A stretch of DNA of 64,000 nucleotides from Candidatus Koribacter versatilis Ellin345 (GTDB taxonomy: Bacteria > Acidobacteriota > Terriglobia > Terriglobales > Acidobacteriaceae), in contig NC_008009.1 of the NCBI RefSeq assembly GCF_000014005.1, forward strand, positions 992,001 to 1,056,000, written 5' to 3'. Positions within the stretch are counted from its first letter, which is position 1. Each line of letters begins with the position of its first letter. The notes beneath the pieces were generated by a model. That model saw only the letters and a list, made by a program, of their open reading frames with translations, ran no database searches and had not been told where the DNA came from. A program made the translations under genes and the position numbers. This document shows, piece after piece, positions 1 through 64,000 of the stretch.

Positions 1-114
1 CTCTTCGTGGATAATCCAGCCGTCGATCGCCAAGCTGTTCACGAACAAGTCGCTACCATGGCTGCGGACTTCTTCGACAAAGAGCTCACACCGGTGAAGC
101 ACAAGAAGAAGTAG
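1..114 (+). CDS. C-terminal end of an unidentified protein (5' truncated by window)
   Basis: An open frame enters from the left edge and stops at TAG 112-114, giving the last 37 residues of a protein. The tail reads ...MAADFFDKELTPVKHKKK, a helix with an FFDKEL pattern followed by a basic end. This resembles the last helix of some alpha/beta hydrolases, but too little is visible to name the family. It lies 42 bases upstream of the serpin gene on the same strand. Confidence 0.5.
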   Translation, partial: LFVDNPAVDRQAVHEQVATMAADFFDKELTPVKHKKK

Positions 115-156
115 CGCACTGCTGATTTCGTTTTCGCAGAGTACAATCGCTGCGAA

Positions 157-1383
157 ATGACGACGTATAGATTCGCAGGCTTCGCTCTCTCACTCATCGT
201 CGCCACATTTGCGAGTGCGCAAGGTAAACCCGGCGAGGGCTTGCCGACGCTCATTCGCAGCAACGAGCAACTCGGCACCAGGCTGTTGAACTCCATGCAT
301 ATGGCCTCGCCTGACCAGAACGTTGCGATCGCTCCTCCACCCATAACGCTGATGTTCGCTCTGTTCCGAGCGGACGCGCGCGAAGAGACCGACAAAATCC
401 TCGGATGGGATTCAGCGCTCGATCTTCGCTATTCGTCCCGAATGTTTATTGGTGCATTGGATTCAGGCCCCTCCGATCCGCCGAAACCAGAAAAACTTCT
501 TGGTAATCAATCCCTGATGCCCGCGGGCGAAGATTCTATTTGGATGGCGAATGCGATTGTGTATCGCACTCCCAAGGTGAAGGAGGTATTTGCGCCGTAC
601 TTCGTAAGAAACTCGCAACGCTTCTATCACTTAGATTTTGTGAATATAGGCGATCGCAAACCCCAGTCGGAAGATTTGCGCCAGGCCACCCGCGGACTTG
701 CCCTTGCAACGCTTCCGGCGTTCGACATCGGGAATGACTTCGCCTACGTAGGTTCCCTTCACCTTAGTTGTTCATGGCAGGGCAATCTCTTCGTTCTTAA
801 CCCTGAGATCGACGGTGACTTCGCGGTCCGTTCGGGAGGCACGAAGCCTGTCCACATGATGGATGGCGAAAAGGACTTCTTCGATCACGCGCAAACCGAC
901 GAGTTCGAGGCGATCACTTTGCCGTGTAGCATCGGCTCTATGACCGTAGTCATGCCTGCGCAAGAGAAGTCCATCGAGGATCTCTCGCAAAAGATAGTCT
1001 CCAACCCGTCGCTTGTATCTGCAGCACTGCATCGCGAATTCGGCGCTGTCGTCATGCCTTCCTTTGACTTCGCATTTCATTCCGAATTGCGGCCGGTTTT
1101 GGAACGATATGGCTTCAAGTCGCTCTTCGGTGTAATGCGACAGATTATTCTGGTGCCGGAATCGCATCTGACCGAAGTGAATCAGAGCGGCCGAATCAGG
1201 GCGGATCGCGCGGGAGTCTACGCCGAAGCCAGCACTCTCGGCGGTGGAATTCTCGGCGGAATCATGGGCGGCCCGACGCCGTTCCACATGGTGGTAAATC
1301 GTCCGTTCCTGTTCTTCGTTCACGACGACGCAGCCAATATTTTGCTCTTCGCTGGCGTAGTCATGGATCCTACCCAAAACTGA
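157..1383 (+). CDS. Serpin family protein, secreted
   Basis: A 408-residue protein of the serpin fold, the family of suicide-substrate protease inhibitors. Residues 1-22 form a signal peptide ending in ASAQ, so export is expected. Visible family marks are the central strand DEFEAITLPC and the C-terminal signature RPFLFFVHDD..NILLFAGVVMDP (from about residue 382). The segment GVYAEASTL near residues 353-361 matches the proximal hinge of the reactive-centre loop, with mostly small residues, which fits an inhibitory serpin. The loop is then very glycine-rich (GGGILGGIMGG), so the P1 residue cannot be assigned safely. Length is normal for a serpin. Whether it inhibits a host, competitor or self protease is unknown. 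Confidence 0.85.
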   Translation: MTTYRFAGFALSLIVATFASAQGKPGEGLPTLIRSNEQLGTRLLNSMHMASPDQNVAIAPPPITLMFALFRADAREETDKILGWDSALDLRYSSRMFIGALDSGPSDPPKPEKLLGNQSLMPAGEDSIWMANAIVYRTPKVKEVFAPYFVRNSQRFYHLDFVNIGDRKPQSEDLRQATRGLALATLPAFDIGNDFAYVGSLHLSCSWQGNLFVLNPEIDGDFAVRSGGTKPVHMMDGEKDFFDHAQTDEFEAITLPCSIGSMTVVMPAQEKSIEDLSQKIVSNPSLVSAALHREFGAVVMPSFDFAFHSELRPVLERYGFKSLFGVMRQIILVPESHLTEVNQSGRIRADRAGVYAEASTLGGGILGGIMGGPTPFHMVVNRPFLFFVHDDAANILLFAGVVMDPTQN

Positions 1384-1565
1384 CGTCCTAACCACTCCGC
1401 TTGGCTGTCCATCCGCACCGCGTTTTCCACCATTCGCTGAATTCCGACTTCACACGAAACTGTAACCGACCTCACATCCTCAAGCGCTCCATTCCGCGCA
1501 CAATATCCATTGCGAAACTATCCATCCAAAACCCATTTGCTGTGGAAATTTGAGGATCGATCCCT

Positions 1566-3251
1566 GTGAGCACATCTGCGTTCTCTCCCACCAAGCGCCC
1601 GAAGTTCAAAATTCTCCAACCGGAATTCACCCTGACCGGTCAGCGCATTACGCCATTGGCCAAGGGCTTGCCGAAGGAGACAGAGTCGCTTTGTCCCGAG
1701 TGCCGCCAGGTGATTCGCGCGCGAATCTTTGAAGAGAACGGCAAGGTCATTATGGCCAAGACCTGTGCCGACCACGGCGACTTCCGCGACATTGTATTCA
1801 GTGACGTGGCCCTCTACCAGAAGATGGACGAGTGGAACTTCGGCGACGGCGGCGGCAACTCAAACCCGAACAACGAGCAGGGCGTAACCTGTCCAACCGA
1901 CTGCGGCCTCTGCACGCTGCACACCTCGCACACGGCGCTTGCCAATCTCGACCTGACCAATCGCTGCAATCTCACGTGTCCGGTCTGCTTCGCCAATGCG
2001 AACACCAGCGGTTACGTGTACGAGCCGAACTTCGAGCAAGTCGTGAAGATGATGGAGACGCTACGCAACGAGCGCCCCGTGGACGCCCGCTGCATCCAGT
2101 TCTCCGGCGGAGAGCCTACCGTCTATCCGCGTTTCCTCGACGTTCTTCGCAAAGCCAAGGAGATGGGCTTCACCCACATTCAGGCGGCGACCAACGGCAT
2201 CGAGCTGTCAGATCTCGACTTCGCGCGCGAGTGCAAAGAAGCCGGCCTCGCCACGCTCTACCTCCAGTTCGATGGCGTTACCGACGACATCTATCGCCGT
2301 GTGCGTGGCGTGAATCTGCTCGACGTCAAGATGAAGACCATCGACAACTGCCGCAAAACCGGCATGAAGATTGTCTTCGTCCCTACGATCGTTAAGGGCC
2401 TCAACGATCACCAGATCGGCGACATCGTTCGCGTGGCGATCGAAAACATTGATTGCGTCAGCGGCATCAGCTTCCAACCGGTCGCCTTCACCGGCCGTAT
2501 CAATCGTCGCTCGCTCGAAGAGAAACGCTTCACTCTCGCCGACCTCGCTCAGGCTGTCAGTGACCAGACCGGCATCACCCGCGCGCAGGAAGATTTCTTC
2601 CCGCTCGCTTGCGTTACACCGTTTTCGAAGCTCACGGCGGCGTTGCGCGGTGTCGGGGTGCCTACGATCTCGTCGCATCCGCACTGCTCGCTCGGCACCT
2701 ATTTCTTCGTCGACGAAGAAACCAAACAAGCCGTGCCCATCACGCAGTTCGTGGACGTCGGCGCCATGCTTCAGGACATGGACGAGCTCTCGCGTAAAAC
2801 CCGCAAGTCAATTTTCAAGTTCTATACCAAGCTCGGCGTGTGGAACTCGCTGAAGAAGCACTTCCACAAAGACCGCGCGCCGCGAGGACTCAGCTTCACC
2901 AAGTTCCTGCAAACGCTGCAAGGCCTCACCGACAAGAAGCTCGGTCGCGATGGCAAAGACGGCACCTTTACGTATCGCACGCTGCTCGTCGCCGGGATGC
3001 ATTTCCAGGACCTCTACAACTACGACATCGAGCGCGTGAAGCGCTGCGTCATTCATTACTCCGCGCCCAACGGACAGCTCTATCCGTTCTGCACCTACAA
3101 CTCCGGCCCCGAGTTCCGCGAGAAGATCGAGCGCGAATTCGCCGTCCCGGTAGACACGCTCGAGCCAATGCGCAGCAAAGTGGATGTCCGGCAGAACCAC
3201 CCGAAGCAGGCCGAAGTCGTCAGCACCGAAGATCTGGTGACGATCGGCTAA
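1566..3251 (+). CDS. Radical SAM protein resembling tetraether / membrane-spanning lipid synthase (Tes/MSS-like)
   Basis: A 561-residue radical SAM enzyme starting at GTG, with an upstream TGAGGA. The SAM cluster motif is CNLTCPVC (Cys134, 138, 141), followed by SGGEPT. Before it lie CPEC (43, 46) with C67xxHG, a rubredoxin-like metal site, and CPTDCGLC (109, 113, 116), an extra cluster site. More cysteines sit in the C-terminal part (CVIHYSAPNGQLYPFC). This order of a Cys-rich N-terminal site, CPTDCGLC, TNRCNL and CFANA is typical of the tetraether synthase family, which joins lipid tails through carbon-carbon bonds. Acidobacteria are known to make membrane-spanning iso-diabolic acid lipids, so that role is plausible but inferred; other CPTDCGLC radical SAM proteins have unknown substrates. 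An intrinsic terminator follows. Confidence 0.75.
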   Translation: MSTSAFSPTKRPKFKILQPEFTLTGQRITPLAKGLPKETESLCPECRQVIRARIFEENGKVIMAKTCADHGDFRDIVFSDVALYQKMDEWNFGDGGGNSNPNNEQGVTCPTDCGLCTLHTSHTALANLDLTNRCNLTCPVCFANANTSGYVYEPNFEQVVKMMETLRNERPVDARCIQFSGGEPTVYPRFLDVLRKAKEMGFTHIQAATNGIELSDLDFARECKEAGLATLYLQFDGVTDDIYRRVRGVNLLDVKMKTIDNCRKTGMKIVFVPTIVKGLNDHQIGDIVRVAIENIDCVSGISFQPVAFTGRINRRSLEEKRFTLADLAQAVSDQTGITRAQEDFFPLACVTPFSKLTAALRGVGVPTISSHPHCSLGTYFFVDEETKQAVPITQFVDVGAMLQDMDELSRKTRKSIFKFYTKLGVWNSLKKHFHKDRAPRGLSFTKFLQTLQGLTDKKLGRDGKDGTFTYRTLLVAGMHFQDLYNYDIERVKRCVIHYSAPNGQLYPFCTYNSGPEFREKIEREFAVPVDTLEPMRSKVDVRQNHPKQAEVVSTEDLVTIG

Positions 3252-3272
3252 CCCATTCCCCCTACTCTCCCA

Positions 3273-3305
3273 CGCCCCTTCCGTTAATGGAGGGGCGGTC
3301 TTTTT
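3273..3305 (+). terminator. Intrinsic terminator after the Tes-like gene
   Basis: The left arm CGCCCCTTCC pairs with the right arm GGAGGGGCG (one bulged T), followed by GTCTTTTT. It begins 21 bases after the stop codon of the radical SAM gene. Confidence 0.8.
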
Positions 3306-3354
3306 GTCATCGTGAGCGAAACGGACAAAGTCCGCGAAGTCGAACGATCCCTAT
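3305..3354. repeat. Dispersed hairpin element, copy 1 (TGTCATC-TGAGCGAA family)
   Basis: Left flank TGTCATCGTGAGCGAA, centre hairpin CGGAC-aaa-GTCCG (3322-3326 / 3330-3334), right flank CGAAGTCGAACGATCCCTAT. The same left and right flanks, with a different but still self-complementary centre, occur at 57627-57686. The architecture resembles bacterial REP-type palindromic repeats. Confidence 0.65.
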
Positions 3355-3420
3355 CGATTCCGGTAATTTCCGAGCAGAATACCCTTCGCACCCGCGACAC
3401 TCTCGACTACAATCCCACGC

Positions 3421-3864
3421 ATGCGAAAGCTGCTCTGCGCCGTCATCGTTCTGTTGCTCACCTCCGCCTGCACCATCGCCCCTGAGAAACCGAAGCCGGG
3501 CTGGGAGATGGCCACCAGCGGCGAACAATACGAACGCTTGTTCTGGGATTCGGTGAAGGCCAAGAACTGGCGCGACGTCGAAGCGCACCTCTCGGGAACG
3601 ATCGTTGCGCAAAATCCTGCTGCCGTTGCTAACCGGCAGCAGACCATAGAGCATTTGCGGAAGTTCGATCTCACCGATTATTCGATCGGCGAGATCCAGA
3701 CCGAAACCGCTGGCGCCGACATCATCGTGAGCTACATGTTTACCGGCAAAGGCACCATCGACGGTCAACCTCTCCCCGACAAACCGCTGCGCATGATGTC
3801 CGTGTGGCAGCAGGCCAAGAAGGGCATGATTATGGCCGCACACACCACCATGCCGACCTCTTAA
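3421..3864 (+). CDS. Small lipoprotein, SnoaL/NTF2-like (DUF4440-type)
   Basis: A 147-residue protein. Residues 1-17 form a lipoprotein signal with lipobox LTSAC (Cys17). The mature part, with WDSVKAKNWRDVEAHLSGTIV near residue 40 and LRKFDLTDYSIGEIQTETAGADIIVSYMF-type alternating strands, fits the NTF2-like cone fold used by SnoaL/DUF4440 proteins. Such proteins are often small binding or scaffold proteins; no catalytic residues can be assigned. It has no obvious operon partner. Fold call is by pattern only. Confidence 0.65.
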   Translation: MRKLLCAVIVLLLTSACTIAPEKPKPGWEMATSGEQYERLFWDSVKAKNWRDVEAHLSGTIVAQNPAAVANRQQTIEHLRKFDLTDYSIGEIQTETAGADIIVSYMFTGKGTIDGQPLPDKPLRMMSVWQQAKKGMIMAAHTTMPTS

Positions 3865-4394
3865 CTGGGTTTGCCACGCGAAGAAGGGGTTGCCGGTTCG
3901 TCTTCCTAAAATGTAACAAAAGGTTACACCATTTACGGTCAAAGGGCACCGGAGCGACCGCTTCGCGGTGGATCAACCGTCACCATTTCAGCTACTTACA
4001 ATCCGTAAAGCCAATGGCATCAGGGTTGCTCTTATCCCTGTGTCGCGGACAAGAGCGTTTGGCTACGACACCTATCATTCCCGGGGAGGGAATTTATTGG
4101 AGAGCGGAGGCACCCGCTCTCCTTACTTTTTGGTGACGATCCTCACCTCGATCACGTGCATACCTCACAGACTCCGTTGCCAGTCCCGCGCTATTCTGCG
4201 CATGTGGGGCATTCCCAAGTTGACTTACTCGTTCTTTGATAACTCTGAGCCTCTGCGCTTCTGTGGTGAGCTAACTGCTTATTTTTGAATATTTTACCTA
4301 TAAAGCACCTGTTTTGAAGATTTTGCGGGGATTTGATCGCTAAAATCTTGAAAACAAAGAATGGCTCAGGGGGAGGGTATACTCTTTTGCAATC
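3865..4394. other. Gene-free stretch upstream of mutY
   Basis: 530 bases without a convincing gene. Overlapping open frames here have no supported start or recognisable protein. It contains a strong intrinsic terminator (4099-4132). A TATACT box at 4378-4383, just before the mutY ATG (4395), would give a very short leader if used. The stretch CTCTGAGCCTCTGCGCTTCT near 4240 resembles a low-information sequence often seen between genes. Confidence 0.5.
4099..4132 (+). terminator. Intrinsic terminator in the lipoprotein-mutY gap
   Basis: A perfect 9-bp stem, GGAGAGCGG (4099-4107) with CCGCTCTCC (4114-4122), and a 6-base loop, followed by TTACTTTTTGG. It is over 200 bases after the nearest upstream stop, so it may end a short untranslated transcript beginning inside the gap. 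Confidence 0.65.
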
Positions 4395-5369
4395 ATGAGC
4401 ACCTCCGCGACGGCCGCTGACTCCGACGCCTCGGACCTCCAGAAATCCCTGCTGTCCTGGTACCGGCACAGCCGCCGCAATCTGCCATGGCGACGCACTC
4501 GCGATCCGTACGCGATTTGGATCTCGGAGATCATGCTCCAGCAGACCCGGGTGGCCGCCGTCCTCGACAAGTACGCCCAATTTCTCGCGCAATTTCCGAA
4601 CGTAAAGGCATTGGCCGACGCCTCGCTCGACGAGGTTCTGACCGTTTGGAGCGGCCTTGGCTACTACCGGCGCGCGCGAGCCTTGCACCAGGCAGCGCAG
4701 ATGGTGGTCCATCATCTGCACGGCAAATTTCCGGATACTGCGGCAGGCTGGCGGCAACTGCCCGGGATTGGTCGCTACACCAGCGCGGCGATCGCCAGTA
4801 TCGCGTTTAACGAGCCGGCGGCAGTGGTGGATGGCAACGTGGAGCGCGTCCTTGAGCGTCTGGATGGAGAGCGCCACGAGGGCGAGAGGCTTTGGGAGCG
4901 CGCGGAACAATTGCTTGCCAAGCGTGCACCCGGCGATTGGAACCAGGCGATGATGGAACTCGGCGCCACGATCTGTTTGCCGCAGAATCCGCAATGCCTG
5001 GTTTGTCCGGTGAACGGGCCGTGCAAAACCCGGGGGCCACTCCAGTCTCGACCGCAACCGAAGCGCAAGCGCGCCGAGCTTTGGTACGCTCTGTATGCGC
5101 GGAAGAACAGCGTGCTGCTGGTGCAGCGTCCAGCGGACCACTCGTTGATGGCCGGTATGTGGGAGCTTCCTGCGATCCGCGCAAATGGCGTGGAGCCGCT
5201 TCACAAACTGCGCCACTCGATCACGGACACTGATTACGCGGTCTTCGTGGTCCGCGGCCGTACGGCGAAGAAACACGGCAAGTGGGTTACGCACGAAGAG
5301 GCGCACCGGATGGCGATCACCGGATTGACGCGCAAGATTTTGCGGAAACACTTCGCACGGGAGGCGTGA
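4395..5369 (+). CDS. mutY: A/G-specific adenine DNA glycosylase MutY
   Basis: A 324-residue base-excision repair glycosylase that removes adenine mispaired with 8-oxoguanine. The helix-hairpin-helix glycosylase domain contains SEIMLQQT with the catalytic Glu (about residue 45), LPGIGRYT (about 122-129) and VVDGNVERVL with the catalytic Asp (about 146). The iron-sulfur loop is C-X6-C-X2-C-X5-C (Cys194, 201, 204, 210). The C-terminal part (WYALYARKNSVLLVQRP) is the NUDIX-like domain that reads 8-oxoguanine; it is rather short but present. The stop TGA overlaps the ATG of the next gene by one base (TGATG), suggesting translational coupling with a redoxin. Confidence 0.95.
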   Translation: MSTSATAADSDASDLQKSLLSWYRHSRRNLPWRRTRDPYAIWISEIMLQQTRVAAVLDKYAQFLAQFPNVKALADASLDEVLTVWSGLGYYRRARALHQAAQMVVHHLHGKFPDTAAGWRQLPGIGRYTSAAIASIAFNEPAAVVDGNVERVLERLDGERHEGERLWERAEQLLAKRAPGDWNQAMMELGATICLPQNPQCLVCPVNGPCKTRGPLQSRPQPKRKRAELWYALYARKNSVLLVQRPADHSLMAGMWELPAIRANGVEPLHKLRHSITDTDYAVFVVRGRTAKKHGKWVTHEEAHRMAITGLTRKILRKHFAREA

Positions 5370-5899
5370 TGTTTAAGTTCTTCCGCGCGATGTTCAAGAC
5401 CCCGAGGAGAAGCAGGATGGCGACACTCGAAGCCGGCGTGAAGGCCCCCGATTTCACACTGCCCACTATGACCGGCGAAACTTTTTCGCTCAGCAAAGCG
5501 CTGGAAAAAGGGCCGGTACTGCTGGCGTTCTTCAAGATCAGCTGCCCAGTGTGCCAGTTCGCGATGCCGTACATCGAGCGCATGTACCAGGCTTCAAAGG
5601 GCAAGCCGGTGACCGTGATCGCGGTCTCGCAGGACGATCAGCGCGCGACGCTGGCATTCCTGAAGGAATATCGGATTACGATGCCGGTTGCACTCGATGA
5701 CACGAAGAGCTATCCGGCCTCGAATGCGTATGGGCTGACCACGGTGCCGACGTTTTTCCTGATCAATCCCGAAGGCGACATTGGCATCGCTTCAGGCGGG
5801 TGGTTCCGCGAAGAGCAGGAGCAGTTCTATCGCGCGCTTGCCGGCGGCGGCGAGTACTTCCAAGCCAACGAGCGCATCCCCGATCTGAAATACGGCTGA
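5369..5899 (+). CDS. Redoxin (AhpC/TSA, thioredoxin-like fold)
   Basis: A 176-residue thioredoxin-fold protein. From MATLEAGVKAPDFTLP it follows the peroxiredoxin/TlpA pattern, with the active site SCPVC (Cys59, Cys62 counted from 5369), TVIAVSQDD, the cis-proline loop TVPTFFLI and the strand GDIGIASGGW. The CxxC site points to a thiol-disulfide reductase or a bacterioferritin-comigratory-type peroxidase. Two starts are possible: ATG 5369, overlapping the mutY stop, or ATG 5417 with a better GAGGAG site. The pairing with MutY suggests an oxidative-damage response, which is an inference. Confidence 0.8.
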   Translation: MFKFFRAMFKTPRRSRMATLEAGVKAPDFTLPTMTGETFSLSKALEKGPVLLAFFKISCPVCQFAMPYIERMYQASKGKPVTVIAVSQDDQRATLAFLKEYRITMPVALDDTKSYPASNAYGLTTVPTFFLINPEGDIGIASGGWFREEQEQFYRALAGGGEYFQANERIPDLKYG

Positions 5900-6086
5900 G
5901 GATCGAAGAACTGAGCCGCGGTCTGCGGCTTCTTCGAGAGGGCTGAATCACAGCTTGCGCCCAACATCCGTGGGATTGAGTCGCTGTTTCCATCAGAGCG
6001 CCCCAGCCCAGGCGGAGCGAGAGTGTTGCGGCGTTACAATATAAGGTTTCTTGCTGCTCTTGATTCTTATCATGGAGTTTCCCTAC

Positions 6087-7778
6087 ATGCGAAATGCCGT
6101 GTTGTTGCTCATTGCGATGAGCGCAATGTCGTGCGCCATTGCACAAGGATCGCCGGAGAAGCCGAAATCCGGAGCCAAGCAATCTGCCGCAAGCGTGCCC
6201 GCATCGGCGCAGTCCGCGATCAACAATGTCAACCCGGAGATCATCCGCGCGCACGTGCGTTTCCTCTCACTGGATCTGCTTGAGGGTCGCGGAACAGGAC
6301 AGCGTGGTGGCGACATTGCCGCCGAATATATCGGCACGCAGTTTGCTAGTTACGGACTGAAGCCGATAGGCGATAACGGCAGCTATCTCCAGAAGGTCGA
6401 AATGCTTGGTATCAAGACCAAGCCGGAGTCGAGCTACGCGGTCACGACGGAGAAGGGACAGAAGCTGGATCTGAAGCCGGGACAGGACATCGTTTCGATG
6501 GACGAAACCGGCAATGCCTCCGATGAGATCGACGCACCTATCGTTTGGGTCGGGTTCGGCATCACTGCGCCCGAGTACAGGTGGGACGATTACAGCGGCC
6601 TCGACGTGAAGGGCAAAGTGCTGCTGATGCTGGTGAACGAGCCACCTTCTACGGACCCGAACTTCTTCAAGGCCAAGGCACTCACGTATTACGGACGCTG
6701 GACATACAAGTACGAGCAGGCCGCTCGCATGGGCGCAGTCGGCGTGATCCTCGTGCACCAGACCGAAATGGCGAGCTACGGATGGGACGTGGTCCACAAC
6801 TCGTGGGGAGGCGAACGTTCCTACCTGCGCGCGAACAACGAGCCGCAGCTGAAGGCGGCGTCATGGATTCAGTACAACGTGGCGAAACAGATCTTTGCCG
6901 ACTCCGATATCGACATCGCAAAGGCAATCAGTGAGGCGGGACGGCCGGGCTTCAAGGGACGCGAGTTGAACGCGCATTTCAAGGCACACGTGGAGAGCGC
7001 GGTGCGTCCGTTCAACTCCTACAACGTCGTCGCGGAGTTGCAGGGATCGGATTCGAAGCTGACGGACCAGGCAATTATGTATTCCGCGCACTACGATCAC
7101 CTTGGTATTGATCCGAACCAGTCGGGTGACAACATCTACAACGGGGCGGCCGATAATGCGACGGGTTGCGGCATTCTGTTGGAGATCGCCCGCGTGATGT
7201 CAGCATCGCCGGTGAAGCCGAAGCGATCCGTAATCTTCGCGTCGGTAACCGCGGAAGAACAGGGTCTGCGCGGATCGGAGTATCTCGGGAAGAACCCGCC
7301 GATCCCCGCACGCAATATCAGTCTCGACTTGAACTTCGACGATGTCCCGCCGATCGGCATGCCGGAGGAAGTGCAGGTGAGTGGCGCGGAACGCACGACG
7401 TTCTACCCAGTCGTGGAGCAGACCGCAAAGGAGTTCAAGCTCACGATTGTTCCAGATTCGCGGCCCGAAGCTGGCCACTACTATCGCTCCGATCATTTCA
7501 GCCTGGCGCGCGTTGGAGTGCCGGCCTTCTCGGTGAATGAAGGCGAGAAGTTCGCCGGCCACGACAAAGACTGGGGTGAGAAGCAGGCGCAGGACTACAA
7601 CAAGAACCGTTATCACCAGGTCACAGACGAGTACAAGCCAGAAATGGACTTCTCAGGCGACGCGCTGATGGCGAAGTTCGGTGTAGCGCTGGGCTGGAAG
7701 GCAGCAAACCAGCCGAACAAGGTGGGGTGGCGTGCGGGAGACGAGTTCGAAAAGGCCCGCAAAGCCAGCGAACAGTAA
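6087..7778 (+). CDS. Secreted M28 family zinc aminopeptidase with PA domain
   Basis: About 563 residues. ATG 6087 is preferred over 6051 because it begins a clean signal peptide (MRNAVLLLIAMSAMSCAIAQ) and has GGAG upstream. A protease-associated domain spans roughly residues 110-280. The M28 metal ligands are visible: HYDH (about 334), NGAADNATG with the bridging Asp, AEEQG (about 389), LDLNFDD (about 416) and YYRSDHFSLA (about 469). M28 enzymes remove N-terminal amino acids using two zinc ions. Export suggests scavenging of peptides. A strong terminator follows directly. Confidence 0.9.
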   Translation: MRNAVLLLIAMSAMSCAIAQGSPEKPKSGAKQSAASVPASAQSAINNVNPEIIRAHVRFLSLDLLEGRGTGQRGGDIAAEYIGTQFASYGLKPIGDNGSYLQKVEMLGIKTKPESSYAVTTEKGQKLDLKPGQDIVSMDETGNASDEIDAPIVWVGFGITAPEYRWDDYSGLDVKGKVLLMLVNEPPSTDPNFFKAKALTYYGRWTYKYEQAARMGAVGVILVHQTEMASYGWDVVHNSWGGERSYLRANNEPQLKAASWIQYNVAKQIFADSDIDIAKAISEAGRPGFKGRELNAHFKAHVESAVRPFNSYNVVAELQGSDSKLTDQAIMYSAHYDHLGIDPNQSGDNIYNGAADNATGCGILLEIARVMSASPVKPKRSVIFASVTAEEQGLRGSEYLGKNPPIPARNISLDLNFDDVPPIGMPEEVQVSGAERTTFYPVVEQTAKEFKLTIVPDSRPEAGHYYRSDHFSLARVGVPAFSVNEGEKFAGHDKDWGEKQAQDYNKNRYHQVTDEYKPEMDFSGDALMAKFGVALGWKAANQPNKVGWRAGDEFEKARKASEQ

Positions 7779-7801
7779 TTTAGAAATTACATCGCGAGAC
7801 G

Positions 7802-7826
7802 AGGCTGCGGAGACGCAGCCTTTTTC
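7802..7826 (+). terminator. Intrinsic terminator after the M28 peptidase
   Basis: Perfect stem AGGCTGCG (7802-7809) / CGCAGCCT (7814-7821) with loop GAGA, followed by TTTTC. It separates the peptidase from the convergent binding-protein gene. Confidence 0.85.
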
Positions 7827-7827
7827 T

Positions 7828-8301
7828 TTACCAGACGCCGTGCAGAAGATAGCCAGGTTCGAGCGGCATTTTGCCGTCAACCTTTACGACGTTGACCGAG
7901 CTGTTGATGGCGTAAACATCCACCATGCCTACAGCGCCGGCGTTGCTGGCAATCATCTTCAACGCGACGTCATCCGAGTCAGCGATGACGAAGGCTGGAT
8001 TCGGACGCCCCTGGTTCGCGGAACTGACGAGGGACTTCACTTGTTCCGCAGTCATACCGAAGAGCTTTTGAAGTACCACACGCATCGCGGGCGCGTTGGG
8101 ATCCTTCATCACGATGATGATGTCCTGACCGTTCGGCCACTTCTTCGTGACGTTCTTCAGCACCTTCGCAAGATCCGCAGTGGTAAGTGCCTTGGTGTCG
8201 TTGGCCTTGTTTACGACCACGGCAAGGTCCTTCGCCGCAACGTAGAGGGACGAAGCGAGCGCGAAGATCGCCAGCAATGCGAAGTGCCTTAGTCGATGCA
8301 T
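7828..8301 (-). CDS. Small phosphate-binding-protein-like (PBP-like) secreted protein
   Basis: About 157 residues, from the ATG at 8301 (MHRLRHFALLAIFALASS, a signal peptide). The mature protein contains KDLAVVVNKAND, LTTADLAKVLKNVTKKWPNGQDI, NPAFVIADSDDVALKMIASNAGAVGMVD, the pattern of the short PstS-like domain found alone in many bacteria. It is far shorter than true PstS (about 320 residues), so it is probably not the main phosphate-binding protein; these small versions often sit near TPR or regulatory genes. It is divergent from the TPR gene at 8437. Confidence 0.75.
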   Translation of the reverse strand: MHRLRHFALLAIFALASSLYVAAKDLAVVVNKANDTKALTTADLAKVLKNVTKKWPNGQDIIIVMKDPNAPAMRVVLQKLFGMTAEQVKSLVSSANQGRPNPAFVIADSDDVALKMIASNAGAVGMVDVYAINSSVNVVKVDGKMPLEPGYLLHGVW

Positions 8302-8436
8302 GAATGCTCTTACGGTATTGTCCATCAAAAGATATACGAGTGATAAACACAAGTAACGTGAGTAACCTTGGAGTTAACGGGGCCGCGTGCTAATCTGCGC
8401 ACACAATTGGGAGAAGTGTGCGTTCGTAAGGGACCG

Positions 8437-9900
8437 ATGATGAACCGTTTGATGACCAAGCTTATGTGCTATGCCGTGCTCGCGGCACCGTGCGCGTTTG
8501 CTACCGGATCAGGCCAGGAGGCCACTCCGGAGAAAGACATTCCACTCACCACTAGTTCGGACGTAGCGCGGCGCGCGTTCCAGGGCGGACTCGAGAATAT
8601 CGAGAACCAGCAGTCCAAGCGTGCCCATGTCGACTTCCGGTCCGCAGTGCGCGCTGACAGCAACTTTGCGCTGGCGCACTTGTTCCTGGCATACGACAAC
8701 GGAAATCCGGCGGAAGAGAAGGCGGAGCTTCAGAAGGCGCGCACGCTGGCCGCGAACGCCTCGAAGCCCGAACAGATGCTGGTGGAATGGATGGCGGGAT
8801 CGCGTGAGGGGAAGATGGTTCCGGCGATCTCTGCACTGAACGATGTGACGTCCGCGTATCCCGAAGACAAGTTCCTGCTATTTCTTGCCGGTCGCTGGAT
8901 GGTGCAACAGCAGAATTACGAAGGTGCGCAGCGGTTCCTCGAGCGGGCAGTGACGATCGATCCGAATTATCCGGCGGCCCTGAACGAACTGGCGTATGCC
9001 TACGCCGGCAACAGGATCTTCGACAAGGCATTCGAGGCACTCGACAAGTACGCGAAGCTGCTTCCAGGTGAACCGAATACGCAGGACTCCTACGGGGAGA
9101 TCAGCCTGAAGGCGGGGCGATTCGAGCAGGCGGTTGAACACTACAAGAAAGCGCTGGAATACGATTCGACGTTCGTGTGGTCGCAGGTTGGCCTGGGCGA
9201 CAGTTACATGCTGATGGGGAAAGAGCAGCAGGCCCGTGCAGAATATGCGAAGGCGGCTGCGATGGCACCGTCGGATGGCGATCGGCTTACGTGGCAACTG
9301 CAGTCGGCATTGACCTATATGTTCGCGCATCAGCATGAATCCGCCGATGATGCGTTCACGAAGGTGGCTGAAGAAGCGAGTTCGTTGCATATCGGCAAGC
9401 AGGAAGCCATGGCGCACAGGCTTATGTCGGCTTACGACCCGGATTTGCCGGGGTTCCTGCGGCACACTGCTGACGCTGAAAGCGCGTTGAAGACACGCTC
9501 GGATATATCGAAGAGCGATCGCGACCAGGAGATGGCGCTGCTGTTAAAATCCCGCGCTGTGCGGGCGGCGGAATTCGGCCGCACGGACATGGCGAACGAG
9601 TCCTTGAAGAAGCTCAGCCAGATGGCGGAGAGCATCCCGGACAACGTAATTCAACAGGCGAACGAAGGCGCGCAGGGCGGCGTATTGTGGGTCCAGAAGA
9701 AATACGCCGAGGCCATACCTCATTTGGAAGAGGACCAGGGGAATCCGTTGAGTGCGGCGCGCCTGTTGCAGGCGTATCGCGAGAGCGGAGACTCGTATCG
9801 TGCCGACTCTCGGGCGATACGGTTAAATAGTTATTACGAGCCGACGCTCGACGATTACCTGGCCAGGCAGCTGTTGAACGGCAAACAGCGCAAGAAGTAA
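8437..9900 (+). CDS. Secreted tetratricopeptide-repeat protein
   Basis: About 487 residues from ATG 8437 (AAGGGA upstream), beginning with a signal peptide (MMNRLMTKLMCYAVLAAPCAFA). TPR units are visible as A..FL..A....P..P.ALNELAYAYAG (about 180-205), FDKAFEALDKYAKLLPGEPNT, FEQAVEHYKKALEYDSTFVWS and QQARAEYAKAAAMAP. The C-terminal third is less regular helical sequence. TPR arrays bind partner proteins; the partner here is unknown. The extracytoplasmic location is inferred from the signal peptide. Confidence 0.8.
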   Translation: MMNRLMTKLMCYAVLAAPCAFATGSGQEATPEKDIPLTTSSDVARRAFQGGLENIENQQSKRAHVDFRSAVRADSNFALAHLFLAYDNGNPAEEKAELQKARTLAANASKPEQMLVEWMAGSREGKMVPAISALNDVTSAYPEDKFLLFLAGRWMVQQQNYEGAQRFLERAVTIDPNYPAALNELAYAYAGNRIFDKAFEALDKYAKLLPGEPNTQDSYGEISLKAGRFEQAVEHYKKALEYDSTFVWSQVGLGDSYMLMGKEQQARAEYAKAAAMAPSDGDRLTWQLQSALTYMFAHQHESADDAFTKVAEEASSLHIGKQEAMAHRLMSAYDPDLPGFLRHTADAESALKTRSDISKSDRDQEMALLLKSRAVRAAEFGRTDMANESLKKLSQMAESIPDNVIQQANEGAQGGVLWVQKKYAEAIPHLEEDQGNPLSAARLLQAYRESGDSYRADSRAIRLNSYYEPTLDDYLARQLLNGKQRKK

Positions 9901-10019
9901 CAAGCGCAAGAAGAAGTCTCCCAGGCGACAGGGCAGAGAGTACAATTCACCTCCGCATCACCTTCTCCCGGTGAGACCGGCGGCAATCCAGCAAGCACGT
10001 TGAAGGTGGAGACGCGGGC

Positions 10020-12248
10020 ATGGTTTTCCAGTTCCGCAAACGCGGCAGCCTCGAAGAGAGGGTACGGCAGCTCGCGATGTCGTCGTACGTGCCGGTGCTG
10101 ACGCTGGAGGGACTGGCGCCGGGAGTTGATAACGTCCGCCACGACGTTTATCTCAGTTCAAAGTTCTGCGACCAAGCGCGAGTGCACATCTCGCGGCTCA
10201 TCACCAAATACGGCAACGTTGAAGATCTCGCAGTCGAGACGACGAATAGCCTGGTGCCGGCGTTTCCCCCACCTAGCCTAGCGCCGGTATCGAAGAGCCC
10301 TAATGTGCGTGCGCAGGAAGCCGGAGAGTTCCGTAGATTGCTGACGGAGATCCAGACGGCCGGGCTGCAGCGCGCGAAATCCCTGGGAAATATCTCGGTT
10401 GATATGGTGGCGCGGCTGGCGCTGATCAAATATCTGCGAACCGAATTGATCGGCCAGTTCGACCACGTGCTCGAGCGATGCCGGGCACGCCTGAAGCAAT
10501 ATGAAAATCCGCGTCATGTGAATTCGGGACTCGGGATCGCGCTGCGCGACCGTTTCCTCAACCTGCAGTACCGCAAAAAGCTGATCCTCCGCCAAGCGGG
10601 GCAAGACGTCTTCATGACGATGCTCAGCGTGGAGAAGGAAACGCTATCACGCATGCGCAGGTCGTTCTTTGGTGTTGAGACGGCGAGCTACGAGCTGTTC
10701 ACCAACCGACTGCTGTTCACAGATGACGGGCGCGACGACTTTCTCAATGCCGAACACTATGTAATGCTCGGCAACTTCGACCGCGATCCTGACCGCTTCC
10801 CGGCAATGCTGGAGATCCTGACTGACTTCCTGGTGGCACTTAACCTGCCGATGGAAGGCGCGACGGAGACAGTGGTAGACGGGTGGCTCAACGATCCGGA
10901 AAATGCCGAACGGTTGATCGGCGATGGTGCGCCGGACGACAGCAACAGGGGTGAGTTGCAGCGTGCCGTGCTGACCGCCTGGGTGACCACACTCGAGCGG
11001 CACGACGTGATGCAGCATGTTATCGCGTCGTATGAAGTGGTGCCGTTACTCAGTGAATACACGCCGCTGATCAACGCGCAGCAGTTGAAGAATGCGCTGA
11101 TCTCGAAGTCTGAACGCAACCGTGTGGAACAGTTGCTGCGCGAACACGGGAAGATTTCGGCAGAGAAGATGAACTTAGCGCGGAAAAAAGTGGAGGGCTA
11201 TCGCGGACAGGACCGGCTGAAAATTGCCGGGCGTTTCCTGCGGGATTTCATGCGATACCACCGCGATTTGCGCCGGCTGGAAGCGTTGAACTCGGCGCTC
11301 GACACGGTGAGCGTTATTTCCAATGAGAAGCTGCGCGAGCTGTCGGCGATCAATAACACGCTTTATGAATTCCTTCTTCCCGATGAACAGAAGCCAGTGG
11401 AAGACCGGATCACGCACCACGTGATTCTCAAGGCCGATCTTCGCGACTCGACGGAGGTCACACAGAACCTGGTGCAGCGTGGATTGAATCCGGCATCGCA
11501 TTTCGGACTGAACTTTTTCGAGCCGGTGAACAAGTTGTTGGCGAACTACGGCGCGACGAAAGTGTTCATTGAAGGCGACGCGGTGATCTTGTGCATCTTC
11601 GGGCGTGAGCATGACCAGGGTGGAACGGTGGCGCGAGCCTGCGCGCTGGGCCGGGAGATCATGGAAGTGGTGCGCGGGTACAACGCGAAGCTGGAGACAG
11701 AAGGATTGCCGACGCTCGAGTTAGGCATCGGGATCTGCTACCAGGAGGGTTCACCGCTCTACCTGGTGGACGGCAACTCGAAGATCATGATTTCGCAGGC
11801 GTTGAACGAGAGCGACCGGCTTTCGTCGTGCAGCCGGATCACGCGCAAACTGCTGACCGCGCCTGGAATTTTCAATGTCTATGCGTTCCAAACCGACGAA
11901 GGTGGGGAAGGCCTGGAGATGCAGCTGCGGTACAACATTGGCGGAATCCAGCTTGGGCGCACCGCGTTTCGGGAATTGCTGGAAGAGATTTCGCTGGAAC
12001 AACGGCATTTGGAATTGCCGATGCTATGGGAACACGAACTGGTGACGTTGTATTCAGGCATCGTGCAGCTGGCGTCAGGAACGTTCCACAAGATTATCGT
12101 GCGCGAAGGCGTGGTACCTCGCGTGGACGCGCGAACGCTCGAGTTGAAGAGCTGGACGGAACGAAAGTATTACGAGGTTTGCACGAGCCCGATGGTTTAT
12201 GAGTACTTCGAGGCGCCGAAAAGCGTGAAGGCGACGAGCGCAAATTAG
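10020..12248 (+). CDS. Large protein with class III nucleotide-cyclase-like domain
   Basis: A 742-residue cytoplasmic protein with no visible membrane segment. The first about 450 residues are helical and not recognised. From about residue 465 there is a class III cyclase pattern: HVILKADLRDSTEVT (metal-binding strand with two Asp), a helix, KVFIEGDAVILCIFG (the GD turn), LELGIGICYQEG and NESDRLSSCS. The spacing fits a cyclase homology domain, but several usual substrate residues are not obvious, so it may be a degenerate or receptor-like domain. ATG 10020 has GGAG eight bases upstream. Its stop TAG (12246-12248) touches the stop of the convergent tonB-like gene. Confidence 0.65.
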   Translation: MVFQFRKRGSLEERVRQLAMSSYVPVLTLEGLAPGVDNVRHDVYLSSKFCDQARVHISRLITKYGNVEDLAVETTNSLVPAFPPPSLAPVSKSPNVRAQEAGEFRRLLTEIQTAGLQRAKSLGNISVDMVARLALIKYLRTELIGQFDHVLERCRARLKQYENPRHVNSGLGIALRDRFLNLQYRKKLILRQAGQDVFMTMLSVEKETLSRMRRSFFGVETASYELFTNRLLFTDDGRDDFLNAEHYVMLGNFDRDPDRFPAMLEILTDFLVALNLPMEGATETVVDGWLNDPENAERLIGDGAPDDSNRGELQRAVLTAWVTTLERHDVMQHVIASYEVVPLLSEYTPLINAQQLKNALISKSERNRVEQLLREHGKISAEKMNLARKKVEGYRGQDRLKIAGRFLRDFMRYHRDLRRLEALNSALDTVSVISNEKLRELSAINNTLYEFLLPDEQKPVEDRITHHVILKADLRDSTEVTQNLVQRGLNPASHFGLNFFEPVNKLLANYGATKVFIEGDAVILCIFGREHDQGGTVARACALGREIMEVVRGYNAKLETEGLPTLELGIGICYQEGSPLYLVDGNSKIMISQALNESDRLSSCSRITRKLLTAPGIFNVYAFQTDEGGEGLEMQLRYNIGGIQLGRTAFRELLEEISLEQRHLELPMLWEHELVTLYSGIVQLASGTFHKIIVREGVVPRVDARTLELKSWTERKYYEVCTSPMVYEYFEAPKSVKATSAN

Positions 12249-14093
12249 CTACGGGTTGATCGGCTTCAAGTGGAATGGGATATCCACGATCGCTTCTAAA
12301 TCCACCGCCGTCCCATTCTTCATTCCAGGAACAAATCTCCAGCCCGCGAGGGCGCGCATCGCGCTGTAGTCGAGATCCTTGTCGAGACTGCGTAAAACTT
12401 TGATGTCAGCGACAGTGCCGTCCTGGCGGATGACAGCGTAGAGCGTTACCGTGCCTTCGATGTGGTAGTGGACAAGTGCCTGCGGGTAAACCGGATCGAG
12501 TTTGCTGGTCGCGACAGGCGCTAACACGGGGATACCATCGCGACGATCGTTGAGTTCGGCGAAGCGCACCACCCAGCTTCCGGTCGAAGAGTTTAGGTTC
12601 GGCATGTTGAGCGTAAGGGCGTAGTAGCGCTTGCCGGCGAAAACCTTGTCAGCGAGCGGGTTGCGCGCTTCGGGCGCGGTTGTCGCGGGCATGGGCTTGG
12701 TCGCTTTCGCGAGATCGGCGACAGTGGCGTGCTGCATCTTGGGGAACTGCAGCTTGGCCATCTCGGTTGTTGCGGGAGCGGGGGACGGCGTCTTGCCTAC
12801 GACGGGCGCGGGATTCGCGCCTTCGGGCGGCGCGCTGACGTAAATGCCCGCAGGGCCGTTCTCTTTCCCGGAGCCGTTTCCAGCGCCACTAGAGTTCCCG
12901 TTCTTACCTGCTCCAGGGCCGCTCTCGTTTCCAGAAGATTCGGGCTGTCCTGTGGCACCGGGACGGCCGCTGGGGCCAGCGGAGAATTCACCGTTGCGAT
13001 TACCGGCGGGAACGCTGATGGGACCGTGGACGTCGGTGGGGTGAACGCTGAGGGCGATGATCTGGCCAGTTGGTTTGCCGTTCGATCCGGCGATGCCGCC
13101 GACACTGGGTTGGGGTGGAACCACTTGGGGCTGCGGGGTTCCGTTCGGCACCCCGTGCTGGGCGATGCCCGGAGCATTTGGTGCCGGGGGTATAGCTTGC
13201 GGTTGCAGGCTGCCGATTCCGGTCACACCACTCTTCTTTGCGGAAACAGTGGGCGCGGGTGGCACGACTTCGCCGACGGTGAGTCCGCTGGCGCGTTGCG
13301 CGGGAACAGGGAGCGACGGCGCAGGCGCGACGACTGAAGGTTGCAGTGCCGAGACGTTGAGTTGACCGTTGGGACGCAGCGTACGATCGTTCGCGACCGG
13401 CTCGACCGCTGAGCTTTGCAGGTTGATTGTGCGCTTGTCGCGGAGTTTGCTGATGTCCGGAGTTGGCTCAACGACCTGGGCCGCGAGTGGGAAGGTCATC
13501 TTCGGTTGCACGGCAGGCGAAGCCGCAGTAGGCGCGACCGGGTCGCTCGTCCAAACCGCCATGTTGGGAAGCGGGACATCGTGCTGGAGCTTCACGTTTG
13601 GTGGTGTGATGACGGTCTGGGTGTGATTGTCGGCGTTCGGTCGTACCGAGATGATTTCCTGCTTCGCGTAAACCGGATCGGCTTTCTTCGACGTGTGCGG
13701 ACGCGGCGCCTTGCTGTTGATTGCGGGCAGGTAATCGGAAGTCGGGTAGTACTGGATGTGCGCGTGCTCAAACGGGCTGATTGGCCTGACGGGCGGTTCA
13801 AGGAACCAGGCAGAGGTGCAGATCGCGAAGGTGGCGACGACGACGAGGACGTGTCCCCAATACGATTCGCGGATGCGCGTCCATGCGGGCGCGGTCAGGA
13901 CGTAGTTGGTGAGCCAGCCTTCGTACCGACTGCGATCGAAAGGGCGAGGCCAATCGCGGAAACAGAGGAAGTCGCCGAGGTTGCGGAAGAAGACGGTGCG
14001 CCCGGATTCGATGGCAGGCAGAAGCGCGAGCGTGGGTTCCGTAGAACTCGGCTCTGGCGTGCGACTTAAATTCAACTGCGTGCCGGATGCCAT
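12249..14093 (-). CDS. Energy transducer TonB-like protein with long Pro/Gly-rich linker
   Basis: 614 residues. One membrane span lies at about 81-98 (HVLVVVATFAICTSAWFL), after an unusually long cytoplasmic N-terminus of about 80 residues. A periplasmic linker of over 400 residues rich in Pro, Gly, Ala and Val follows. The C-terminal TonB domain (about 525-610) has LDPVYPQALVHYHIEGTVTL, IRQDGTVADIKVL and ALAGWRFVPGMKNGTAV. TonB passes proton-motive energy from ExbBD to outer-membrane receptors; no ExbB/D genes are nearby. The linker is much longer than in classical TonB (about 240 residues in all). Confidence 0.85.
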   Translation of the reverse strand: MASGTQLNLSRTPEPSSTEPTLALLPAIESGRTVFFRNLGDFLCFRDWPRPFDRSRYEGWLTNYVLTAPAWTRIRESYWGHVLVVVATFAICTSAWFLEPPVRPISPFEHAHIQYYPTSDYLPAINSKAPRPHTSKKADPVYAKQEIISVRPNADNHTQTVITPPNVKLQHDVPLPNMAVWTSDPVAPTAASPAVQPKMTFPLAAQVVEPTPDISKLRDKRTINLQSSAVEPVANDRTLRPNGQLNVSALQPSVVAPAPSLPVPAQRASGLTVGEVVPPAPTVSAKKSGVTGIGSLQPQAIPPAPNAPGIAQHGVPNGTPQPQVVPPQPSVGGIAGSNGKPTGQIIALSVHPTDVHGPISVPAGNRNGEFSAGPSGRPGATGQPESSGNESGPGAGKNGNSSGAGNGSGKENGPAGIYVSAPPEGANPAPVVGKTPSPAPATTEMAKLQFPKMQHATVADLAKATKPMPATTAPEARNPLADKVFAGKRYYALTLNMPNLNSSTGSWVVRFAELNDRRDGIPVLAPVATSKLDPVYPQALVHYHIEGTVTLYAVIRQDGTVADIKVLRSLDKDLDYSAMRALAGWRFVPGMKNGTAVDLEAIVDIPFHLKPINP

Positions 14094-14180
14094 GAATACC
14101 TGGTGCGCGATGCGAGTGGAACGATTATATCGGCAAAAACAGGGCCGAAGTGGGTCGGGTACACTTGGACGAGAACTCTC

Positions 14181-14624
14181 ATGCGAATTCCGTCCCTTAT
14201 TTCAGTGTTCCTGCTTACTTCGGTACTAAGCCTCGCGCAATCCCTCAGACCACAAGACGTTTCAGGACTGTATTCGTTTGTGAAAAGTGGCGACACAGTG
14301 CAGATCAATGTGCAACCCGATGGCAGCATGTCGGGGTACGTGTCGCGGGTGGGGGACGGGGATAGCGACCGGGGCCAGATGCTCGACATGATGTTTGCGA
14401 AGTCGTCGTTGAAGAACGGCCACCTCGAGTTCACGACGAAGAAAGTCCACGGGACTTGGTTTGAATTCAAAGGACGAGCCGAGCGCGGAACCTCGAAAAC
14501 AAAGGACGAAGAGGGTTACATGATCATCCGGGGCACGTTGACGACGGTGCACGAGGACGTGAATGGACATGCTACACCGCTGGCGAGCGAAGTGGAGTTC
14601 AAGTCGTTCCCGACGGGGATGTAA
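14181..14624 (+). CDS. Secreted protein of unknown function
   Basis: About 147 residues from ATG 14181, opening with a signal peptide (MRIPSLISVFLLTSVLSLAQ). The mature part is beta-rich, with SGLYSFVKSGDTVQINVQPDGSMSGYVSR and LEFTTKKVHGTWFEFKGRAERG, resembling small lipocalin-like beta sandwiches, but I do not recognise a named family. It is divergent from the TonB gene, and its TAA (14622-14624) is immediately followed by the stop of the opposite-strand SRPBCC gene. Confidence 0.65.
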   Translation: MRIPSLISVFLLTSVLSLAQSLRPQDVSGLYSFVKSGDTVQINVQPDGSMSGYVSRVGDGDSDRGQMLDMMFAKSSLKNGHLEFTTKKVHGTWFEFKGRAERGTSKTKDEEGYMIIRGTLTTVHEDVNGHATPLASEVEFKSFPTGM

Positions 14625-15278
14625 CTAATATTTGGCTTCGGGTGGACGGGTGTGCTCGACTGGTGAGTCGAAGCGCTTGTTTTCGTGGCTGCTGATGAGT
14701 TCCGGGCCGGGGCCGTAGGTTCCGGTCGCCGATGCGGGATTCTCGTCGCGGCGAATGCTAGCGCCCCCGGATTCCATGGAGGCCTTGAATTCGCGCAGGG
14801 CCTGCTCGATGAAGCCTTCCATTTCTCCTGCGAAAGAAGCGAACACGGGACGGAGGATGCGTCCGGCGGGGACGTAGTTCATGTGTACATGAACCAGAGT
14901 GTCGTTGCCGATGCGGGAGAAGGTAATGCGTCCACTGTGCTTGGGACCGGCGAGCGATTTCCAGCCGATGGCTTCGTTGGGAATGAATTGGGTGATGATC
15001 GCGTCCCACTCGAAGGGAGCGTCGTTGATGTCAACGCGCCAGTGAGAGCGGCTGCCAGCGACGCGGACGTTGCGAACCATGGAGACGTGGTTGGGAACCA
15101 TGCGGAAGTCGGACCAGGCGTCGAAGACATCGTCAACAGGGCGGCCGATCTGGACGCTCTTTTCCAGTCGGACGATCGGGCTGTAGCCCCCTCGACGTCC
15201 GAAGTGCAGGGCTGTCCACATCCCCGCAACTGTGCCCGCACCGAACACCACTCCCGCCCAGAATGACCGCTGCTCCAT
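14625..15278 (-). CDS. SRPBCC-domain protein with N-terminal membrane anchor
   Basis: 217 residues. Residues 7-25 (WAGVVFGAGTVAGMWTALHF) form a membrane or glycine-zipper segment. From about residue 37, VRLEKSVQIGRPVDDVFDAWSDFRMVPNHVSMV is the start of the SRPBCC/START-like fold, continuing with WDAIITQFIPNEAIGWKSLAGPKHSGRITF. Such 'cyclase/dehydrase' domains bind hydrophobic ligands in a helix-grip pocket. The last about 45 residues are disordered. The ligand is unknown. Confidence 0.8.
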   Translation of the reverse strand: MEQRSFWAGVVFGAGTVAGMWTALHFGRRGGYSPIVRLEKSVQIGRPVDDVFDAWSDFRMVPNHVSMVRNVRVAGSRSHWRVDINDAPFEWDAIITQFIPNEAIGWKSLAGPKHSGRITFSRIGNDTLVHVHMNYVPAGRILRPVFASFAGEMEGFIEQALREFKASMESGGASIRRDENPASATGTYGPGPELISSHENKRFDSPVEHTRPPEAKY

Positions 15279-15399
15279 ATGAATGCTCCTTGGCCTCTAT
15301 GGATTGGAGAGATTTGTAACGGGCGAGGTTGCCATCGCGCGAGATGGCAACTCACACTATCGTGGAGGACATCCTCATTAGTGGACGTTCTTCCTCTGC

Positions 15400-16155
15400 A
15401 TGACGCGGTGCGCGATACATATCGGGACATCCGGGTGGCATTACAAACACTGGGTGGGCACGTTTTATCCAGAGAAGACGCCTGCTTCGAAGATGTTCGA
15501 TTTTTATGCAAAACGGTTCGATACGGTTGAGTTGAATAACAGTTTCTACCGGCTGCCTTCCGAAGAGATGTTTCGGGAATGGGCCGCCGCGACCCCGAAG
15601 GGATTCACCTTTGCGGTGAAGGCAAGCCGCTTCATTACCCACAACTTGAAGTTGAAGAACCCGCAGAATGCCCTGGACAACATCCTGCTGCGGGCTGAGG
15701 AGATGGGCAAGAAGCTTGGGCCAGTGCTGTTCCAGCTGCCTCCTAAGTGGAAGAAGAATACGGAGCGGCTCGAGGAATTTCTCGCGGCCCTCCCGAAATA
15801 TCACCGGTATGCATTCGAGTTTCGCGAACCGAGCTGGCACTCCGAAGACGTGTATGCGGTACTGCGGAAATTTAATGTCGCTTACTGCATTCACGAGATA
15901 GCGGGGTTTCACACTGATTTGCAGGTGACGGCGGATTTTACCTACGTCCGGCTGCATGGACCGGGAGCAGGGAAGTACGAGGGCAGCTACACAGAAGCGC
16001 AGCTTCAGCGGTGGGCGGAGCAGATTCGGCGCTGGCGCGAGACATTGAAGGCTGTCTATTTGTACTTCGATAACGATCAGGCGGGATATGCAGCGAAGAA
16101 TGCGCTTCGGTTGAAAGCGCTGGTTGGCACAGAGCAGCAGGAGCGTGTGGCTTGA
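15400..16155 (+). CDS. DUF72 domain-containing protein
   Basis: 251 residues matching the DUF72 family from end to end: IHIGTSGWHYKHWVGTFYP (N-terminus), FDTVELNNSFYRLPSEEMFREWAAATPKGFTFAVKASRFITH, LGPVLFQLPPKW, YAFEFREPSW and TYVRLHGP, ending in VYLYFDNDQAGYAAKNAL. The fold is TIM-barrel-like and its activity is not firmly established. Its TGA stop overlaps the TTG start of the following glycosidase gene (TTGA), so the two are probably co-translated. Confidence 0.9.
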   Translation: MTRCAIHIGTSGWHYKHWVGTFYPEKTPASKMFDFYAKRFDTVELNNSFYRLPSEEMFREWAAATPKGFTFAVKASRFITHNLKLKNPQNALDNILLRAEEMGKKLGPVLFQLPPKWKKNTERLEEFLAALPKYHRYAFEFREPSWHSEDVYAVLRKFNVAYCIHEIAGFHTDLQVTADFTYVRLHGPGAGKYEGSYTEAQLQRWAEQIRRWRETLKAVYLYFDNDQAGYAAKNALRLKALVGTEQQERVA

Positions 16156-18482
16156 GTTACAACGCGCGGCGAACGCACTACATCCGGCTGCATCCGCGCG
16201 CCGATACCGACTATTGCAGCCAGAACCGCACGGTGATGGCGACCGGGCTGGATGGTTTCATCGCGGACCGGCCGGACCAGGGACTGTTCAATAACCAGAC
16301 GCGGCTGCTCAGCAAGTATCGCTACTGCCTTAACAATGACGACTGGTGGCCGGTGGCGGTGTCGAACGTGGAGCAGCACTCGTGGATGGGTTATTACATC
16401 CAAGCTCCTCCTGGGTACAAGGAAAGCGAGTTAGACCGCGGCAGCGGACAAGTGGAGGCAATTTCGCAACGGTCGCTCGAATTGCGAATCTCGCGTTTTG
16501 TCGGAGATGGTGTGCATGAGGACCTCGACATTACGAACTTCACCGGAACGGAAGTGGAGTTCACCCTGCGGCTGCAGTTCGACGGTGACTTCCTTGACCA
16601 GGAGGAGACGCATCGATCGCATGAGAAGCGCGGGAACATCGAGCGCGAATGGCGACGACGGCCGCAAGGTACGTGGGAATACGCGTTCGATCATTACGCG
16701 GAACATGAATACGACAATCAGGGCGATAGAGGGAGGGTTTCGATCCATGGTGGCGTGCGCATCCATTTCCTGAAGTGCGACAGTGAGCCAACGCATTGTG
16801 GCGGCGAGATCACGTTCCCAATCAAGCTTGCGCCGATGCAACAATGGCACGCCTGTGTGGAACTGCTTCCGGTCTTCGAAGGAAAGGAGCTTCCGGCGCA
16901 GTACCCGTGCAACTCGTTTGGAACGACGAATACGGAATTCGACCACCTGCGCGAGAGCTTCTATCAGCGTTCAACGAAGTTCAGTACCGGGAATTCTCAC
17001 GATCTTGCCTATGACGTGGTCGCCTCGCTGGAACAGGCGAAGCGGGACCTGGCGTCGTTGCGGCTGTACGACCTTGATCATGCGAAAGACGCTTGGACTG
17101 TTGCAGCGGGATTGCCGATCTATGTTGCGCTATTTGGGCGCGACACGCTGACGGTGTCGTGGGAGTCGGGGATTCTCAGCACGGACATTCTCAGCGGCAC
17201 CCTCCAGGAATTGCCGCGCTGGCAGGGAACGAAGATCGATGACTGGCGTGATGAGCAGCCCGGACGCATGTTGCACGAGGCGCACACGAATCCGCTGGCG
17301 ATGTTGCAGTACAACCCGCGACAGAGATACTACGGCGCGGAAACGACGAGCAAGTTCTATCCGGTAACGGTGGCGGAGTTGTGGCATTGGACGGGAGACA
17401 AGGCGCTGGTGAAGCCGCTCATCGGCCCGGCGCTCGATGCGCTGGAGTGGTCGGACATGTACGAACACGACCAGGGGAATGGATTCTTCGCATATAAAAC
17501 GCGGTCGGTGGATGGCACTCGCAACCAAGGGTGGAAGGACTCGAAGGATTCCATGGTGTATCCGGATGGATCCTTGGTGGACGCGCCAGTGGCGACAGTC
17601 GAAGAGCAGGGCTTTGCGTACGTTGCGCGACTGCACATGTCCGAGGTTTTGTGGTGGTTGGATGAGAAGGACCTCGCAAAGAAGCTGTGGGACCAGGCGG
17701 CAGAGTTCAAAAAGCGATTCAATGAGAAGTACTGGATGCACGATGAGAACTACTACTGCATGGGTCTCGATCCGAAGGGCGAGCAGATCAAGTCGATCGG
17801 TTCGGATGCGGGGCATCTGTTTGCAGCTGGAATTGTGGATGACGCGTTGGTGAGGTCGACTGTCGAACGGTTCATGAAGCCGGATTTGTTTACGGGTTGG
17901 GGAATGCGAACACTGTCATCGGAGCATCCGGCGTTCAATCCATTCAGCTATCACCGCGGCTCGGTATGGCCGGTGGAGAACGGCAGCTTCTGCATGGGGC
18001 TGCTACGGTTCGGACTTTACGAGCAGTTGCACACTCTGGCCAAAGCGGCGTTTGAATCAACCGCGATGTTTGAATATCACCGGTTGCCGGAAGTGTTCTC
18101 TGGCCATCAGCGAGATGCGAAGCATCCGTTTCCGGCGCTATATCCGAAGACTTGCTGGCCGCAGGCGTGGTCGTCGTCTACGCTGTTTTCCATTGTGCAG
18201 GCGTTACTGGGAATTTACCCCTACGCGCCATTGAAGGTCCTGATCGTGAATCCGGTGCTGCCGGAGTGGTTGCCGGAGATCACGCTGACCGACCTCCACG
18301 TTGGAGAGGCGGTGGTGTCGATCAAGTTCTTCCGCAAAGAAGATGGGAGCAGCGATTACCGTGTGCTCGATCAACAAGGCGAACTGCACATATTGCGAGT
18401 CGAGAGCCCCTGGTCGATGCGGCACAACTGGGTTGGCAACATCGTGAACTTTGTGAAAAGCTTCGCGCCGAGCCGGTCCTAG
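16152..18482 (+). CDS. Glycogen-debranching-type amylo-alpha-1,6-glucosidase
   Basis: 776 residues from TTG 16152, overlapping the upstream stop by four bases. The N-terminal domain (about 1-280) is the beta-sandwich of bacterial debranching-enzyme-like proteins, with NNDDWWPVAVSNVEQHSW. The C-terminal (alpha/alpha)6 barrel contains GLPIYVALFGRDTLTVSWESG (about 320-340), RMLHEAHTNPLA, WKDSKDSMVYPDG, GWGMRTLSSEHPAFNPFSYHRGSVWPVENG and TCWPQAWSS. The family hydrolyses alpha-1,6 branches of glycogen or related oligosaccharides. Glycogen phosphorylase 6 kb away fits a glycogen-use theme. No signal peptide is seen. Confidence 0.85.
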   Translation: MSYNARRTHYIRLHPRADTDYCSQNRTVMATGLDGFIADRPDQGLFNNQTRLLSKYRYCLNNDDWWPVAVSNVEQHSWMGYYIQAPPGYKESELDRGSGQVEAISQRSLELRISRFVGDGVHEDLDITNFTGTEVEFTLRLQFDGDFLDQEETHRSHEKRGNIEREWRRRPQGTWEYAFDHYAEHEYDNQGDRGRVSIHGGVRIHFLKCDSEPTHCGGEITFPIKLAPMQQWHACVELLPVFEGKELPAQYPCNSFGTTNTEFDHLRESFYQRSTKFSTGNSHDLAYDVVASLEQAKRDLASLRLYDLDHAKDAWTVAAGLPIYVALFGRDTLTVSWESGILSTDILSGTLQELPRWQGTKIDDWRDEQPGRMLHEAHTNPLAMLQYNPRQRYYGAETTSKFYPVTVAELWHWTGDKALVKPLIGPALDALEWSDMYEHDQGNGFFAYKTRSVDGTRNQGWKDSKDSMVYPDGSLVDAPVATVEEQGFAYVARLHMSEVLWWLDEKDLAKKLWDQAAEFKKRFNEKYWMHDENYYCMGLDPKGEQIKSIGSDAGHLFAAGIVDDALVRSTVERFMKPDLFTGWGMRTLSSEHPAFNPFSYHRGSVWPVENGSFCMGLLRFGLYEQLHTLAKAAFESTAMFEYHRLPEVFSGHQRDAKHPFPALYPKTCWPQAWSSSTLFSIVQALLGIYPYAPLKVLIVNPVLPEWLPEITLTDLHVGEAVVSIKFFRKEDGSSDYRVLDQQGELHILRVESPWSMRHNWVGNIVNFVKSFAPSRS

Positions 18483-18524
18483 GCGGCAGGGAGTAGCAGC
18501 TTTACTGGCGGCCGGCGAGAATCG

Positions 18525-18557
18525 AAAAGGCGTGCCGCTCGAGCAGCACGCCCTTCT
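18525..18557. terminator. Bidirectional intrinsic terminator between convergent genes
   Basis: Stem GGCGTGC (18529-18535) / GCACGCC (18546-18552). On the plus strand it is followed by CTTCTT, and on the minus strand by TTTTCG. It lies between the debranching-enzyme gene and the ferritin-like gene. Confidence 0.7.
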
Positions 18558-18572
18558 TAACGGTGCGGATCG

Positions 18573-19097
18573 CTAGCTGGATCCGGCGCCTTGTCTCGAG
18601 GCTTCCGCGATTTTGCGTTCCAGGAACGCTACATGCTCGCCTTCAAAATCGGCGAGTTCGGTATAGAGTCGCTTCAACCTCGGGTCCTTACAGGCCTCGA
18701 TGAGGCCGGTGTAGAACTTCTTCGCCCCCACTTCCGCGGTGAGACCTACATGCAATGCGCGTTCTTTCGGAGTGCGGTGGTCCTGGGCGGTGACCCCGCT
18801 GAAGACATCAGCGTCTTCAAGGCGCGGAATCTCTACAAACTCGTAGATGTCGTCGTCGGTGAGGGCGCACGGCCGCTGTCCGAACAGTTCGCTGTAGCGG
18901 TTTTGCAGCAGCGTGCTGTGGTGGCGCTCTTCGGCGGCCATATCCCAAAAGACGCTGGCGATGGCGAGGGAATCGTCGTCGCGGAACTCGACAAACATCT
19001 CTGCGAAGCGATGGTAGATTTCAGCGTTTCGCTCTTCGACGAAGACGGCGGCGTGTAAGGCCTCCTGCTCCGTGAGCGCATTGAAAGTTCGTTTCAT
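18573..19097 (-). CDS. Ferritin-like / rubrerythrin-type di-iron protein
   Basis: About 174 residues from the ATG at 19097 (MKRTFNALTEQEALHAAVFVEERNAEIY). The four-helix iron-binding pattern is clear: EERNAEIYHRFAEMF, DMAAEERHHSTLL, LTAEVGAKKFYTGLIEA and DFEGEHVAFLERKIAE, giving two E-x6-Y-like and two E-xx-H pairs. There is no C-terminal rubredoxin CxxC module. Likely roles are iron storage or peroxide reduction. It follows the Cys-containing gene at 19179 on the same strand with an 81-base gap. Confidence 0.8.
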   Translation of the reverse strand: MKRTFNALTEQEALHAAVFVEERNAEIYHRFAEMFVEFRDDDSLAIASVFWDMAAEERHHSTLLQNRYSELFGQRPCALTDDDIYEFVEIPRLEDADVFSGVTAQDHRTPKERALHVGLTAEVGAKKFYTGLIEACKDPRLKRLYTELADFEGEHVAFLERKIAEASRQGAGSS

Positions 19098-19178
19098 CAC
19101 GCGAAGTATGTCTCCACTCTCGTAAGTCCGCAAGAGCGACCATACGTAAATCAACAGCAGAACCTAGAACGGGAATAC

Positions 19179-19541
19179 CTAGACTTTCCCGTTAGCCCGT
19201 TCCTGCTCGAGCTTGGCGATGGTATCCCGCAGCCATGCCTTGAGGTTCGCTTCCAACTCGGCTTCACTCTGGCGGGTCTCGATCGTCAAACCGGAAGGAG
19301 TAAGCGGGATGAAGTGACAGGGCGCGTCTTCGCGACGATATTGGTCAGGCACAAAGTCCCAGAGAAGGCAATTCCGGCACGGGTTGGGGCGACGCGGAAG
19401 CCCGTAGTTGATGCAGGAAAGCGAATCCTGGAACGGAGATATGGGGACTAGCGGGTTCTTTTGAGCGCGATAGCCGCCCTGTTCAAGGAAATTGAGTTCG
19501 TAGCGCAGGACTTCGAGGACATCGCGGGAATCGTCTGACAT
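19179..19541 (-). CDS. Conserved-looking protein with four cysteines, unknown function
   Basis: 120 residues. A compact motif LPRRPNPCRNCLLWDFVPDQYRR, with a Cys before it (SLSCINYG) and one after (DAPCHFIPL), suggests a structural metal site. The C-terminal part (SEAELEANLKAWLRDTIAKLEQERANG) is a charged helix that may form a coiled coil. I do not recognise a named family. It lies upstream of the ferritin-like gene on the same strand and is divergent from the radical SAM gene at 19759. Confidence 0.6.
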   Translation of the reverse strand: MSDDSRDVLEVLRYELNFLEQGGYRAQKNPLVPISPFQDSLSCINYGLPRRPNPCRNCLLWDFVPDQYRREDAPCHFIPLTPSGLTIETRQSEAELEANLKAWLRDTIAKLEQERANGKV

Positions 19542-19758
19542 GGCAGGACCTTGGCGGGCCGGTCTCGTGGCCAGTTACCAGCCTGTGTGATTTTCGGCGG
19601 TTACGACCGCAGAAGCGGTGATTCACCTCACAATCGCATGTGACGGCTCCCGGGCAATGCCGCTGGGGTGGTATGCGAAACTTCCGCGCGCTGTGACACT
19701 TATCACAGTCGGCAGGTCCTCCGTCTGCGAACTTGGGTGTGCAACGGAGGATGGCCGG

Positions 19759-20886
19759 ATGAGACCGAACGTGGATTTCAACGAAAAGCCGTTTATCGCG
19801 ATCTGGGAGACGACACAGGCGTGTGACCTGGCATGCGTGCATTGTCGCGCATGCGCCCAGCCGCAGCGGAGTAGCGATGAACTCACCACCGCTGACGCGA
19901 AAAAGCTGGTGGATGAGATCGCCGAGATGGCGGTGCCGGTGTTCGTGCTCACAGGTGGCGATCCGCTGAAACGGCCGGACATTTTTGAGATTGTGGGCTA
20001 CGCGGCTTCACGGAAGGTGCGGATTTCGTTGACACCAAGCGCCACGCCGTTGCTGACACGGGAGGCGATCCTGCGGCTGAAGGAAGCAGGACTGGCGCGG
20101 TTGGCGGTGAGCCTGGACGGCCCCACGGCAGAAATCCACGACGCATTCCGGAAAGTTGCTGGATCGTTCCAATGGACGATGGACGCGGTGCGCTGGGCCC
20201 GCGAAATTGGGCTTCCGGTGCAGATCAACACGACGATCACACGGCACAACTTCCACCAGATCCACGATGTGATTGCACTGCTGGAAAAGCTGGATATCAC
20301 GTTGTGGAGCGTGTTCTTCCTGGTGCCAACGGGGCGAGGGCAGGACATCGGGCTGCTTTCCGCTGAGGAGTTCGAGCAGGTCTTTGAGACTCTGTACCAG
20401 ACGGCGCAACGGTCGCTGTTCGACATCAAGAGCACGGAAGCGCAGCACTATCGCCGCTACCTGCTGCAGCGCAGGACCGAGGGGAGAAAGCAAGAGTCGG
20501 TAAGCGGCGAGCGGATGCCGCAATTGGCTTCGGCGATGACGGAAGACGGGATCGGCCGCGCGATGGGTATCAACGATGGAAAAGGTTTCGTGTTCATCTC
20601 GCACAAGGGCGATGTATTTCCAAGTGGATTCCTGCCCATCTCGGGAGGGAACATTCGGAGGGAGTCGCTGGCAAAGATCTATCGCGAGTCGCCGCTGTTC
20701 AAATCGCTGCGTGACACCGCAAGTTTGAAAGGGAAGTGCGGGCGGTGCGAGTTCCGGGAAATCTGCGGTGGGTCGCGGGCGAGGGCTCACGCAGTATATG
20801 GAAGTCCGTACGCGGAAGAGCCCTGCTGCGTGTATCAACCGAAGCGACTGGAGCAGCCGGAGACTGTGGAAGTGGCGTGCGACTAA
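19759..20886 (+). CDS. Radical SAM/SPASM domain protein (TIGR04053-like)
   Basis: About 375 residues from ATG 19759, preceded by CGGAGG. The SAM cluster is ETTQACDLACVHCRACA (Cys22, 26, 29), with LTGGDPLKR and SLDGPTAEIHDAFR following. The C-terminal SPASM region has KGKCGRCEFREICGGSRARA and EPCCVYQPK, which should hold auxiliary iron-sulfur clusters. The opening FNEKPFIAIWETTQACDL is typical of the TIGR04053 group, close to heme- and peptide-modifying SPASM enzymes. The substrate is unknown and no precursor peptide gene was recognised nearby. Its TAA overlaps the convergent stop at 20883-20885. Confidence 0.85.
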   Translation: MRPNVDFNEKPFIAIWETTQACDLACVHCRACAQPQRSSDELTTADAKKLVDEIAEMAVPVFVLTGGDPLKRPDIFEIVGYAASRKVRISLTPSATPLLTREAILRLKEAGLARLAVSLDGPTAEIHDAFRKVAGSFQWTMDAVRWAREIGLPVQINTTITRHNFHQIHDVIALLEKLDITLWSVFFLVPTGRGQDIGLLSAEEFEQVFETLYQTAQRSLFDIKSTEAQHYRRYLLQRRTEGRKQESVSGERMPQLASAMTEDGIGRAMGINDGKGFVFISHKGDVFPSGFLPISGGNIRRESLAKIYRESPLFKSLRDTASLKGKCGRCEFREICGGSRARAHAVYGSPYAEEPCCVYQPKRLEQPETVEVACD

Positions 20887-23102
20887 GGCCGCCAGGAGTA
20901 CGTGTATTTCACCACGAAACGATGTTGATAGTAGCGAGCTGCGTTGTCGGCAAGGCTGGCAAACTGCTGTCCGGCGTTGTAGATGACATAGAGGTCACTA
21001 TCCGGCCGGTAATTCCAACGTAATCGGACGTTCGCGGTGGCTGCTTGTGCGTTGGATGTATCCATCTGCAATACGGTTGAGAGCGAGAGGAAGCGAGAGA
21101 AGGCGTAGTCGGTCTCGAGTGCGCCAAAGAGGACCGAGAAGTTTCCGTTTTCGATAGGGAGCAAGAAGCGGTTCCACTGCTCGCTGAAAGTGAACGAGAG
21201 GCGCTCACTTCGCCGGTAGCTGGAGCGGATGCGGAACTCGTTCAACCTGCCGTTGTAATATCCACCCCAACGTTCATAGAAACCGATGGTCCAGCGCTTG
21301 TCCTGAGGCGAACCGTAAGTGAGCTGATGGCGTGCCCAGTTGTAGACACCCACCGGGATGTAGACGTTCTTGTAGATGTTGAACGGTTCGGTGAGTCGCT
21401 GGGCGTCGGCCTCGATGATGTCATCGTCGGTGTACGAGCCGTTGTGAAATTCCGCGCGGAAGGTAGTTTGCCACTGCTGGCTCTCGACTTCTCCCTGCAA
21501 GGTGGGGCCGTGGAAGAAGAAGCCTTCGAGCTGCACTTCGCGGATTCCAAGGATCTTGGGACGGTACTTGAATGCTGAATCGAGATAGTCGCACTGACAG
21601 TCGGGACGTTCGAGGAAACCAACTTCAGGGTTGAACTGCGCGCCGATGGTGCGGTGATCGTAGAAGAAATCAAACCAATTAGAGCGGTAGCTGGCCCCTC
21701 CACCGATGTCGGTTTGGCCGCTGGATACCCCGGGCGAGCGAGTCTCGGTGGCGAATCCGTTGAGTGCAAGATTCTTAAACAAGATAAAGCGGGCATCTAC
21801 GCCTGCGGTTTCGTTGAACGGATCGTCCGGATTACCAGAGCGTTTGTCGATGCCCATGGCCCCGATGTAGGAGCCGCCGCCGAGCGAATACTTGACGCGA
21901 CCGACAGCGAAATTGGCATAAGGGTTCGGGCCAGAGTGGCGGGTGTTCACATCCATGACGCCGAACTCGAAGCCCGCTGCTGTTCCGGTGACCTTAGCGC
22001 CGCCGTTGATAGGGACCTGCTGGCCTGAGATCGGATCGATGCCGATCTGTCGGCTGAAGAACAGCTGATCGTTTTCACCACCGACACCGAAATTGAAGAC
22101 GCCAGAGTTCTCGAGGAAGAATTGGCGTTTTTCTGGATAAAAGAGCTGATAGGGCGTGAGGTTGAAGCGTTGAACGTCTACGTCGCTGTCAGCAAAGTCG
22201 GTGTTGCCGGTGAGATTCGCGACAATATTGGAGCGGATGCCGATCTTCACGTCCACGCCGCCGGTGTAGATGCCAGAAGAGCCCGGCGTGAGTCCTGCGG
22301 AATTGGCGTCCGAAGGTAAATGATTGAAGCCGACGAGACCGTAGGGCTTGACGATGAATAGGCGGCCGCTGCCGATGTCGGTGATGCCGCGCAGCGTGCC
22401 TGCCTGGCTGATTTTCGCGGTACCAAAAGTGCGACGCCAAGCCGCCCAAAGGTCCTCTTCGTTCTTGCGTCGCACGAAGCGCTTGAAGTTGATTCCCCAA
22501 ACGACGTCGCTCGATGCCATGAAGTTCATGGTCGAGAAGGGGATGCCCACGGTAGCCGTCCAACCTTCCTCCGTAATGCGGGCTTCAGAGACCCAGACGC
22601 CGTCCCATCCGGGATCACCGTCATCGGAATCGCTGTGCTGCTCATCGGTGATCAGTGCATCGCGCTGTGTGCCGAGCGGATTGACCTGGAAAACGTAACC
22701 GTTGCGGCGATCGAAGCGAGAGTCGACGACGATTTCGAAATAATCATCGAGCTCCTGGGTTACGTCGCGGCGCAGCTGGGTGGCGACGATTCCGTTTGGC
22801 TTGCGGTCGCGGCAGAGGATGCCGAAGAAGATCTCGCTGCGGGTGTAGAGAATGCGGACCTCAGTCGTCTCGGTCGCCGGTAGGCCTTCATTGGGTTCGC
22901 GCTGGCGGAAGTCGGAAATGGGGGTAGCGAGATTCCAGAGAGGGTCGGCGAGCGTGCCATCGAGCTTTGGGGCATCGTCGACGCGAGTGGCCACCGCGGT
23001 GTAGGGAGGTGGCTCCGACACTTGCGCCTGGGCAAGAAGTGCGGTCCAAATTGCCGCCATTAGGACGGACAAAAGTCGTCGTTTGCGCACGCGGATGCTC
23101 AC
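20883..23102 (-). CDS. DUF5916 outer-membrane-type protein with N-terminal CBM9/DOMON-like domain
   Basis: About 739 residues. The open frame reaches GTG 23132, but GTG 23102 begins a cleaner signal peptide (VRKRRLLSVLMAAIWTALLAQAQ), and a TATAGT box at 23133-23138 on the minus strand would place the transcript start downstream of 23132. Residues about 45-200 form a carbohydrate-binding-9/DOMON-like sandwich (LDGTLADPLWNLATPISDF, ...FFGILCRD, DDYFEIVVDSRFDRRNGYVF). The rest is DUF5916, with beta-barrel-like alternation and an aromatic ending FVVKYTYSWRP, as expected of an outer-membrane beta barrel. The function of the family is unclear. It is common in Acidobacteria and Bacteroidetes. Confidence 0.8.
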   Translation of the reverse strand: MSIRVRKRRLLSVLMAAIWTALLAQAQVSEPPPYTAVATRVDDAPKLDGTLADPLWNLATPISDFRQREPNEGLPATETTEVRILYTRSEIFFGILCRDRKPNGIVATQLRRDVTQELDDYFEIVVDSRFDRRNGYVFQVNPLGTQRDALITDEQHSDSDDGDPGWDGVWVSEARITEEGWTATVGIPFSTMNFMASSDVVWGINFKRFVRRKNEEDLWAAWRRTFGTAKISQAGTLRGITDIGSGRLFIVKPYGLVGFNHLPSDANSAGLTPGSSGIYTGGVDVKIGIRSNIVANLTGNTDFADSDVDVQRFNLTPYQLFYPEKRQFFLENSGVFNFGVGGENDQLFFSRQIGIDPISGQQVPINGGAKVTGTAAGFEFGVMDVNTRHSGPNPYANFAVGRVKYSLGGGSYIGAMGIDKRSGNPDDPFNETAGVDARFILFKNLALNGFATETRSPGVSSGQTDIGGGASYRSNWFDFFYDHRTIGAQFNPEVGFLERPDCQCDYLDSAFKYRPKILGIREVQLEGFFFHGPTLQGEVESQQWQTTFRAEFHNGSYTDDDIIEADAQRLTEPFNIYKNVYIPVGVYNWARHQLTYGSPQDKRWTIGFYERWGGYYNGRLNEFRIRSSYRRSERLSFTFSEQWNRFLLPIENGNFSVLFGALETDYAFSRFLSLSTVLQMDTSNAQAATANVRLRWNYRPDSDLYVIYNAGQQFASLADNAARYYQHRFVVKYTYSWRP

Positions 23103-23204
23103 AGCGGATTCAGGTTCTGTGGAACAGGCCACTATAAGGGGCGGGATTGGCTGTAGTCACGCAGGGAGTGCGATTCGAATGTCGCAATGGGAGAAGTGCG
23201 CGAG

Positions 23205-23234
23205 TTGTCGGTTTTGGAGGGTATGTTGTAAAAT
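23205..23234 (+). promoter_or_regulatory. Predicted sigma-70 promoter for the tRNA genes
   Basis: TTGTCG (23205-23210), 18-base spacer, TAAAAT (23229-23234). The expected start is about six bases before the first base of tRNA-Gly. Confidence 0.5.
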
Positions 23235-23246
23235 CAATGAGAACGA

Positions 23247-23321
<75 letters not shown>

Positions 23322-23411
23322 GTATTCCGGTTGCTTTCCCTCGCAGCGGCGAGGGTTTCGTGTTTTTACCCGGGAATCGTCGTTAGGGTAAAATACCTTC
23401 AGCTTCAATCA

Positions 23412-23486
23412 GGCGCGGTACCCAAGTGGTAAGGGAGAGGTCTGCAAAACCTTTATGCGTCGGTTCGATTCCGACCCGCGCCTCCA
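23412..23486 (+). tRNA. tRNA-Cys (anticodon GCA)
   Basis: 75 bases with encoded CCA. The acceptor GGCGCGG pairs with CCGCGCC. The anticodon loop CTGCAAA carries GCA, closed by GAGGT/ACCTT, and the T-arm is GTCGG-TTCGATT-CCGAC. It lies 90 bases after tRNA-Gly and is probably co-transcribed or uses a TAAAAT box near 23390. Confidence 0.94.
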
Positions 23487-23534
23487 AATCCTTCCTAGTA
23501 ATTCTCCCGAATACATCACGTTATGAGCCTGGAT

Positions 23535-23603
23535 CGCTTTGGGTTCCTTCGGGTTCGATGGGGTAAATCACCCACGATCGACTCGAAAAACGGACCCAAA
23601 GCG
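23535..23603. repeat. Long inverted repeat downstream of tRNA-Cys
   Basis: CGCTTTGGGTTC (23535-23546) is complementary to GGACCCAAAGCG (23592-23603) over 12 bp with one G-U. The 45-base interior contains a second, weaker complementary pair around TCGATGGGG and CCCACGATCGA. It could be a structured RNA or the end of the tRNA transcript. No long U-tract follows. Confidence 0.45.
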
Positions 23604-23758
23604 CACGGGATGGCGGGTCCGTTTTGCGTTCCGGCCTATCCACAACGGGCCGTCTTTTGCGCATAGCTCGTTCGCGAGGAATGGGGCATTTTCTTCGGTC
23701 GAATCGGATAAAATGTCCACCGCTCACCGTTTCGCGAAACTCAATCGTGGAGAAAACA

Positions 23759-24007
23759 ATGAAGAGATCTCCGTTTCTCGCAATGGCCCTGCTCGCGTCT
23801 GTATTTGCCTTTTCCGCTCATGCGCAGGACGCCGTGAAAAAAGAAGCAGCCGTCAAACCTGCCGATCCGGAGTTGAAGGTTGTGGTCGATTCGTGGAATG
23901 AAGTCGGTAACAAGCTCGTCGCCATGGCCGAAGATTTTCCCGAAGACAAGTACGACTTCAAGCCCACGCTCATGTTTTCGAATTCTCGGTACCGCTTGCA
24001 GACCTGA
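23759..24007 (+). pseudogene. Truncated DinB-like secreted protein (N-terminal fragment)
   Basis: Starts at ATG 23759 with GGAG upstream, then a signal peptide (MKRSPFLAMALLASVFAFSAHA) and VVVDSWNEVGNKLVAMAEDFPEDKYDFKPT. This last segment is the opening helix of DinB/YfiT-like proteins of about 170-180 residues. After KPT (around 23968) the reading changes to an unrelated LMFSNSRYRLQT and stops. The lost C-terminal two-thirds would carry the metal-binding histidines. The DNA after the break encodes part of a different protein in another frame (23969-24120). Confidence 0.7.
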
Positions 24008-24120
24008 AGCCAGGTACTTACGTCTGCCAGGTGAATATCATTGATGATTCACGTGGGGCGTTCGTGTTTCCTCGCACAACGTTGACCATCCGACCTCCGA
24101 CAGACCGGCGCGGCGAATAG
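23969..24120 (+). pseudogene. C-terminal fragment of a VWFA-related secreted protein
   Basis: In the frame shifted relative to the preceding fragment, bases 23974-24120 read VFEFSVPLADLKPGTYVCQV and continue NIIDDSRGAFVFPRTTLTIR to a TAG stop. A segment of this kind (LADLKPGxYxCQVNxIDD..G.FxFPR) closes VWFA-related proteins that are abundant in Acidobacteria. No start or upstream part of that protein is present. The fragment is joined directly to the DinB fragment, marking a deletion or recombination junction. Confidence 0.6.
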
Positions 24121-24256
24121 GTCTGTTCGTGGTTTACGCTGTCGCTTCGCAGCGAATGCGTAACCTCATTCGTCGTGACAGTACTGGTAGTTCACTCAGT
24201 TTACGTGGCCTTCCGATATCAGCAACATGGACAAGACAGATATCTGGAGCGAGAAC

Positions 24257-26755
24257 ATGAGCAATACGCCAGTCACCGCACAACCCTCCAACGACGCTCA
24301 TACCTTGCTCAAACAATATGGATGTGGCCCTATCCCGTTCTCCGGGACCGACAACGCATTTTACGAGCGTCATTTTGTTTTCGACAAAGTCCTCGATAAA
24401 CGCGAGAGTACGGCGCGTGATCAATTCGAGGCGTTCGCACGGTCCGTTCGTGATGTCCTTTCACAACGATGGGTGCTGACAGAACAGATTTACGGGCGAC
24501 AGAACGCGAAACGCATTTACTACGTCTCCATGGAGTTTCTGATCGGTCGTTCGCTGGCCAACAATGTCACTAATCTTTTGCTGGATCCTCTCATCCAGGA
24601 TTCCCTCAAACAAAAGAAGCTGGATTGGATCGAATTGATCGAGCAAGAACCCGATGCCGGTCTCGGCAACGGCGGATTAGGTCGACTGGCGGCGTGCTTC
24701 CTTGATTCAATGGCGACTCTGCAATTGGCCGCCATGGGATATGGACTGCGCTATGAATACGGAATTTTCAAGCAATCTATAAACGATGGTTGGCAGGAGG
24801 AGACCGCCGACAATTGGTTGCGCCATCCGGATCCATGGGAGGTCGCTCGGCCGAACGAGGCCGTCGAGATCAAGCTGAACTGCTCGTTTGAGTTGCACAA
24901 CGGTGTCTTGCGGGCGATCCCCGGTCGCCCTTCAACCATGATCGGGATCCCGTATGACCGCCCGGTTGTCGGCTACGGCGGCAAGACCGTGAATACCCTT
25001 CGGCTCTGGGCCGCATCTGCGGCCGACTACTTCGATTTTAGAGAATTCAGCGGTGGCGATTTCGTCGGCGCGTTGGCTGAGACTTTGACCGCTGAGACGC
25101 TGACACGCGTTCTCTATCCCGACGATTCCACCTCTTTCGGGCAGGCTCTTCGCTTGGTGCAGGAATATTTCCTGGCAGCGTGTTCGGTGGCGGACTTGAT
25201 CCGGCGTTTCCGCAAGCACAACAGTGATTGGAATTTGCTTCCCGAAAAAGTTGCGGTGCAGCTGAATGATACGCATCCAGCACTGACGGTCCCTGAACTG
25301 ATGAGAGTCCTACTGGACGAAGCGAATCTCGGCTGGGAAACGGCTTGGGACCTCACCCGACGTACCCTCGCTTACACGAACCATACGCTCTTGCCCGAGG
25401 CGATGGAGAAGTGGCCGGTTGCCTGGTTCGAACTCATGCTGCCGCGACATCTCCAGATCATGCTTGAGATCAATCAACGTCATCTCGACGCTGTCCGGAC
25501 CAAATTCCCGGGCGAGAACGAACGATGCACCCGGATGAGTCTGCTCGAGGAAGGCTCCCCAAAGAAGCTCCGCATGGCCAACCTCGCGATTGTTGGATCG
25601 CACAGTACGAATGGCGTTGCAGCCCTCCATTCGCAACTCCTCAGGACGACGACCCTGAAGGACTTTGGAGAGATGTTTCCTGATCGATTTAACAATAAGA
25701 CCAATGGAGTCACGCCGCGCCGTTGGCTCCTATTAGCAAATCCGGCGCTTGCGCGAAACATTACGGAGGCGATCGGTGATGGGTGGATCAGGGATCTCGA
25801 TCAACTTATCAAACTCAAGCCGCTCGCCGAGGACTGCGCCTTCTTGGCAGCGATTCGCAAATCGAAGTACCAGGCAAAATCCGAATTTGCAAATTGGCTC
25901 CTTCGAACCAGTGGGGTGAAGCTCGATCCTGACACGATTTTCGATAGCCAGGTGAAACGGATTCACGAATACAAACGGCAACTGTTGAACGCATTACGAA
26001 TCGTGGTCCTTTATAACCGGCTGCGACAGAACCCCGAACTCGCAATGGCGCCCCGAACATTTCTGTTTGCGGGCAAAGCTGCACCTGCTTATCACTTTGC
26101 GAAGTTGGTCATCAAGTTCATCAACAATCTTGCAGGCACAATCGAGGGCGATCCGGTCGTTCGGGGGAGACTCCGTGTCGTGTTCCTGCCCGACTATTCC
26201 GTTTCCATGGCCGAGCACCTGATTCCGGCTACCGAGGTATCGAACCAGATTTCTACTGCCGGTTACGAAGCCAGCGGCACCAGCAACATGAAGTTCATGA
26301 TGAACGGAGCACTGACGATCGGAACGCGCGACGGTGCAACCATCGAGATGGCCGAGGCCGCCGGCGAAGAAAACTTTTTCCTGTTTGGCCTAACCGCCGA
26401 TCAGGTATCGCAGAATCGCACATGGTATTCCCCGCGCTGGCATTATGAGAACGAGCCGGAGACGCGTGCAGCATTGGAACTGATCTTCTCCAACCACTTC
26501 AGCCGCCACGAGCCGAATGTCTTCGAGCCGTTCCGCCAACTACTTCTGGATAAGGGCGATTACTACATGCACCTTGCTGATTTAGGAAGTTATCTCGCGG
26601 CGGACCAGCAACTCACTGCGCTGTACAAGATTACTGACGCATGGGCTAGCAAGGCCGTTTTGAACGTCGCCCACGCGGGCAGATTCTCCAGCGATCGAAC
26701 AATTGCGGAATACGCGGCGGACATTTGGGACGCCAAACCGTGCCCGGTGTCATAG
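24257..26755 (+). CDS. glgP: Glycogen/starch phosphorylase
   Basis: About 832 residues. ATG 24257 is chosen over 24227 because CTGGAG stands eight bases upstream. The enzyme uses phosphate to release glucose-1-phosphate from glycogen ends, with pyridoxal phosphate as cofactor. Family marks are EQEPDAGLGNGGLGRLAACFLDS (about 135-160), VQLNDTHPAL, NKTNGVTPRRWL, DSQVKRIHEYKRQLLN and the PLP site EASGTSNMKFMMNGAL with the cofactor lysine in NMKF. Length matches the 800-840 residues usual for the family. It is a single-gene unit with the other glycogen gene 6 kb away. Confidence 0.95.
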   Translation: MSNTPVTAQPSNDAHTLLKQYGCGPIPFSGTDNAFYERHFVFDKVLDKRESTARDQFEAFARSVRDVLSQRWVLTEQIYGRQNAKRIYYVSMEFLIGRSLANNVTNLLLDPLIQDSLKQKKLDWIELIEQEPDAGLGNGGLGRLAACFLDSMATLQLAAMGYGLRYEYGIFKQSINDGWQEETADNWLRHPDPWEVARPNEAVEIKLNCSFELHNGVLRAIPGRPSTMIGIPYDRPVVGYGGKTVNTLRLWAASAADYFDFREFSGGDFVGALAETLTAETLTRVLYPDDSTSFGQALRLVQEYFLAACSVADLIRRFRKHNSDWNLLPEKVAVQLNDTHPALTVPELMRVLLDEANLGWETAWDLTRRTLAYTNHTLLPEAMEKWPVAWFELMLPRHLQIMLEINQRHLDAVRTKFPGENERCTRMSLLEEGSPKKLRMANLAIVGSHSTNGVAALHSQLLRTTTLKDFGEMFPDRFNNKTNGVTPRRWLLLANPALARNITEAIGDGWIRDLDQLIKLKPLAEDCAFLAAIRKSKYQAKSEFANWLLRTSGVKLDPDTIFDSQVKRIHEYKRQLLNALRIVVLYNRLRQNPELAMAPRTFLFAGKAAPAYHFAKLVIKFINNLAGTIEGDPVVRGRLRVVFLPDYSVSMAEHLIPATEVSNQISTAGYEASGTSNMKFMMNGALTIGTRDGATIEMAEAAGEENFFLFGLTADQVSQNRTWYSPRWHYENEPETRAALELIFSNHFSRHEPNVFEPFRQLLLDKGDYYMHLADLGSYLAADQQLTALYKITDAWASKAVLNVAHAGRFSSDRTIAEYAADIWDAKPCPVS

Positions 26756-26799
26756 CCGAGAAGGTAGAAACCTGTGGGTCCTCGCCTTCGCTGAAACAC

Positions 26800-28221
26800 T
26801 CAATCTTTCAAAGACCGATTTTGATCGGGGTTGAAGGGGACGCGGGCATGAACTTCAGTGCCGCAACGGGCCTGCGATTGAACGGTCAACCTGCCATTTA
26901 GCAAACGAACGCGTTCACGCATGCTCGTAAGGCCGAGGCCTTGACTTCGCAGTGCCGATTCGACATCAAACCCTTTACCCGAGTCGCGAACCAGGAGATG
27001 GAGTTCATTCGAGCGTTCTTCCAGCCGTACTTCAACTCGCTGCGTCCCGCTGTGTCGGGTGGCGTTATGGAGTGCCTCTTGGAGCACCCGCAGAAGCGAA
27101 AGGCCGAGTTCCGGAGGGATTGAGGTCGAAACATCGCTCGCGAAATCGACGTCGATTTTTTGCCGACGACCCACTTCTTGACACCAGCTCCTCATAGCTG
27201 TGACCACTCCAAGAAGCTCCAGCTTCGAAGAATGCAACTCGTGACTCAAGCCGTGCACGTCATTGGCAATTTCAACCACCTGGAGCCGAAATTTTTCCAG
27301 ATGGGATTGAACCTCTTGAGGAACACCTTCCCGGCCATCGAGATCAATCGCCAGCACAGCCAAACGTTGACTGATGTCATCATGGAGCTCGCGCGCAATG
27401 CGGGCGCGTTCTTGCTCTTGAGCTTCTATCAGCTTTCGCGTCATGGCTGAAAGCGCTTCTTCGGCTTCCTTGCGACCCGTAATGTCCAGAATCTGGGCTA
27501 CGAAATACCGCGCGACGCCTTCACGATCGCGAATGACTGATGAACTAGTCTCCGTGTAGACGATTCGGCCACTCTTGTGCAGGCAGCGTTTATGTAACCA
27601 CTGAAATCCTTGACCCGAGAGTGCTTCGCGCATCTTTTCTGAAAACGCCGGCCAATCCGCCGGGAGAGTGATCGATTCAATCGTCTTGCCAAGAATTTCT
27701 TGCTCTGAATATCCCAGATAGTCGCAGAAGGCGCGATTGGCAGAGAGATAACGCCCATCAAGAGAAACGATCACCATGCCGATTCCAGCATCTCGAAAGA
27801 TGCTGCGGAACCGTGTTTCGCTCTCACTGAGGGCTTCTTCGGCAAGCTTACGTTCAGTGATGTCGTCCACCATCGCAAGCACAAGCGGAGAGGGTTTGCC
27901 ACGAAGCAACGAAACAGTGAGGCGTCCCCAGACGGTTGTACCGTCGCTTCGGAAATAGCGTTTATCGATTTGATAATGGTCGATTGATCCTTCGCGCAGC
28001 TGCTGAAACAGGACCCAGTCCTTTTGAGCATCTTCCTGCGGAGAAAAATCCACACAATGCTTATTGCGCAACTCTTCCTCGGTAAATCCCAACATCGAAC
28101 AGAATGCTGGATTCACAAAGAGCGGCTGCCCATCTAAGTTCTCGACGACGATTCCGACGGGACTTGCTTTGAAGGCGTCGGAGAAGCGAGCCTTGACCTC
28201 TTCGTTTGTTTCAAGTTGCAT
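26800..28221 (-). CDS. PAS sensor histidine kinase of the NarX/HisKA_3 type
   Basis: 473 residues, no membrane span. Two PAS domains (about 10-125 and 130-250), each followed by a PAC-like end; the first has NLDGQPLFVNPAFCSMLGFTEEEL and the second SLDGRYLSANRAFCDYLGYSEQEI. The dimerisation helix ERARIARELHDDISQRLAVL (about 270) holds the phosphorylated His of the HisKA_3 class. The ATPase domain has EALHNATRHSG (N box), RDSGKGFD and GLGLTSMRERV. The PAS domains point to cytoplasmic sensing of redox, light or a small ligand. It is divergent from the receiver-MEDS gene, its probable partner. Confidence 0.9.
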   Translation of the reverse strand: MQLETNEEVKARFSDAFKASPVGIVVENLDGQPLFVNPAFCSMLGFTEEELRNKHCVDFSPQEDAQKDWVLFQQLREGSIDHYQIDKRYFRSDGTTVWGRLTVSLLRGKPSPLVLAMVDDITERKLAEEALSESETRFRSIFRDAGIGMVIVSLDGRYLSANRAFCDYLGYSEQEILGKTIESITLPADWPAFSEKMREALSGQGFQWLHKRCLHKSGRIVYTETSSSVIRDREGVARYFVAQILDITGRKEAEEALSAMTRKLIEAQEQERARIARELHDDISQRLAVLAIDLDGREGVPQEVQSHLEKFRLQVVEIANDVHGLSHELHSSKLELLGVVTAMRSWCQEVGRRQKIDVDFASDVSTSIPPELGLSLLRVLQEALHNATRHSGTQRVEVRLEERSNELHLLVRDSGKGFDVESALRSQGLGLTSMRERVRLLNGRLTVQSQARCGTEVHARVPFNPDQNRSLKD

Positions 28222-28563
28222 TGTGGTCTCGAGTGAAAAGATCTAAAAGGGTGTCTGTGATGCCGGTTAGTAGGAGACGTTATCACGAATCGAGATGATG
28301 AGATCCCCAATCTTCGCGGGCCTTCGATGCTACTTTGGTGGAATCGGTATTCAGCTGACACATGACAATCGCATCGTTGAGAAACGGCAAAGCAGGTCCC
28401 GAACTAACGACCGCGAAGTTGCTGTGCCGCAAGTTCGCTTCAATGCGCGACTTGGCGTTCGTCGCCCTTCGGGTTCCGTATATAATTTTGCCCGGGGTTC
28501 GAGGGTAGTGGTGTTAAGTGTCCTGGCCGCTTTCGTTCCCCTTCGTGAAGTTGGGGGCCTCAT
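28222..28563. other. Divergent control region between kinase and receiver-MEDS genes
   Basis: 342 bases without a supported gene. It carries a good plus-strand promoter at 28458-28486 (see that entry). No clear promoter for the kinase was picked out on the minus strand. Confidence 0.5.
28458..28486 (+). promoter_or_regulatory. Predicted sigma-70 promoter of the receiver-MEDS gene
   Basis: TTCGTC (28458-28463), 17-base spacer, perfect TATAAT (28481-28486). Transcription would start near 28493, about 70 bases before the TTG start at 28564. Confidence 0.55.
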
Positions 28564-29538
28564 TTGCACACCCAGGCGGCGCGAGTGCTGCTGGTGGACG
28601 ATTTCGACCACTGGCGACAAAGAGTAGCTCTCATCCTGCAGCACTCGCAGGAATTGACGATTGTTGGTACAGCGTCTGACGGCGTGGAAGCAGTCCAGCG
28701 TGCCGAAGACTTGCAGCCGGATCTAGTTCTTCTCGACATTGGGCTTCCCAAGCTGAATGGGCTTGATGCCGCCCTACAAATCCTGCAGCGTTCACCCAGA
28801 TCTAAAATCATCTTCCTCAGCCAGGAAATCTCCAGCGATATCGTGGAGGAGGCATTTCGGCGAGGTGCGAATGGATATGTCGCTAAAGCAGATGCGGCGA
28901 CGGAGCTCTTGGCGTCAATCGAGACGGTTCTTAGCGGCAGCAGGTTCGTTGGTAAGCGGTTTGCGTCACTTGTGCCCGCAGCGCTCCCTCACCGTGGAAT
29001 GCGCACCCGTCACGAAGTGGGGTTCTATTCTGAGGAGCTGCGACTCTTAGATCACGTCACGGAATTCATCGGGGCCGCGTTAACGTCGAGACGGGGCGCC
29101 ATCGTGGTCGCCACAACATCGCATCGAAACGAACTCGCTCAAAGGCTGCGACGAATAGGGCTCGACACCGACGATGAAATCTCTAACGGTCGCCTTTTTA
29201 TGCTGGATGCAGCCGATACACTCACCGCCATCATGCAAGGGGGAATGCCCGATCCAGATCGGTTCCTGAACCTGCTCGGGAGCACCTTGGCTCAATTGGA
29301 GAAGACGACGAGCTTCGAACATGGGCCGACTGCACTTTACGGCGAATGCGTTCAGCTTTTGCTTGACGAGGGCAATATTGAGGCGGTGATCGCGCTTGAG
29401 AGGCTCTGCAATCGGATGAACGATCTTCATGATCTTGAGATTCTTTGCGGATACCGTCTCGCGGAACGCGAAAACGAAGCCAGTCACCACATCATCAACG
29501 GCATCTGTAGCGAGCACTCACTCGCGCATTTCCGATAG
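28564..29538 (+). CDS. Response regulator: receiver domain fused to MEDS domain
   Basis: 324 residues from TTG 28564. The receiver domain (about 5-130) has ARVLLVDDFDHWR (acidic pair), DLVLLDIGLPKLNGLD with the phospho-Asp, KIIFLSQE and GANGYVAKADAATEL with the conserved Lys. After a short linker, from about residue 148, HEVGFYSEELRLLDHVTEFIGAALTSRRGAIVVATTSHRNEL is a MEDS (DcmR-type sensory) domain running to the C-terminus. There is no HTH, so output is probably by protein interaction or ligand binding. It is the likely target of the divergent HisKA_3 kinase. Confidence 0.85.
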   Translation: MHTQAARVLLVDDFDHWRQRVALILQHSQELTIVGTASDGVEAVQRAEDLQPDLVLLDIGLPKLNGLDAALQILQRSPRSKIIFLSQEISSDIVEEAFRRGANGYVAKADAATELLASIETVLSGSRFVGKRFASLVPAALPHRGMRTRHEVGFYSEELRLLDHVTEFIGAALTSRRGAIVVATTSHRNELAQRLRRIGLDTDDEISNGRLFMLDAADTLTAIMQGGMPDPDRFLNLLGSTLAQLEKTTSFEHGPTALYGECVQLLLDEGNIEAVIALERLCNRMNDLHDLEILCGYRLAERENEASHHIINGICSEHSLAHFR

Positions 29539-29735
29539 TGTTCCCTTTGGCTGTCATGCCAATTGCGATTCGACGTTACCCCGGACTGGGAAGCCGCGAT
29601 GGCACCTAGTGCTCCGCCTTCCTCGACCTGCTGATGAAGCTCCATCGCGCTGCTGGGTTCACAAGGCAAAAGCGTGCCCCGTTGCAAATTACCGGCGCTT
29701 GAACCTTCAACCCCGTCACTCTATTCTGGAATGCA

Positions 29736-31244
29736 GTGCAAGTCATCGTCATCCCGAGGGACTTTTCCACCCGCCCGCGGTCTGTTTCGCGATGGCATCT
29801 CTGGTTGTTCCCACTCGTCACGCTTGCGGTGGCTCTCCGGCTTCCATCCGGCGCTGCGGCGCAGGCGAAGCCATCCAAGCCCATCGTCAAAGCCAATGCC
29901 AGCGCCTCGCAAGCAGAAGTGGAGCTCGCCCGACGCATCAAGACCGCGGATGCCGCTCGCGCATCCGGGAATACGAAAGCTATCGGAGACGCCAACCGGA
30001 AAGTCATAGCACTCGCTTTACGGGAACTTGGACATCTGCGCTTGAGCGAACTCCTCTCTGCCCAGGCCGTCGAGCTATATCGCAATTCTCTGAGCTTCGA
30101 GGATGCAGTCGATTCGCGGGCGGATTTGGCAAACGCGATCAACACCGAGGCGAAAGCGAAGACCACTCCCACATCGCCGCCTGACGCCGATCCATTCGCG
30201 AGACCGGACGCCTCCACCTTCTCACGCGCCAAGCTCTCTCCGGAGCAACGTACAGCTGCCGAAGGCAAGGAGATCCAGCTTCGCCTCGTCCTTGGCGCGA
30301 GTCTTAACGATCTCGCGACCTCTGAGGCGGCGCGCAATCAGTACGGCATGGCGCTCACACATCTCCAGCAGGCTGAGAAGTGGAACTCGGCGACCACTGG
30401 CCTGGCAAGAAATCTCGGCTTCTGTGCGTTCAAGGTGGGTGACTACCCTGAGGCGATTCGTACGCTTTCCCGTGCTCTCGAAGAACAGCCGCAAGATGCT
30501 CCCGTTCGGGCGATGCTTGGCATGTCGTATTTCGGGAGCAACAAATATGCAGACGCCGCGAAAACCTTCGAGCCGCTCGGTGATCGTGGGATGCAGGATA
30601 CCTCCGTCGGTTACGCCTGGGCGACATCGCTCGCTCGGACTGGCGATCTGAAGAAAGCCGCGGACGTACTGAATCACTTCGAGAACTCCAATCTCTCCCC
30701 GGATGCATTACTTCTGGTGGGCCAGCTTTGGACAGAGATGACCGATTACCAGCACGCGGTATCGGTTTTCCAGAAAGTTTTGCTGCGGGACCCTTCGTTG
30801 CCGAAGGCGCACTTTTTTGAAGGATTGGCATATCTGAAGTGGGAGAAGTGGAACGAGGCCGCCTCCGACTTCCAGGCGGAACTCGCACTGGTTCCGGGCG
30901 ACCTCGACGCGAAATACACTCTTGGTTTTATTCGTCTGCAGCAAGGCCGCGTAGACGAAGCACTGGCGTTCTTCAACGAAGTTCTGGCTGCAGAGCCCAA
31001 TCACGCGAACGCCCAATATCAGATCGGCAAGATCATGCTGGATCGCGGGCGACTGGACGATGCCATCACCCACTTGGAAATCGCAGCCCGTCTTGATCCC
31101 CAGGCAGACTATATTCACTACCAGCTCCAAGTTGCGTATCGGAAGCGCTCGCGAATTGCCGAGGCGGACCGCGAACTGGAAATCTATAAGCAGCTGAAGT
31201 CCCAGGCGCGCGAACAGTCGTCTTCGCCCAAGCAGAATCCTTAG
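29736..31244 (+). CDS. Secreted tetratricopeptide-repeat protein
   Basis: 502 residues from GTG 29736. A signal or anchor segment WLFPLVTLAVALRLPSGAAAQ lies at about 23-43. At least six TPR units occupy residues about 200-480, for example YGMALTHLQQAEKWNSATTG, YPEAIRTLSRALEEQPQDAP, VDEALAFFNEVLAAEPNHAN and LDDAITHLEIAARLDPQADY. It is followed after 11 bases by a CRTAC1 family gene, and the two are almost certainly one operon. Such TPR/CRTAC1 pairs recur in Acidobacteria; the joint function is not established. Confidence 0.85.
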   Translation: MQVIVIPRDFSTRPRSVSRWHLWLFPLVTLAVALRLPSGAAAQAKPSKPIVKANASASQAEVELARRIKTADAARASGNTKAIGDANRKVIALALRELGHLRLSELLSAQAVELYRNSLSFEDAVDSRADLANAINTEAKAKTTPTSPPDADPFARPDASTFSRAKLSPEQRTAAEGKEIQLRLVLGASLNDLATSEAARNQYGMALTHLQQAEKWNSATTGLARNLGFCAFKVGDYPEAIRTLSRALEEQPQDAPVRAMLGMSYFGSNKYADAAKTFEPLGDRGMQDTSVGYAWATSLARTGDLKKAADVLNHFENSNLSPDALLLVGQLWTEMTDYQHAVSVFQKVLLRDPSLPKAHFFEGLAYLKWEKWNEAASDFQAELALVPGDLDAKYTLGFIRLQQGRVDEALAFFNEVLAAEPNHANAQYQIGKIMLDRGRLDDAITHLEIAARLDPQADYIHYQLQVAYRKRSRIAEADRELEIYKQLKSQAREQSSSPKQNP

Positions 31245-31255
31245 GTCTTCAAAGC

Positions 31256-33016
31256 GTGTACGAAGCAAACCGCCACGTCGCCGCCCTTGTCCTTACCGCT
31301 TTCCTGGCGGCTTCTTCCTCTGTGCAAACGGGACACAACGCGCCTATGCCGTCTCCTCCTGGCGCAAAGTCGACAAAGTGCAACGGGCGGCCCATCCCGC
31401 AGTTTGAAGACGTAACTTCCAAGGCCGGGATCCGCTTCACCCATACCTCCGATCCTTCCAAGAAGTACATCGTCGAGTCAATGAGCGGCGGCGTGATTCT
31501 GATTGATTACGATCGCGACGGTTGGCCGGACATCTATTTCACCAATGCCCCTACGGTTGATAAGGCCTTGAAAGGAGAGACGAGTCTCGGAGCTCTCTAC
31601 CACAACAATCACGATGGCACCTTTACCGACGTGACCGCAAAATCTAGGCTGGATTCGCCCTGCTTCGCCATGGGCGGGGCCGTGGGTGACTACGACAACG
31701 ATGGCTGGCCCGATCTCTACCTGACCTGCTTCGGTGGCAACGTCCTGTACCACAACGACGGGAACGGCACCTTCACTGACGTAACGAAGAAAGCCGGAGT
31801 GCGCGATGGCCGATGGTCCACAGGCGCGTCCTTCGGAGACTACGACGGCGACGGCAACGTGGACCTGATGGTGGTGAACTACGTCGATCTCCGTCTCAAC
31901 GATCTTCCGCCCTTTGGAAAACTTCCGAACTGTAAATATCGTGGCATCGATGTCCAGTGCGGTCCCCGCGGGTTGAGGGGTGCGGGCGACTCTCTCTTCC
32001 ACAACAATGGTGACGGCACCTTTACCGACGTTTCCAAGGCCGCCGGGGTCGACGATGTCCCGGGATATTTCGGAATGGGCGTCGTCTGGGTTGACTTCAA
32101 CAATTCGGGGCGTCCAGACATCTACGTCACGAACGACTCCAGTCCGAAATATCTCTACAAGAATGAAGGCAACGGAAAGTTCAAAGAGATCGGCCTTGAG
32201 TCCGGTACCGCGGTCAACGAAGACGGCTCAGAGCAAGCTTCCATGGGCATCGCCGTCGGCGACTACAACCACACCGGACGGCCCTCCCTCTACATAACCA
32301 ACTTCGAAGATGAAGACGACCTTCTTTATCGTAACGATGGCGATTGGAACTTCACGGACGTCTCGTACAAGTCAGGCGTGGCGTTGCCTTCGCTGCGATC
32401 GGTGAAATGGGGAGACGCCTTTGCGGATTTCGATAATGACGGCTGGCTCGACATCTTCGCGGTCGGCGGTCATGTTTATCCGCAGGTGGACGGACTTCCA
32501 TCTGGCGGAGGATATCGCCAACCGAAACTCTTCTACTTGAACCAGAAAGATGGATCCTTCTGCGACGCCGCCGACAAGGCCGGTCCAGCCCTAGCCGAGA
32601 AGCGCGTCTCGCGGGGCGTAGCTGTCGGCGATCTATTCAACGACGGCAACCTCGATATCGTGGTTGAAGACCTCGACGGCAGCCCGACGATCCTGCGCAA
32701 CAAAGGCGTCCCCGGAAACCATTGGGTGAGTTTTGAGTTGGCGGGTACCAAGAGCAATCGCCTGGCACTCAACGCCAAGGTGAAGATCACAGCGGGCGGA
32801 GTTACCCAGACCGATGAAATTCATAGCGGCGGCAGCTATCTGTCGCAGAACGATCTCCGGGTGCATTTCGGACTCGGAACCGCAACGAAAATCGACTCCG
32901 TCGAGGTCCGCTGGCCATCGGGCAAAGTGGACACCGTGAAGGACATCCAAGCCGATCACTACTACGCCATCCTGGAGGGAAAGGGAATCGTTTCCGGTCT
33001 CTCCCGGAGTCACTAG
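31256..33016 (+). CDS. CRTAC1 family protein (FG-GAP/VCBS repeats with ASPIC/UnbV C-terminus)
   Basis: 586 residues from GTG 31256, with a signal peptide (HVAALVLTAFLAASSSVQ). Calcium-binding beta-propeller repeats recur as IDYDRDGWPDIYFTN, GDYDNDGWPDLYLTC, GDYDGDGNVDLMVVN, VDFNNSGRPDIYVTN, ADFDNDGWLDIFAVG and GDLFNDGNLDIVVED; each D.D.DG/N.D loop fits a calcium site. The C-terminal about 70 residues (TDEIHSGGSYLSQNDLRVHFGLGTATKIDSVEVRWPSG) are the ASPIC/UnbV domain. The protein is exported and probably binds proteins or glycans. It is the second gene of the TPR/CRTAC1 pair. Confidence 0.9.
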   Translation: MYEANRHVAALVLTAFLAASSSVQTGHNAPMPSPPGAKSTKCNGRPIPQFEDVTSKAGIRFTHTSDPSKKYIVESMSGGVILIDYDRDGWPDIYFTNAPTVDKALKGETSLGALYHNNHDGTFTDVTAKSRLDSPCFAMGGAVGDYDNDGWPDLYLTCFGGNVLYHNDGNGTFTDVTKKAGVRDGRWSTGASFGDYDGDGNVDLMVVNYVDLRLNDLPPFGKLPNCKYRGIDVQCGPRGLRGAGDSLFHNNGDGTFTDVSKAAGVDDVPGYFGMGVVWVDFNNSGRPDIYVTNDSSPKYLYKNEGNGKFKEIGLESGTAVNEDGSEQASMGIAVGDYNHTGRPSLYITNFEDEDDLLYRNDGDWNFTDVSYKSGVALPSLRSVKWGDAFADFDNDGWLDIFAVGGHVYPQVDGLPSGGGYRQPKLFYLNQKDGSFCDAADKAGPALAEKRVSRGVAVGDLFNDGNLDIVVEDLDGSPTILRNKGVPGNHWVSFELAGTKSNRLALNAKVKITAGGVTQTDEIHSGGSYLSQNDLRVHFGLGTATKIDSVEVRWPSGKVDTVKDIQADHYYAILEGKGIVSGLSRSH

Positions 33017-33039
33017 CGATCGCCGCAACTCAAAGGCAG

Positions 33040-33068
33040 TTGTCAGGATTGAGCAGATACGCTATGAT
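33040..33068 (+). promoter_or_regulatory. Strong sigma-70 promoter of the sulfur operon
   Basis: TTGTCA (33040-33045), 17-base spacer, TATGAT (33063-33068). The expected start, about seven bases after the -10 box, falls at 33075-33076, on or next to the ATG of the poly-Cys leader ORF. This implies a leaderless first reading frame. Confidence 0.75.
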
Positions 33069-33075
33069 CACGCCC

Positions 33076-33156
33076 ATGTTCTTCCGCACCTCCAGCGTTG
33101 CCATGTGTTGTTGCTGCTGTTGCAGCATGCTGGCGCGTGGAGGAACGAAGAGCTAA
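33076..33156 (+). CDS. Leaderless poly-cysteine leader peptide of the sulfur operon
   Basis: A 26-codon ORF. After MFFRTSSVAM there are six consecutive Cys codons (33106-33123, a mix of TGT and TGC), then SMLARGGTKS and TAA. It sits between a strong promoter and an intrinsic terminator (33180-33216), upstream of a sulfur-uptake and APS-reduction operon. This is the classic layout of transcription attenuation: with scarce Cys-tRNA the ribosome stalls on the Cys run and the terminator should be prevented. Known parallels are the leaderless polycysteine short ORFs of mycobacteria. GTGG (33137-33140) plus GCG (33133-33135) near the ORF end can pair with CCAC/CGC inside the terminator 5' side, a possible antiterminator. 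The peptide itself probably has no other function. Confidence 0.8.
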   Translation: MFFRTSSVAMCCCCCCSMLARGGTKS

Positions 33157-33179
33157 TTTCATAGCAATACAGCCTTCTT

Positions 33180-33216
33180 AAACCACCGTCGCAACCGTGC
33201 CGGTGGTTTTTCTTTT
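33180..33216 (+). terminator. Attenuator terminator of the sulfur operon
   Basis: Nine-bp stem AAACCACCG (33180-33188) / CGGTGGTTT (33201-33209), extended inside by GCA/TGC, followed by TTCTTTT. It lies 23 bases after the leader stop codon and 51 bases before the first structural gene, so it would block the whole operon unless bypassed. Confidence 0.88.
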
Positions 33217-33267
33217 GCTCCAAAATCCCACCGCGCCGAACCCTAACTGACTCGAAAGGACCTGCGA

Positions 33268-34275
33268 TTGAAAGCGCGGAGTGTTACTGCCCTATTGTTT
33301 TTCCTTCTGGCGGCCGCCCTGTTGCCCGCACAGGTGGCGATTCGCGTGGGCTATTTCCCAAACGTTACGCATGCGGAGGCACTCGTCGGTCGCGCGAACG
33401 GCCGCTTTGAACAAGCCCTGGGGAGTGCCACAAAACTCGAGTGGAAGACCTTCAACGCCGGGCCGTCGGGGATCGAGGCGCTTTTCGCAGGCGCCGTCGA
33501 CTTGCTTTATGTCGGTCCTAATCCAGCGATCACCGGATACATCCGATCTCAAGGCGAGGCGTTGCGTGTGGTTGCCGGAGGCGCCAGTGGAGGCGCTTCT
33601 CTGGTGGTGCGTAAGGGCGCGAACATTCGGAACGTTGAAGACTTTCGCGGCAAGAAGGTAGCGTCCCCACAACTGGGGAATACACAGGATGTCGCTCTGC
33701 GGGCCTGGCTGTTGCAGAACCACCTTAAGAGCACCGACAAAGGTGGCGACGTGCAGATTGTCCCGCTCGCCAATCCCGATCAGCTCACACTCTTTCAAAA
33801 GGGACAGCTCGATGCGTCATGGGCGCCGGAGCCCTGGGCTGCGCGGCTGATTCAGGAAGCCGATGGCCAGATATTTCTTGATGAACGCTCCCTCTGGCCA
33901 GACCACCGGTTCGCCGTCACGGAGGTCGTGGTACGGACGGCATTTCTGCGCGAGCATCCGGACCTGGTGAAGAAGTGGTTGAGCGTCCACGTGGAACTGG
34001 CGAACTGGATCAACAAGAACCCTGGCGAAGCGAAGGCGATTGTTAATCGGCAAATTCAGAGCGACACCGGTAGAGCACTGCCTTCGCGAGTGTTGGACGA
34101 GGCGTTCAGCCGGCTCGAAATCACCTATGACCCAATCCGCTCGTCGTTGACCGTTGTTGCGGAACGCGCCTATCAAGCGGGTTTCCTCAAGCAAAGGCCA
34201 GACCTGAGTCGCCTTTACAGCTTTGAGCTGCTCAACCAGGTGTTACGCGAAAAGAACTTGCCGAACGTTGAATAG
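33268..34275 (+). CDS. ABC transporter substrate-binding protein, SsuA/TauA/NrtA-like (sulfonate or sulfate)
   Basis: 335 residues from TTG 33268 with GAAAGGA upstream. Signal peptide (VTALLFFLLAAALLPAQ), then a type II periplasmic-binding fold: IRVGYFPNVTHAEALVGRAN, NAGPSGIEALFAGAVDLLYVGPNPAITGYIRS, NVEDFRGKKVASPQLGNTQDVALRAWL and LDASWAPEPWAARL. The pattern matches aliphatic-sulfonate/taurine/nitrate binding proteins. The operon has sulfate-activating enzymes but no sulfonate monooxygenase (SsuD/TauD), so the physiological substrate may be sulfate. That is an inference. It is the first structural gene behind the Cys attenuator. Confidence 0.85.
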   Translation: MKARSVTALLFFLLAAALLPAQVAIRVGYFPNVTHAEALVGRANGRFEQALGSATKLEWKTFNAGPSGIEALFAGAVDLLYVGPNPAITGYIRSQGEALRVVAGGASGGASLVVRKGANIRNVEDFRGKKVASPQLGNTQDVALRAWLLQNHLKSTDKGGDVQIVPLANPDQLTLFQKGQLDASWAPEPWAARLIQEADGQIFLDERSLWPDHRFAVTEVVVRTAFLREHPDLVKKWLSVHVELANWINKNPGEAKAIVNRQIQSDTGRALPSRVLDEAFSRLEITYDPIRSSLTVVAERAYQAGFLKQRPDLSRLYSFELLNQVLREKNLPNVE

Positions 34276-34290
34276 GAATTGGAGAAGAAG

Positions 34291-35112
34291 ATGGCAGCGC
34301 TAGTGGAATTACCATCCCCGATTGTCGCTGAGACAAAGATCTCGGTGCGTGGAATCACGAAGCGATTCGCACACGGCCGCGAGCAGCTTACGGCGTTGCA
34401 AGCGATCGATCTGGAAGTGCGCCGTGGGGAATTTCTCTGCGTCGTGGGTCCCTCCGGCTGCGGAAAATCAACGCTGCTTCACATCATCGCCGGACTCGAA
34501 AAGCCCTTGGGCGGTGAAGTTCGGATCGACGACATTCCGACCAACGGACCAGGCCCAGATCGCATTCTGATTTTTCAGGATCTCGGTTTGTTTCCCTGGC
34601 TCAGCGTTCGGGAAAATGTGGAATTCGGGCTCAAGATGAAAGGCCTCTCGCGGCGCGAACGCGCGGATCGAGCACGACACTTCATCCGCCTGGTTCATCT
34701 TTCGCAGTTCGAGAACAGCTACATCCACCAACTTTCCGGAGGCATGCGACAAAGGGTTTCCCTGGCGCGCGCTCTGGCGCTGGCGCCGAGCGTGCTGCTA
34801 ATGGATGAGCCCTTCACGGCACTCGATGCGCAAACCCGCGACCTGCTCCACGACGAGCTAGAGAGGATCTGGGCAGAGACGCGCCAAACAATCCTGTTTG
34901 TCACCCACAACGTGCGCGAAGCAGTGCGGTTGGGCGACCGCGTCGTCGTGATGACCTACCGGCCTGGGCGCATCAAGCGCGAGTTCGGCATTGAATTGGA
35001 TCGTCCGCGCGCGCTCGAAGATCCCGAAGTGGCGGCGCAAGCGGCGGAGATCCTGGCGGAATTGCGAGGCGAGATCGATCAAGCCGTTCGCGCAGAGTAC
35101 AGCCATGCGTAA
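34291..35112 (+). CDS. ABC transporter ATP-binding protein, SsuB-like
   Basis: About 273 residues. ATG 34291 is preferred, with GGAGAAG upstream, over an in-frame TTG at 34279. Walker A GPSGCGKST, Q-loop FQDLGLFPWLSV, signature LSGGMRQR, Walker B VLLMDEP and the switch His in FVTHNV are all present, so it is a complete ATPase. The LFPWLSV form is typical of nitrate/sulfonate/taurine importers. It overlaps the start of the permease gene by eight bases. Confidence 0.92.
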   Translation: MAALVELPSPIVAETKISVRGITKRFAHGREQLTALQAIDLEVRRGEFLCVVGPSGCGKSTLLHIIAGLEKPLGGEVRIDDIPTNGPGPDRILIFQDLGLFPWLSVRENVEFGLKMKGLSRRERADRARHFIRLVHLSQFENSYIHQLSGGMRQRVSLARALALAPSVLLMDEPFTALDAQTRDLLHDELERIWAETRQTILFVTHNVREAVRLGDRVVVMTYRPGRIKREFGIELDRPRALEDPEVAAQAAEILAELRGEIDQAVRAEYSHA

Positions 35113-35863
35113 AGCCCTGCAACAAATCGCGTTTTACTCCACGCTGCTCGTGCTCTGGGAATCTGTAGCGCTCCTGAAACTTTGGCCGCCGTACCTGTTT
35201 CCGACGCCGCTGACAGTATTCGAATCGCTGCGAGCGGGATTCAGCGACCACAGTTTCTGGATCGGCATAACAGTCAGCATGAAGCGCGTGGCAATCGGCT
35301 ACGCGATCTCCTGCCTCCTCGGCGTTGGCCTCGGATTTCTGATTACCTACAGTCGCTTCCTGTCGGAAACTGCCGGACGACTCATCGTCAGCCTGCAGAG
35401 CATTCCGAGTATCTGTTGGCTACCGGTTGCCATCTTGTGGTTTGGACTCACAGAGAAGGCGATTTTGTTTGTGGTGGTGATGGGATCTCTCCTGGCAATC
35501 ACCATATCGGTGGAGTCCGGCTTGCGAAGCATACCGAAGATCTACTCGCTCGCCGGCCGCAATCTCGGCGCCAATGGATGGAAGTTAATGGTCCACGTGC
35601 TGCTGCCAGCGAGCCTTCCGTACTTAATCTCCGGGCTTAAGCAGGGATGGGCGTTCGCATGGCGCTCGTTGATCAGCGGCGAAATGATCTTCGTAACTCT
35701 CGGCCTGGGTCAGTTGTTGATGATGGGCCGCGACCTCAACGACATCAGCCAGGTCTTCGCCGTGATGCTCCTCATCGTCGCGCTCGGTTGGCTGGTGGAC
35801 ACGCTCTTTTTCCGCGGACTCGAACGCGCCGTGCAGCGCCGATGGGGATTCGCGACGCCCTAA
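35105..35863 (+). CDS. ABC transporter permease, SsuC-like
   Basis: 252 residues from ATG 35105, inside the end of the ATPase gene. About six membrane segments are visible, such as LLVLWESVALLKLWPPYLFP, AIGYAISCLLGVGLGFLI, ICWLPVAILWFGLT, AILFVVVMGSLLAITISV and VFAVMLLIVALGWLVDTLFF. The EAA-type loop reads AGRNLGANGWKLMVHVLLPASLPYLISGLKQGW. It completes a three-gene importer. Its TAA overlaps the ATG of a 16-codon ORF that leads exactly to cysD. Confidence 0.92.
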   Translation: MRKALQQIAFYSTLLVLWESVALLKLWPPYLFPTPLTVFESLRAGFSDHSFWIGITVSMKRVAIGYAISCLLGVGLGFLITYSRFLSETAGRLIVSLQSIPSICWLPVAILWFGLTEKAILFVVVMGSLLAITISVESGLRSIPKIYSLAGRNLGANGWKLMVHVLLPASLPYLISGLKQGWAFAWRSLISGEMIFVTLGLGQLLMMGRDLNDISQVFAVMLLIVALGWLVDTLFFRGLERAVQRRWGFATP

Positions 35864-35913
35864 TGATTGACATGACAATTGCAGCTCGAAATCGCGAGAT
35901 GGAAAAGGGATGA
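35863..35913 (+). CDS. Possible 16-codon coupling ORF between permease and cysD
   Basis: ATG 35863 overlaps the permease stop (TAATG), and its TGA (35911-35913) overlaps the cysD ATG (ATGA). It reads [16 protein letters not shown] and has no Cys. It could let ribosomes travel without a gap from permease to cysD, or it may be chance. The cysD ribosome site (AAAAGGGA) lies inside it. Confidence 0.3.
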
Positions 35914-36854
35914 CAATGACATCGCTTGCAGAACAAGCGCCAGCTCAATCCAGTGCGCGGCGCCTCAGTCACCTAAAGCTCCTTGAAGCGGAGAGCATCC
36001 ACATTTTCCGCGAAGTGGCCGCGGAGTTCGAACGGCCGGTGATGCTCTATTCGATCGGGAAGGACTCCTCGGTCATGCTGCGATTGGCGCAAAAGGCGTT
36101 CTATCCAGCCCCCATCCCGTTTCCGCTTCTGCATGTGGATACCGGCTACAAGTTCCGCGAGATGCTGGAATTTCGCGATTCCTATACGAGAGAGCTGGGG
36201 TTGCAGCTACTGGTGTGGCGCAATGAATCGGCAATTGCGAAAGGAACCAACCCGGTCGCGCTTGGAACCAAGCAATGCTGCGGCTACCTGAAGACTACCG
36301 CGTTGCTAGATGCGCTGCAGCATTACGGCTTCGATGCCGCATTCGGCGGAGCACGCCGCGACGAGGAAAAGTCACGCGCGAAAGAGCGGATCTTTTCATT
36401 CCGTGATCGTGCGGGCCAATGGGACCCAAAGAACCAGCGTCCGGAGTTGTGGAACCTTTACAACTCGCGCGTAGCGCCTGGCGAGAGCATCCGCGTCTTC
36501 CCGCTATCGAATTGGACGGAACTGGATGTGTGGCATTACATCCACCTGGAAAACATTCCGATTGTTCCGCTCTACTTCGCACAGCCACGGAGAATGCTGG
36601 TTCGCGGAGATAGTTTGATACCCATCGAACAACCGTTTGTTACTGGGTTGCCGGGCCGCGAAGAGACGGTGCGCTGCCGATTGCGTTCGCTCGGATGCAG
36701 TCCCTGCACCGGCGCCATTCGCTCCGACGCCGATACAGTTCCGAAGATCATCGCCGAACTCGTGGCATTTCGCACATCAGAACGTGCCAACCGTGTTATC
36801 GATCACGATCAGGAAGGCTCCATGGAAATCAAGAAGCGTGAGGGATACTTCTAA
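35910..36854 (+). CDS. cysD: Sulfate adenylyltransferase small subunit CysD
   Basis: 314 residues. With CysN it makes adenylyl sulfate (APS) from ATP and sulfate. The PP-loop nucleotide-binding region is [20 protein letters not shown] (about 47-66), followed by [39 protein letters not shown] and the C-terminal [10 protein letters not shown] are standard CysD marks, and the length is normal (about 302). ATG 35910 is used; ATG 35916 is also possible. The stop overlaps the cysN ATG (TAATG). Confidence 0.96.
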
Positions 36855-38485
36855 TGGCTACAGTGTTCACTCTTCGCGAAGACAATGCCGATTCTGATAT
36901 CCAGAGTTTTCTGGAGCAGGAACAAGCCAAGGACATTCTGCGCATCAGCACTGCAGGCAGCGTGGACGACGGCAAGTCCACACTCATCGGTCGCCTGCTC
37001 TATGACTCGCGCAACGTTTATGAGGACCATGTTCGTTCGGTGACGCGCCACGATGTTTCGCTTGGCACATCGGTGGTGGATTTTGCACAACTGACAGATG
37101 GGCTTCGTGCCGAACGCGAGCAGGGAATCACTATTGACGTAGCGTATCGCTACTTTTCAACTGCGAAACGGAAGTTCATCATCGCCGACACTCCGGGCCA
37201 CGAGCAGTACACGCGCAACATGGCTACGGGTGCTTCGACTTCCGATCTCGCGATCGTGCTCATCGATGCGCGCAAAGGGGTGCTCGTTCAATCGCGCCGT
37301 CACCTCTACATTGCCGCCCTGCTGGGGATCCCGCGGGTGGTGGCGACAATTAACAAGATGGACCTGGTGGATTTTTCGCCCGAGGTGTTCGCCGCCCACT
37401 CGCTGGAATTGAAGCGCCTCGGCGATGGACTCGGGATACCGAGTCTCGTCACGATTCCCATCAGTGCATTGGATGGAGACAACGTCGTTGAGACCAGCGC
37501 CCGCACTCCTTGGTACGACGGCCCAAGTTTGTTGCAGTTTCTGGAAACCGTTCCGGTAGAAAACGCTTCGGAGGTCGCGTTTCGTCTTCCGGTGCAGCGC
37601 GTGCTTCGCCCACACCAGGAGTACCGTGGCTTTGCGGGACAGATCGCCGCGGGCGCAGTGCGGCCCGGGGATCAAGTGGTTGTCTTGCCGTCAGGCCGAA
37701 GCAGCCGAGTGCGTTCCATCACCACGTTCGATGGAGACTTGCCATCCGCTGAAGCCCCACTTTCCATCGCCCTGACACTAGAGGATGAAGTGGATGTCAG
37801 CCGTGGGGACGTGATCGCAGCGGCAGATGCGCCTCCCACGGTGGCAAAGCGGTTCGAGGCCTCGCTCGTCTGGATGGATTCAGCTGAGTTCCGTCCCGCC
37901 AAGCGATATCTGCTGAAACACACCGCCCAGGTGGTGCCCACCACCGCAATCACAATCAAAAACCGAGTGAATGTGCAGACGTTTGAAACGGAACAATCGT
38001 TCGTGTTGCACATGAACGACATCGCGATCGTGGAGATCGAAACCAAGCGCCCCCTGGTAGGCGATTCATACCGCGACAATCGCACTACGGGGAGCTTCAT
38101 CTTGATCGATCCGGAGACGAACTCCACCGTCGCTGCCGGAATGATCCGTTCGTTTGTCGTTAACCCATCACTAAGCAAACATCACGTTCCTATCGTTGAA
38201 CTGCGCAAAGGAGCTGTCGTGGACGCGGTCGAGCAGAAATTGTTCGATCGTGGATACCTGGTGGTTCGCACGAAGCTCGATCCTGACCGGTTGCTGCAGC
38301 GCTTGCATCTGCCTCGACTGGTCCTGCTCCTGGAAGGCCCTGACGTTCACTATTCCCGGATCCGCTCTTTCTCACGTCAAACGCGTTTGTCCGTGGAGTA
38401 CAGAGTCGAGACATCCGCTACACCCGACAGCATTGTTGAAAAGATCGTTGCGCTGCTGACGGAGGAGAAAATCGCTCATGAGTAG
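36854..38485 (+). CDS. cysN: Sulfate adenylyltransferase large subunit CysN with short C-terminal extension
   Basis: 543 residues. This GTPase subunit drives APS formation by CysD. G1 is AGSVDDGKSTLIGRLL (about 34-49), G3 DTPGHEQY (about 114-121) and G4 NKMD (about 169-172), followed by two beta-barrel domains. CysN alone is about 475 residues and CysNC fusions about 630. Here the last about 100 residues (from HVPIVELRKGAVV) have no P-loop, yet end in VETSATPDSIVEKIVALLTE, much like the end of APS kinase. It looks like a shortened, inactive APS-kinase remnant. This fits a pathway that reduces APS directly and needs no PAPS. Confidence 0.93.
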   Translation: MATVFTLREDNADSDIQSFLEQEQAKDILRISTAGSVDDGKSTLIGRLLYDSRNVYEDHVRSVTRHDVSLGTSVVDFAQLTDGLRAEREQGITIDVAYRYFSTAKRKFIIADTPGHEQYTRNMATGASTSDLAIVLIDARKGVLVQSRRHLYIAALLGIPRVVATINKMDLVDFSPEVFAAHSLELKRLGDGLGIPSLVTIPISALDGDNVVETSARTPWYDGPSLLQFLETVPVENASEVAFRLPVQRVLRPHQEYRGFAGQIAAGAVRPGDQVVVLPSGRSSRVRSITTFDGDLPSAEAPLSIALTLEDEVDVSRGDVIAAADAPPTVAKRFEASLVWMDSAEFRPAKRYLLKHTAQVVPTTAITIKNRVNVQTFETEQSFVLHMNDIAIVEIETKRPLVGDSYRDNRTTGSFILIDPETNSTVAAGMIRSFVVNPSLSKHHVPIVELRKGAVVDAVEQKLFDRGYLVVRTKLDPDRLLQRLHLPRLVLLLEGPDVHYSRIRSFSRQTRLSVEYRVETSATPDSIVEKIVALLTEEKIAHE

Positions 38486-39182
38486 CACAACATTCGATCT
38501 CGGATTCCAGGCCAAAATTGCCGCTGCGCAAGCTCTCGTGCAGGAATCCATCGAACACGCGAAGCGACCGTGCTTGACGTGCAGCTTCCAGGCAGAAGAC
38601 GTCGTGGTGCTTGACCTGCTTCGGCAAGTGGTGCCTGACATCCCCGTACTGTTCCTCGATACCGGATATCACTTCGCGGAGGTCTATCAGTACCGGGACG
38701 AGATCGCCTCGAAATGGCGGCTGAACCTAATCAATCTGCTGCCCAAGCAATCCGTGGCCGAGCAGGAGAGTGCGTTTGGCATTCTTTACCAAACTGCGCC
38801 GGACCGCTGTTGCGGTGCTCGAAAAGTAGAACCGCTGTTCCGCGCCCTGGAGAATTATTCGACATGGTTCACGGGGCTGCGCCGTGAGCAGTCCAAGAGT
38901 CGATCGGCGCTGCAGTCGATCGATCTCTTTACGCTGCCAACCGGAACGGAGATTCAGAAGGTCAGCCCACTTGCCGAGTGGAGCACCCGGGATGTGTGGA
39001 CGTACGCCTCGGCACATGGCATCCCGTTGCTTCCCCTTTATGAGAAGGGCTACTCCAGCATTGGATGTGAGCCCTGCACGAGCCTGCCCTCCGAGGGCGA
39101 TCCTCGATCTGGCCGATGGGGCGGCCACAAGCTTGAGTGCGGTATTCACATCCAACCGTCGGCAACTTCCGAGAAACCCTAA
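38478..39182 (+). CDS. cysH: Assimilatory adenylyl-sulfate (APS) reductase, [4Fe-4S] type
   Basis: 234 residues, overlapping cysN by eight bases. It reduces activated sulfate to sulfite using thioredoxin-like thiols. The two Cys pairs CC (111, 112) and CEPC (197-200) are the iron-sulfur ligands that separate APS reductases from PAPS reductases of the E. coli type. The catalytic Cys is in LECGIH (221). LFLDTGYHF and FTGLRREQSKSR are the nucleotide-binding motifs. This agrees with the lack of a working APS kinase in CysN. Four bases after its stop, a second Cys-containing short ORF begins. Confidence 0.94.
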   Translation: MSSTTFDLGFQAKIAAAQALVQESIEHAKRPCLTCSFQAEDVVVLDLLRQVVPDIPVLFLDTGYHFAEVYQYRDEIASKWRLNLINLLPKQSVAEQESAFGILYQTAPDRCCGARKVEPLFRALENYSTWFTGLRREQSKSRSALQSIDLFTLPTGTEIQKVSPLAEWSTRDVWTYASAHGIPLLPLYEKGYSSIGCEPCTSLPSEGDPRSGRWGGHKLECGIHIQPSATSEKP

Positions 39183-39186
39183 CGAC

Positions 39187-39273
39187 ATGCACCGACCCAG
39201 TTCCTTCCAACAACTCGCAGTTGTGACCAGCGGCCAATGTTGTCGCATGCAGGACGCTTTGCCGGCGCCGTAG
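39187..39273 (+). CDS. Cys-Cys leader peptide upstream of the porin (second putative attenuator)
   Basis: A 28-codon ORF, four bases after the cysH stop: MHRPSSFQQLAVVTSGQ, then two Cys codons (TGT TGT, 39238-39243), then RMQDALPAP and TAG. An intrinsic terminator follows at 39311-39339. CCGGCG near the ORF end (39262-39267) can pair with CGCCGG of the terminator 5' arm (39313-39318), a possible antiterminator that a ribosome finishing the ORF would mask. The layout repeats that of the operon head, so it probably makes porin expression cysteine-dependent. No clear promoter was found, so it may act on read-through from cysH. Confidence 0.6.
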   Translation: MHRPSSFQQLAVVTSGQCCRMQDALPAP

Positions 39274-39310
39274 CGGACGTGTATCTCGATCGAACGATCG
39301 TCGTCCTTCT

Positions 39311-39339
39311 ACCGCCGGTGACCCCGGCGGTTCATTTTT
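39311..39339 (+). terminator. Attenuator-type terminator before the porin gene
   Basis: Perfect eight-bp stem ACCGCCGG (39311-39318) / CCGGCGGT (39324-39331) with loop TGACC, then TCATTTTT. It is 27 bases before the porin ATG, so any transcript reaching the porin must bypass it. Confidence 0.8.
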
Positions 39340-39365
39340 GCTTGAAAAAAGAAGAGGAAAAGTAC

Positions 39366-40994
39366 ATGACGCTGCAGCACACAGCGCCCTATGCTCGAAT
39401 TGCCTTATTGCTGCTGGTTTCGGCGACTTCAGTCGTCGCGCAGTCCTCTGCAACAAAAGCACAGACAAGCTCTGACGACGATCTTCGCGCACAGGTCGAA
39501 GAGCTACGGCAACTCGTCATCGCTCAACAGAAAAGAATCGAAAAGCTGGAACACCGGGGCGGAGAAGCCCTGGTTGCGGATACAACCAGCACGCCCCCGC
39601 CCAGTCAAGCCGGGCCGCAAGAGCCAGCAAATCAGCCCGTCGTTTCCAACGTCAACCGACAGCTGACCAGCGGAAGTACAGACGAACGCATCCGCAACCT
39701 CGAGCGACAAATCCAGGGGCTTGGACCCATCTCCTTTAGTGGCGACATTCGTCTCCGCGGCGAAGCCTTCATTGATGGGCCAGACGATCATTCTCTGGTT
39801 CGCACTCGAGCACGGGTGCGGGCGCGATTCAACGCCACGGCGGATTTAGGTGATCAATTCGAGACCGGCCTCTCGCTAGCCAGCGGCGACGTCAACGATC
39901 CGATCTCCACAAATCAAACGCTCGGCGGATTCTACACACGAAAAGCCGTTGCTCTCGACCAGGCATTTCTCACTTACAAACCGCATGCATTCCGCGCGCT
40001 CACTCTAACTGGGGGCAAGTTCCGTTATCCCTGGGTGAATACCGAACTCACCTGGGATAAGGACCTCAACCCGGAGGGGTTTGCACAGAAGCTTGACTTC
40101 ACCTTCGAATCACAACCGGTACTGAAGGGGATTTCTGTCGTTGGATTCGAACTTCCCTTTGCGGAAGTGGCGCGTATGGACGCGACCAACAAGAGCATCG
40201 TGCAGAGCGTTACTTATGGGGGCCAGTTGCAAACCCACTGGCAACTCGGACCGCGCGTTCGCTTTCACGCCTACTCCGGGTTTTATGACTTCCATGGTGC
40301 GGACGCGATCGCGATCGCGCTGGCGAAGGCGAGCGCTAAGAATCCCCAGACTCCCCTTGCCGGTGCATTGCCGCTGCAAGCGGGTGGTAACCCGGTCCAG
40401 AATTCGATCTACACCACGACTGCGAACAACGTTGTCACGGTGAACGGCATTTCGTATCCGACCGGCGTCAGTTCGGTTACGAATGCTCAGTTCGCATCAA
40501 AGTTCGGGCTGTTCGACAACATCGCGCGGTTCGACATTGATACCGCTCACCCTCGAGCGCCGCTGACTCTCATCGGAGACTTTGTGCAGAACACCGAAGC
40601 CTGCGGCAATCTCAGCGAGATACAGACCGTCCCCGCGAATACCTCCAGCGTCATTTACAAGCAGTCGCTGAATGCGACGTGCCGTGCGTCGGAACGCCGC
40701 GGATACTGGTTGGAAGCGCGTGTTGGCCGTCTGCTTAAGAAAGGCGATTGGCAGTCGGGATATGCAAGAATATTTGTTGATCGCGAAGCCGTGCTTGGCA
40801 ATTTCAACTACAGCGACATGCGCCAGGGGACCAACGTAACCGAGCATCGTGTCGATACGTTTTATCAACTGCAGAATAGCGTTCAGCTAGGAGCGACCGC
40901 GCTAATCGGTCGTCCGATCGGGATACTCAACTCGACCGGGAGGGTCGAGCCATGGCTCCTGCGTCTTCAGTTCGATGTTACGTACATATTCTAG
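39366..40994 (+). CDS. Outer-membrane porin-like protein of the sulfur operon
   Basis: About 542 residues from ATG 39366 (AGAGGAAAA upstream), with a signal peptide (RIALLLLVSATSVVAQ). Residues about 40-65 (DDLRAQVEELRQLVIAQQKRIEKL) form a short coiled coil, as in trimeric porins. Beta-barrel sequence follows, with GDIRLRGEAFIDGP, LRLQFDVTYIF as the last strand and a terminal Phe. This fits the 'putative porin' group. Its position behind cysH and its own Cys attenuator suggest an outer-membrane channel induced by sulfur shortage, perhaps for sulfate or sulfonates; that is inferred. Confidence 0.75.
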   Translation: MTLQHTAPYARIALLLLVSATSVVAQSSATKAQTSSDDDLRAQVEELRQLVIAQQKRIEKLEHRGGEALVADTTSTPPPSQAGPQEPANQPVVSNVNRQLTSGSTDERIRNLERQIQGLGPISFSGDIRLRGEAFIDGPDDHSLVRTRARVRARFNATADLGDQFETGLSLASGDVNDPISTNQTLGGFYTRKAVALDQAFLTYKPHAFRALTLTGGKFRYPWVNTELTWDKDLNPEGFAQKLDFTFESQPVLKGISVVGFELPFAEVARMDATNKSIVQSVTYGGQLQTHWQLGPRVRFHAYSGFYDFHGADAIAIALAKASAKNPQTPLAGALPLQAGGNPVQNSIYTTTANNVVTVNGISYPTGVSSVTNAQFASKFGLFDNIARFDIDTAHPRAPLTLIGDFVQNTEACGNLSEIQTVPANTSSVIYKQSLNATCRASERRGYWLEARVGRLLKKGDWQSGYARIFVDREAVLGNFNYSDMRQGTNVTEHRVDTFYQLQNSVQLGATALIGRPIGILNSTGRVEPWLLRLQFDVTYIF

Positions 40995-41040
40995 GGATCC
41001 ATACCTGATCACAACCAAAGTGTGCTCAGAGACGTTTTAA

Positions 41041-41277
41041 TCACTCAATCTCGAAATCGAGGTAGAACATAGCATAGGAGTTGAGCGTCTCGATTTCCGA
41101 TGTGGTCGGTTCTTGCAGCAAAGTGGGCTCCGATTTCTGTATGCTGGGCCCAGTCGCGCCGTTTTCCTGGGCCCAAATATCACATTTCGAGCCAGAGCTG
41201 ATCGGAACAAACTGCCCGCGCGCATTTGGCAAATCCGAATTGCATCCGCCTGCTTGAGTTTCGTAAGTTGAATTCAT
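41041..41277 (-). CDS. Possible small protein of unknown function
   Basis: 78 residues from the ATG at 41277, with AGGGAGTGAG directly upstream on the minus strand. It reads MNSTYETQAGGCNSDLPNAR, with two cysteines, and ends in ETLNSYAMFYLDFEIE. Codon use looks like coding sequence. I recognise no family and see no signal peptide. It could be an orphan or taxon-restricted protein. Confidence 0.4.
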   Translation of the reverse strand: MNSTYETQAGGCNSDLPNARGQFVPISSGSKCDIWAQENGATGPSIQKSEPTLLQEPTTSEIETLNSYAMFYLDFEIE

Positions 41278-41910
41278 CTCACTCCCTAAATTCATTCTTG
41301 GCAATCATCCATTTGCCGACCGTGCCAACCGAGACCCATCGAACTGCAATCCACGCGCCAGGTCAGCTCATTCTGGGCGCCGATGTGGCTACGTTAAATG
41401 GTGTTTGTTGCTCAAGCATTAATCGTGTGGAGATGTAATGAGATGTTCATCCCTATTTGGGAAGCGGAAACACTGCTTCCTCATTCGGAAAGGTATTGTG
41501 CTGCCTTCAACTCTTCCGGCTAGCGCGTGTCGATCAGGTCGATCAGGAATTCGGCCAGTCAGTTTCCCCACTAGCACATCTGTGAAGATGCCAGATTCGA
41601 ACCTGCCCTTGGTCAGACAGTAACCACCTGGTTCTTTGGCCGCCCATCGTCAAGGCACGTGCCAAACGCAGCACTTAGAGGCGGCGGGTGGCCACTAGTG
41701 AGTGGTACCCCCAGTGCTAAGAAGAATTCTGAGTTGCCCGGCGCTCAACATTATGTAAACATAGTGCTAACACAAAAAACGTGCGAGCAAACTGGGGCGA
41801 GTGGAAACGCAGCACGCTGCACGGATTCCATGCAGTGGCTTTTAATTCCGGCTCGTACGTAATGGATCGACGCGTCGCGATCCCGATTGATACCCCCTTG
41901 GGAGAATCGT
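41278..41910. other. Long gene-poor region upstream of the exopolysaccharide genes
   Basis: About 630 bases without a supported gene. It contains a perfect palindrome GGCACGTGCC (41654-41663), the direct repeat AGTGCTAA at 41713-41720 and 41763-41770 (exactly 50 bases apart), and the inverted repeat TATGT-aa-ACATA (41752-41763). These are candidate regulator sites for the Wzi-Wza-Wzc unit. No sigma-54 or convincing sigma-70 promoter was recognised. Confidence 0.45.
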
Positions 41911-43656
41911 TTGTACCATCTGAGAAAGCTGGTGCAGCGCGCCAGACGAGGCGTGGCCTGCGCGCTATTGGCTTTGGCGGCTTGTACTACCGTTAGTGTG
42001 GCAGCTTTCCCGCAAAGTCAGCCGACCATCGGTTCGACGTTTGTACCGCTCGATAGTTGGGTTTATCCGGCGTTAGATCGCCTGCGTGCCCTTGGCTACA
42101 CGCACACGCAGTTCATGGGTCTCAGGCCTTGGACACGCCTGATGTGCGCGCGACTCGTTCACGAAGCTGCACAGTCTTTGCGGCCCGGTGACCTCAACGC
42201 GACCAAGATGTATAACCAGCTCGCAGATGAGTTCCAGCCGGAACTAGGGTATCTAGGTGGGGACCCGAGCCAGACGGTCACAATCGATTCGGTCTACGGT
42301 CGAGTTATGGGCATCGGTGGTGACGAGCCGTTGCGCGACAGTTGGCACTTCGGCCAAACCATCGCGAATGATTTTGGCAGGCCATTCGGTCAAGGCGTAA
42401 ACGCGGTCGTTGGGATGAGCGCGCGCGCACAGCGGGGAAGATTCTTCATCGCGTTTCGCGGTGAATATCAGCATGCTCCAGCTTTGCCGGGCTTCGATTC
42501 GAATGTACAAAGCGTTATCGCGAAAATTGATCAAACGAGCAGTGCTCCTCTCCTGTTTCCGCAAGATCAGCGAGACCGTTTCAATCTGCTGGACACATAC
42601 GCCGGTGTGGCGTTCGGAGCCTTTGAGCTAACTTTCGGCAAGCAAAGCCTTTGGTACGGTCCCGGAACCAGCGGGGCATTGCTGTTCAGCAACAATATTG
42701 ACCCTCCGTATATGTTGAGGCTTGATCAAGTGAATCCGGTTCGGCTGCCCTCGTTTCTTAAGTATTTGGGGAATATCCGCACCGAGTTTTTCTTTGGAAA
42801 GTTGTCGGGACATTCTTTCCCGGCACGACCGTTCATGCATGGAGAAAAGGTCACTCTCAAGCCGACTGACAATCTTGAGGTCGGCTTTACGCGCATGACC
42901 GTATTCCTGGGCGAAGGCAATGGGTTTACTCTCGGGCGCATCATCCATAGTTATTTCAGTGTCGGAGACAATCTCGGAAGCAATCGTTCGAACAGCGATC
43001 CGGGCGACCGTAAAGGCGGACTCGATGCAAGCTACCGCGTGCCGGGTTTGCGCGATTGGGTCACGATTTATACAGATTCCTTTACGGATGATGACCCTTT
43101 ACCGCTTTCTGCTCCGCACCGCGCGGCCTGGAACCCCGGTATTTACATGCCGAAGCTTCCAGGATTGCCGAGTCTGGATCTCCGTGTGGAAGGGGTAACC
43201 ACGGATATCCACTCCGAAGCGACGGTTGGTCACTTCGTTTACTACAACGGCATATACAAGGACGGATATACCCAAAACGGCTTTATCATTGGAAATACAA
43301 TCGGACGAGGCGGGCGTGCCATACAGGCGACCAGTACCTACTGGTTTAACGCGCGCAACGACATCCAGGTGGGCTTCAAGACGGGAACGGTGGATTACAG
43401 GTATATCCCGGGCGGCGGCGGCCAGAAGGATTACAACGTTCGCGCCGACTGGTTAGTGAAGAAAAACATCGCCCTGTCTGGATTTGTTCAGTACGAGCAC
43501 TGGAGTTTCCCGCTGCTGGCGGCGACCCCGCAAAACAACGTAGCAGCGTGGTTGTCCATCACCATCGATCCGAAATTGGAATGGGGTCACGCCCGCACTG
43601 CGCTCCATCGTGATTCCACGAGTCGTCCGTCTACTCAGGATTTAAAGCAGGAGTAA
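41911..43656 (+). CDS. Capsule assembly Wzi-family outer-membrane protein
   Basis: About 581 residues. TTG 41911 is chosen: GGGAG lies six bases upstream and the product starts with a signal peptide (VACALLALAACTTVSVAAFPQ). An open frame extends to TTG 41887. STFVPLDSWVYPALDRLRALG near the N-terminus, WTRLMCARLVHEA, YGPGTSGALLFSNN and the strand-rich remainder match the Wzi/CapsAssemb family of 18-stranded barrels, which hold capsule or exopolysaccharide at the surface. Wza- and Wzc-type genes follow on the same strand. Confidence 0.82.
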   Translation: MYHLRKLVQRARRGVACALLALAACTTVSVAAFPQSQPTIGSTFVPLDSWVYPALDRLRALGYTHTQFMGLRPWTRLMCARLVHEAAQSLRPGDLNATKMYNQLADEFQPELGYLGGDPSQTVTIDSVYGRVMGIGGDEPLRDSWHFGQTIANDFGRPFGQGVNAVVGMSARAQRGRFFIAFRGEYQHAPALPGFDSNVQSVIAKIDQTSSAPLLFPQDQRDRFNLLDTYAGVAFGAFELTFGKQSLWYGPGTSGALLFSNNIDPPYMLRLDQVNPVRLPSFLKYLGNIRTEFFFGKLSGHSFPARPFMHGEKVTLKPTDNLEVGFTRMTVFLGEGNGFTLGRIIHSYFSVGDNLGSNRSNSDPGDRKGGLDASYRVPGLRDWVTIYTDSFTDDDPLPLSAPHRAAWNPGIYMPKLPGLPSLDLRVEGVTTDIHSEATVGHFVYYNGIYKDGYTQNGFIIGNTIGRGGRAIQATSTYWFNARNDIQVGFKTGTVDYRYIPGGGGQKDYNVRADWLVKKNIALSGFVQYEHWSFPLLAATPQNNVAAWLSITIDPKLEWGHARTALHRDSTSRPSTQDLKQE

Positions 43657-43675
43657 CTGCTGAATTGGAACAGCT

Positions 43676-44605
43676 ATGAAGAATTGGTTGTTGATCGGGA
43701 TTGTGGCCCTCAGTTCCTGGACGTTTGCCCAGACTGATGCCCATCCAACTGCCTCGTCGAATGAGTTTCCAACGCGAGGGCAACACGTTAAGACGCTGTT
43801 GATCGGGCCTGGCGACCTATTGGATTTGAACGTCTATGACGTGCCGGAACTCATCCTCAAAGTTCGTGTTGACGACAACGGGGATGTGTCGATTCCGTTG
43901 ATCGGTCAGCAGCATTGGGGCGGCCTCACGACTGTGCAGGCGGCTGACCTTGTCACAAAAAAGCTCATTGAGGGTGATTTTGTGAAGAACCCCGAGGTAT
44001 CGATTCTGGTGGACGAGTTCGCGACACAAGGGATATCCATCTCCGGCGAGGTGAATCAGCCCGGTATTTATCCGCTGCTCGGGCCTCATCGCCTTAACGA
44101 TGCGATCTCGGCGGCCGGTGGCCTCTCGCCCCGAGCCGGACGGACCGTAACTATTGTCCATCGCGCCCACGTGGACGAGCCGGTGATCATCGATCTCCCA
44201 AATTCGCGCAACATGGTGGAAGCCAATGTCGAGTTGGAGCCGGGTGATTCCATACTCGTATCGAAGGCCGGTGTCGTCTATGTCATGGGAGAAGTTATTC
44301 GTCCAGGCGCCTTTCTCATGGAAAACAACACACGAATGACGATCCTCCAGGCCGTCACGATGGCTCAAGGTCCAACCAACATTGCGGCGCTTGGCGGTAC
44401 GAGAATCGTGCGCAAAACTCCTCAGGGTGTGCAGCAGTTTCCGGTCGCCCTCGACAAGATAACCAAGGGTGTAATTCCTGACCGACTTCTCGATGCCGAC
44501 GATATTGTCGTCTTGCCGAAGAGTGGCGTTAAGATCGCTGGCCAGATTACGGCCCGCTCCGCCGTGGCTGCAGCTGCGGCCCTTGCTGTGTACGCGATAC
44601 GTTGA
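43676..44605 (+). CDS. Polysaccharide export protein, Wza-like (Poly_export/SLBB)
   Basis: 309 residues with a signal peptide (WLLIGIVALSSWTFAQ). The export domain starts at LLIGPGDLLDLNVYDVPEL (about 40-60) with VRVDDNGDVSIPLIG. Two SLBB-type regions follow: ISISGEVNQPGIYPLLGPHRLNDAISAAGGL and VYVMGEVIRPGAFLMENNTRMTILQAVTMAQG. The C-terminus (ARSAVAAAAALAVYAIR) is a hydrophobic helix, as in Wza, where it forms the outer-membrane pore. No lipobox Cys is evident. It lies 19 bases after the Wzi gene. Confidence 0.9.
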   Translation: MKNWLLIGIVALSSWTFAQTDAHPTASSNEFPTRGQHVKTLLIGPGDLLDLNVYDVPELILKVRVDDNGDVSIPLIGQQHWGGLTTVQAADLVTKKLIEGDFVKNPEVSILVDEFATQGISISGEVNQPGIYPLLGPHRLNDAISAAGGLSPRAGRTVTIVHRAHVDEPVIIDLPNSRNMVEANVELEPGDSILVSKAGVVYVMGEVIRPGAFLMENNTRMTILQAVTMAQGPTNIAALGGTRIVRKTPQGVQQFPVALDKITKGVIPDRLLDADDIVVLPKSGVKIAGQITARSAVAAAAALAVYAIR

Positions 44606-44661
44606 GATTAATCAGGTTCATCGGTACCAATTCGATGAAAACTGCGGACTGCGAGTCGTAA

Positions 44662-46893
44662 GTGGAAAAGTTCTCACAAATCGAAAATGTTCAAGGTGCG
44701 TCACGTACCAGCTGGGCAGACGTGCAGGAAGATCGCGAAGCGGATCTCCTGCATGTGCTGTATGTGTTGCGTCGTCACCTCCAAATGATCATCGGTGTCA
44801 CCGCATTCGGTGTCCTCGTTGCAATCCTCTTCTGCCTATTCATGAAACCGCGCTACGAAGGCATGGCAGATTTAAACGTGCATCCTGAAGAATCTGCTGC
44901 GCTCGACATGGGCGCGCTTGGAGACCTGGCGACCGGCGCGGGTGGCTTAGATTGGAGTTCCAAACTCGAGACACAAGCGCGCATCTTGAAGAGCGACACT
45001 CTGGCGTGGGATGTGATCTCCCAATTGCGGCTCGATCAGAATGAGGCGTTCGCAACCAAGTCGCTCTTCGGTCGGTCTTTGCAAACGCCCGTAGGGAAGG
45101 ACGTCAGTTCCGTCGATGAGGCACGCAAATCCAAGCTGCTTACGCGCTTTTCCAAGGCCCTTCGTGTTGAAGCTGTTCCGAAGACTCAGGTAATAGAGAT
45201 TCGGTTCCGCAGCACCGATCCAGCGCTCGCCGCGAAGGTCGTCAATACGCTCACCTCGTCGTATATGCACCACAATTTCATGACTCGCTTCGAAGCGACG
45301 ATGCAGGCGTCAGCTTGGTTGCAGCAGCGCTTGACGGAGCTCAAGAACAACGTCGAGGAGTCTCAGCGAAAACTCGCGGAGTATCAATCGAAAGCGAACA
45401 TCATCGGAACCGACGAAACGGACAATCTTGCAGTTTCTGATCTTACCGACGTCAGCAAGCAGCTGACCGATGCAGAATCCGACCGGATCATGAAAGAAGC
45501 CAAGTATCGGCTCGCCCAGACCGGCAATCCGGAGCTGATTGGCACCATACTTCCGGATAGCGTGTTGCCGGTTCTCCGCTCACAAGAAGCCGATCTCAGA
45601 AATCAATTGGCACAGTACAGTACCAAGTTTGGCTCGAACTATCCAAAAGTGATCCAGCTCAACAATCAGTTGGCACAAACGGACGCCTCGTTGAAAAAAG
45701 AAATCCGAGACATCGAGGAACGCTTCCGCACTGAGTATGAATCGGCGAAACGTACCGAAGATCAACTGCGAGCTTCAGTTGAAAACCGTAAGAAGGAGGC
45801 GTTCTCGCAATCGGCCAAGTTCAGCCAGTACGACATTCTCAAAAATGAAGTAGCGTCTGGCCGGAGTCTATACGAAGACCTCCTTCGCAAACTGAACGAA
45901 GCGGGAATCGCGGCCGGGTTGAAGTCAACCAATGTTGATGTGATCGACCCTTCGGCGGTACCTCAGCTTCCGGTCTTGCCGAATGTTCCGCTCTTTATCG
46001 CGCTTGGGTTGTTTGGTGGCGCATTCCTTGGGGTGTGCAGCGCATTCGTGAAGGAGAGCATCGACCAAACCATCAGTTCGCCCGAGGATGCGGAGGAGAT
46101 GGCTGGCATCTCGACCATCGGCTTGATTCCTCACTTCTCGATGGAGGGACTCAATGCTCTCGCGACTGAAAATCAGTCGGTTCTAGCTCGGGTACCTCTC
46201 GCCGCAGACCGCCCCCAGTCGAAGCTCGCAGAAGCCTTCCGTGCCCTACGTACCTCTCTCCTCCTTGCCAATGCTGGAGCGCCTCCGAAAGTCATCATGA
46301 TAACGAGCGCACAACCTGGCGATGGCAAGAGTACCGTGAGTGTCAACATTTCAGCTGTGTTGGCACAGTCAGGTGCCCGAGTGTTACTCGTTGATGCGGA
46401 CTTGCGCCGCGGCGTGCTCGCCAGAAATCTCAAGGTGATGCCAGAGGGAGGCCTTAGCGAGTGCCTCGCAGGACGAAAGTCTTGGCGCGATCTGATCATC
46501 CCGGTGAACGGCGTTGCGAACATGTGGGTGCTTCCGGCCGGCCATCGGCCTCCGAGCCCGGCTGATCTTTTCACCTCCAACAAAATGGAGGAAATCCTGA
46601 ATGAGTGGCGCGGAGCGTTTGACCACGTCGTGATCGACACTCCTCCGGTTGTTGCAGTGACAGATGGCGTCGTTCTTTCGCAAAAAACGGATGCCGTGCT
46701 CCTGATTGCGCGCGCGTCGAGAACTGGCCGACACCCGCTGCGTCATGCGCGCATGCTGCTGGCGAAGGTTCGTGCAAATGTCGTCGGCCTGGTTGTGAAT
46801 GACTTCGATGCGAAAGCGAAATACTACGGGTACTCATACAGTTACGACAAGTACTACGTCGAGGATAAAACCGAGACGACCGTTAACAACTAA
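44662..46893 (+). CDS. Polysaccharide co-polymerase / tyrosine autokinase, Wzc-like
   Basis: 743 residues from GTG 44662. The first membrane span is at about 37-58 (IIGVTAFGVLVAILFCLFM). A long periplasmic coiled-coil Wzz domain follows, and a second span (PLFIALGLFGGAFLGVCSAF) lies near 440-460. The kinase domain has SAQPGDGKSTVSVN (Walker A, about 548-560), LLVDADLRRG (Walker A') and VVIDTPPV (Walker B). The C-terminus ends in a tyrosine cluster KYYGYSYSYDKYYVED, the autophosphorylation site that controls chain length and export. It is the third gene of the export unit. Confidence 0.93.
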   Translation: MEKFSQIENVQGASRTSWADVQEDREADLLHVLYVLRRHLQMIIGVTAFGVLVAILFCLFMKPRYEGMADLNVHPEESAALDMGALGDLATGAGGLDWSSKLETQARILKSDTLAWDVISQLRLDQNEAFATKSLFGRSLQTPVGKDVSSVDEARKSKLLTRFSKALRVEAVPKTQVIEIRFRSTDPALAAKVVNTLTSSYMHHNFMTRFEATMQASAWLQQRLTELKNNVEESQRKLAEYQSKANIIGTDETDNLAVSDLTDVSKQLTDAESDRIMKEAKYRLAQTGNPELIGTILPDSVLPVLRSQEADLRNQLAQYSTKFGSNYPKVIQLNNQLAQTDASLKKEIRDIEERFRTEYESAKRTEDQLRASVENRKKEAFSQSAKFSQYDILKNEVASGRSLYEDLLRKLNEAGIAAGLKSTNVDVIDPSAVPQLPVLPNVPLFIALGLFGGAFLGVCSAFVKESIDQTISSPEDAEEMAGISTIGLIPHFSMEGLNALATENQSVLARVPLAADRPQSKLAEAFRALRTSLLLANAGAPPKVIMITSAQPGDGKSTVSVNISAVLAQSGARVLLVDADLRRGVLARNLKVMPEGGLSECLAGRKSWRDLIIPVNGVANMWVLPAGHRPPSPADLFTSNKMEEILNEWRGAFDHVVIDTPPVVAVTDGVVLSQKTDAVLLIARASRTGRHPLRHARMLLAKVRANVVGLVVNDFDAKAKYYGYSYSYDKYYVEDKTETTVNN

Positions 46894-46927
46894 GTTGCAA
46901 CATTTGAGTGCCTGAGGGAACCAATAC

Positions 46928-47926
46928 GTGAGAAAGTCGCTGATATTTGCGGGGCTAATCTTTTGCGGCAGGGTCCTGTGCTACGGACAAGCCGCCCAAG
47001 ATGATTCTGACCCGCTCAACTTAAGCGACATCCTCGCCTTGCGCCGGGCGGCTCCCTCAGCAACCGCTACCACGTCGGAGGAAAGGACGAACCGGCTCGG
47101 TGCGAGTTCAAATGCAAGTACTCAATCAAGTACAGTTTCTTCAACCGATCCCGCCAGCTTGCAGTCCGCCGACCACAGCGCGAAGTTCGAGATGCCCAAC
47201 CAGCGTTCCACCGCGAATGCATCCACCAAAGCCGGAAGGACGAATCGTTCCGCCATCTGCTTTCAGCCAGGTGTGGGGTGGATATCAATACCCCCTGCGT
47301 CGCGAAGCGCTTCGAGTACGGGATCGCAACTCGTAATTCCCAAAGCTGTTCCGGCCTATGAACTCCGAACAAATGCGGCTCTCGCCGCCACCTCCTCGTC
47401 TTGTCCTGAAGGTCTGACTCAACTGGGAAAAGGAACTGCCGCACTGAGTCAGGAGCGACCAGACTTAATGAGCCGGTTCGGCGCGGCAGCCGACTCGGGC
47501 CTGCCGCGCGAACGACTCAAAGATCTATCAGAGAAGCCAACTTCTTCGCCAACTGCTGATCGCCCGAGTTCGCCAAATGCCCGTGATTCTGCATCATTCG
47601 CAGGGAACCGGAAACAGCCTGCTCAGAGCGCCTTCCAGCAAGGCACCGCACCTAACACAATCAGTCGTACTGGGGGTGGGCCGTCCTTCAGCAGCGCGAA
47701 ATCTGTCAATGCAACGTTCACACCCAAAGAGATCCGCGCATACGAGGGACTGGTCGAGAGCTGTAAGAAGATGGACGAGCTGGGTAATGAAGGAATTTCG
47801 AGAGTTAAAGCCGAAGGCCACTTGTCCACGGGCCGCATGGAACAATTCGTCAAGACTTGTTCAGACATAAAGAACAAATCTCGCCGATCGGTGATTACTT
47901 CCATGCGCAAACACCAGATCAAATAG
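46928..47926 (+). CDS. Secreted Ser/Thr-rich protein of unknown function in the exopolysaccharide unit
   Basis: 332 residues from GTG 46928 (TGAGGGA upstream), with a signal peptide (SLIFAGLIFCGRVLCYGQ). Residues about 40-260 are low-complexity, rich in Ser, Thr, Ala and Pro, probably disordered. The last about 60 residues are ordered and charged (KEIRAYEGLVESCKKMDELG, ...MEQFVKTCSDIKNKSRRSV) with two Cys. I recognise no family. Its place between Wzc and a flippase suggests a surface or export accessory. Confidence 0.6.
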   Translation: MRKSLIFAGLIFCGRVLCYGQAAQDDSDPLNLSDILALRRAAPSATATTSEERTNRLGASSNASTQSSTVSSTDPASLQSADHSAKFEMPNQRSTANASTKAGRTNRSAICFQPGVGWISIPPASRSASSTGSQLVIPKAVPAYELRTNAALAATSSSCPEGLTQLGKGTAALSQERPDLMSRFGAAADSGLPRERLKDLSEKPTSSPTADRPSSPNARDSASFAGNRKQPAQSAFQQGTAPNTISRTGGGPSFSSAKSVNATFTPKEIRAYEGLVESCKKMDELGNEGISRVKAEGHLSTGRMEQFVKTCSDIKNKSRRSVITSMRKHQIK

Positions 47927-47965
47927 TCGGCGGACGAAACTGAACAACAGACCTGCAAAAATTCA

Positions 47966-49348
47966 ATGAGTCAAAAAGAACGTACTGCATCCACCGACGA
48001 CCCGCGGGTGAATTGGCATTTAGAGGACGATTCACTTCCATCCGTCGAAATTCCTGTTCAGGTCGGCAAGCCACGTTCTCTCAAGGCGAACGTCATTTGG
48101 ACCCTATGCGGTAATTTCATCTACGCTTTCTCGCAGTGGGCCATGCTCGTTTGTATCGCTAAATTAGGGGATCCGACGATGGTCGGACAATTCGCATTCG
48201 GATTGGCGGTGAGTGCTCCCATTTACATGTTCACCAACATGCAACTCCGGTCCGTGCAAGCCACCGATGCGAAAAGCGAGTACCGCTTCTCAGAGTATTT
48301 CGGGCTCCGCATGCTGGCCAGCGTCGCCGGTCTTCTTGCCGTCTGTGTTGTCTCGGCGCGCAGTTCTTCAATGCGTACTACCGCGCTCGTGGTGTTCGGC
48401 GTCGGCCTTGCTAAGTTCATGGAAAGCGTGAGCGACGTAATCTACGGGCTCTGCCAGAAACACGAGCGCATGGACAGCATCGCGATCAGCATGTCCATAA
48501 AAGGGCTTGGATCTGTTGCCGCACTTGTGGGCGTCCTTCGCTACACCCACAACTTGGTTTATGCGGTGCTCGCCATGGCCGGGTGGTGGGCTCTACTGCT
48601 GCTGTTTGTCGACCTTCGTTGGGCACATAAATTCGCACAGATCGACCCCGCGGACCAGGGCACGATTATTCCTTCGTTCGAACGGAAAATACTCTTCTCG
48701 CTTGGCGTCCTGGCGCTCCCCATGGGCATCCAGACCATGCTCGCCAGCCTGACAACCAACATTCCGCGATATGTCATTCAGCACGACATGGGCGCCGCGG
48801 CATTAGGTCTCTATGCCGCCATGGCTTACTTCATGCTCGCGGGACACACCGTCATCGCTGCGGTTGGCAATTCCGTCCAAGCCAGACTGGCGCGGCATTG
48901 GCAGCAATCCCTGCCACTCTTTCGGCGCTTGCTGGTTCGCTGCGCGGTCTTTGCCTTCGGCATGGGAGCGCTCGCAGGAGTGATTGCGCTTGGGGCCGGC
49001 AAACCGCTTCTCACCCTCTTCTACCGGCCAGAGTATGCGAAGAACCACAACGCATTCACGGTACTCATGTTCGCCACCGGCTTCTATTATGTCGGATCGA
49101 TGCTCGGCGCCGGCGTGGCAGTGGTGCGGCGCTTCTGGCTCTTTACGGTGCTCTACGCCAGCGTTCCGCTCGTCGCATTAACGTCCTCGATCGTGCTTGT
49201 CCCGCGCTCAGGCTTGATGGGAGCGGCCATCGCAACCCTCATCTTTTGCGTGGCAAACGCCGTGGTTCCGATGATCGTTATCGCGCAGGCGTATAGACAA
49301 CGCGTCGGTGCGCTTCCGGGGGTCGCCCCTTTAAGCGAACCTGCATGA
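47966..49348 (+). CDS. Oligosaccharide flippase family protein, Wzx-like
   Basis: 460 residues with about 12 predicted membrane segments, starting with VIWTLCGNFIYAFSQWAMLVCIAKLGDP and MVGQFAFGLAVSAPIYMFTNMQLRSVQATDAKSEY. This is the usual opening of polysaccharide flippases of the MOP superfamily, which turn lipid-linked repeat units across the inner membrane. The C-terminal span VALTSSIVLVPRSGLMGAAIATLIFC fits. It is 39 bases after the Ser/Thr-rich gene and closes the export unit. Confidence 0.85.
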   Translation: MSQKERTASTDDPRVNWHLEDDSLPSVEIPVQVGKPRSLKANVIWTLCGNFIYAFSQWAMLVCIAKLGDPTMVGQFAFGLAVSAPIYMFTNMQLRSVQATDAKSEYRFSEYFGLRMLASVAGLLAVCVVSARSSSMRTTALVVFGVGLAKFMESVSDVIYGLCQKHERMDSIAISMSIKGLGSVAALVGVLRYTHNLVYAVLAMAGWWALLLLFVDLRWAHKFAQIDPADQGTIIPSFERKILFSLGVLALPMGIQTMLASLTTNIPRYVIQHDMGAAALGLYAAMAYFMLAGHTVIAAVGNSVQARLARHWQQSLPLFRRLLVRCAVFAFGMGALAGVIALGAGKPLLTLFYRPEYAKNHNAFTVLMFATGFYYVGSMLGAGVAVVRRFWLFTVLYASVPLVALTSSIVLVPRSGLMGAAIATLIFCVANAVVPMIVIAQAYRQRVGALPGVAPLSEPA

Positions 49349-49561
49349 GAAATCGCCCAAGTGCAAGAGATGTCGTCGAGACAACACTGAAGGCGTGTCC
49401 GTACTGAACCGCAAGAAGCCGAAGCTCAGACGTGTCTGCAGTCTCCCTGTGCCGAGAATTGCTCCGTTCGTCGCAGCGCTGAGGCGAGAATTGCTGGAAT
49501 TCAAACAAGACGCGCGGATAGAATGGCACTAACTCCTGGAGCCGATCACACCGCACTCTGA

Positions 49562-50647
49562 ATGGCCAATCCGCGCGCATTTCCGACAATCGACGAATAT
49601 CTCCGCGAACGACTGATGCCTGTGGAGGGCGCGATCCCGCGCCTTCGCGGTATCGAGATGTACGGAGATTCAATTGCCGCGGCCACCGTCGGTGGCGATC
49701 TGTTCGAGTACATCAACTTCCAGCAGCGGTATGACATTGACGCGCGTATCGAACGCGCCCAACGCCTCTCCCGGGAGTTTCTCGAGCCCCTTCCTGCGGG
49801 TATGCCGGTCCGCAATTCGGTAGACGATCAAGTTCAATGGATGAAGTCGAGGCGTGACTTCCAACCTGAGATGGAAGTGGAGTACCGGTTCTCCAAAAGC
49901 TCAGAGCAGGTGCGGGTCGCCGAGGACCTCAAAGAACTCTACACAACCGCGGGAGTTCTGTTGGTGGACGCGCAGGGCCACGGCATCATCTCGGCGAAGA
50001 TTGCCTCCACCGTGCACGATACCTTTCATGCGCTCATGCTCACGGAATTGGACCGCTATGGACGCACCACCCCTGAGCTCTTCGAAAACCTGAACCTGCG
50101 CCTCGCGCAGTCGGTCACCGCGCGCAATGCACTTGGGATCCTTGACGGTGGGAATGCCCGGGAAATCGCCACCATGCTCTATGGAGAAGTGCGGCCCGGC
50201 GGTCGTTTCCGTTTCGTGAATTTTGGGCATCCGCCGCCGCTGGTGTTCTCTGCGGAATTTTCCCGGTTGGTGGAAATCAACGACGACTACATGGTGCAGT
50301 TCCTCGCTCTGGGCCTGCAACTTCCCGCCGATCATCCGGATCGCAAGAAGTACTACTCCATGAATTTGCGGGAGCGCGAGTTCATGTCTTCGGATATTGC
50401 CGAAATTACCTTGATGAGCCCCGGCGACATCGCGATCCTCTATACCGATGGCGTTTACGACGGCAGTGATGCCGAGTCTCGCGTACAACTCCAATCCATT
50501 CTGCGCAACCACTACCGGGGATCGGCCAAGGAGATTTGCAACGCCCTGCTCGAACACGCTGTGAAGCAGGACGAGGTCTCCCGGGAGACCGGCGAACAGG
50601 ACATGATTGACGACAAGACGGTCTTTGTCATCAAGCGGACCGAATAG
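49562..50647 (+). CDS. SpoIIE/PP2C-type serine phosphatase
   Basis: 361 residues. The catalytic domain has YGDSIAAATVGGDLFEYINF (first metal Asp), GVLLVDAQGHGIISAKIAS, FRFVNFGHPPPLVF and DIAILYTDGVYDGSDAES, the four metal-binding strands of SpoIIE phosphatases. There is no separate sensor domain, although residues about 60-120 interrupt the phosphatase fold with a helical insert (RAQRLSREFLEPLPAG). Such enzymes usually dephosphorylate anti-anti-sigma proteins; no STAS partner is seen nearby. Confidence 0.88.
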   Translation: MANPRAFPTIDEYLRERLMPVEGAIPRLRGIEMYGDSIAAATVGGDLFEYINFQQRYDIDARIERAQRLSREFLEPLPAGMPVRNSVDDQVQWMKSRRDFQPEMEVEYRFSKSSEQVRVAEDLKELYTTAGVLLVDAQGHGIISAKIASTVHDTFHALMLTELDRYGRTTPELFENLNLRLAQSVTARNALGILDGGNAREIATMLYGEVRPGGRFRFVNFGHPPPLVFSAEFSRLVEINDDYMVQFLALGLQLPADHPDRKKYYSMNLREREFMSSDIAEITLMSPGDIAILYTDGVYDGSDAESRVQLQSILRNHYRGSAKEICNALLEHAVKQDEVSRETGEQDMIDDKTVFVIKRTE

Positions 50648-50775
50648 CGTCCCGTCCCACCGGCACCTTGCTCCTATACCAACGTCCAATTGTTTTCCCC
50701 TGCGTCCACGCGCATCCTCCTCAACAGGAACGCGAGTTGCTTTCCGCTGAACTCACCTCCGCAGGAGAAAACGAC

Positions 50776-51468
50776 ATGGCAAACGTGGACTACGAAGTCG
50801 GCGCCAGCGCGGCGAACGAAACCAAAGCAATCAAAGTTGATATGAAGTTCGAGATCGTTGTCATCCCGGTTTCGGATGTTGATCGCGCGAAAGCATTCTA
50901 TGCGCGCCTCGGTTGGCGGCTCGACGCCGACTTTGCCTCGGGTGACGACTTCCGCGTCATCCAGTTCACGCCCCCGGGTTCCGGATGCTCCGTGATCTTC
51001 GGCAAGAACGTCACTGCTGCAGCGCCGGGTTCCGCCCAGGGCCTGTACCTCATCGTTTCCGACATTGACGCCGCCCGTCAGCAGCTCGTTGACCTGGGCA
51101 TCGAAGTCGGTGAAGTCTTCCACGGCGCGAACGGTGTCTACACCGGAACCGACGAGCCCTATCTGTTCGGACGCATTCGCGTCAGCGGCCCCGATCCCAA
51201 TCATGGCAGCTATCGCTCGTTTGCATCGTTCCGCGATCCTGACGGCAATGGCTGGCTCTTCCAGGAGTTGACCACGCGCCTGCCGGGACGCATCGACTCC
51301 ACCTCAACCACCTACGCCTCCACCAATGATTTGGCCAACGCCATGCGCCGCGCCGCTGCCGCGCACGGCAAGCATGAAGCGCGAATCGGCAAGGCCGACG
51401 CCAACTGGCCGGATTGGTATGCCGAGTACATGGCCAGCGAGCAGTCCGGAAAAGAACCGCCGCAGTAA
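50776..51468 (+). CDS. VOC family (glyoxalase/bleomycin-resistance fold) protein
   Basis: 230 residues from ATG 50776, with CAGGAGAAAAC upstream; the open frame extends further but lacks a site. MKFEIVVIPVSDVDRAKAFYARLGWRLDADF opens the first beta-alpha-beta-beta-beta unit, with the second at GLYLIVSDIDAARQQLVDLGIEVGEV, ending in FRDPDGNGWLFQELT. A C-terminal tail of about 60 residues (STTYASTNDLANAMRRAAAAHG) is extra to the fold. A metal-dependent dioxygenase or isomerase role is possible, but the substrate is unknown. The reductase gene follows after 59 bases. Confidence 0.85.
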   Translation: MANVDYEVGASAANETKAIKVDMKFEIVVIPVSDVDRAKAFYARLGWRLDADFASGDDFRVIQFTPPGSGCSVIFGKNVTAAAPGSAQGLYLIVSDIDAARQQLVDLGIEVGEVFHGANGVYTGTDEPYLFGRIRVSGPDPNHGSYRSFASFRDPDGNGWLFQELTTRLPGRIDSTSTTYASTNDLANAMRRAAAAHGKHEARIGKADANWPDWYAEYMASEQSGKEPPQ

Positions 51469-51527
51469 CCTCGGTTTAGTGCGCCGAACATCGGCGAATC
51501 AGCATCAACTTCTGGAGAGGTGCTCCT

Positions 51528-52907
51528 TTGTCGCGGCATTTCGACGCAATCATCATTGGTACCGGCCAAGCCGGCCCGTCGCTGGCGGCGCGGTTCTCGG
51601 ATGCAGGCATGTCGGTGGCAATCATCGAACGCAACAAGTTCGGTGGCACCTGCGTCAACACCGGCTGCATTCCAACCAAGACGCTCGTCGCCAGCGCCTA
51701 CGCCGCGCATGTCGCGTGCAGAGGCGCAGACTACGGCTTCACCACTGGCGGCGCGGTCCAGGTTGACATGAAGCGCATAAAAGCGCGCAAAGACGCAGTC
51801 TCCGGAAAATCGAACAAGGGCGTTGAAGAGTGGTTGCGGGGCCTGAAGAACTGCACGGTCATTCAAGGACACGCTCGCTTTCGCTCCGCTCGCACCGTCT
51901 CGGTCAACGACGAACTTCTGGATGCCGACAGGATTTTCATCAACGTAGGCGGCCGAGCGTCGGTCCCCGAACTTCCTGGGATCCACGACGTCCCATTTCT
52001 CAACAACTCATCCATGATGGACGTGGATTTTCTGCCGAAACATTTGGTCGTCGTCGGTGGAAGCTACGTCGGCCTGGAGTTCGGACAGATTTATCGACGC
52101 TTCGGCAGCGAAGTTACGGTTATTGAGATGGGGCCAAGGCTGGTGGGACGCGAAGACGAAGACGTCTCGCAATCCGTGCGCGAAATCCTCGAAGCCGAAG
52201 GCATAAAAATTCGCACCGACGCGAAGTGTATCTCGCTTTCGAAACATGAAGGCGGGATCGCCGTCGGTGTGGACTGCGAAGACGGTGAGCCGGAGGTTAT
52301 CGGGACCCACGTTCTCCTTGCCGTCGGACGCACTCCGAATACCCAGGACCTCGGTCTTGATCAGGCAGGCGTCGCCACTGACGCGCGCGGGTACATCACG
52401 GTTGACGATCACCTTCAGACCAGCGTGCCCGGAATCTGGGCGCTCGGCGATTGCAACGGACGCGGCGCGTTCACCCACACCTCTTACAACGACTACGAAA
52501 TCGTCGCCGACAATCTCTTGAATGGCGACCACCGTCGCGTCTCCGATCGCATCCAGACCTACGCGCTCTACACCGATCCACCGCTCGGCCGCTGCGGCAT
52601 GACGGAGAACGAAGTTCGAAAGTCCGGGCGCAAGGCCTTGGTTGCGAAGTATCCCATGAGCCGCGTCAGTCGCGCCGTGGAGAAGGGCGAAACCCAGGGC
52701 CTCATCAAGCTTCTGGTTGACGCAGAAACCAAGCAGTTCCTGGGAGCCGCTATCCTCGGCACCGGCGGCGATGAAGTTGTGCATGTCTTGCTCGACATGA
52801 TGTACGCGAAGGCGCCCTACACCGTCGTCCAGCGCGCCATGCATATTCATCCCACCGTGAGCGAATATCTTCCGACCATCCTGGGGAAATTGGAACCGTT
52901 GAAATAA
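51528..52907 (+). CDS. FAD-dependent pyridine nucleotide-disulfide oxidoreductase (mercuric-reductase-like)
   Basis: 459 residues from TTG 51528 with TGGAGAGG upstream. FAD site DAIIIGTGQAGPSLAARF (about 6-23), redox-active disulfide GGTCVNTGCIPTKTL (about 40-54), NAD site VVVGGSYVGLEFGQIYRRFG and second FAD motif GIWALGDCNGRGAFTH. The dimerisation domain ends with the His-containing loop MHIHPTVSEYLPT. This is the dihydrolipoamide dehydrogenase/MerA superfamily. No MerA N-terminal metal domain or C-terminal Cys pair is seen, so mercury reduction is unlikely; the natural substrate is unknown. Confidence 0.9.
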   Translation: MSRHFDAIIIGTGQAGPSLAARFSDAGMSVAIIERNKFGGTCVNTGCIPTKTLVASAYAAHVACRGADYGFTTGGAVQVDMKRIKARKDAVSGKSNKGVEEWLRGLKNCTVIQGHARFRSARTVSVNDELLDADRIFINVGGRASVPELPGIHDVPFLNNSSMMDVDFLPKHLVVVGGSYVGLEFGQIYRRFGSEVTVIEMGPRLVGREDEDVSQSVREILEAEGIKIRTDAKCISLSKHEGGIAVGVDCEDGEPEVIGTHVLLAVGRTPNTQDLGLDQAGVATDARGYITVDDHLQTSVPGIWALGDCNGRGAFTHTSYNDYEIVADNLLNGDHRRVSDRIQTYALYTDPPLGRCGMTENEVRKSGRKALVAKYPMSRVSRAVEKGETQGLIKLLVDAETKQFLGAAILGTGGDEVVHVLLDMMYAKAPYTVVQRAMHIHPTVSEYLPTILGKLEPLK

Positions 52908-52929
52908 TCGGCGCAGCGGAAGCCCGGTT

Positions 52930-53424
52930 TCATCCAACGACTTCGAAGATGAGTTCTACCTCCACCGGCGTGCCCAGAGGCAAACTCGCTACGCCGTACA
53001 CGAGGCGGCACGGATTCTTCTCGGCGCCAAAGACGCTTTGCAGCAGATCGGACGCTCCATCCGCTACCTTGGGCTGGTCCGGCACGTCTCCGGTCGTGGC
53101 AATCATCACACCCAGTCGCACGATACGTGTCACCTTATCGAGCGACCCGATGTGCTCCTTCACCACGGCGAGACCGTTCAGCGCCGCCAGCCGCGCAGCC
53201 TGCCGGCCCGCATCAAGGTTGAGCTCGGCTCCAATCCTGCCGACGAACTTCGCTTGCCGCCCTTCGGTCGGGAGCATCCCGCTCACAAACACGAGATTGC
53301 CCGTCTGCACCGCTTCCGCATAGGTCCCAAACGGTCGAGGCGCCGCGGGGAGTTCAATGCCGAGCTCTTTCAGTCTCTGTTCAGGCTTGCCTTCTGCCAC
53401 GGTCGTTTGGGTAGTTGTTTTCAT
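52930..53424 (-). CDS. RidA family (YjgF/YER057c) protein, probable enamine/imine deaminase
   Basis: 164 residues from the ATG at 53424, with GGAGG just upstream. LKELGIELPAAPRPFGTYAEAVQTGNLVFVSGMLP opens the RidA fold, with RQAARLAALNGLAVVKEHIG and CRLVYGVASLPLGTPVEVELIFEV closing it. The usual catalytic Arg of true RidA (CSR or R105-type) appears as CRLVYGV, so it may belong to a less studied Rid subgroup. The family clears reactive imines. The frame is open further upstream and reads VTGEVLHLDGG, like the end of a short-chain dehydrogenase. Confidence 0.88.
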   Translation of the reverse strand: MKTTTQTTVAEGKPEQRLKELGIELPAAPRPFGTYAEAVQTGNLVFVSGMLPTEGRQAKFVGRIGAELNLDAGRQAARLAALNGLAVVKEHIGSLDKVTRIVRLGVMIATTGDVPDQPKVADGASDLLQSVFGAEKNPCRLVYGVASLPLGTPVEVELIFEVVG

Positions 53425-53699
53425 AGGACCTCCATCCAAGTGCAGAACTTCGCCGGTGACCTGCTTCACATCGGCTGCAGTTTTGCTGACACCCGAATTC
53501 CACCACTTCACTCCCTGCCGGGCTATTGAACGTTGGTATTGGCCATACCATCGGCCGACGATAAATGCGTTTGCACCCACCTTCGGGAAACTTCTCGACC
53601 CAACCGCGAGGGATTAAGGCTTCCGTCCGCTGGACGAAAGCGCCGCAAATGTAGAAAAATGTGGGTAATTCGAAATGGGCCCCGTGTGGAGGATGTTTA

Positions 53700-54362
53700 A
53701 TGAAGCGGCCCGTCCCCCCGATCTCTATCGCAGGTTCTCAGCTCGGCGACGTTCGTCACATCTGCGCGTTCTTCAACAGCGAAGAAGAGGAGTATCGCGT
53801 ATTGCTCCCCTTCATTCAGGATGGCTTCCGATGTGGCGACAAAGCCATCCACGTCGTGAATCCCGACCAAACGCCGCGACACCTGGATAGGCTCCGGACC
53901 GCCGAAATTAACGTCTCCGCAGCCCGCGACTGCGGACAGCTCGAAATTCACACCAGCACTGACACCTATCTCAGCGACGGAATTTTCGACCAGGACCGAA
54001 TGCTCGAGTCCTTCGAACGAATGGCCAGCGGCCACGCCGCAGGGTCCTACCCGCTCAGTCGCATCGTGTGCCGCATGGATTGGGCGAGCAACGATCCCTC
54101 GCACACCGCGGACCTCATTGAGTTTGAGTCGCGCGTCAACGACCTCTGGTGCCAACACGACGATGCCGTGATTTGCACCTATCACCTCTCCAAGTTCGGC
54201 GGCGCGACCGTCATCGACATTATGCGAACTCATCCCCTGGTGATCGTCGGCGGCGTCCTGCATCAAAACCCGTTTTATCTTCCGCCAGAAGCCTTCCTGC
54301 GTGAATATCGCGGACGCCGAGCGCGGCAAATGTCATCACGATCCTCATCCTCAGCCGCCTGA
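53700..54362 (+). CDS. Stand-alone MEDS domain protein
   Basis: 220 residues from ATG 53700, with GTGGAGGATG upstream. The whole protein is a MEDS (DcmR-type sensory) domain: GDVRHICAFFNSEEEEYRVLLPFIQDGFRCGDKAIHVVN, RTAEINVSAARDCGQLEIHTSTDTYL, DRMLESFERMAS and VICTYHLSKFGGATVIDIMRTHP. The last 20 residues are disordered. MEDS domains are thought to sense hydrocarbon-type ligands. It ends one base before the ATG of the histidine kinase, so the two are surely co-expressed. Confidence 0.88.
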   Translation: MKRPVPPISIAGSQLGDVRHICAFFNSEEEEYRVLLPFIQDGFRCGDKAIHVVNPDQTPRHLDRLRTAEINVSAARDCGQLEIHTSTDTYLSDGIFDQDRMLESFERMASGHAAGSYPLSRIVCRMDWASNDPSHTADLIEFESRVNDLWCQHDDAVICTYHLSKFGGATVIDIMRTHPLVIVGGVLHQNPFYLPPEAFLREYRGRRARQMSSRSSSSAA

Positions 54363-54363
54363 T

Positions 54364-56505
54364 ATGTCACAGAAAGTCGAACCCTCCGCCGAAGAAATCG
54401 GTCGTCTCCAGCGGTGTATCAGCGACCTCATTGGTGTCGTTGCACTTCCCACCATGTGGAGCGGCGGCGATCCTGAACAAGTCGCTCGTACGCTTCTCGA
54501 AACGCTGGAAGGCGTGCTCCAGTTGGACTTTGCTTTCCTTCGCCTTACGAATCCTCCGTCAGAGCTGCTGCGTACAAGCGCCCTGACGCCGGAGCAGGTT
54601 CGTGCGATCGTCGCCCGATCTCTGGACGACACCCCCAATGCAGTGTGTCGTGCCGAGCTTAGTTCGGGACGCGACATTTCGGCGATCTCCGTGCATCTCG
54701 GCTTGCACGGCGAATTCGGCGTACTCATCGTCGGGTCCCAACGCTTCGAGTTCCCCCAGCAAACCGAACGACTGTTGCTGAATGTGGCCGCGAACCAGGC
54801 AGCCATCGGTTTGCAAGAGGCACGCCGCTTCGGAGAGCAAAAGCGCATCGCTCGTGAACTTGACGACAAGGTAGCGCAGCGCACCCGAGAACTCGCTGAC
54901 GCGAACGAGGCCCTTCGCCACGAAATCGAAGATCGTAAGGAGATTGAAGCGCGCCTCCTCGAGAGTAAAGAACAGCAATACCACGTCCGAGTGGAGCTGC
55001 AAAAAGCGCTCGATGAAATCCGCAAGTCCGAAGCGAAGTTGCACCAGGTCATTGACACCATCCCCACCCTCGCCTGGTGCAACCTGCCCGACGGGCCCAA
55101 TGAGTTCCTCAGCAAACGATGGCACGAGTACACCGGACTCTCGCCGGAAGAATCGCATGGCTGGGGTTGGCAAACCGCGTTTCATCCTGAAGATCTGCCG
55201 GCGCTGATGAAAAAGTGGATGGAACTGATCGAGACCGGAGAACCGGACGAAATCGAATCGCGCCTCCGCCGTTACGACGGCGTTTATCGATGGTTCCTCA
55301 TCCGCGTCGAACCCTTCCGAGATGAGACCGGAACCATCGTGCGCTGGTACGGCACCAGCACCGATATCGAAGAACGCAAGCAGGCAGAAGAACGATCGCG
55401 CCGCAGCGAAGCATTCCTCGCTGAGGGTCTGAACCTTGCGCGTGTAGGAAACTTTTCCTGGCTCGTGGAAACCGACGACATCAAGTGGTCCGACCAGCTC
55501 TACCAGATTTTCGAATTTGAGCCCGGCCAGCCGATAACCTTCGAGAAAATTGGCTCTCGCGTACATCCCGACGACGTGCACACGTTGTACAACATGATCG
55601 AAAAGGCCCAGCGTAACGTGAGCGACTTTGAATATGAACATCGCTTGCTCATGCCGGATGGAAGCGTGAAGTATTTGCGCCTGGTAGCTCACGCCGGCCG
55701 CAACTCCGAACACCAAGTCGAGTACATCGGTGCGGTTCAGGATGTAACCCAGCGCCATCTCGCTGATGATGCCTTGGCGCGCGCGCGCTCGCAGTTGGCA
55801 AACGTGTCGCGGGTCACCAGTCTCGGCGTCCTGACTGCGTCCATCGCGCACGAGGTCAATCAGCCACTTTCGGGCATCATCACCAACGCCAGTACTTGCC
55901 TCAGGATGCTTTCCGCGGAACCGCCGAATGTCGAAGGCGCTCGCGAAACCGCACTGCGCACCATTCGCGACGGCAATCGCGCCGCCGACGTCATCTCCCG
56001 ATTGCGCACACTGTTCACGAGAAAGGACCGGTCCGCCGAGGCCGTCGATCTCAACGACGCGACCAAAGAGGTGATCGCACTTGCTTTGAATGAATTGCAC
56101 CGCGGAAAGGTGGTCTTGCGGCCGGAACTCGGAGATGACCTTCCACCCGTCATCGGTGATCGCGTCCAACTCCAGCAGGTGATCATGAACCTCATGCGCA
56201 ATGCCTCCGACGCGATGAGCACCATCCACGATCGTCCTCGGGATCTATTGATCCGCACCGAGTCGGACGGCGAGGCCGTACGCTTGAGCGTCACGGATTC
56301 CGGCGTAGGCTTCGATGCACAATCCGCCGACCGGCTCTTCGAGGCCTTCTATACAACCAAAAACGATGGTATGGGGATCGGCCTCTCCATCAGCCGCTCC
56401 ATCATCGAGGCCCACCAGGGGCGGCTCTGGGCAACACCGAACCAGGGCCCCGGCGCCACCTTCTGCTTTTCGCTTCCGTGCAGCACTGATACCAAAGTCC
56501 AATAG
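54364..56505 (+). CDS. GAF/PAS sensor histidine kinase, FixL-like
   Basis: About 713 residues from ATG 54364. A GAF-like region spans about 25-170 (VARTLLETLEGVLQLDFAFLRL), followed by a coiled coil (RIARELDDKVAQRTRELADAN), then two PAS/PAC domains (VIDTIPTLAWCNLPDGPNEFLSKRWHEYTG at about 240; ARVGNFSWLVETDDIKWSDQLYQIF at about 360). The H box is TASIAHEVNQPLSGIITNA (His about 496). The ATPase has MNLMRNASDAM, VTDSGVGFD and GMGIGLSISRSII. No membrane span. It forms a cluster with the MEDS protein and two response regulators. Confidence 0.92.
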   Translation: MSQKVEPSAEEIGRLQRCISDLIGVVALPTMWSGGDPEQVARTLLETLEGVLQLDFAFLRLTNPPSELLRTSALTPEQVRAIVARSLDDTPNAVCRAELSSGRDISAISVHLGLHGEFGVLIVGSQRFEFPQQTERLLLNVAANQAAIGLQEARRFGEQKRIARELDDKVAQRTRELADANEALRHEIEDRKEIEARLLESKEQQYHVRVELQKALDEIRKSEAKLHQVIDTIPTLAWCNLPDGPNEFLSKRWHEYTGLSPEESHGWGWQTAFHPEDLPALMKKWMELIETGEPDEIESRLRRYDGVYRWFLIRVEPFRDETGTIVRWYGTSTDIEERKQAEERSRRSEAFLAEGLNLARVGNFSWLVETDDIKWSDQLYQIFEFEPGQPITFEKIGSRVHPDDVHTLYNMIEKAQRNVSDFEYEHRLLMPDGSVKYLRLVAHAGRNSEHQVEYIGAVQDVTQRHLADDALARARSQLANVSRVTSLGVLTASIAHEVNQPLSGIITNASTCLRMLSAEPPNVEGARETALRTIRDGNRAADVISRLRTLFTRKDRSAEAVDLNDATKEVIALALNELHRGKVVLRPELGDDLPPVIGDRVQLQQVIMNLMRNASDAMSTIHDRPRDLLIRTESDGEAVRLSVTDSGVGFDAQSADRLFEAFYTTKNDGMGIGLSISRSIIEAHQGRLWATPNQGPGATFCFSLPCSTDTKVQ

Positions 56506-56537
56506 ACGCTTACCCGCGGCTGCTGCAAGCTACCCTC

Positions 56538-56930
56538 ATGAACTCAGGCCACGAGCAACCGTCGGAACGTGCGCTCGTGGTAGTCGTAGATGACGATGAA
56601 TCTGTACGAGAGTCGCTTCCGGATCTGCTCAAAGAATTCGGTTTTTCCGTCCGCGCATTTGCATCCGCAAAGGAGTTTCTGGAGTCTGACTGTAATGGTC
56701 GAACCAAGTGCCTCCTGCTCGATCTGGCGATGAATGGAATGTCGGGATTCGATCTTCAGCTCGAACTGAAAGCGCGTGGTCGCAAGGTTCCCATCATCTT
56801 TATTACGGGTCAAAAGGACGATGCTCTTCGCCTCCGTGCATTCCAACAGGGGGCTGCGGGGTTTCTGCTCAAACCCTTCAGCGACACGGATCTCCTGACG
56901 ACGCTTAACACCGCGATGGGAGCAAGTTAA
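56538..56930 (+). CDS. Single-domain response regulator
   Basis: 130 residues, receiver only. VVVVDDDESVRESLPDLLKEFGFSVRAFASAKEFL, phospho-Asp in CLLLDLAMNGMSGFDLQLEL, Thr in PIIFITGQ and Lys in AAGFLLKPFSDTDLLTTL. There is no output domain. It resembles FixJ receivers and is 32 bases after the kinase, so it is the likely direct partner, passing phosphate to another protein. Confidence 0.92.
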   Translation: MNSGHEQPSERALVVVVDDDESVRESLPDLLKEFGFSVRAFASAKEFLESDCNGRTKCLLLDLAMNGMSGFDLQLELKARGRKVPIIFITGQKDDALRLRAFQQGAAGFLLKPFSDTDLLTTLNTAMGAS

Positions 56931-56960
56931 TCAACAGTTCTCGTATTGAGAGATACAATC

Positions 56961-57637
56961 ATGATTTCGCGAGCATTTGGTTCAGACGTGAGACCAGCCT
57001 CGATGTCGTCCGTTCCTCCAACCTCTTCCGTCGTTTTCGTCGTAGATGACGACATCTCCGTGCGCGAATCGCTTGAGCTGCTGTTCGCCTCAGTCGGACT
57101 CAAAGCGCAGACATTTGCCTCTGCCCGCGCCTTCCTCGATCACCCGCGCGTCGCCGTGCCGAGCTGCCTCGTGCTCGATATCACCCTCCCCGGACTCAAC
57201 GGTCTCGAACTTCAACAGCGGATCGCCGACCGTCCCGGTTTGCCCATCATCTTCATTACCGGCCACGGCAGTGTGCCGCAAACCGTGCAGGCCATGAAGG
57301 CCGGCGCCGTCGAGTTCCTGACCAAGCCCTTCAACGATGAGGTGCTGCTCACTGCGGTCCGGCAGGCACTTGAGCGGAGCCGCGCTGCGCTGGCCCGCGA
57401 AGCGGAGTTACGGGATTTACATCGTCGCTATGAAACTCTGACCGCTCGCGAACGCCAGGTCATGGCCTTGGTCGCTTCCGGCCTCCTCAACAACAAGTCG
57501 GAGCGGAACTGGGCATCAGCGAAATCACCGTCAAGGCTCATCGCGGACAGGTAATGGAAAAGATGAAGGCCGACTCCCTCGCCGACTTGGTCCGCAAAGC
57601 CACAAACCTCCCCTTCAAAAACCCCCTGTCATCCTGA
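56961..57637 (+). pseudogene. FixJ-like response regulator with one-base frameshift in the HTH domain
   Basis: The receiver is complete: VVFVVDDDISVRESLELLFASVGL, phospho-Asp in SCLVLDITLPGLNGLELQQRI, PIIFITGHGSVP, FLTKPFNDEVLL. The LuxR-type HTH begins normally (LTARERQVMALVASGLLN). At about 57489-57496, CTCAACAACAAGTCGGAG lacks one A compared with the expected CTCAACAAACAAGTCGGAG, so the original frame runs into an early stop at 57552-57554. In the next frame the rest is intact: VGAELGISEITVKAHRGQVM, then EKMKADSLADLVRKATNLPFKNPLSS, with TGA at 57635-57637. It is therefore a recent loss of DNA binding or a sequencing error. The start may be 56961 or 57003. Confidence 0.85.
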
Positions 57638-57686
57638 GCGAAGAATCCGGACCCCGGTCCCGGATTCGCAGTCGAAGAGCCCCTAT
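57627..57686. repeat. Dispersed hairpin element, copy 2
   Basis: Left flank TGTCATCCTGAGCGAA, perfect centre hairpin GAATCCGG (57643-57650) / CCGGATTC (57660-57667), right flank GCAGTCGAAGAGCCCCTAT. It matches copy 1 at 3305-3354 in both flanks but not in the centre. A further partial right flank follows at about 57704-57728 (TTCGCAGTCGAGCGACCCCT after TA). The repeat supplies the stop codon of the frame-restored response regulator. Confidence 0.7.
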
Positions 57687-58005
57687 CGTCTCCGCTGCCC
57701 TTCGTATTCGCAGTCGAGCGACCCCTAACGCTCCGCGAATTTTTGCCCTCACAGATGGCTATTTAATAATCAGTAAACAAAATCTTTCAATTTCCATGTA
57801 CCACCTTTGCGGCAAACACGACGAAATAGAAAAATTTCCGCGCTCAGGGACGCTTTTCACGCGGTTTTGGGAAAAAAACATGGGAGCTGGAATGTTGACA
57901 AAAAACGGCATACTCTCGCAAATCATCAATAAACAAGCACTTAGAAAAGTTTGTTTACCAACTTATAACTTCGGGTTTCACCGTAAGTTTTCCCTGTTTC
58001 TTCGG
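57687..58005. other. AT-rich boundary between two-component cluster and tail-like cluster
   Basis: About 320 bases with no supported gene. From about 57740 it is much more AT-rich than its surroundings. GTAAACAAA (57773-57781) and TTTGTTTAC (57950-57958) form a 9-bp inverted repeat 168 bases apart. No intrinsic terminator was identified. Confidence 0.5.
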
Positions 58006-58512
58006 CTAACTTGGTATTGCGGAGCCCTGAATTTTGAAGGCAGCAATCGCATCGCTGGTCTTCTGCGTCTGCAAACTCTTGCCCAGCGCCTCCGCCGATT
58101 TCACCAGCGTCGGCAATTGCTCCTTTAAATCCGGCGACTTCTGCGCCAGCGCTTTCGCCTGCTCCGACTGCACCAGCGTAAGGAAGTTCTGGTACGCCGG
58201 CACCGCGACTGCATTCAGCGCCTCCAACTTTTCCCCCAACTGAAACAACGACGCCTGCGATTGCCCCGCAATCGCTGCCTGCCGCGAGATTGCGGGCGAT
58301 GCTTGCTCGGAAGCCCGCAGTGGTGGCGCGTTTGCGGGGATCGAGATCACGCTGCCTGCGGGCACAGTGGTCAAATCTTTTAGCTGAGGATTCGCCTGCA
58401 GCAGCGCGTCCTGCGCCTGCTTCGCGGTCTGTGCTGTCTTGTCAGGCAGTGTGAATAATCGCGTGACGAGGTCCTTCAAACTCTTATCGCCTTTGAAAGT
58501 TGCGTAGCTCAT
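58006..58512 (-). CDS. LysM-like small protein of a tail-like locus
   Basis: 168 residues, ATG at 58512 with AGAGG upstream, 11 bases after the DUF6519 gene. The first about 60 residues (SLKDLVTRLFTLPDKTAQTA, ...ALLQANPQLKDLTTVPAGSVISIPA) follow the LysM / tail-protein-X pattern, ending in the usual VPAGSVISIP. The rest is helical (LGEKLEALNAVAVPAYQNFL, ...LKEQLPTLVKSAEALGKSL). In contractile injection systems a LysM protein joins tube and baseplate parts. That assignment rests on context. Confidence 0.6.
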   Translation of the reverse strand: MSYATFKGDKSLKDLVTRLFTLPDKTAQTAKQAQDALLQANPQLKDLTTVPAGSVISIPANAPPLRASEQASPAISRQAAIAGQSQASLFQLGEKLEALNAVAVPAYQNFLTLVQSEQAKALAQKSPDLKEQLPTLVKSAEALGKSLQTQKTSDAIAAFKIQGSAIPS

Positions 58513-58523
58513 TTCAACCTCTC

Positions 58524-61500
58524 CTATGCGGTGATATTCAGTGGAGCCATGGCTGCAGGCATACCCGATGGCTGCACCTGGATGCCCATGGTAGTGATGT
58601 TGCCGATCACGGTGACCGCCGGTTTATCGCCCCCCGGCACAACCAGAATCATCGACGGTGGCGGCGCATTCGCAACGACCCCAGAGGCAGGGCCTTTCAC
58701 GCGGTTGCCCATTGCGATGATGGAGAGAGCTTCGATTTCGACGACGAGGTCGAGCCCGGAGTTGTTGGGATCGTCGAGGAAGCACTGGTTGTCGCTGAAC
58801 GTGCAGGTCTGGATGGAAGCGATCACCACCGTCCCAGGGAACGACGGCGTTGCGCCGCCGTAGGACTCGAAGAGATTGTCTTGCACGCTGACGACGTCGC
58901 CGGTCGCGAGGAGCGCGAGCCACGCGGACTTGTCTGGGGTCGCGGGCGGTGCAGTCGCACGACGAACGTTGTTGTCGGTGACATCCAGGCGTCCTAGTAC
59001 AGAGCACATGATGCCGCGCGATGGCGAAACGCTGGGGCCGGCGTCGGTGACCTGGTTGCCTGCGATGCGAACATCCATTCCAAGCAGGACGTAGATAGCG
59101 CGGCGGCTCGCCCCGGTGTCGCCAGTTTGGGGGCCGAGTTGCGCGATACGGTTTTCGCTGATGTTGGCATCGAGCGTGGCACGCACTTGAATTCCCGCGA
59201 TCTGCTTTGAGTCATTCGGTAGTTGCGCGACAGAAAGCAGTGAGTTCTGGACGATGTCGAGATCGATGTAAGCGCCGGAGAGCAAGATACCGTCGCCGCC
59301 GATCGAGGACATCTGGTTTTGCGCGATCAAGGTTGCGAGCATGTAGCTGCCTGTTGGTGAGAGGATGCCTGTTCCGGCGAGAGCATTGAGGCGGTTGCCG
59401 ACGATCTGGATGCCATAGATCGGCGTGAGCGTGGTGTCGGCGGCGAGATTCGTGGAGACCGTCGGGCCGGTGCTGCCGATAACGATGCCGTCGTTCTGCA
59501 TTGCCGGAAGTTGGTTCTGAAGCGCGGAGTCAGCGGCAGTGTCGTCGTACGAGATGGTCGCTCCGCCAGTTTGAGGTGCGGTGCCGGCGAGCAGGAACAC
59601 CGCGCCGTTGGCGACGGTGCGATAGATCTTGTAACTCTTCGCTCCGGAGAACGCCGCCCAAGCGAGAGTGGCATTCGACGGGCTGGAGACGATGACGGTC
59701 GCATTTGCGGTGAGCAATACCTCGCGGCCGGACGGCAGAAGCGCCGTGACCAGCCAGGAGTAGGTGGCTGCGGTGAGCCCGCCTTTGTTGTTCGCGCTGG
59801 TGTTGACACTCACGTCGGTTGTGGTGCGAGAGATCTCGTTGTTGAGGACTCGGGTTTGCGAAATATTGCAGATGACGGCGGCATCGTAAGCAGCCGTATC
59901 GGATGCGGTGGCGGCGGTGATCTGGAAGGTATTGGATTCGACAGTGACGTCGAGACCAGTGCCGATGAGCGTGAATCCGCTAGCCGCCTGGACGAAGTTC
60001 TTCGCAAACCGAACTTCCGATGCCAGCAAACTCGCGGGACCGGAGCAGTTGAAAGCTGCATTGGTGCAGTAGAACTGGTTTTCTTCGGCGAGGAATTGCA
60101 TAACCGCGAGCTTCTCGGCGTGAACCGCAACGCCGGTGTCAACGTTGGTGAAGAGATTTTCGCGGAGGGTGCAGTTGAGAATGATGGTGTCGGCGAGAGC
60201 GACTCCGGCGGAAAGTTGCCGCTGATCGGCAGCAGTCCCGAACGCGCAATGCTCCACGCGCACGTAAGCGCTTTGCGCAATGACGAGCGCGACAGGTCCG
60301 GAGATGAAGGCGCCGGTATCGCTGAACGAAGCTCCACCTGAGAAGGCGATTGCGTCAATGTCGATGTCAACGGCGTTTTGCACGCGCATGATGGCGTTGG
60401 TTTCGAACTGTCCGGTGGGCACGAGCGTTGGCAGCCCATGGCCTTCAATTGCAAGGTTCACGGCTGCGGCATTTCCGCCGCCGATGTTGATTGTTGACGC
60501 GACGTTGTAAACGCCCGGGCCGAGACAGACCTTCCCACCACCCTGGCCAAGTACGAAGTCGATGGCTTGCTGGATCGTCCAGCTACCGCCGTTGTGGGTA
60601 TCGGCAGTGACGCAGGATTGGCAGTCGCAGCCGGATTCGCCGCCGCCGCCAGATTGCGGAGGCCATTCAATCCGGCAATCGGTTGCAGAGTCAGGCAGGG
60701 TGAGCACGGAAAGACGAGCGTAGTGGTGATGGATTCCGAGTGGCGGCGCTTCGACGAGTTTCTCGACGGTGCCGTCTACGGTGCGTGCTGCGAAATTCCA
60801 GTAGTCCGCGACGTGAAAGGCGCCAGTGCCGGGATTCAAGTCGAACGAAACGGTCACGCCGTTTTCGAGGATGAGTGCGGTTCCGGGCGACGGAACGGGG
60901 ATAGCGCCGGTACTGACGGAGGCGTCGAGATCGGTCCATTGGGTAGTGCCGTCGCTCTGGAAGACTTTGCCGCTCTGGTCCCATTTCACCACGCGCGTAT
61001 GGCGGGTGGGATCGGTGAGGTTGTTGGCGTCGACGGGGAAACTTGCCGCTGGAAGAGCTGCCGACAGCTTGATGGTGTTATTGGAATCCGTGACGAGCAG
61101 GACCTGGCGCAATTCGCCGTGCTGACCGTTGAGTTCGAGCCAATCATCGGTGATTTCGACCCAATCATTCGCGTTGAAGCGAAGAACGTTGTCCCGCCCG
61201 GTGGATTGCACGGTGAGCACGGTGCCCCCCTGCGAGATGCCCATGACCGGGGTGGCTACAGACGCGTTGTTGCGTGACCACTTAAAGGTTGCGGGCGTGC
61301 TCGATGTCGCGGCCTCATGGATCTCAACGCGATAGAGTTGGTTCTCCATGCCGGTGAAACCGGTGTTCGGCGCCAGGCAGCACGGACCGGAGGGCGATGA
61401 TTGTACGACGCCGGTACTCAGGCGTCCGGCCGAAGGCTGAATGAGCGCGGACCACGCCGTGATGTCGTCGTCGGCGGTAGTGCAGGTGACGCCGGAGGTT

Positions 61501-62087
61501 TTGCTCACGTCGAGGAGGCGAACCTGCCACACAGTTTGAATTCGGCCGGTGGTATCAACGCTGACGGCCTTCTCGATGAGATCGGGATCCTCGAGGAAGG
61601 TCAGGCAGCGCTGCCAGACGTCGAGATAGACCATGAAGGGGCCGCCGCTGGTAGGGAACGGCGCTTGGGTGGCAATGCCGGGGAAGTACGGTTGCTGCAG
61701 ATAGTCGAGAGGATTTGCGCCGACGAGTTCATCGAGTGCGGGGTCCCAGTCGGGCTGTGCGCCGGGAGCAGGAGGATTCGGCGGAATCCAACCACCGGAT
61801 TGCGGGACCGGCAGGCCATGGTTCTCGGCCAATAGACCGTCAACGTACATGCGTCCGACGCCGATGCTGACGGAGCCCGCGGTCGGCTTTATCAGGAATG
61901 CGTTCGGTGTGGTGGACGGATAAACTGCATGGCCGAAACAGTCGTACGTGCCCGCACGGATTCGGCGCGCCAATTCGGCTAGCCACTCGTTCCAATCGGA
62001 ATCGAGTTGCACGCGGCCCTGTTGCATGACCACGCTGCTGAAGTCCTTCCACGGATCGAAGGTGACGCGGCTGATGTCGAAACTCAT
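58524..62087 (-). CDS. DUF6519 protein with right-handed beta-helix
   Basis: 1187 residues. The N-terminal about 300 residues match DUF6519: FDISRVTFDPWKDFSSVVMQ, then QGRVQLDSDWNEWLAELARR. A Cys-rich junction CDCQSCVTADTHNGGSWTIQQAIDFVLGQGGGKVCLGPGVYNV (about 490-535) opens a parallel beta-helix with repeated N-rich turns (VENNTF-, VLNNEI-, IAGNQV-, VTDNNV-type) to about 1130, interrupted by a fibronectin-like insert (SYKIYRTVANGAVFLLAGTAP). No signal peptide. DUF6519 genes often lie near tail-like proteins, so this may be a spike, fibre or surface-binding part. Neighbours are 12 bases upstream and 11 bases downstream on the same strand. Confidence 0.8.
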   Translation of the reverse strand: MSFDISRVTFDPWKDFSSVVMQQGRVQLDSDWNEWLAELARRIRAGTYDCFGHAVYPSTTPNAFLIKPTAGSVSIGVGRMYVDGLLAENHGLPVPQSGGWIPPNPPAPGAQPDWDPALDELVGANPLDYLQQPYFPGIATQAPFPTSGGPFMVYLDVWQRCLTFLEDPDLIEKAVSVDTTGRIQTVWQVRLLDVSKTSGVTCTTADDDITAWSALIQPSAGRLSTGVVQSSPSGPCCLAPNTGFTGMENQLYRVEIHEAATSSTPATFKWSRNNASVATPVMGISQGGTVLTVQSTGRDNVLRFNANDWVEITDDWLELNGQHGELRQVLLVTDSNNTIKLSAALPAASFPVDANNLTDPTRHTRVVKWDQSGKVFQSDGTTQWTDLDASVSTGAIPVPSPGTALILENGVTVSFDLNPGTGAFHVADYWNFAARTVDGTVEKLVEAPPLGIHHHYARLSVLTLPDSATDCRIEWPPQSGGGGESGCDCQSCVTADTHNGGSWTIQQAIDFVLGQGGGKVCLGPGVYNVASTINIGGGNAAAVNLAIEGHGLPTLVPTGQFETNAIMRVQNAVDIDIDAIAFSGGASFSDTGAFISGPVALVIAQSAYVRVEHCAFGTAADQRQLSAGVALADTIILNCTLRENLFTNVDTGVAVHAEKLAVMQFLAEENQFYCTNAAFNCSGPASLLASEVRFAKNFVQAASGFTLIGTGLDVTVESNTFQITAATASDTAAYDAAVICNISQTRVLNNEISRTTTDVSVNTSANNKGGLTAATYSWLVTALLPSGREVLLTANATVIVSSPSNATLAWAAFSGAKSYKIYRTVANGAVFLLAGTAPQTGGATISYDDTAADSALQNQLPAMQNDGIVIGSTGPTVSTNLAADTTLTPIYGIQIVGNRLNALAGTGILSPTGSYMLATLIAQNQMSSIGGDGILLSGAYIDLDIVQNSLLSVAQLPNDSKQIAGIQVRATLDANISENRIAQLGPQTGDTGASRRAIYVLLGMDVRIAGNQVTDAGPSVSPSRGIMCSVLGRLDVTDNNVRRATAPPATPDKSAWLALLATGDVVSVQDNLFESYGGATPSFPGTVVIASIQTCTFSDNQCFLDDPNNSGLDLVVEIEALSIIAMGNRVKGPASGVVANAPPPSMILVVPGGDKPAVTVIGNITTMGIQVQPSGMPAAMAPLNITA

Positions 62088-62099
62088 GGCTGGTTCCTC

Positions 62100-64000
62100 T
62101 CAGTTCTCGTAAAACACACCAAATTCCAGGCCCACAGGCATGTACTCAGACATGCGGATACGAAGATCGGTTTCGCGAAGCGGGGCGAGGATGAAATGAA
62201 ATGCCCCCATCTCGCCGCCGTCGTCGGCACCGCGACGAATGGCGTCGTCAGTGACGGAATAGAGCTTGCAGTACGCAGGATTTCCGTAGCGAAGCGATTG
62301 AATCAGCGGTTGCGGCTCGCCCTTGCCTTGCACAACACACTTGTATGTTCGGGGCGTGATTGCGCCGGTTGGCAAGTAGCTGAAGCGCACACAGCCTTCC
62401 TGTTTGCGCACCGCCCAGAGCGGAGCGCGCCACAGAGCCGGAGTAGCGGCGGTATCGGCATCAGAAAGTTCCGCCCAGAAGATGCAATTTGAAACCAGTT
62501 CGAGCAACGTCGCATAGACCTTGCCGATAACGGTGCATCCGGTCATGGTGAGCGAACCGCCGGGTGTCGGGCGTTGCGTGCCCGAATCAACGGTTGCGAC
62601 GTACGCGACCATGGACGGCAGAGTGGCGTCGAGGATGGAGTCGGCAAGAGTTGCGGTCGCAGTGCCGTTGATCCAAAGTGCTCCGACGATCGATTTGCTG
62701 ATTTCTAGTTCTACCCCTGAATCCTCGATGAGGACGGAGGGCCTCCCGAAGAAGGTTGGATCTGGAGTACCGTCCGAAAGGAGAGCCCAGCCGGGAACAA
62801 CTGTGCAGTGGGTGATTCCAAGATGACTGAGCTTGTTTTTGGCCGAGGCGGGAACGTGGAGAAGCGCCGGAGGTAACGTGCCTCCACCAGCAGGGGGCGC
62901 GTAGGCGATGATGAGTCCATTGAGGTCGAGTGAGCCTTCTTCGTCGCCGGTGATGGCGAATTCACCGCCGAGGAACAACGTTGGGCGTACGCCATCCGCG
63001 GCGCGTAGTTCGACGTGGCCGCCTTTCTTGATGGCGAGAGCCAGACCGGCGGGCTCGGAGTAGTTGGCGTTGTCGGTGATTTCGACGACACCATCGCCAG
63101 CGATCGCGGTCAAAGCATCGTGGATTGTGGGGTAATCGCCGGGGACGCGAATGACCGCTTGATCTTCTGCTGCGGTGAATGTGCTGCTGCGCGGATACTC
63201 GCCACCGCCCATGTCGGCGTTGAATCCGTAATAGTAAGAAGCTCGGACATGGTTGGTTTTGCCCGCGGGAGGTGGTGGAAGAGCGATGCGACCGAGAAGC
63301 GGATCGACGGCGGGCAGGCCACCGGCTTTCGGTAGATTGTTCCAGCTTCCGTCGGGACCCTCGAGATCGCATACCTGGATTTCAGATTGCAGCGCTCCGT
63401 CCACGTAGAGTGCGAGACTCTTACCGAAACCGTAGTAGGTTGCAGTTTTGCCGGCGAGGATGTCCTGCATGTCCTGACAGAGAACGTGGCGTCGGAGGCG
63501 ATCGGGAACATTTTCCGGACGAGCGGCGTCGGTTATGTCCTCACCCTGCGAGATGGGATGGTTGAAGAGCGGCATGTCCGCGTCGAGCGAACTAAAGCGG
63601 AAACACTGGGGATTGCCTGTGACGGGCGTCGACGGTGCAAGAGTCATCGGATAAGCGTTTAAAGACCAGAGGAAAATTCCGATGTTTTGAATGTTGTAGC
63701 GGCCACGCTGCACGGCGATGCGGCGAACATCGACTTTATGCGCTGTGCGGTCGAAACCAGTGTTGATGTAATCGCCAGATTTCCAATTGCGCAGATCGGG
63801 CGCATAGAAATTCTTCGCGCGGATGTGATTCATGTACTGCGTGTCGCCGAGGACCTTGAACATTTCGACGGCGTGTGCGCCCCAACCCGTGACGTCGCGG
63901 GCGAGTTGCTCCATGACGAGCACTGTGCCTTTGCGACGCCGGAACGAGATGGTGTGGGCGACTTCAGCGCGCGGGCTGGCGACCGCAGGTGCAACACCAC
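62100..64000 (-). CDS. Tail-protein-like / beta-helix protein (5' end outside window)
   Basis: At least 633 residues; the frame stays open past an internal GTG at 63923 to the right edge, so the true start is not visible. The first visible part, RAEVAHTISFRRRKGTVLVM, followed by EQLARDVTGWGAHAVEMFKVLG, resembles the conserved helix of P2 gpI-type tail/baseplate proteins. Residues further on (VIRVPGDYPTIHDALTAIAG, ...GHVELRAADGVRPTLFLGGEF) form a pectate-lyase-like beta-helix. It overlaps none of its neighbours and leads the visible three-gene unit. A tail or contractile-injection role is inferred. Confidence 0.65.
   Translation of the reverse strand, partial: GVAPAVASPRAEVAHTISFRRRKGTVLVMEQLARDVTGWGAHAVEMFKVLGDTQYMNHIRAKNFYAPDLRNWKSGDYINTGFDRTAHKVDVRRIAVQRGRYNIQNIGIFLWSLNAYPMTLAPSTPVTGNPQCFRFSSLDADMPLFNHPISQGEDITDAARPENVPDRLRRHVLCQDMQDILAGKTATYYGFGKSLALYVDGALQSEIQVCDLEGPDGSWNNLPKAGGLPAVDPLLGRIALPPPPAGKTNHVRASYYYGFNADMGGGEYPRSSTFTAAEDQAVIRVPGDYPTIHDALTAIAGDGVVEITDNANYSEPAGLALAIKKGGHVELRAADGVRPTLFLGGEFAITGDEEGSLDLNGLIIAYAPPAGGGTLPPALLHVPASAKNKLSHLGITHCTVVPGWALLSDGTPDPTFFGRPSVLIEDSGVELEISKSIVGALWINGTATATLADSILDATLPSMVAYVATVDSGTQRPTPGGSLTMTGCTVIGKVYATLLELVSNCIFWAELSDADTAATPALWRAPLWAVRKQEGCVRFSYLPTGAITPRTYKCVVQGKGEPQPLIQSLRYGNPAYCKLYSVTDDAIRRGADDGGEMGAFHFILAPLRETDLRIRMSEYMPVGLEFGVFYEN

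Follow-up and report, generated by a model that had tools for sequence, protein, structure and literature searches.

We report that a short open reading frame (ORF) with a run of Cys codons, located in front of a sulfur operon of Candidatus Koribacter versatilis Ellin345, very probably forms part of a ribosome-mediated transcription attenuator, which senses cysteinyl-tRNA from a leaderless or nearly leaderless transcript. The promoter spacing, the Cys run, the terminator, the co-varying alternative pairings and the recurrence of the design before sulfur genes can be read from the sequence, and from these we infer the transcript start, the stalling of the ribosome and the regulated termination. 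The window, i.e. the whole stretch of 64,000 nucleotides analysed, contains the following features:

33040 to 33045, + strand: -35 box TTGTCA, from the promoter scan
33063 to 33068, + strand: -10 box TATGAT, after a 17-nt spacer, the end of the box lying 7 nt 5' of the ATG at 33076
33076 to 33156, + strand: leader ORF of 26 codons, MFFRTSSVAMCCCCCCSMLARGGTKS, with ATG at 33076 and stop codon TAA at 33154-33156
33078 to 33153, + strand: 1:2 hairpin across the leader ORF (computed fold, -38.0 kcal/mol for the ORF)
33106 to 33123, + strand: six consecutive Cys codons (TGT TGT TGC TGC TGT TGC), the putative sensor
33128 to 33154, + strand: region 2, 5' strand of the putative antiterminator, pairing with 33171-33193
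33171 to 33193, + strand: region 3, overlapping the 5' arm of the terminator
33180 to 33216, + strand: intrinsic terminator with stem 33180-33188 / 33201-33209 and T-rich tract 33207-33216
33268 to 34275, + strand: gene of an ssuA-like sulfonate-binding protein, TTG start, AAAGGA at 33255
34279 to 35112, + strand: gene of an ssuB-like ABC ATPase
34991 to 35863, + strand: gene of an ssuC-like ABC permease (open frame as listed; the true start is probably after 35100)
35910 to 36854, + strand: cysD
36854 to 38485, + strand: cysN
38478 to 39182, + strand: gene of a cysH-type reductase
39237 to 40994, + strand: gene of a putative porin (Porin_5), by inference possibly the last gene of the operon

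A sequence-only reading of this DNA had proposed a near-consensus promoter TTGTCA-17-TATGAT, a 26-codon ORF with six successive Cys codons, a strong 9-bp intrinsic terminator in front of SsuABC-CysDNH genes and an alternative pairing of GCG/GTGG with CCAC/CGC, and each of these elements was recovered in our analysis. The promoter at 33040-33068 is the only sigma-70-like match within 32500-33600 (shuffles: mean 0.3), located between the stop codon (33016) of the FG-GAP/ASPIC gene 5' of the leader and the hairpin, and it predicts a transcript start at 33075-33076, by which the leader ORF is expected to be leaderless or nearly so. The 9-bp terminator stem has a computed energy of -16.1 kcal/mol; a stock terminator scan gave no match at 33180-33216, probably as it accepts loops of up to 8 nt only. 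The proposed alternative pairing turned out to belong to a longer 2:3 duplex of 33128-33154 with 33171-33193 (-21.8 kcal/mol), and the region 33076-33217 folds better than 200 of 200 shuffles (z -4.1). Behind the terminator we found SsuA, the ABC ATPase, the permease, CysD, CysN and CysH, followed by the putative porin. Searching Rfam at 33000-33300 revealed no family above the gathering score and five sub-threshold matches with E 0.5-6.3.

Within the real window only 33076 combines promoter, Cys ORF and terminator. One further match at 44696, with the short ORF MRHVPAGQTCRKIAKRISCMCCMCCVVTSK, lies out of frame inside ORF 44662-46893, has no terminator and was taken as chance. In 40 shuffled windows (both strands) the composite of a Cys-cluster ORF and a close promoter was matched 27 times, seven times with a terminator and never with six Cys in a row. 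Because about 0.2 terminator-bearing matches are expected per shuffled window, the layout at this single locus is moderate evidence, and the comparative data decide.

Short ORFs with Cys runs had been predicted before cys operons of other Acidobacteria, and they recur upstream of cysD above random expectation (dinucleotide shuffles): a short ORF with a Cys cluster lies no more than 320 nt upstream of cysD at 52 of the 61 own-family loci (2.9 expected) and at 12 of the 63 loci from other Acidobacteriota families (1.1 expected), the latter count leaning towards higher identity because many places of lower identity were left out. The own-family set comprises 61 loci from 59 genomes, with G009 and G040 counted twice, nine duplicate loci (L122-L130) left out and longer locus versions replacing shorter ones; the own cysD is scored as a miss as the own leader stands before ssuA. 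The sample of the other families is composed of the listed loci and 40 regions, one place at a contig edge not being included. Among its 12 positives, L259 is probably a chance ORF adjoining a real leader further upstream. If a promoter is required, 46/61 own-family and 10/63 other-family loci remain. The terminators also predicted to follow such ORFs were found by scan at 30 of 124 cysD loci, i.e. after about half of the promoter-bearing leaders (30/56, with 26/56 lacking one), the matches in L240 and L262 looking doubtful. Composite leaders occur in six of 20 families sampled (f1, f2, f7, f8, f33 and f93), and family f55 shows Cys ORFs with no matching promoter. In one genome scan of 80 named cysD loci, 10/35 acidobacterial loci passed, including Granulicella sp. 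dw_53 and Edaphobacter lichenicola, compared to 0/45 non-acidobacterial loci, two of which had a Cys ORF without a promoter; less than 420 nt of upstream sequence were available for 4/35 acidobacterial and 3/45 other loci.

The expectation of such leaders upstream of both ssu and cys genes held for cysD and to a much smaller extent for ssuA, where two of 30 loci, the window's own and that of genome G078 (L045), carry a leader and 28 have no convincing one. The SsuA protein of G078 is 70% identical to that of the window, and its gene is preceded by MFLPASNMCTACCCCPSCHLSTGGGTKSS. Aligning the DNA of both loci shows the -10 region kept in part and the ORF end GTGGAGGAACGAAGAGCT and the terminator block CCACCGTCGCAACCGTGCCGGTGG kept; in the G078 terminator the pair next outward from CCACCGTCGCAACCGTGCCGGTGG is changed in a compensatory manner from A-T to C-G, and the position of the Cys stretch is shifted between the two leaders. 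Two ssuA loci (L026, L035) contain doubtful ORFs only, and two others (L031, L039) are shortened by contig ends. The same-genus genome G001 yielded no ssuA orthologue (one 28% match) and no cysD match. At 13 of 15 leader-less ssuA loci (L046-L060) an open frame of roughly 160-210 codons ends near the ssuA start; three of these frames were examined with no identity found, and a different regulator before ssuA is possible in this group.

For the question of where translation starts, each ORF was searched for its best promoter over the 160 nt that precede the first Cys codon, with the distance left free to avoid circularity. For 55 of 64 Cys ORFs, and for 32 of 33 with better-scoring promoters, 5-12 nt separate the end of the best -10 box from the first in-frame ATG/GTG, in agreement with the prediction that promoters would lie a few bases ahead of the start codon. 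Swapping promoters and ORFs between loci resulted in a mean of 15.4 and a maximum of 26 of 64 at this distance (2,000 permutations). SD-like tetramers precede 5/56 leaders compared to 12% at random positions. With transcription initiating some 7 nt past the -10 box, the observed spacing of 5-12 nt suggests 5' leaders of about 0-5 nt across the related Cys ORFs. A computational survey of 2011 reported leaderless genes in 3/3 Acidobacteria genomes with a mean of 13.3% (PMC3160421).

The alternative pairings were analysed in 26 leaders selected for the presence of a terminator. The 2:3 duplex, formed by the ORF end and the 5' arm of the terminator, has a mean energy of -23.1 kcal/mol in native and -18.2 kcal/mol in swapped combinations, and the 1:2 duplex of ORF start and ORF end -32.3 and -26.8 kcal/mol, respectively (0/20,000 permutations in both cases); the swap permutation removes row and column effects, e.g. 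G+C content, and leaves phylogeny in. With a ribosome stalled at the Cys codons and the 3' arm of the terminator unmade, the computed pairing of the 5' arm with region 2 is 0.73 on average compared to 0.34 with shuffled upstream sequence (0/60 sets) and 0.38 without a ribosome, at least nine of the 26 leaders then being within 0.1 of their stalled value; in L045, L068, L094 and L173 the stalled pairing was no better than many shuffles. For the own leader the corresponding values are 0.75 with the ribosome stalled at the first Cys codon, 0.60 at the last one and 0.02 without a ribosome. A ribosome that has reached the stop codon gives 0.00, a trivial value as it covers region 2. Judged by these computed folds, the leaders would possess a mutually exclusive antiterminator involving the ORF end, as trp-type attenuators do. 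An equilibrium fold of the whole transcript is without a visible switch, the finished terminator winning despite a stalled ribosome (P ~0.95). Since the terminator is dominant once complete, the switch must be kinetic and decided during transcription; trp-type attenuators are usually argued to switch kinetically.

In the model that we favour, RNA polymerase would initiate on the leader ATG or a few bases away from it, and the ribosome would load on the bare 5' end. With ample cysteine, the ribosome would clear the Cys codons, and with region 2 covered as far as the stop codon the terminator would form before ssuA. Upon scarcity of Cys-tRNA, the ribosome would stall on the Cys run, by which the 1:2 hairpin is broken, and the freed region 2 would capture the 5' arm of the terminator before the 3' arm is made, resulting in transcription continuing into ssuABC-cysDNH.

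Codon choice points in the same direction. The Cys codons of the 26 terminator-bearing leaders are predominantly TGT (TGT 118, TGC 36), in contrast to the cysD genes of 24 of these 26 loci (TGT 7, TGC 111); ten window genes have TGT 5 and TGC 22. A reversed Cys codon bias would be expected if the leader is tuned to sense scarce Cys-tRNA, TGT and TGC presumably being read by one tRNA, and RNA structure could contribute to the TGT bias of the leaders. TGT in leaders versus TGC in genes constitutes a natural test of wobble decoding setting the sensitivity to charged tRNA.

Attenuation at the level of translation, in which a ribosome stalled at the Cys codons would open up the ribosome-binding site of the first gene, the hairpin being incidental, is unlikely for the window leader, as its terminator is strong and carries a T-rich tail, the terminator block is nearly identical in G078 with its one compensatory pair change, and the arm pairings co-vary with the ORF end across the 26 leaders. 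Several observations nevertheless favour such an output. In mycobacteria, the polycysteine ORFs with a leaderless start (Canestrari et al. 2020) are reported to exert translational control (PMC13236596, PMC9031893). In genus g34, eight terminator-less leaders (L241-L248) have ORFs ending 44-68 nt before cysD with the cysD GGAG paired at 0.88-1.0, and in the computed folds this group looks like a translational version of the control; the same genus has terminator-type leaders in L232, L233 and L236. Within the window, the ssuA ribosome-binding site is partly paired (0.54-0.71, computed), and the leader before the own cysK, described below, ends in its Cys run with at most a weak hairpin. In general, the pairing of the gene's ribosome-binding site hardly separates those without (0.84) from those with a terminator (0.70), a weak contrast that argues against the translational explanation. 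The mycobacterial type may be approached more closely by the relatives lacking a terminator and by the leader before the own cysK.

As further observations on terminator-less leaders, MRISCQLRCCCPFNVEQACRLTR is an example from the group of L241-L248 and L154, and the leader of L154 (Edaphobacter lichenicola) encodes the same peptide as those of L243 and L248. The ORFs MKSTSHLRCCCCHACCACRGFVRACMCCCC in L075 (G047) and MKGVYCCCQCFSCCCC in L095 (G064) are extremely Cys-rich, their Cys runs sit at the stop codon, and a terminator was not found for either.

Promoter, ORF and terminator together also form a complete small transcription unit, which would fit a functional Cys-rich, e.g. metal-binding, small protein with the terminator ending its own transcript. 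We regard this as very improbable: the peptides keep their Cys clusters and differ in length and nearly all other residues, a search of nine leaders against NCBIfam gave no match beyond one weak one (E 0.3), and the opposite codon bias as well as the complementarity of ORF end and terminator fit a cis element. A mere coincidence of the upstream gene's terminator with a random TGY repeat, to which the 15 own-genome places with at least five TGY in a row (the two inspected being antisense to or inside a gene) and the seven terminator-bearing matches in 40 shuffled windows might lend credit, is practically negligible, as it predicts the design to be absent before the sulfur genes of relatives, where it was found in the own family (52/61 cysD loci, 2.9 expected) and in others, and as the leader/terminator block is conserved in G078 and the promoter sits between the upstream stop codon (33016) and the hairpin.

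The transcription attenuator supported here shares its logic with known systems and differs from each of them in its combination of parts. The best-known cases of attenuation by leader peptides come from enterobacteria, where the trp, his and leu attenuators have a leader peptide rich in the end product, 1:2/2:3/3:4 pairings and a terminator before the first gene. The window leader likewise shows a run of end-product codons, 1:2 and 2:3 alternatives and a terminator before ssuA. In contrast to the enterobacterial systems, which have 5' UTRs with Shine-Dalgarno sites, its ORF lies at or near the predicted transcript start, and the sensed amino acid would be cysteine.

The likeness to mycobacterial leaderless polycysteine ORFs, suggested by the sequence-only reading, is borne out for the sensor and fails for the output. 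Both have a short ORF that is leaderless (here by prediction), contiguous Cys codons and a position at the head of a sulfur/cysteine operon, and in both the speed of the ribosome would report cysteine, as we propose here. The window leader, located in another phylum, has an intrinsic terminator and an antiterminator made from the ORF end, whereas the mycobacterial output is reported as translational and without obvious terminators (PMC13236596, PMC9031893, PMC1262725). Because of its terminator we do not class the window leader as a member of the mycobacterial type, of which earlier hints are contained in PMC4633059. Seliverstov 2005 (PMC1262725) predicted Cys leader peptides before cys/cbs operons of Mycobacterium, Propionibacterium acnes and Bifidobacterium longum; these resemble the window leader in their Cys runs before cys operons and differ in that no obvious or conserved terminators were found, the mechanism being left open there and Rho being suggested. 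The uORFC-8-2 motif upstream of cysS in Rhodobacterales, for which a response to uncharged tRNA-Cys was proposed, shares Cys codons in a short ORF and a run of U residues that would fit an intrinsic terminator (PMC8632094). It differs in controlling cysS, in its two tandem Cys codons at about positions 14-15, which are mostly UGC, and in its alphaproteobacterial hosts, and the material used mentions no leaderless start (PMC8632094); with another downstream gene and another leader layout, the window leader falls outside this motif. The statement that cysteine attenuation had no description in Acidobacteriota agrees with the literature matches listed, which covered few subscription papers and no preprints and among which none was found. 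The combination of a leaderless Cys sensor with a terminator, found widely in this phylum and seemingly undescribed there, would be a new one.

Cys leaders also extend to other sulfur genes. The own genome has a second one, MNAPFYACCCCC (L044 1554-1592; G000:C1 about 2508853-2508891), before cysK-cysE, with a GTG start 8 nt after TTGCAA-18-TACAGT and 104 nt upstream of cysK. The same-genus genome G001 (L411) has MSAPFHSLSCCC at the same place with TTGCAA-17-TACAGT; both ORFs end in their Cys run with at most a weak hairpin. These two are the only composite leaders among 29 cysK loci, L419 and L429 being Cys-run ORFs without a promoter. Scanning both strands of the own genome for at least five TGY in a row gave 25 matches at 15 places, of which only the window's leader and L044 are convincing; the run in L041 is antisense to a Gln-rich protein, that in L043 lies inside a gene (one weak composite match, no terminator), and the remaining places offer nothing beyond loose ORFs that lack a matching promoter. 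Another search of the own genome reduced five matches to the window's leader only, and 87 matches of a further search were left out, so that the genome may hold additional, weaker leaders.

Outside the zone upstream of cysD, 15 composite matches were found in 1.6 million strand-bases of partly overlapping acidobacterial loci, seven with a terminator, of which six were inspected (L172 on the minus strand and the eight without a terminator being left out). These lie before cysD-cysN-cysH (L167), before a siroheme-synthase gene followed by cysH-cysD-cysN (L134), before TauE/SafE permeases (L162, L145) and before large outer-membrane beta-barrel proteins divergent from cysD (L122, L124), the genes of L134 and L167 being named cysD/cysN, and L122 being likened to L124, on the basis of their translations, and the others assigned by Pfam match. 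Among sulfite/nitrite-reductase-type genes (PF01077), leaders precede 9/30 loci (L324, L333, L337, L338, L340, L347, L348, L350, L352) and 9/20 further regions (as listed, L387, L389, L390, L392, L394-L396, L398, L402), two composite matches on the opposite strand not being counted; relaxing the criterion yielded no further leader among the 11 remaining regions of these 20. The own PF01077 gene has no such leader, and none was found at 30 loci of the SulP sulfate-permease family (PF00916). The Cys leader may mark the assimilatory sulfite, as opposed to nitrite, reductases among PF01077 genes.

The divergent barrel protein beside cysD, which we take to be Oar/TonB-like, is preceded in five genomes by a second Cys-rich ORF after the first leader, with Cys at its stop codon, and a terminator follows the first of the two ORFs in 4/5 of these, so that the sequences are suggestive of possible tandem attenuators. 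On the strand opposite cysD in L062, L063, L066, L067 and L068, a barrel protein (PF25183; CarboxypepD_reg in L124) has its own Cys ORF and close promoter. A relative of the barrel protein is encoded in G021 just upstream of ssuA on the same strand (L299/L035, G021:C209), preceded by MSFTSSFRMCCCSCCCC with TTGACA-17-TATTCT, which links the barrel protein to sulfonate uptake.

We regard as somewhat more likely than not a widespread acidobacterial cysteine-sensing regulon, in which leaderless Cys-run ORFs would be combined with interchangeable outputs, either terminators or hairpins masking the SD sequence or none visible, even within one genus or genome. It would cover sulfate activation, sulfite reduction, siroheme synthesis, cysteine synthase and serine acetyltransferase, sulfonate uptake, TauE/SafE permeases and the divergent barrel protein with tandem Cys ORFs, and would be either independent of the actinobacterial system or share a very old common root with it. 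The leader of the window would provide an example of a (nearly) leaderless ORF driving a terminator, and the presence of such leaders may point to sulfur-related membrane proteins. This offers a concrete, testable cysteine regulon for a large and poorly studied phylum.
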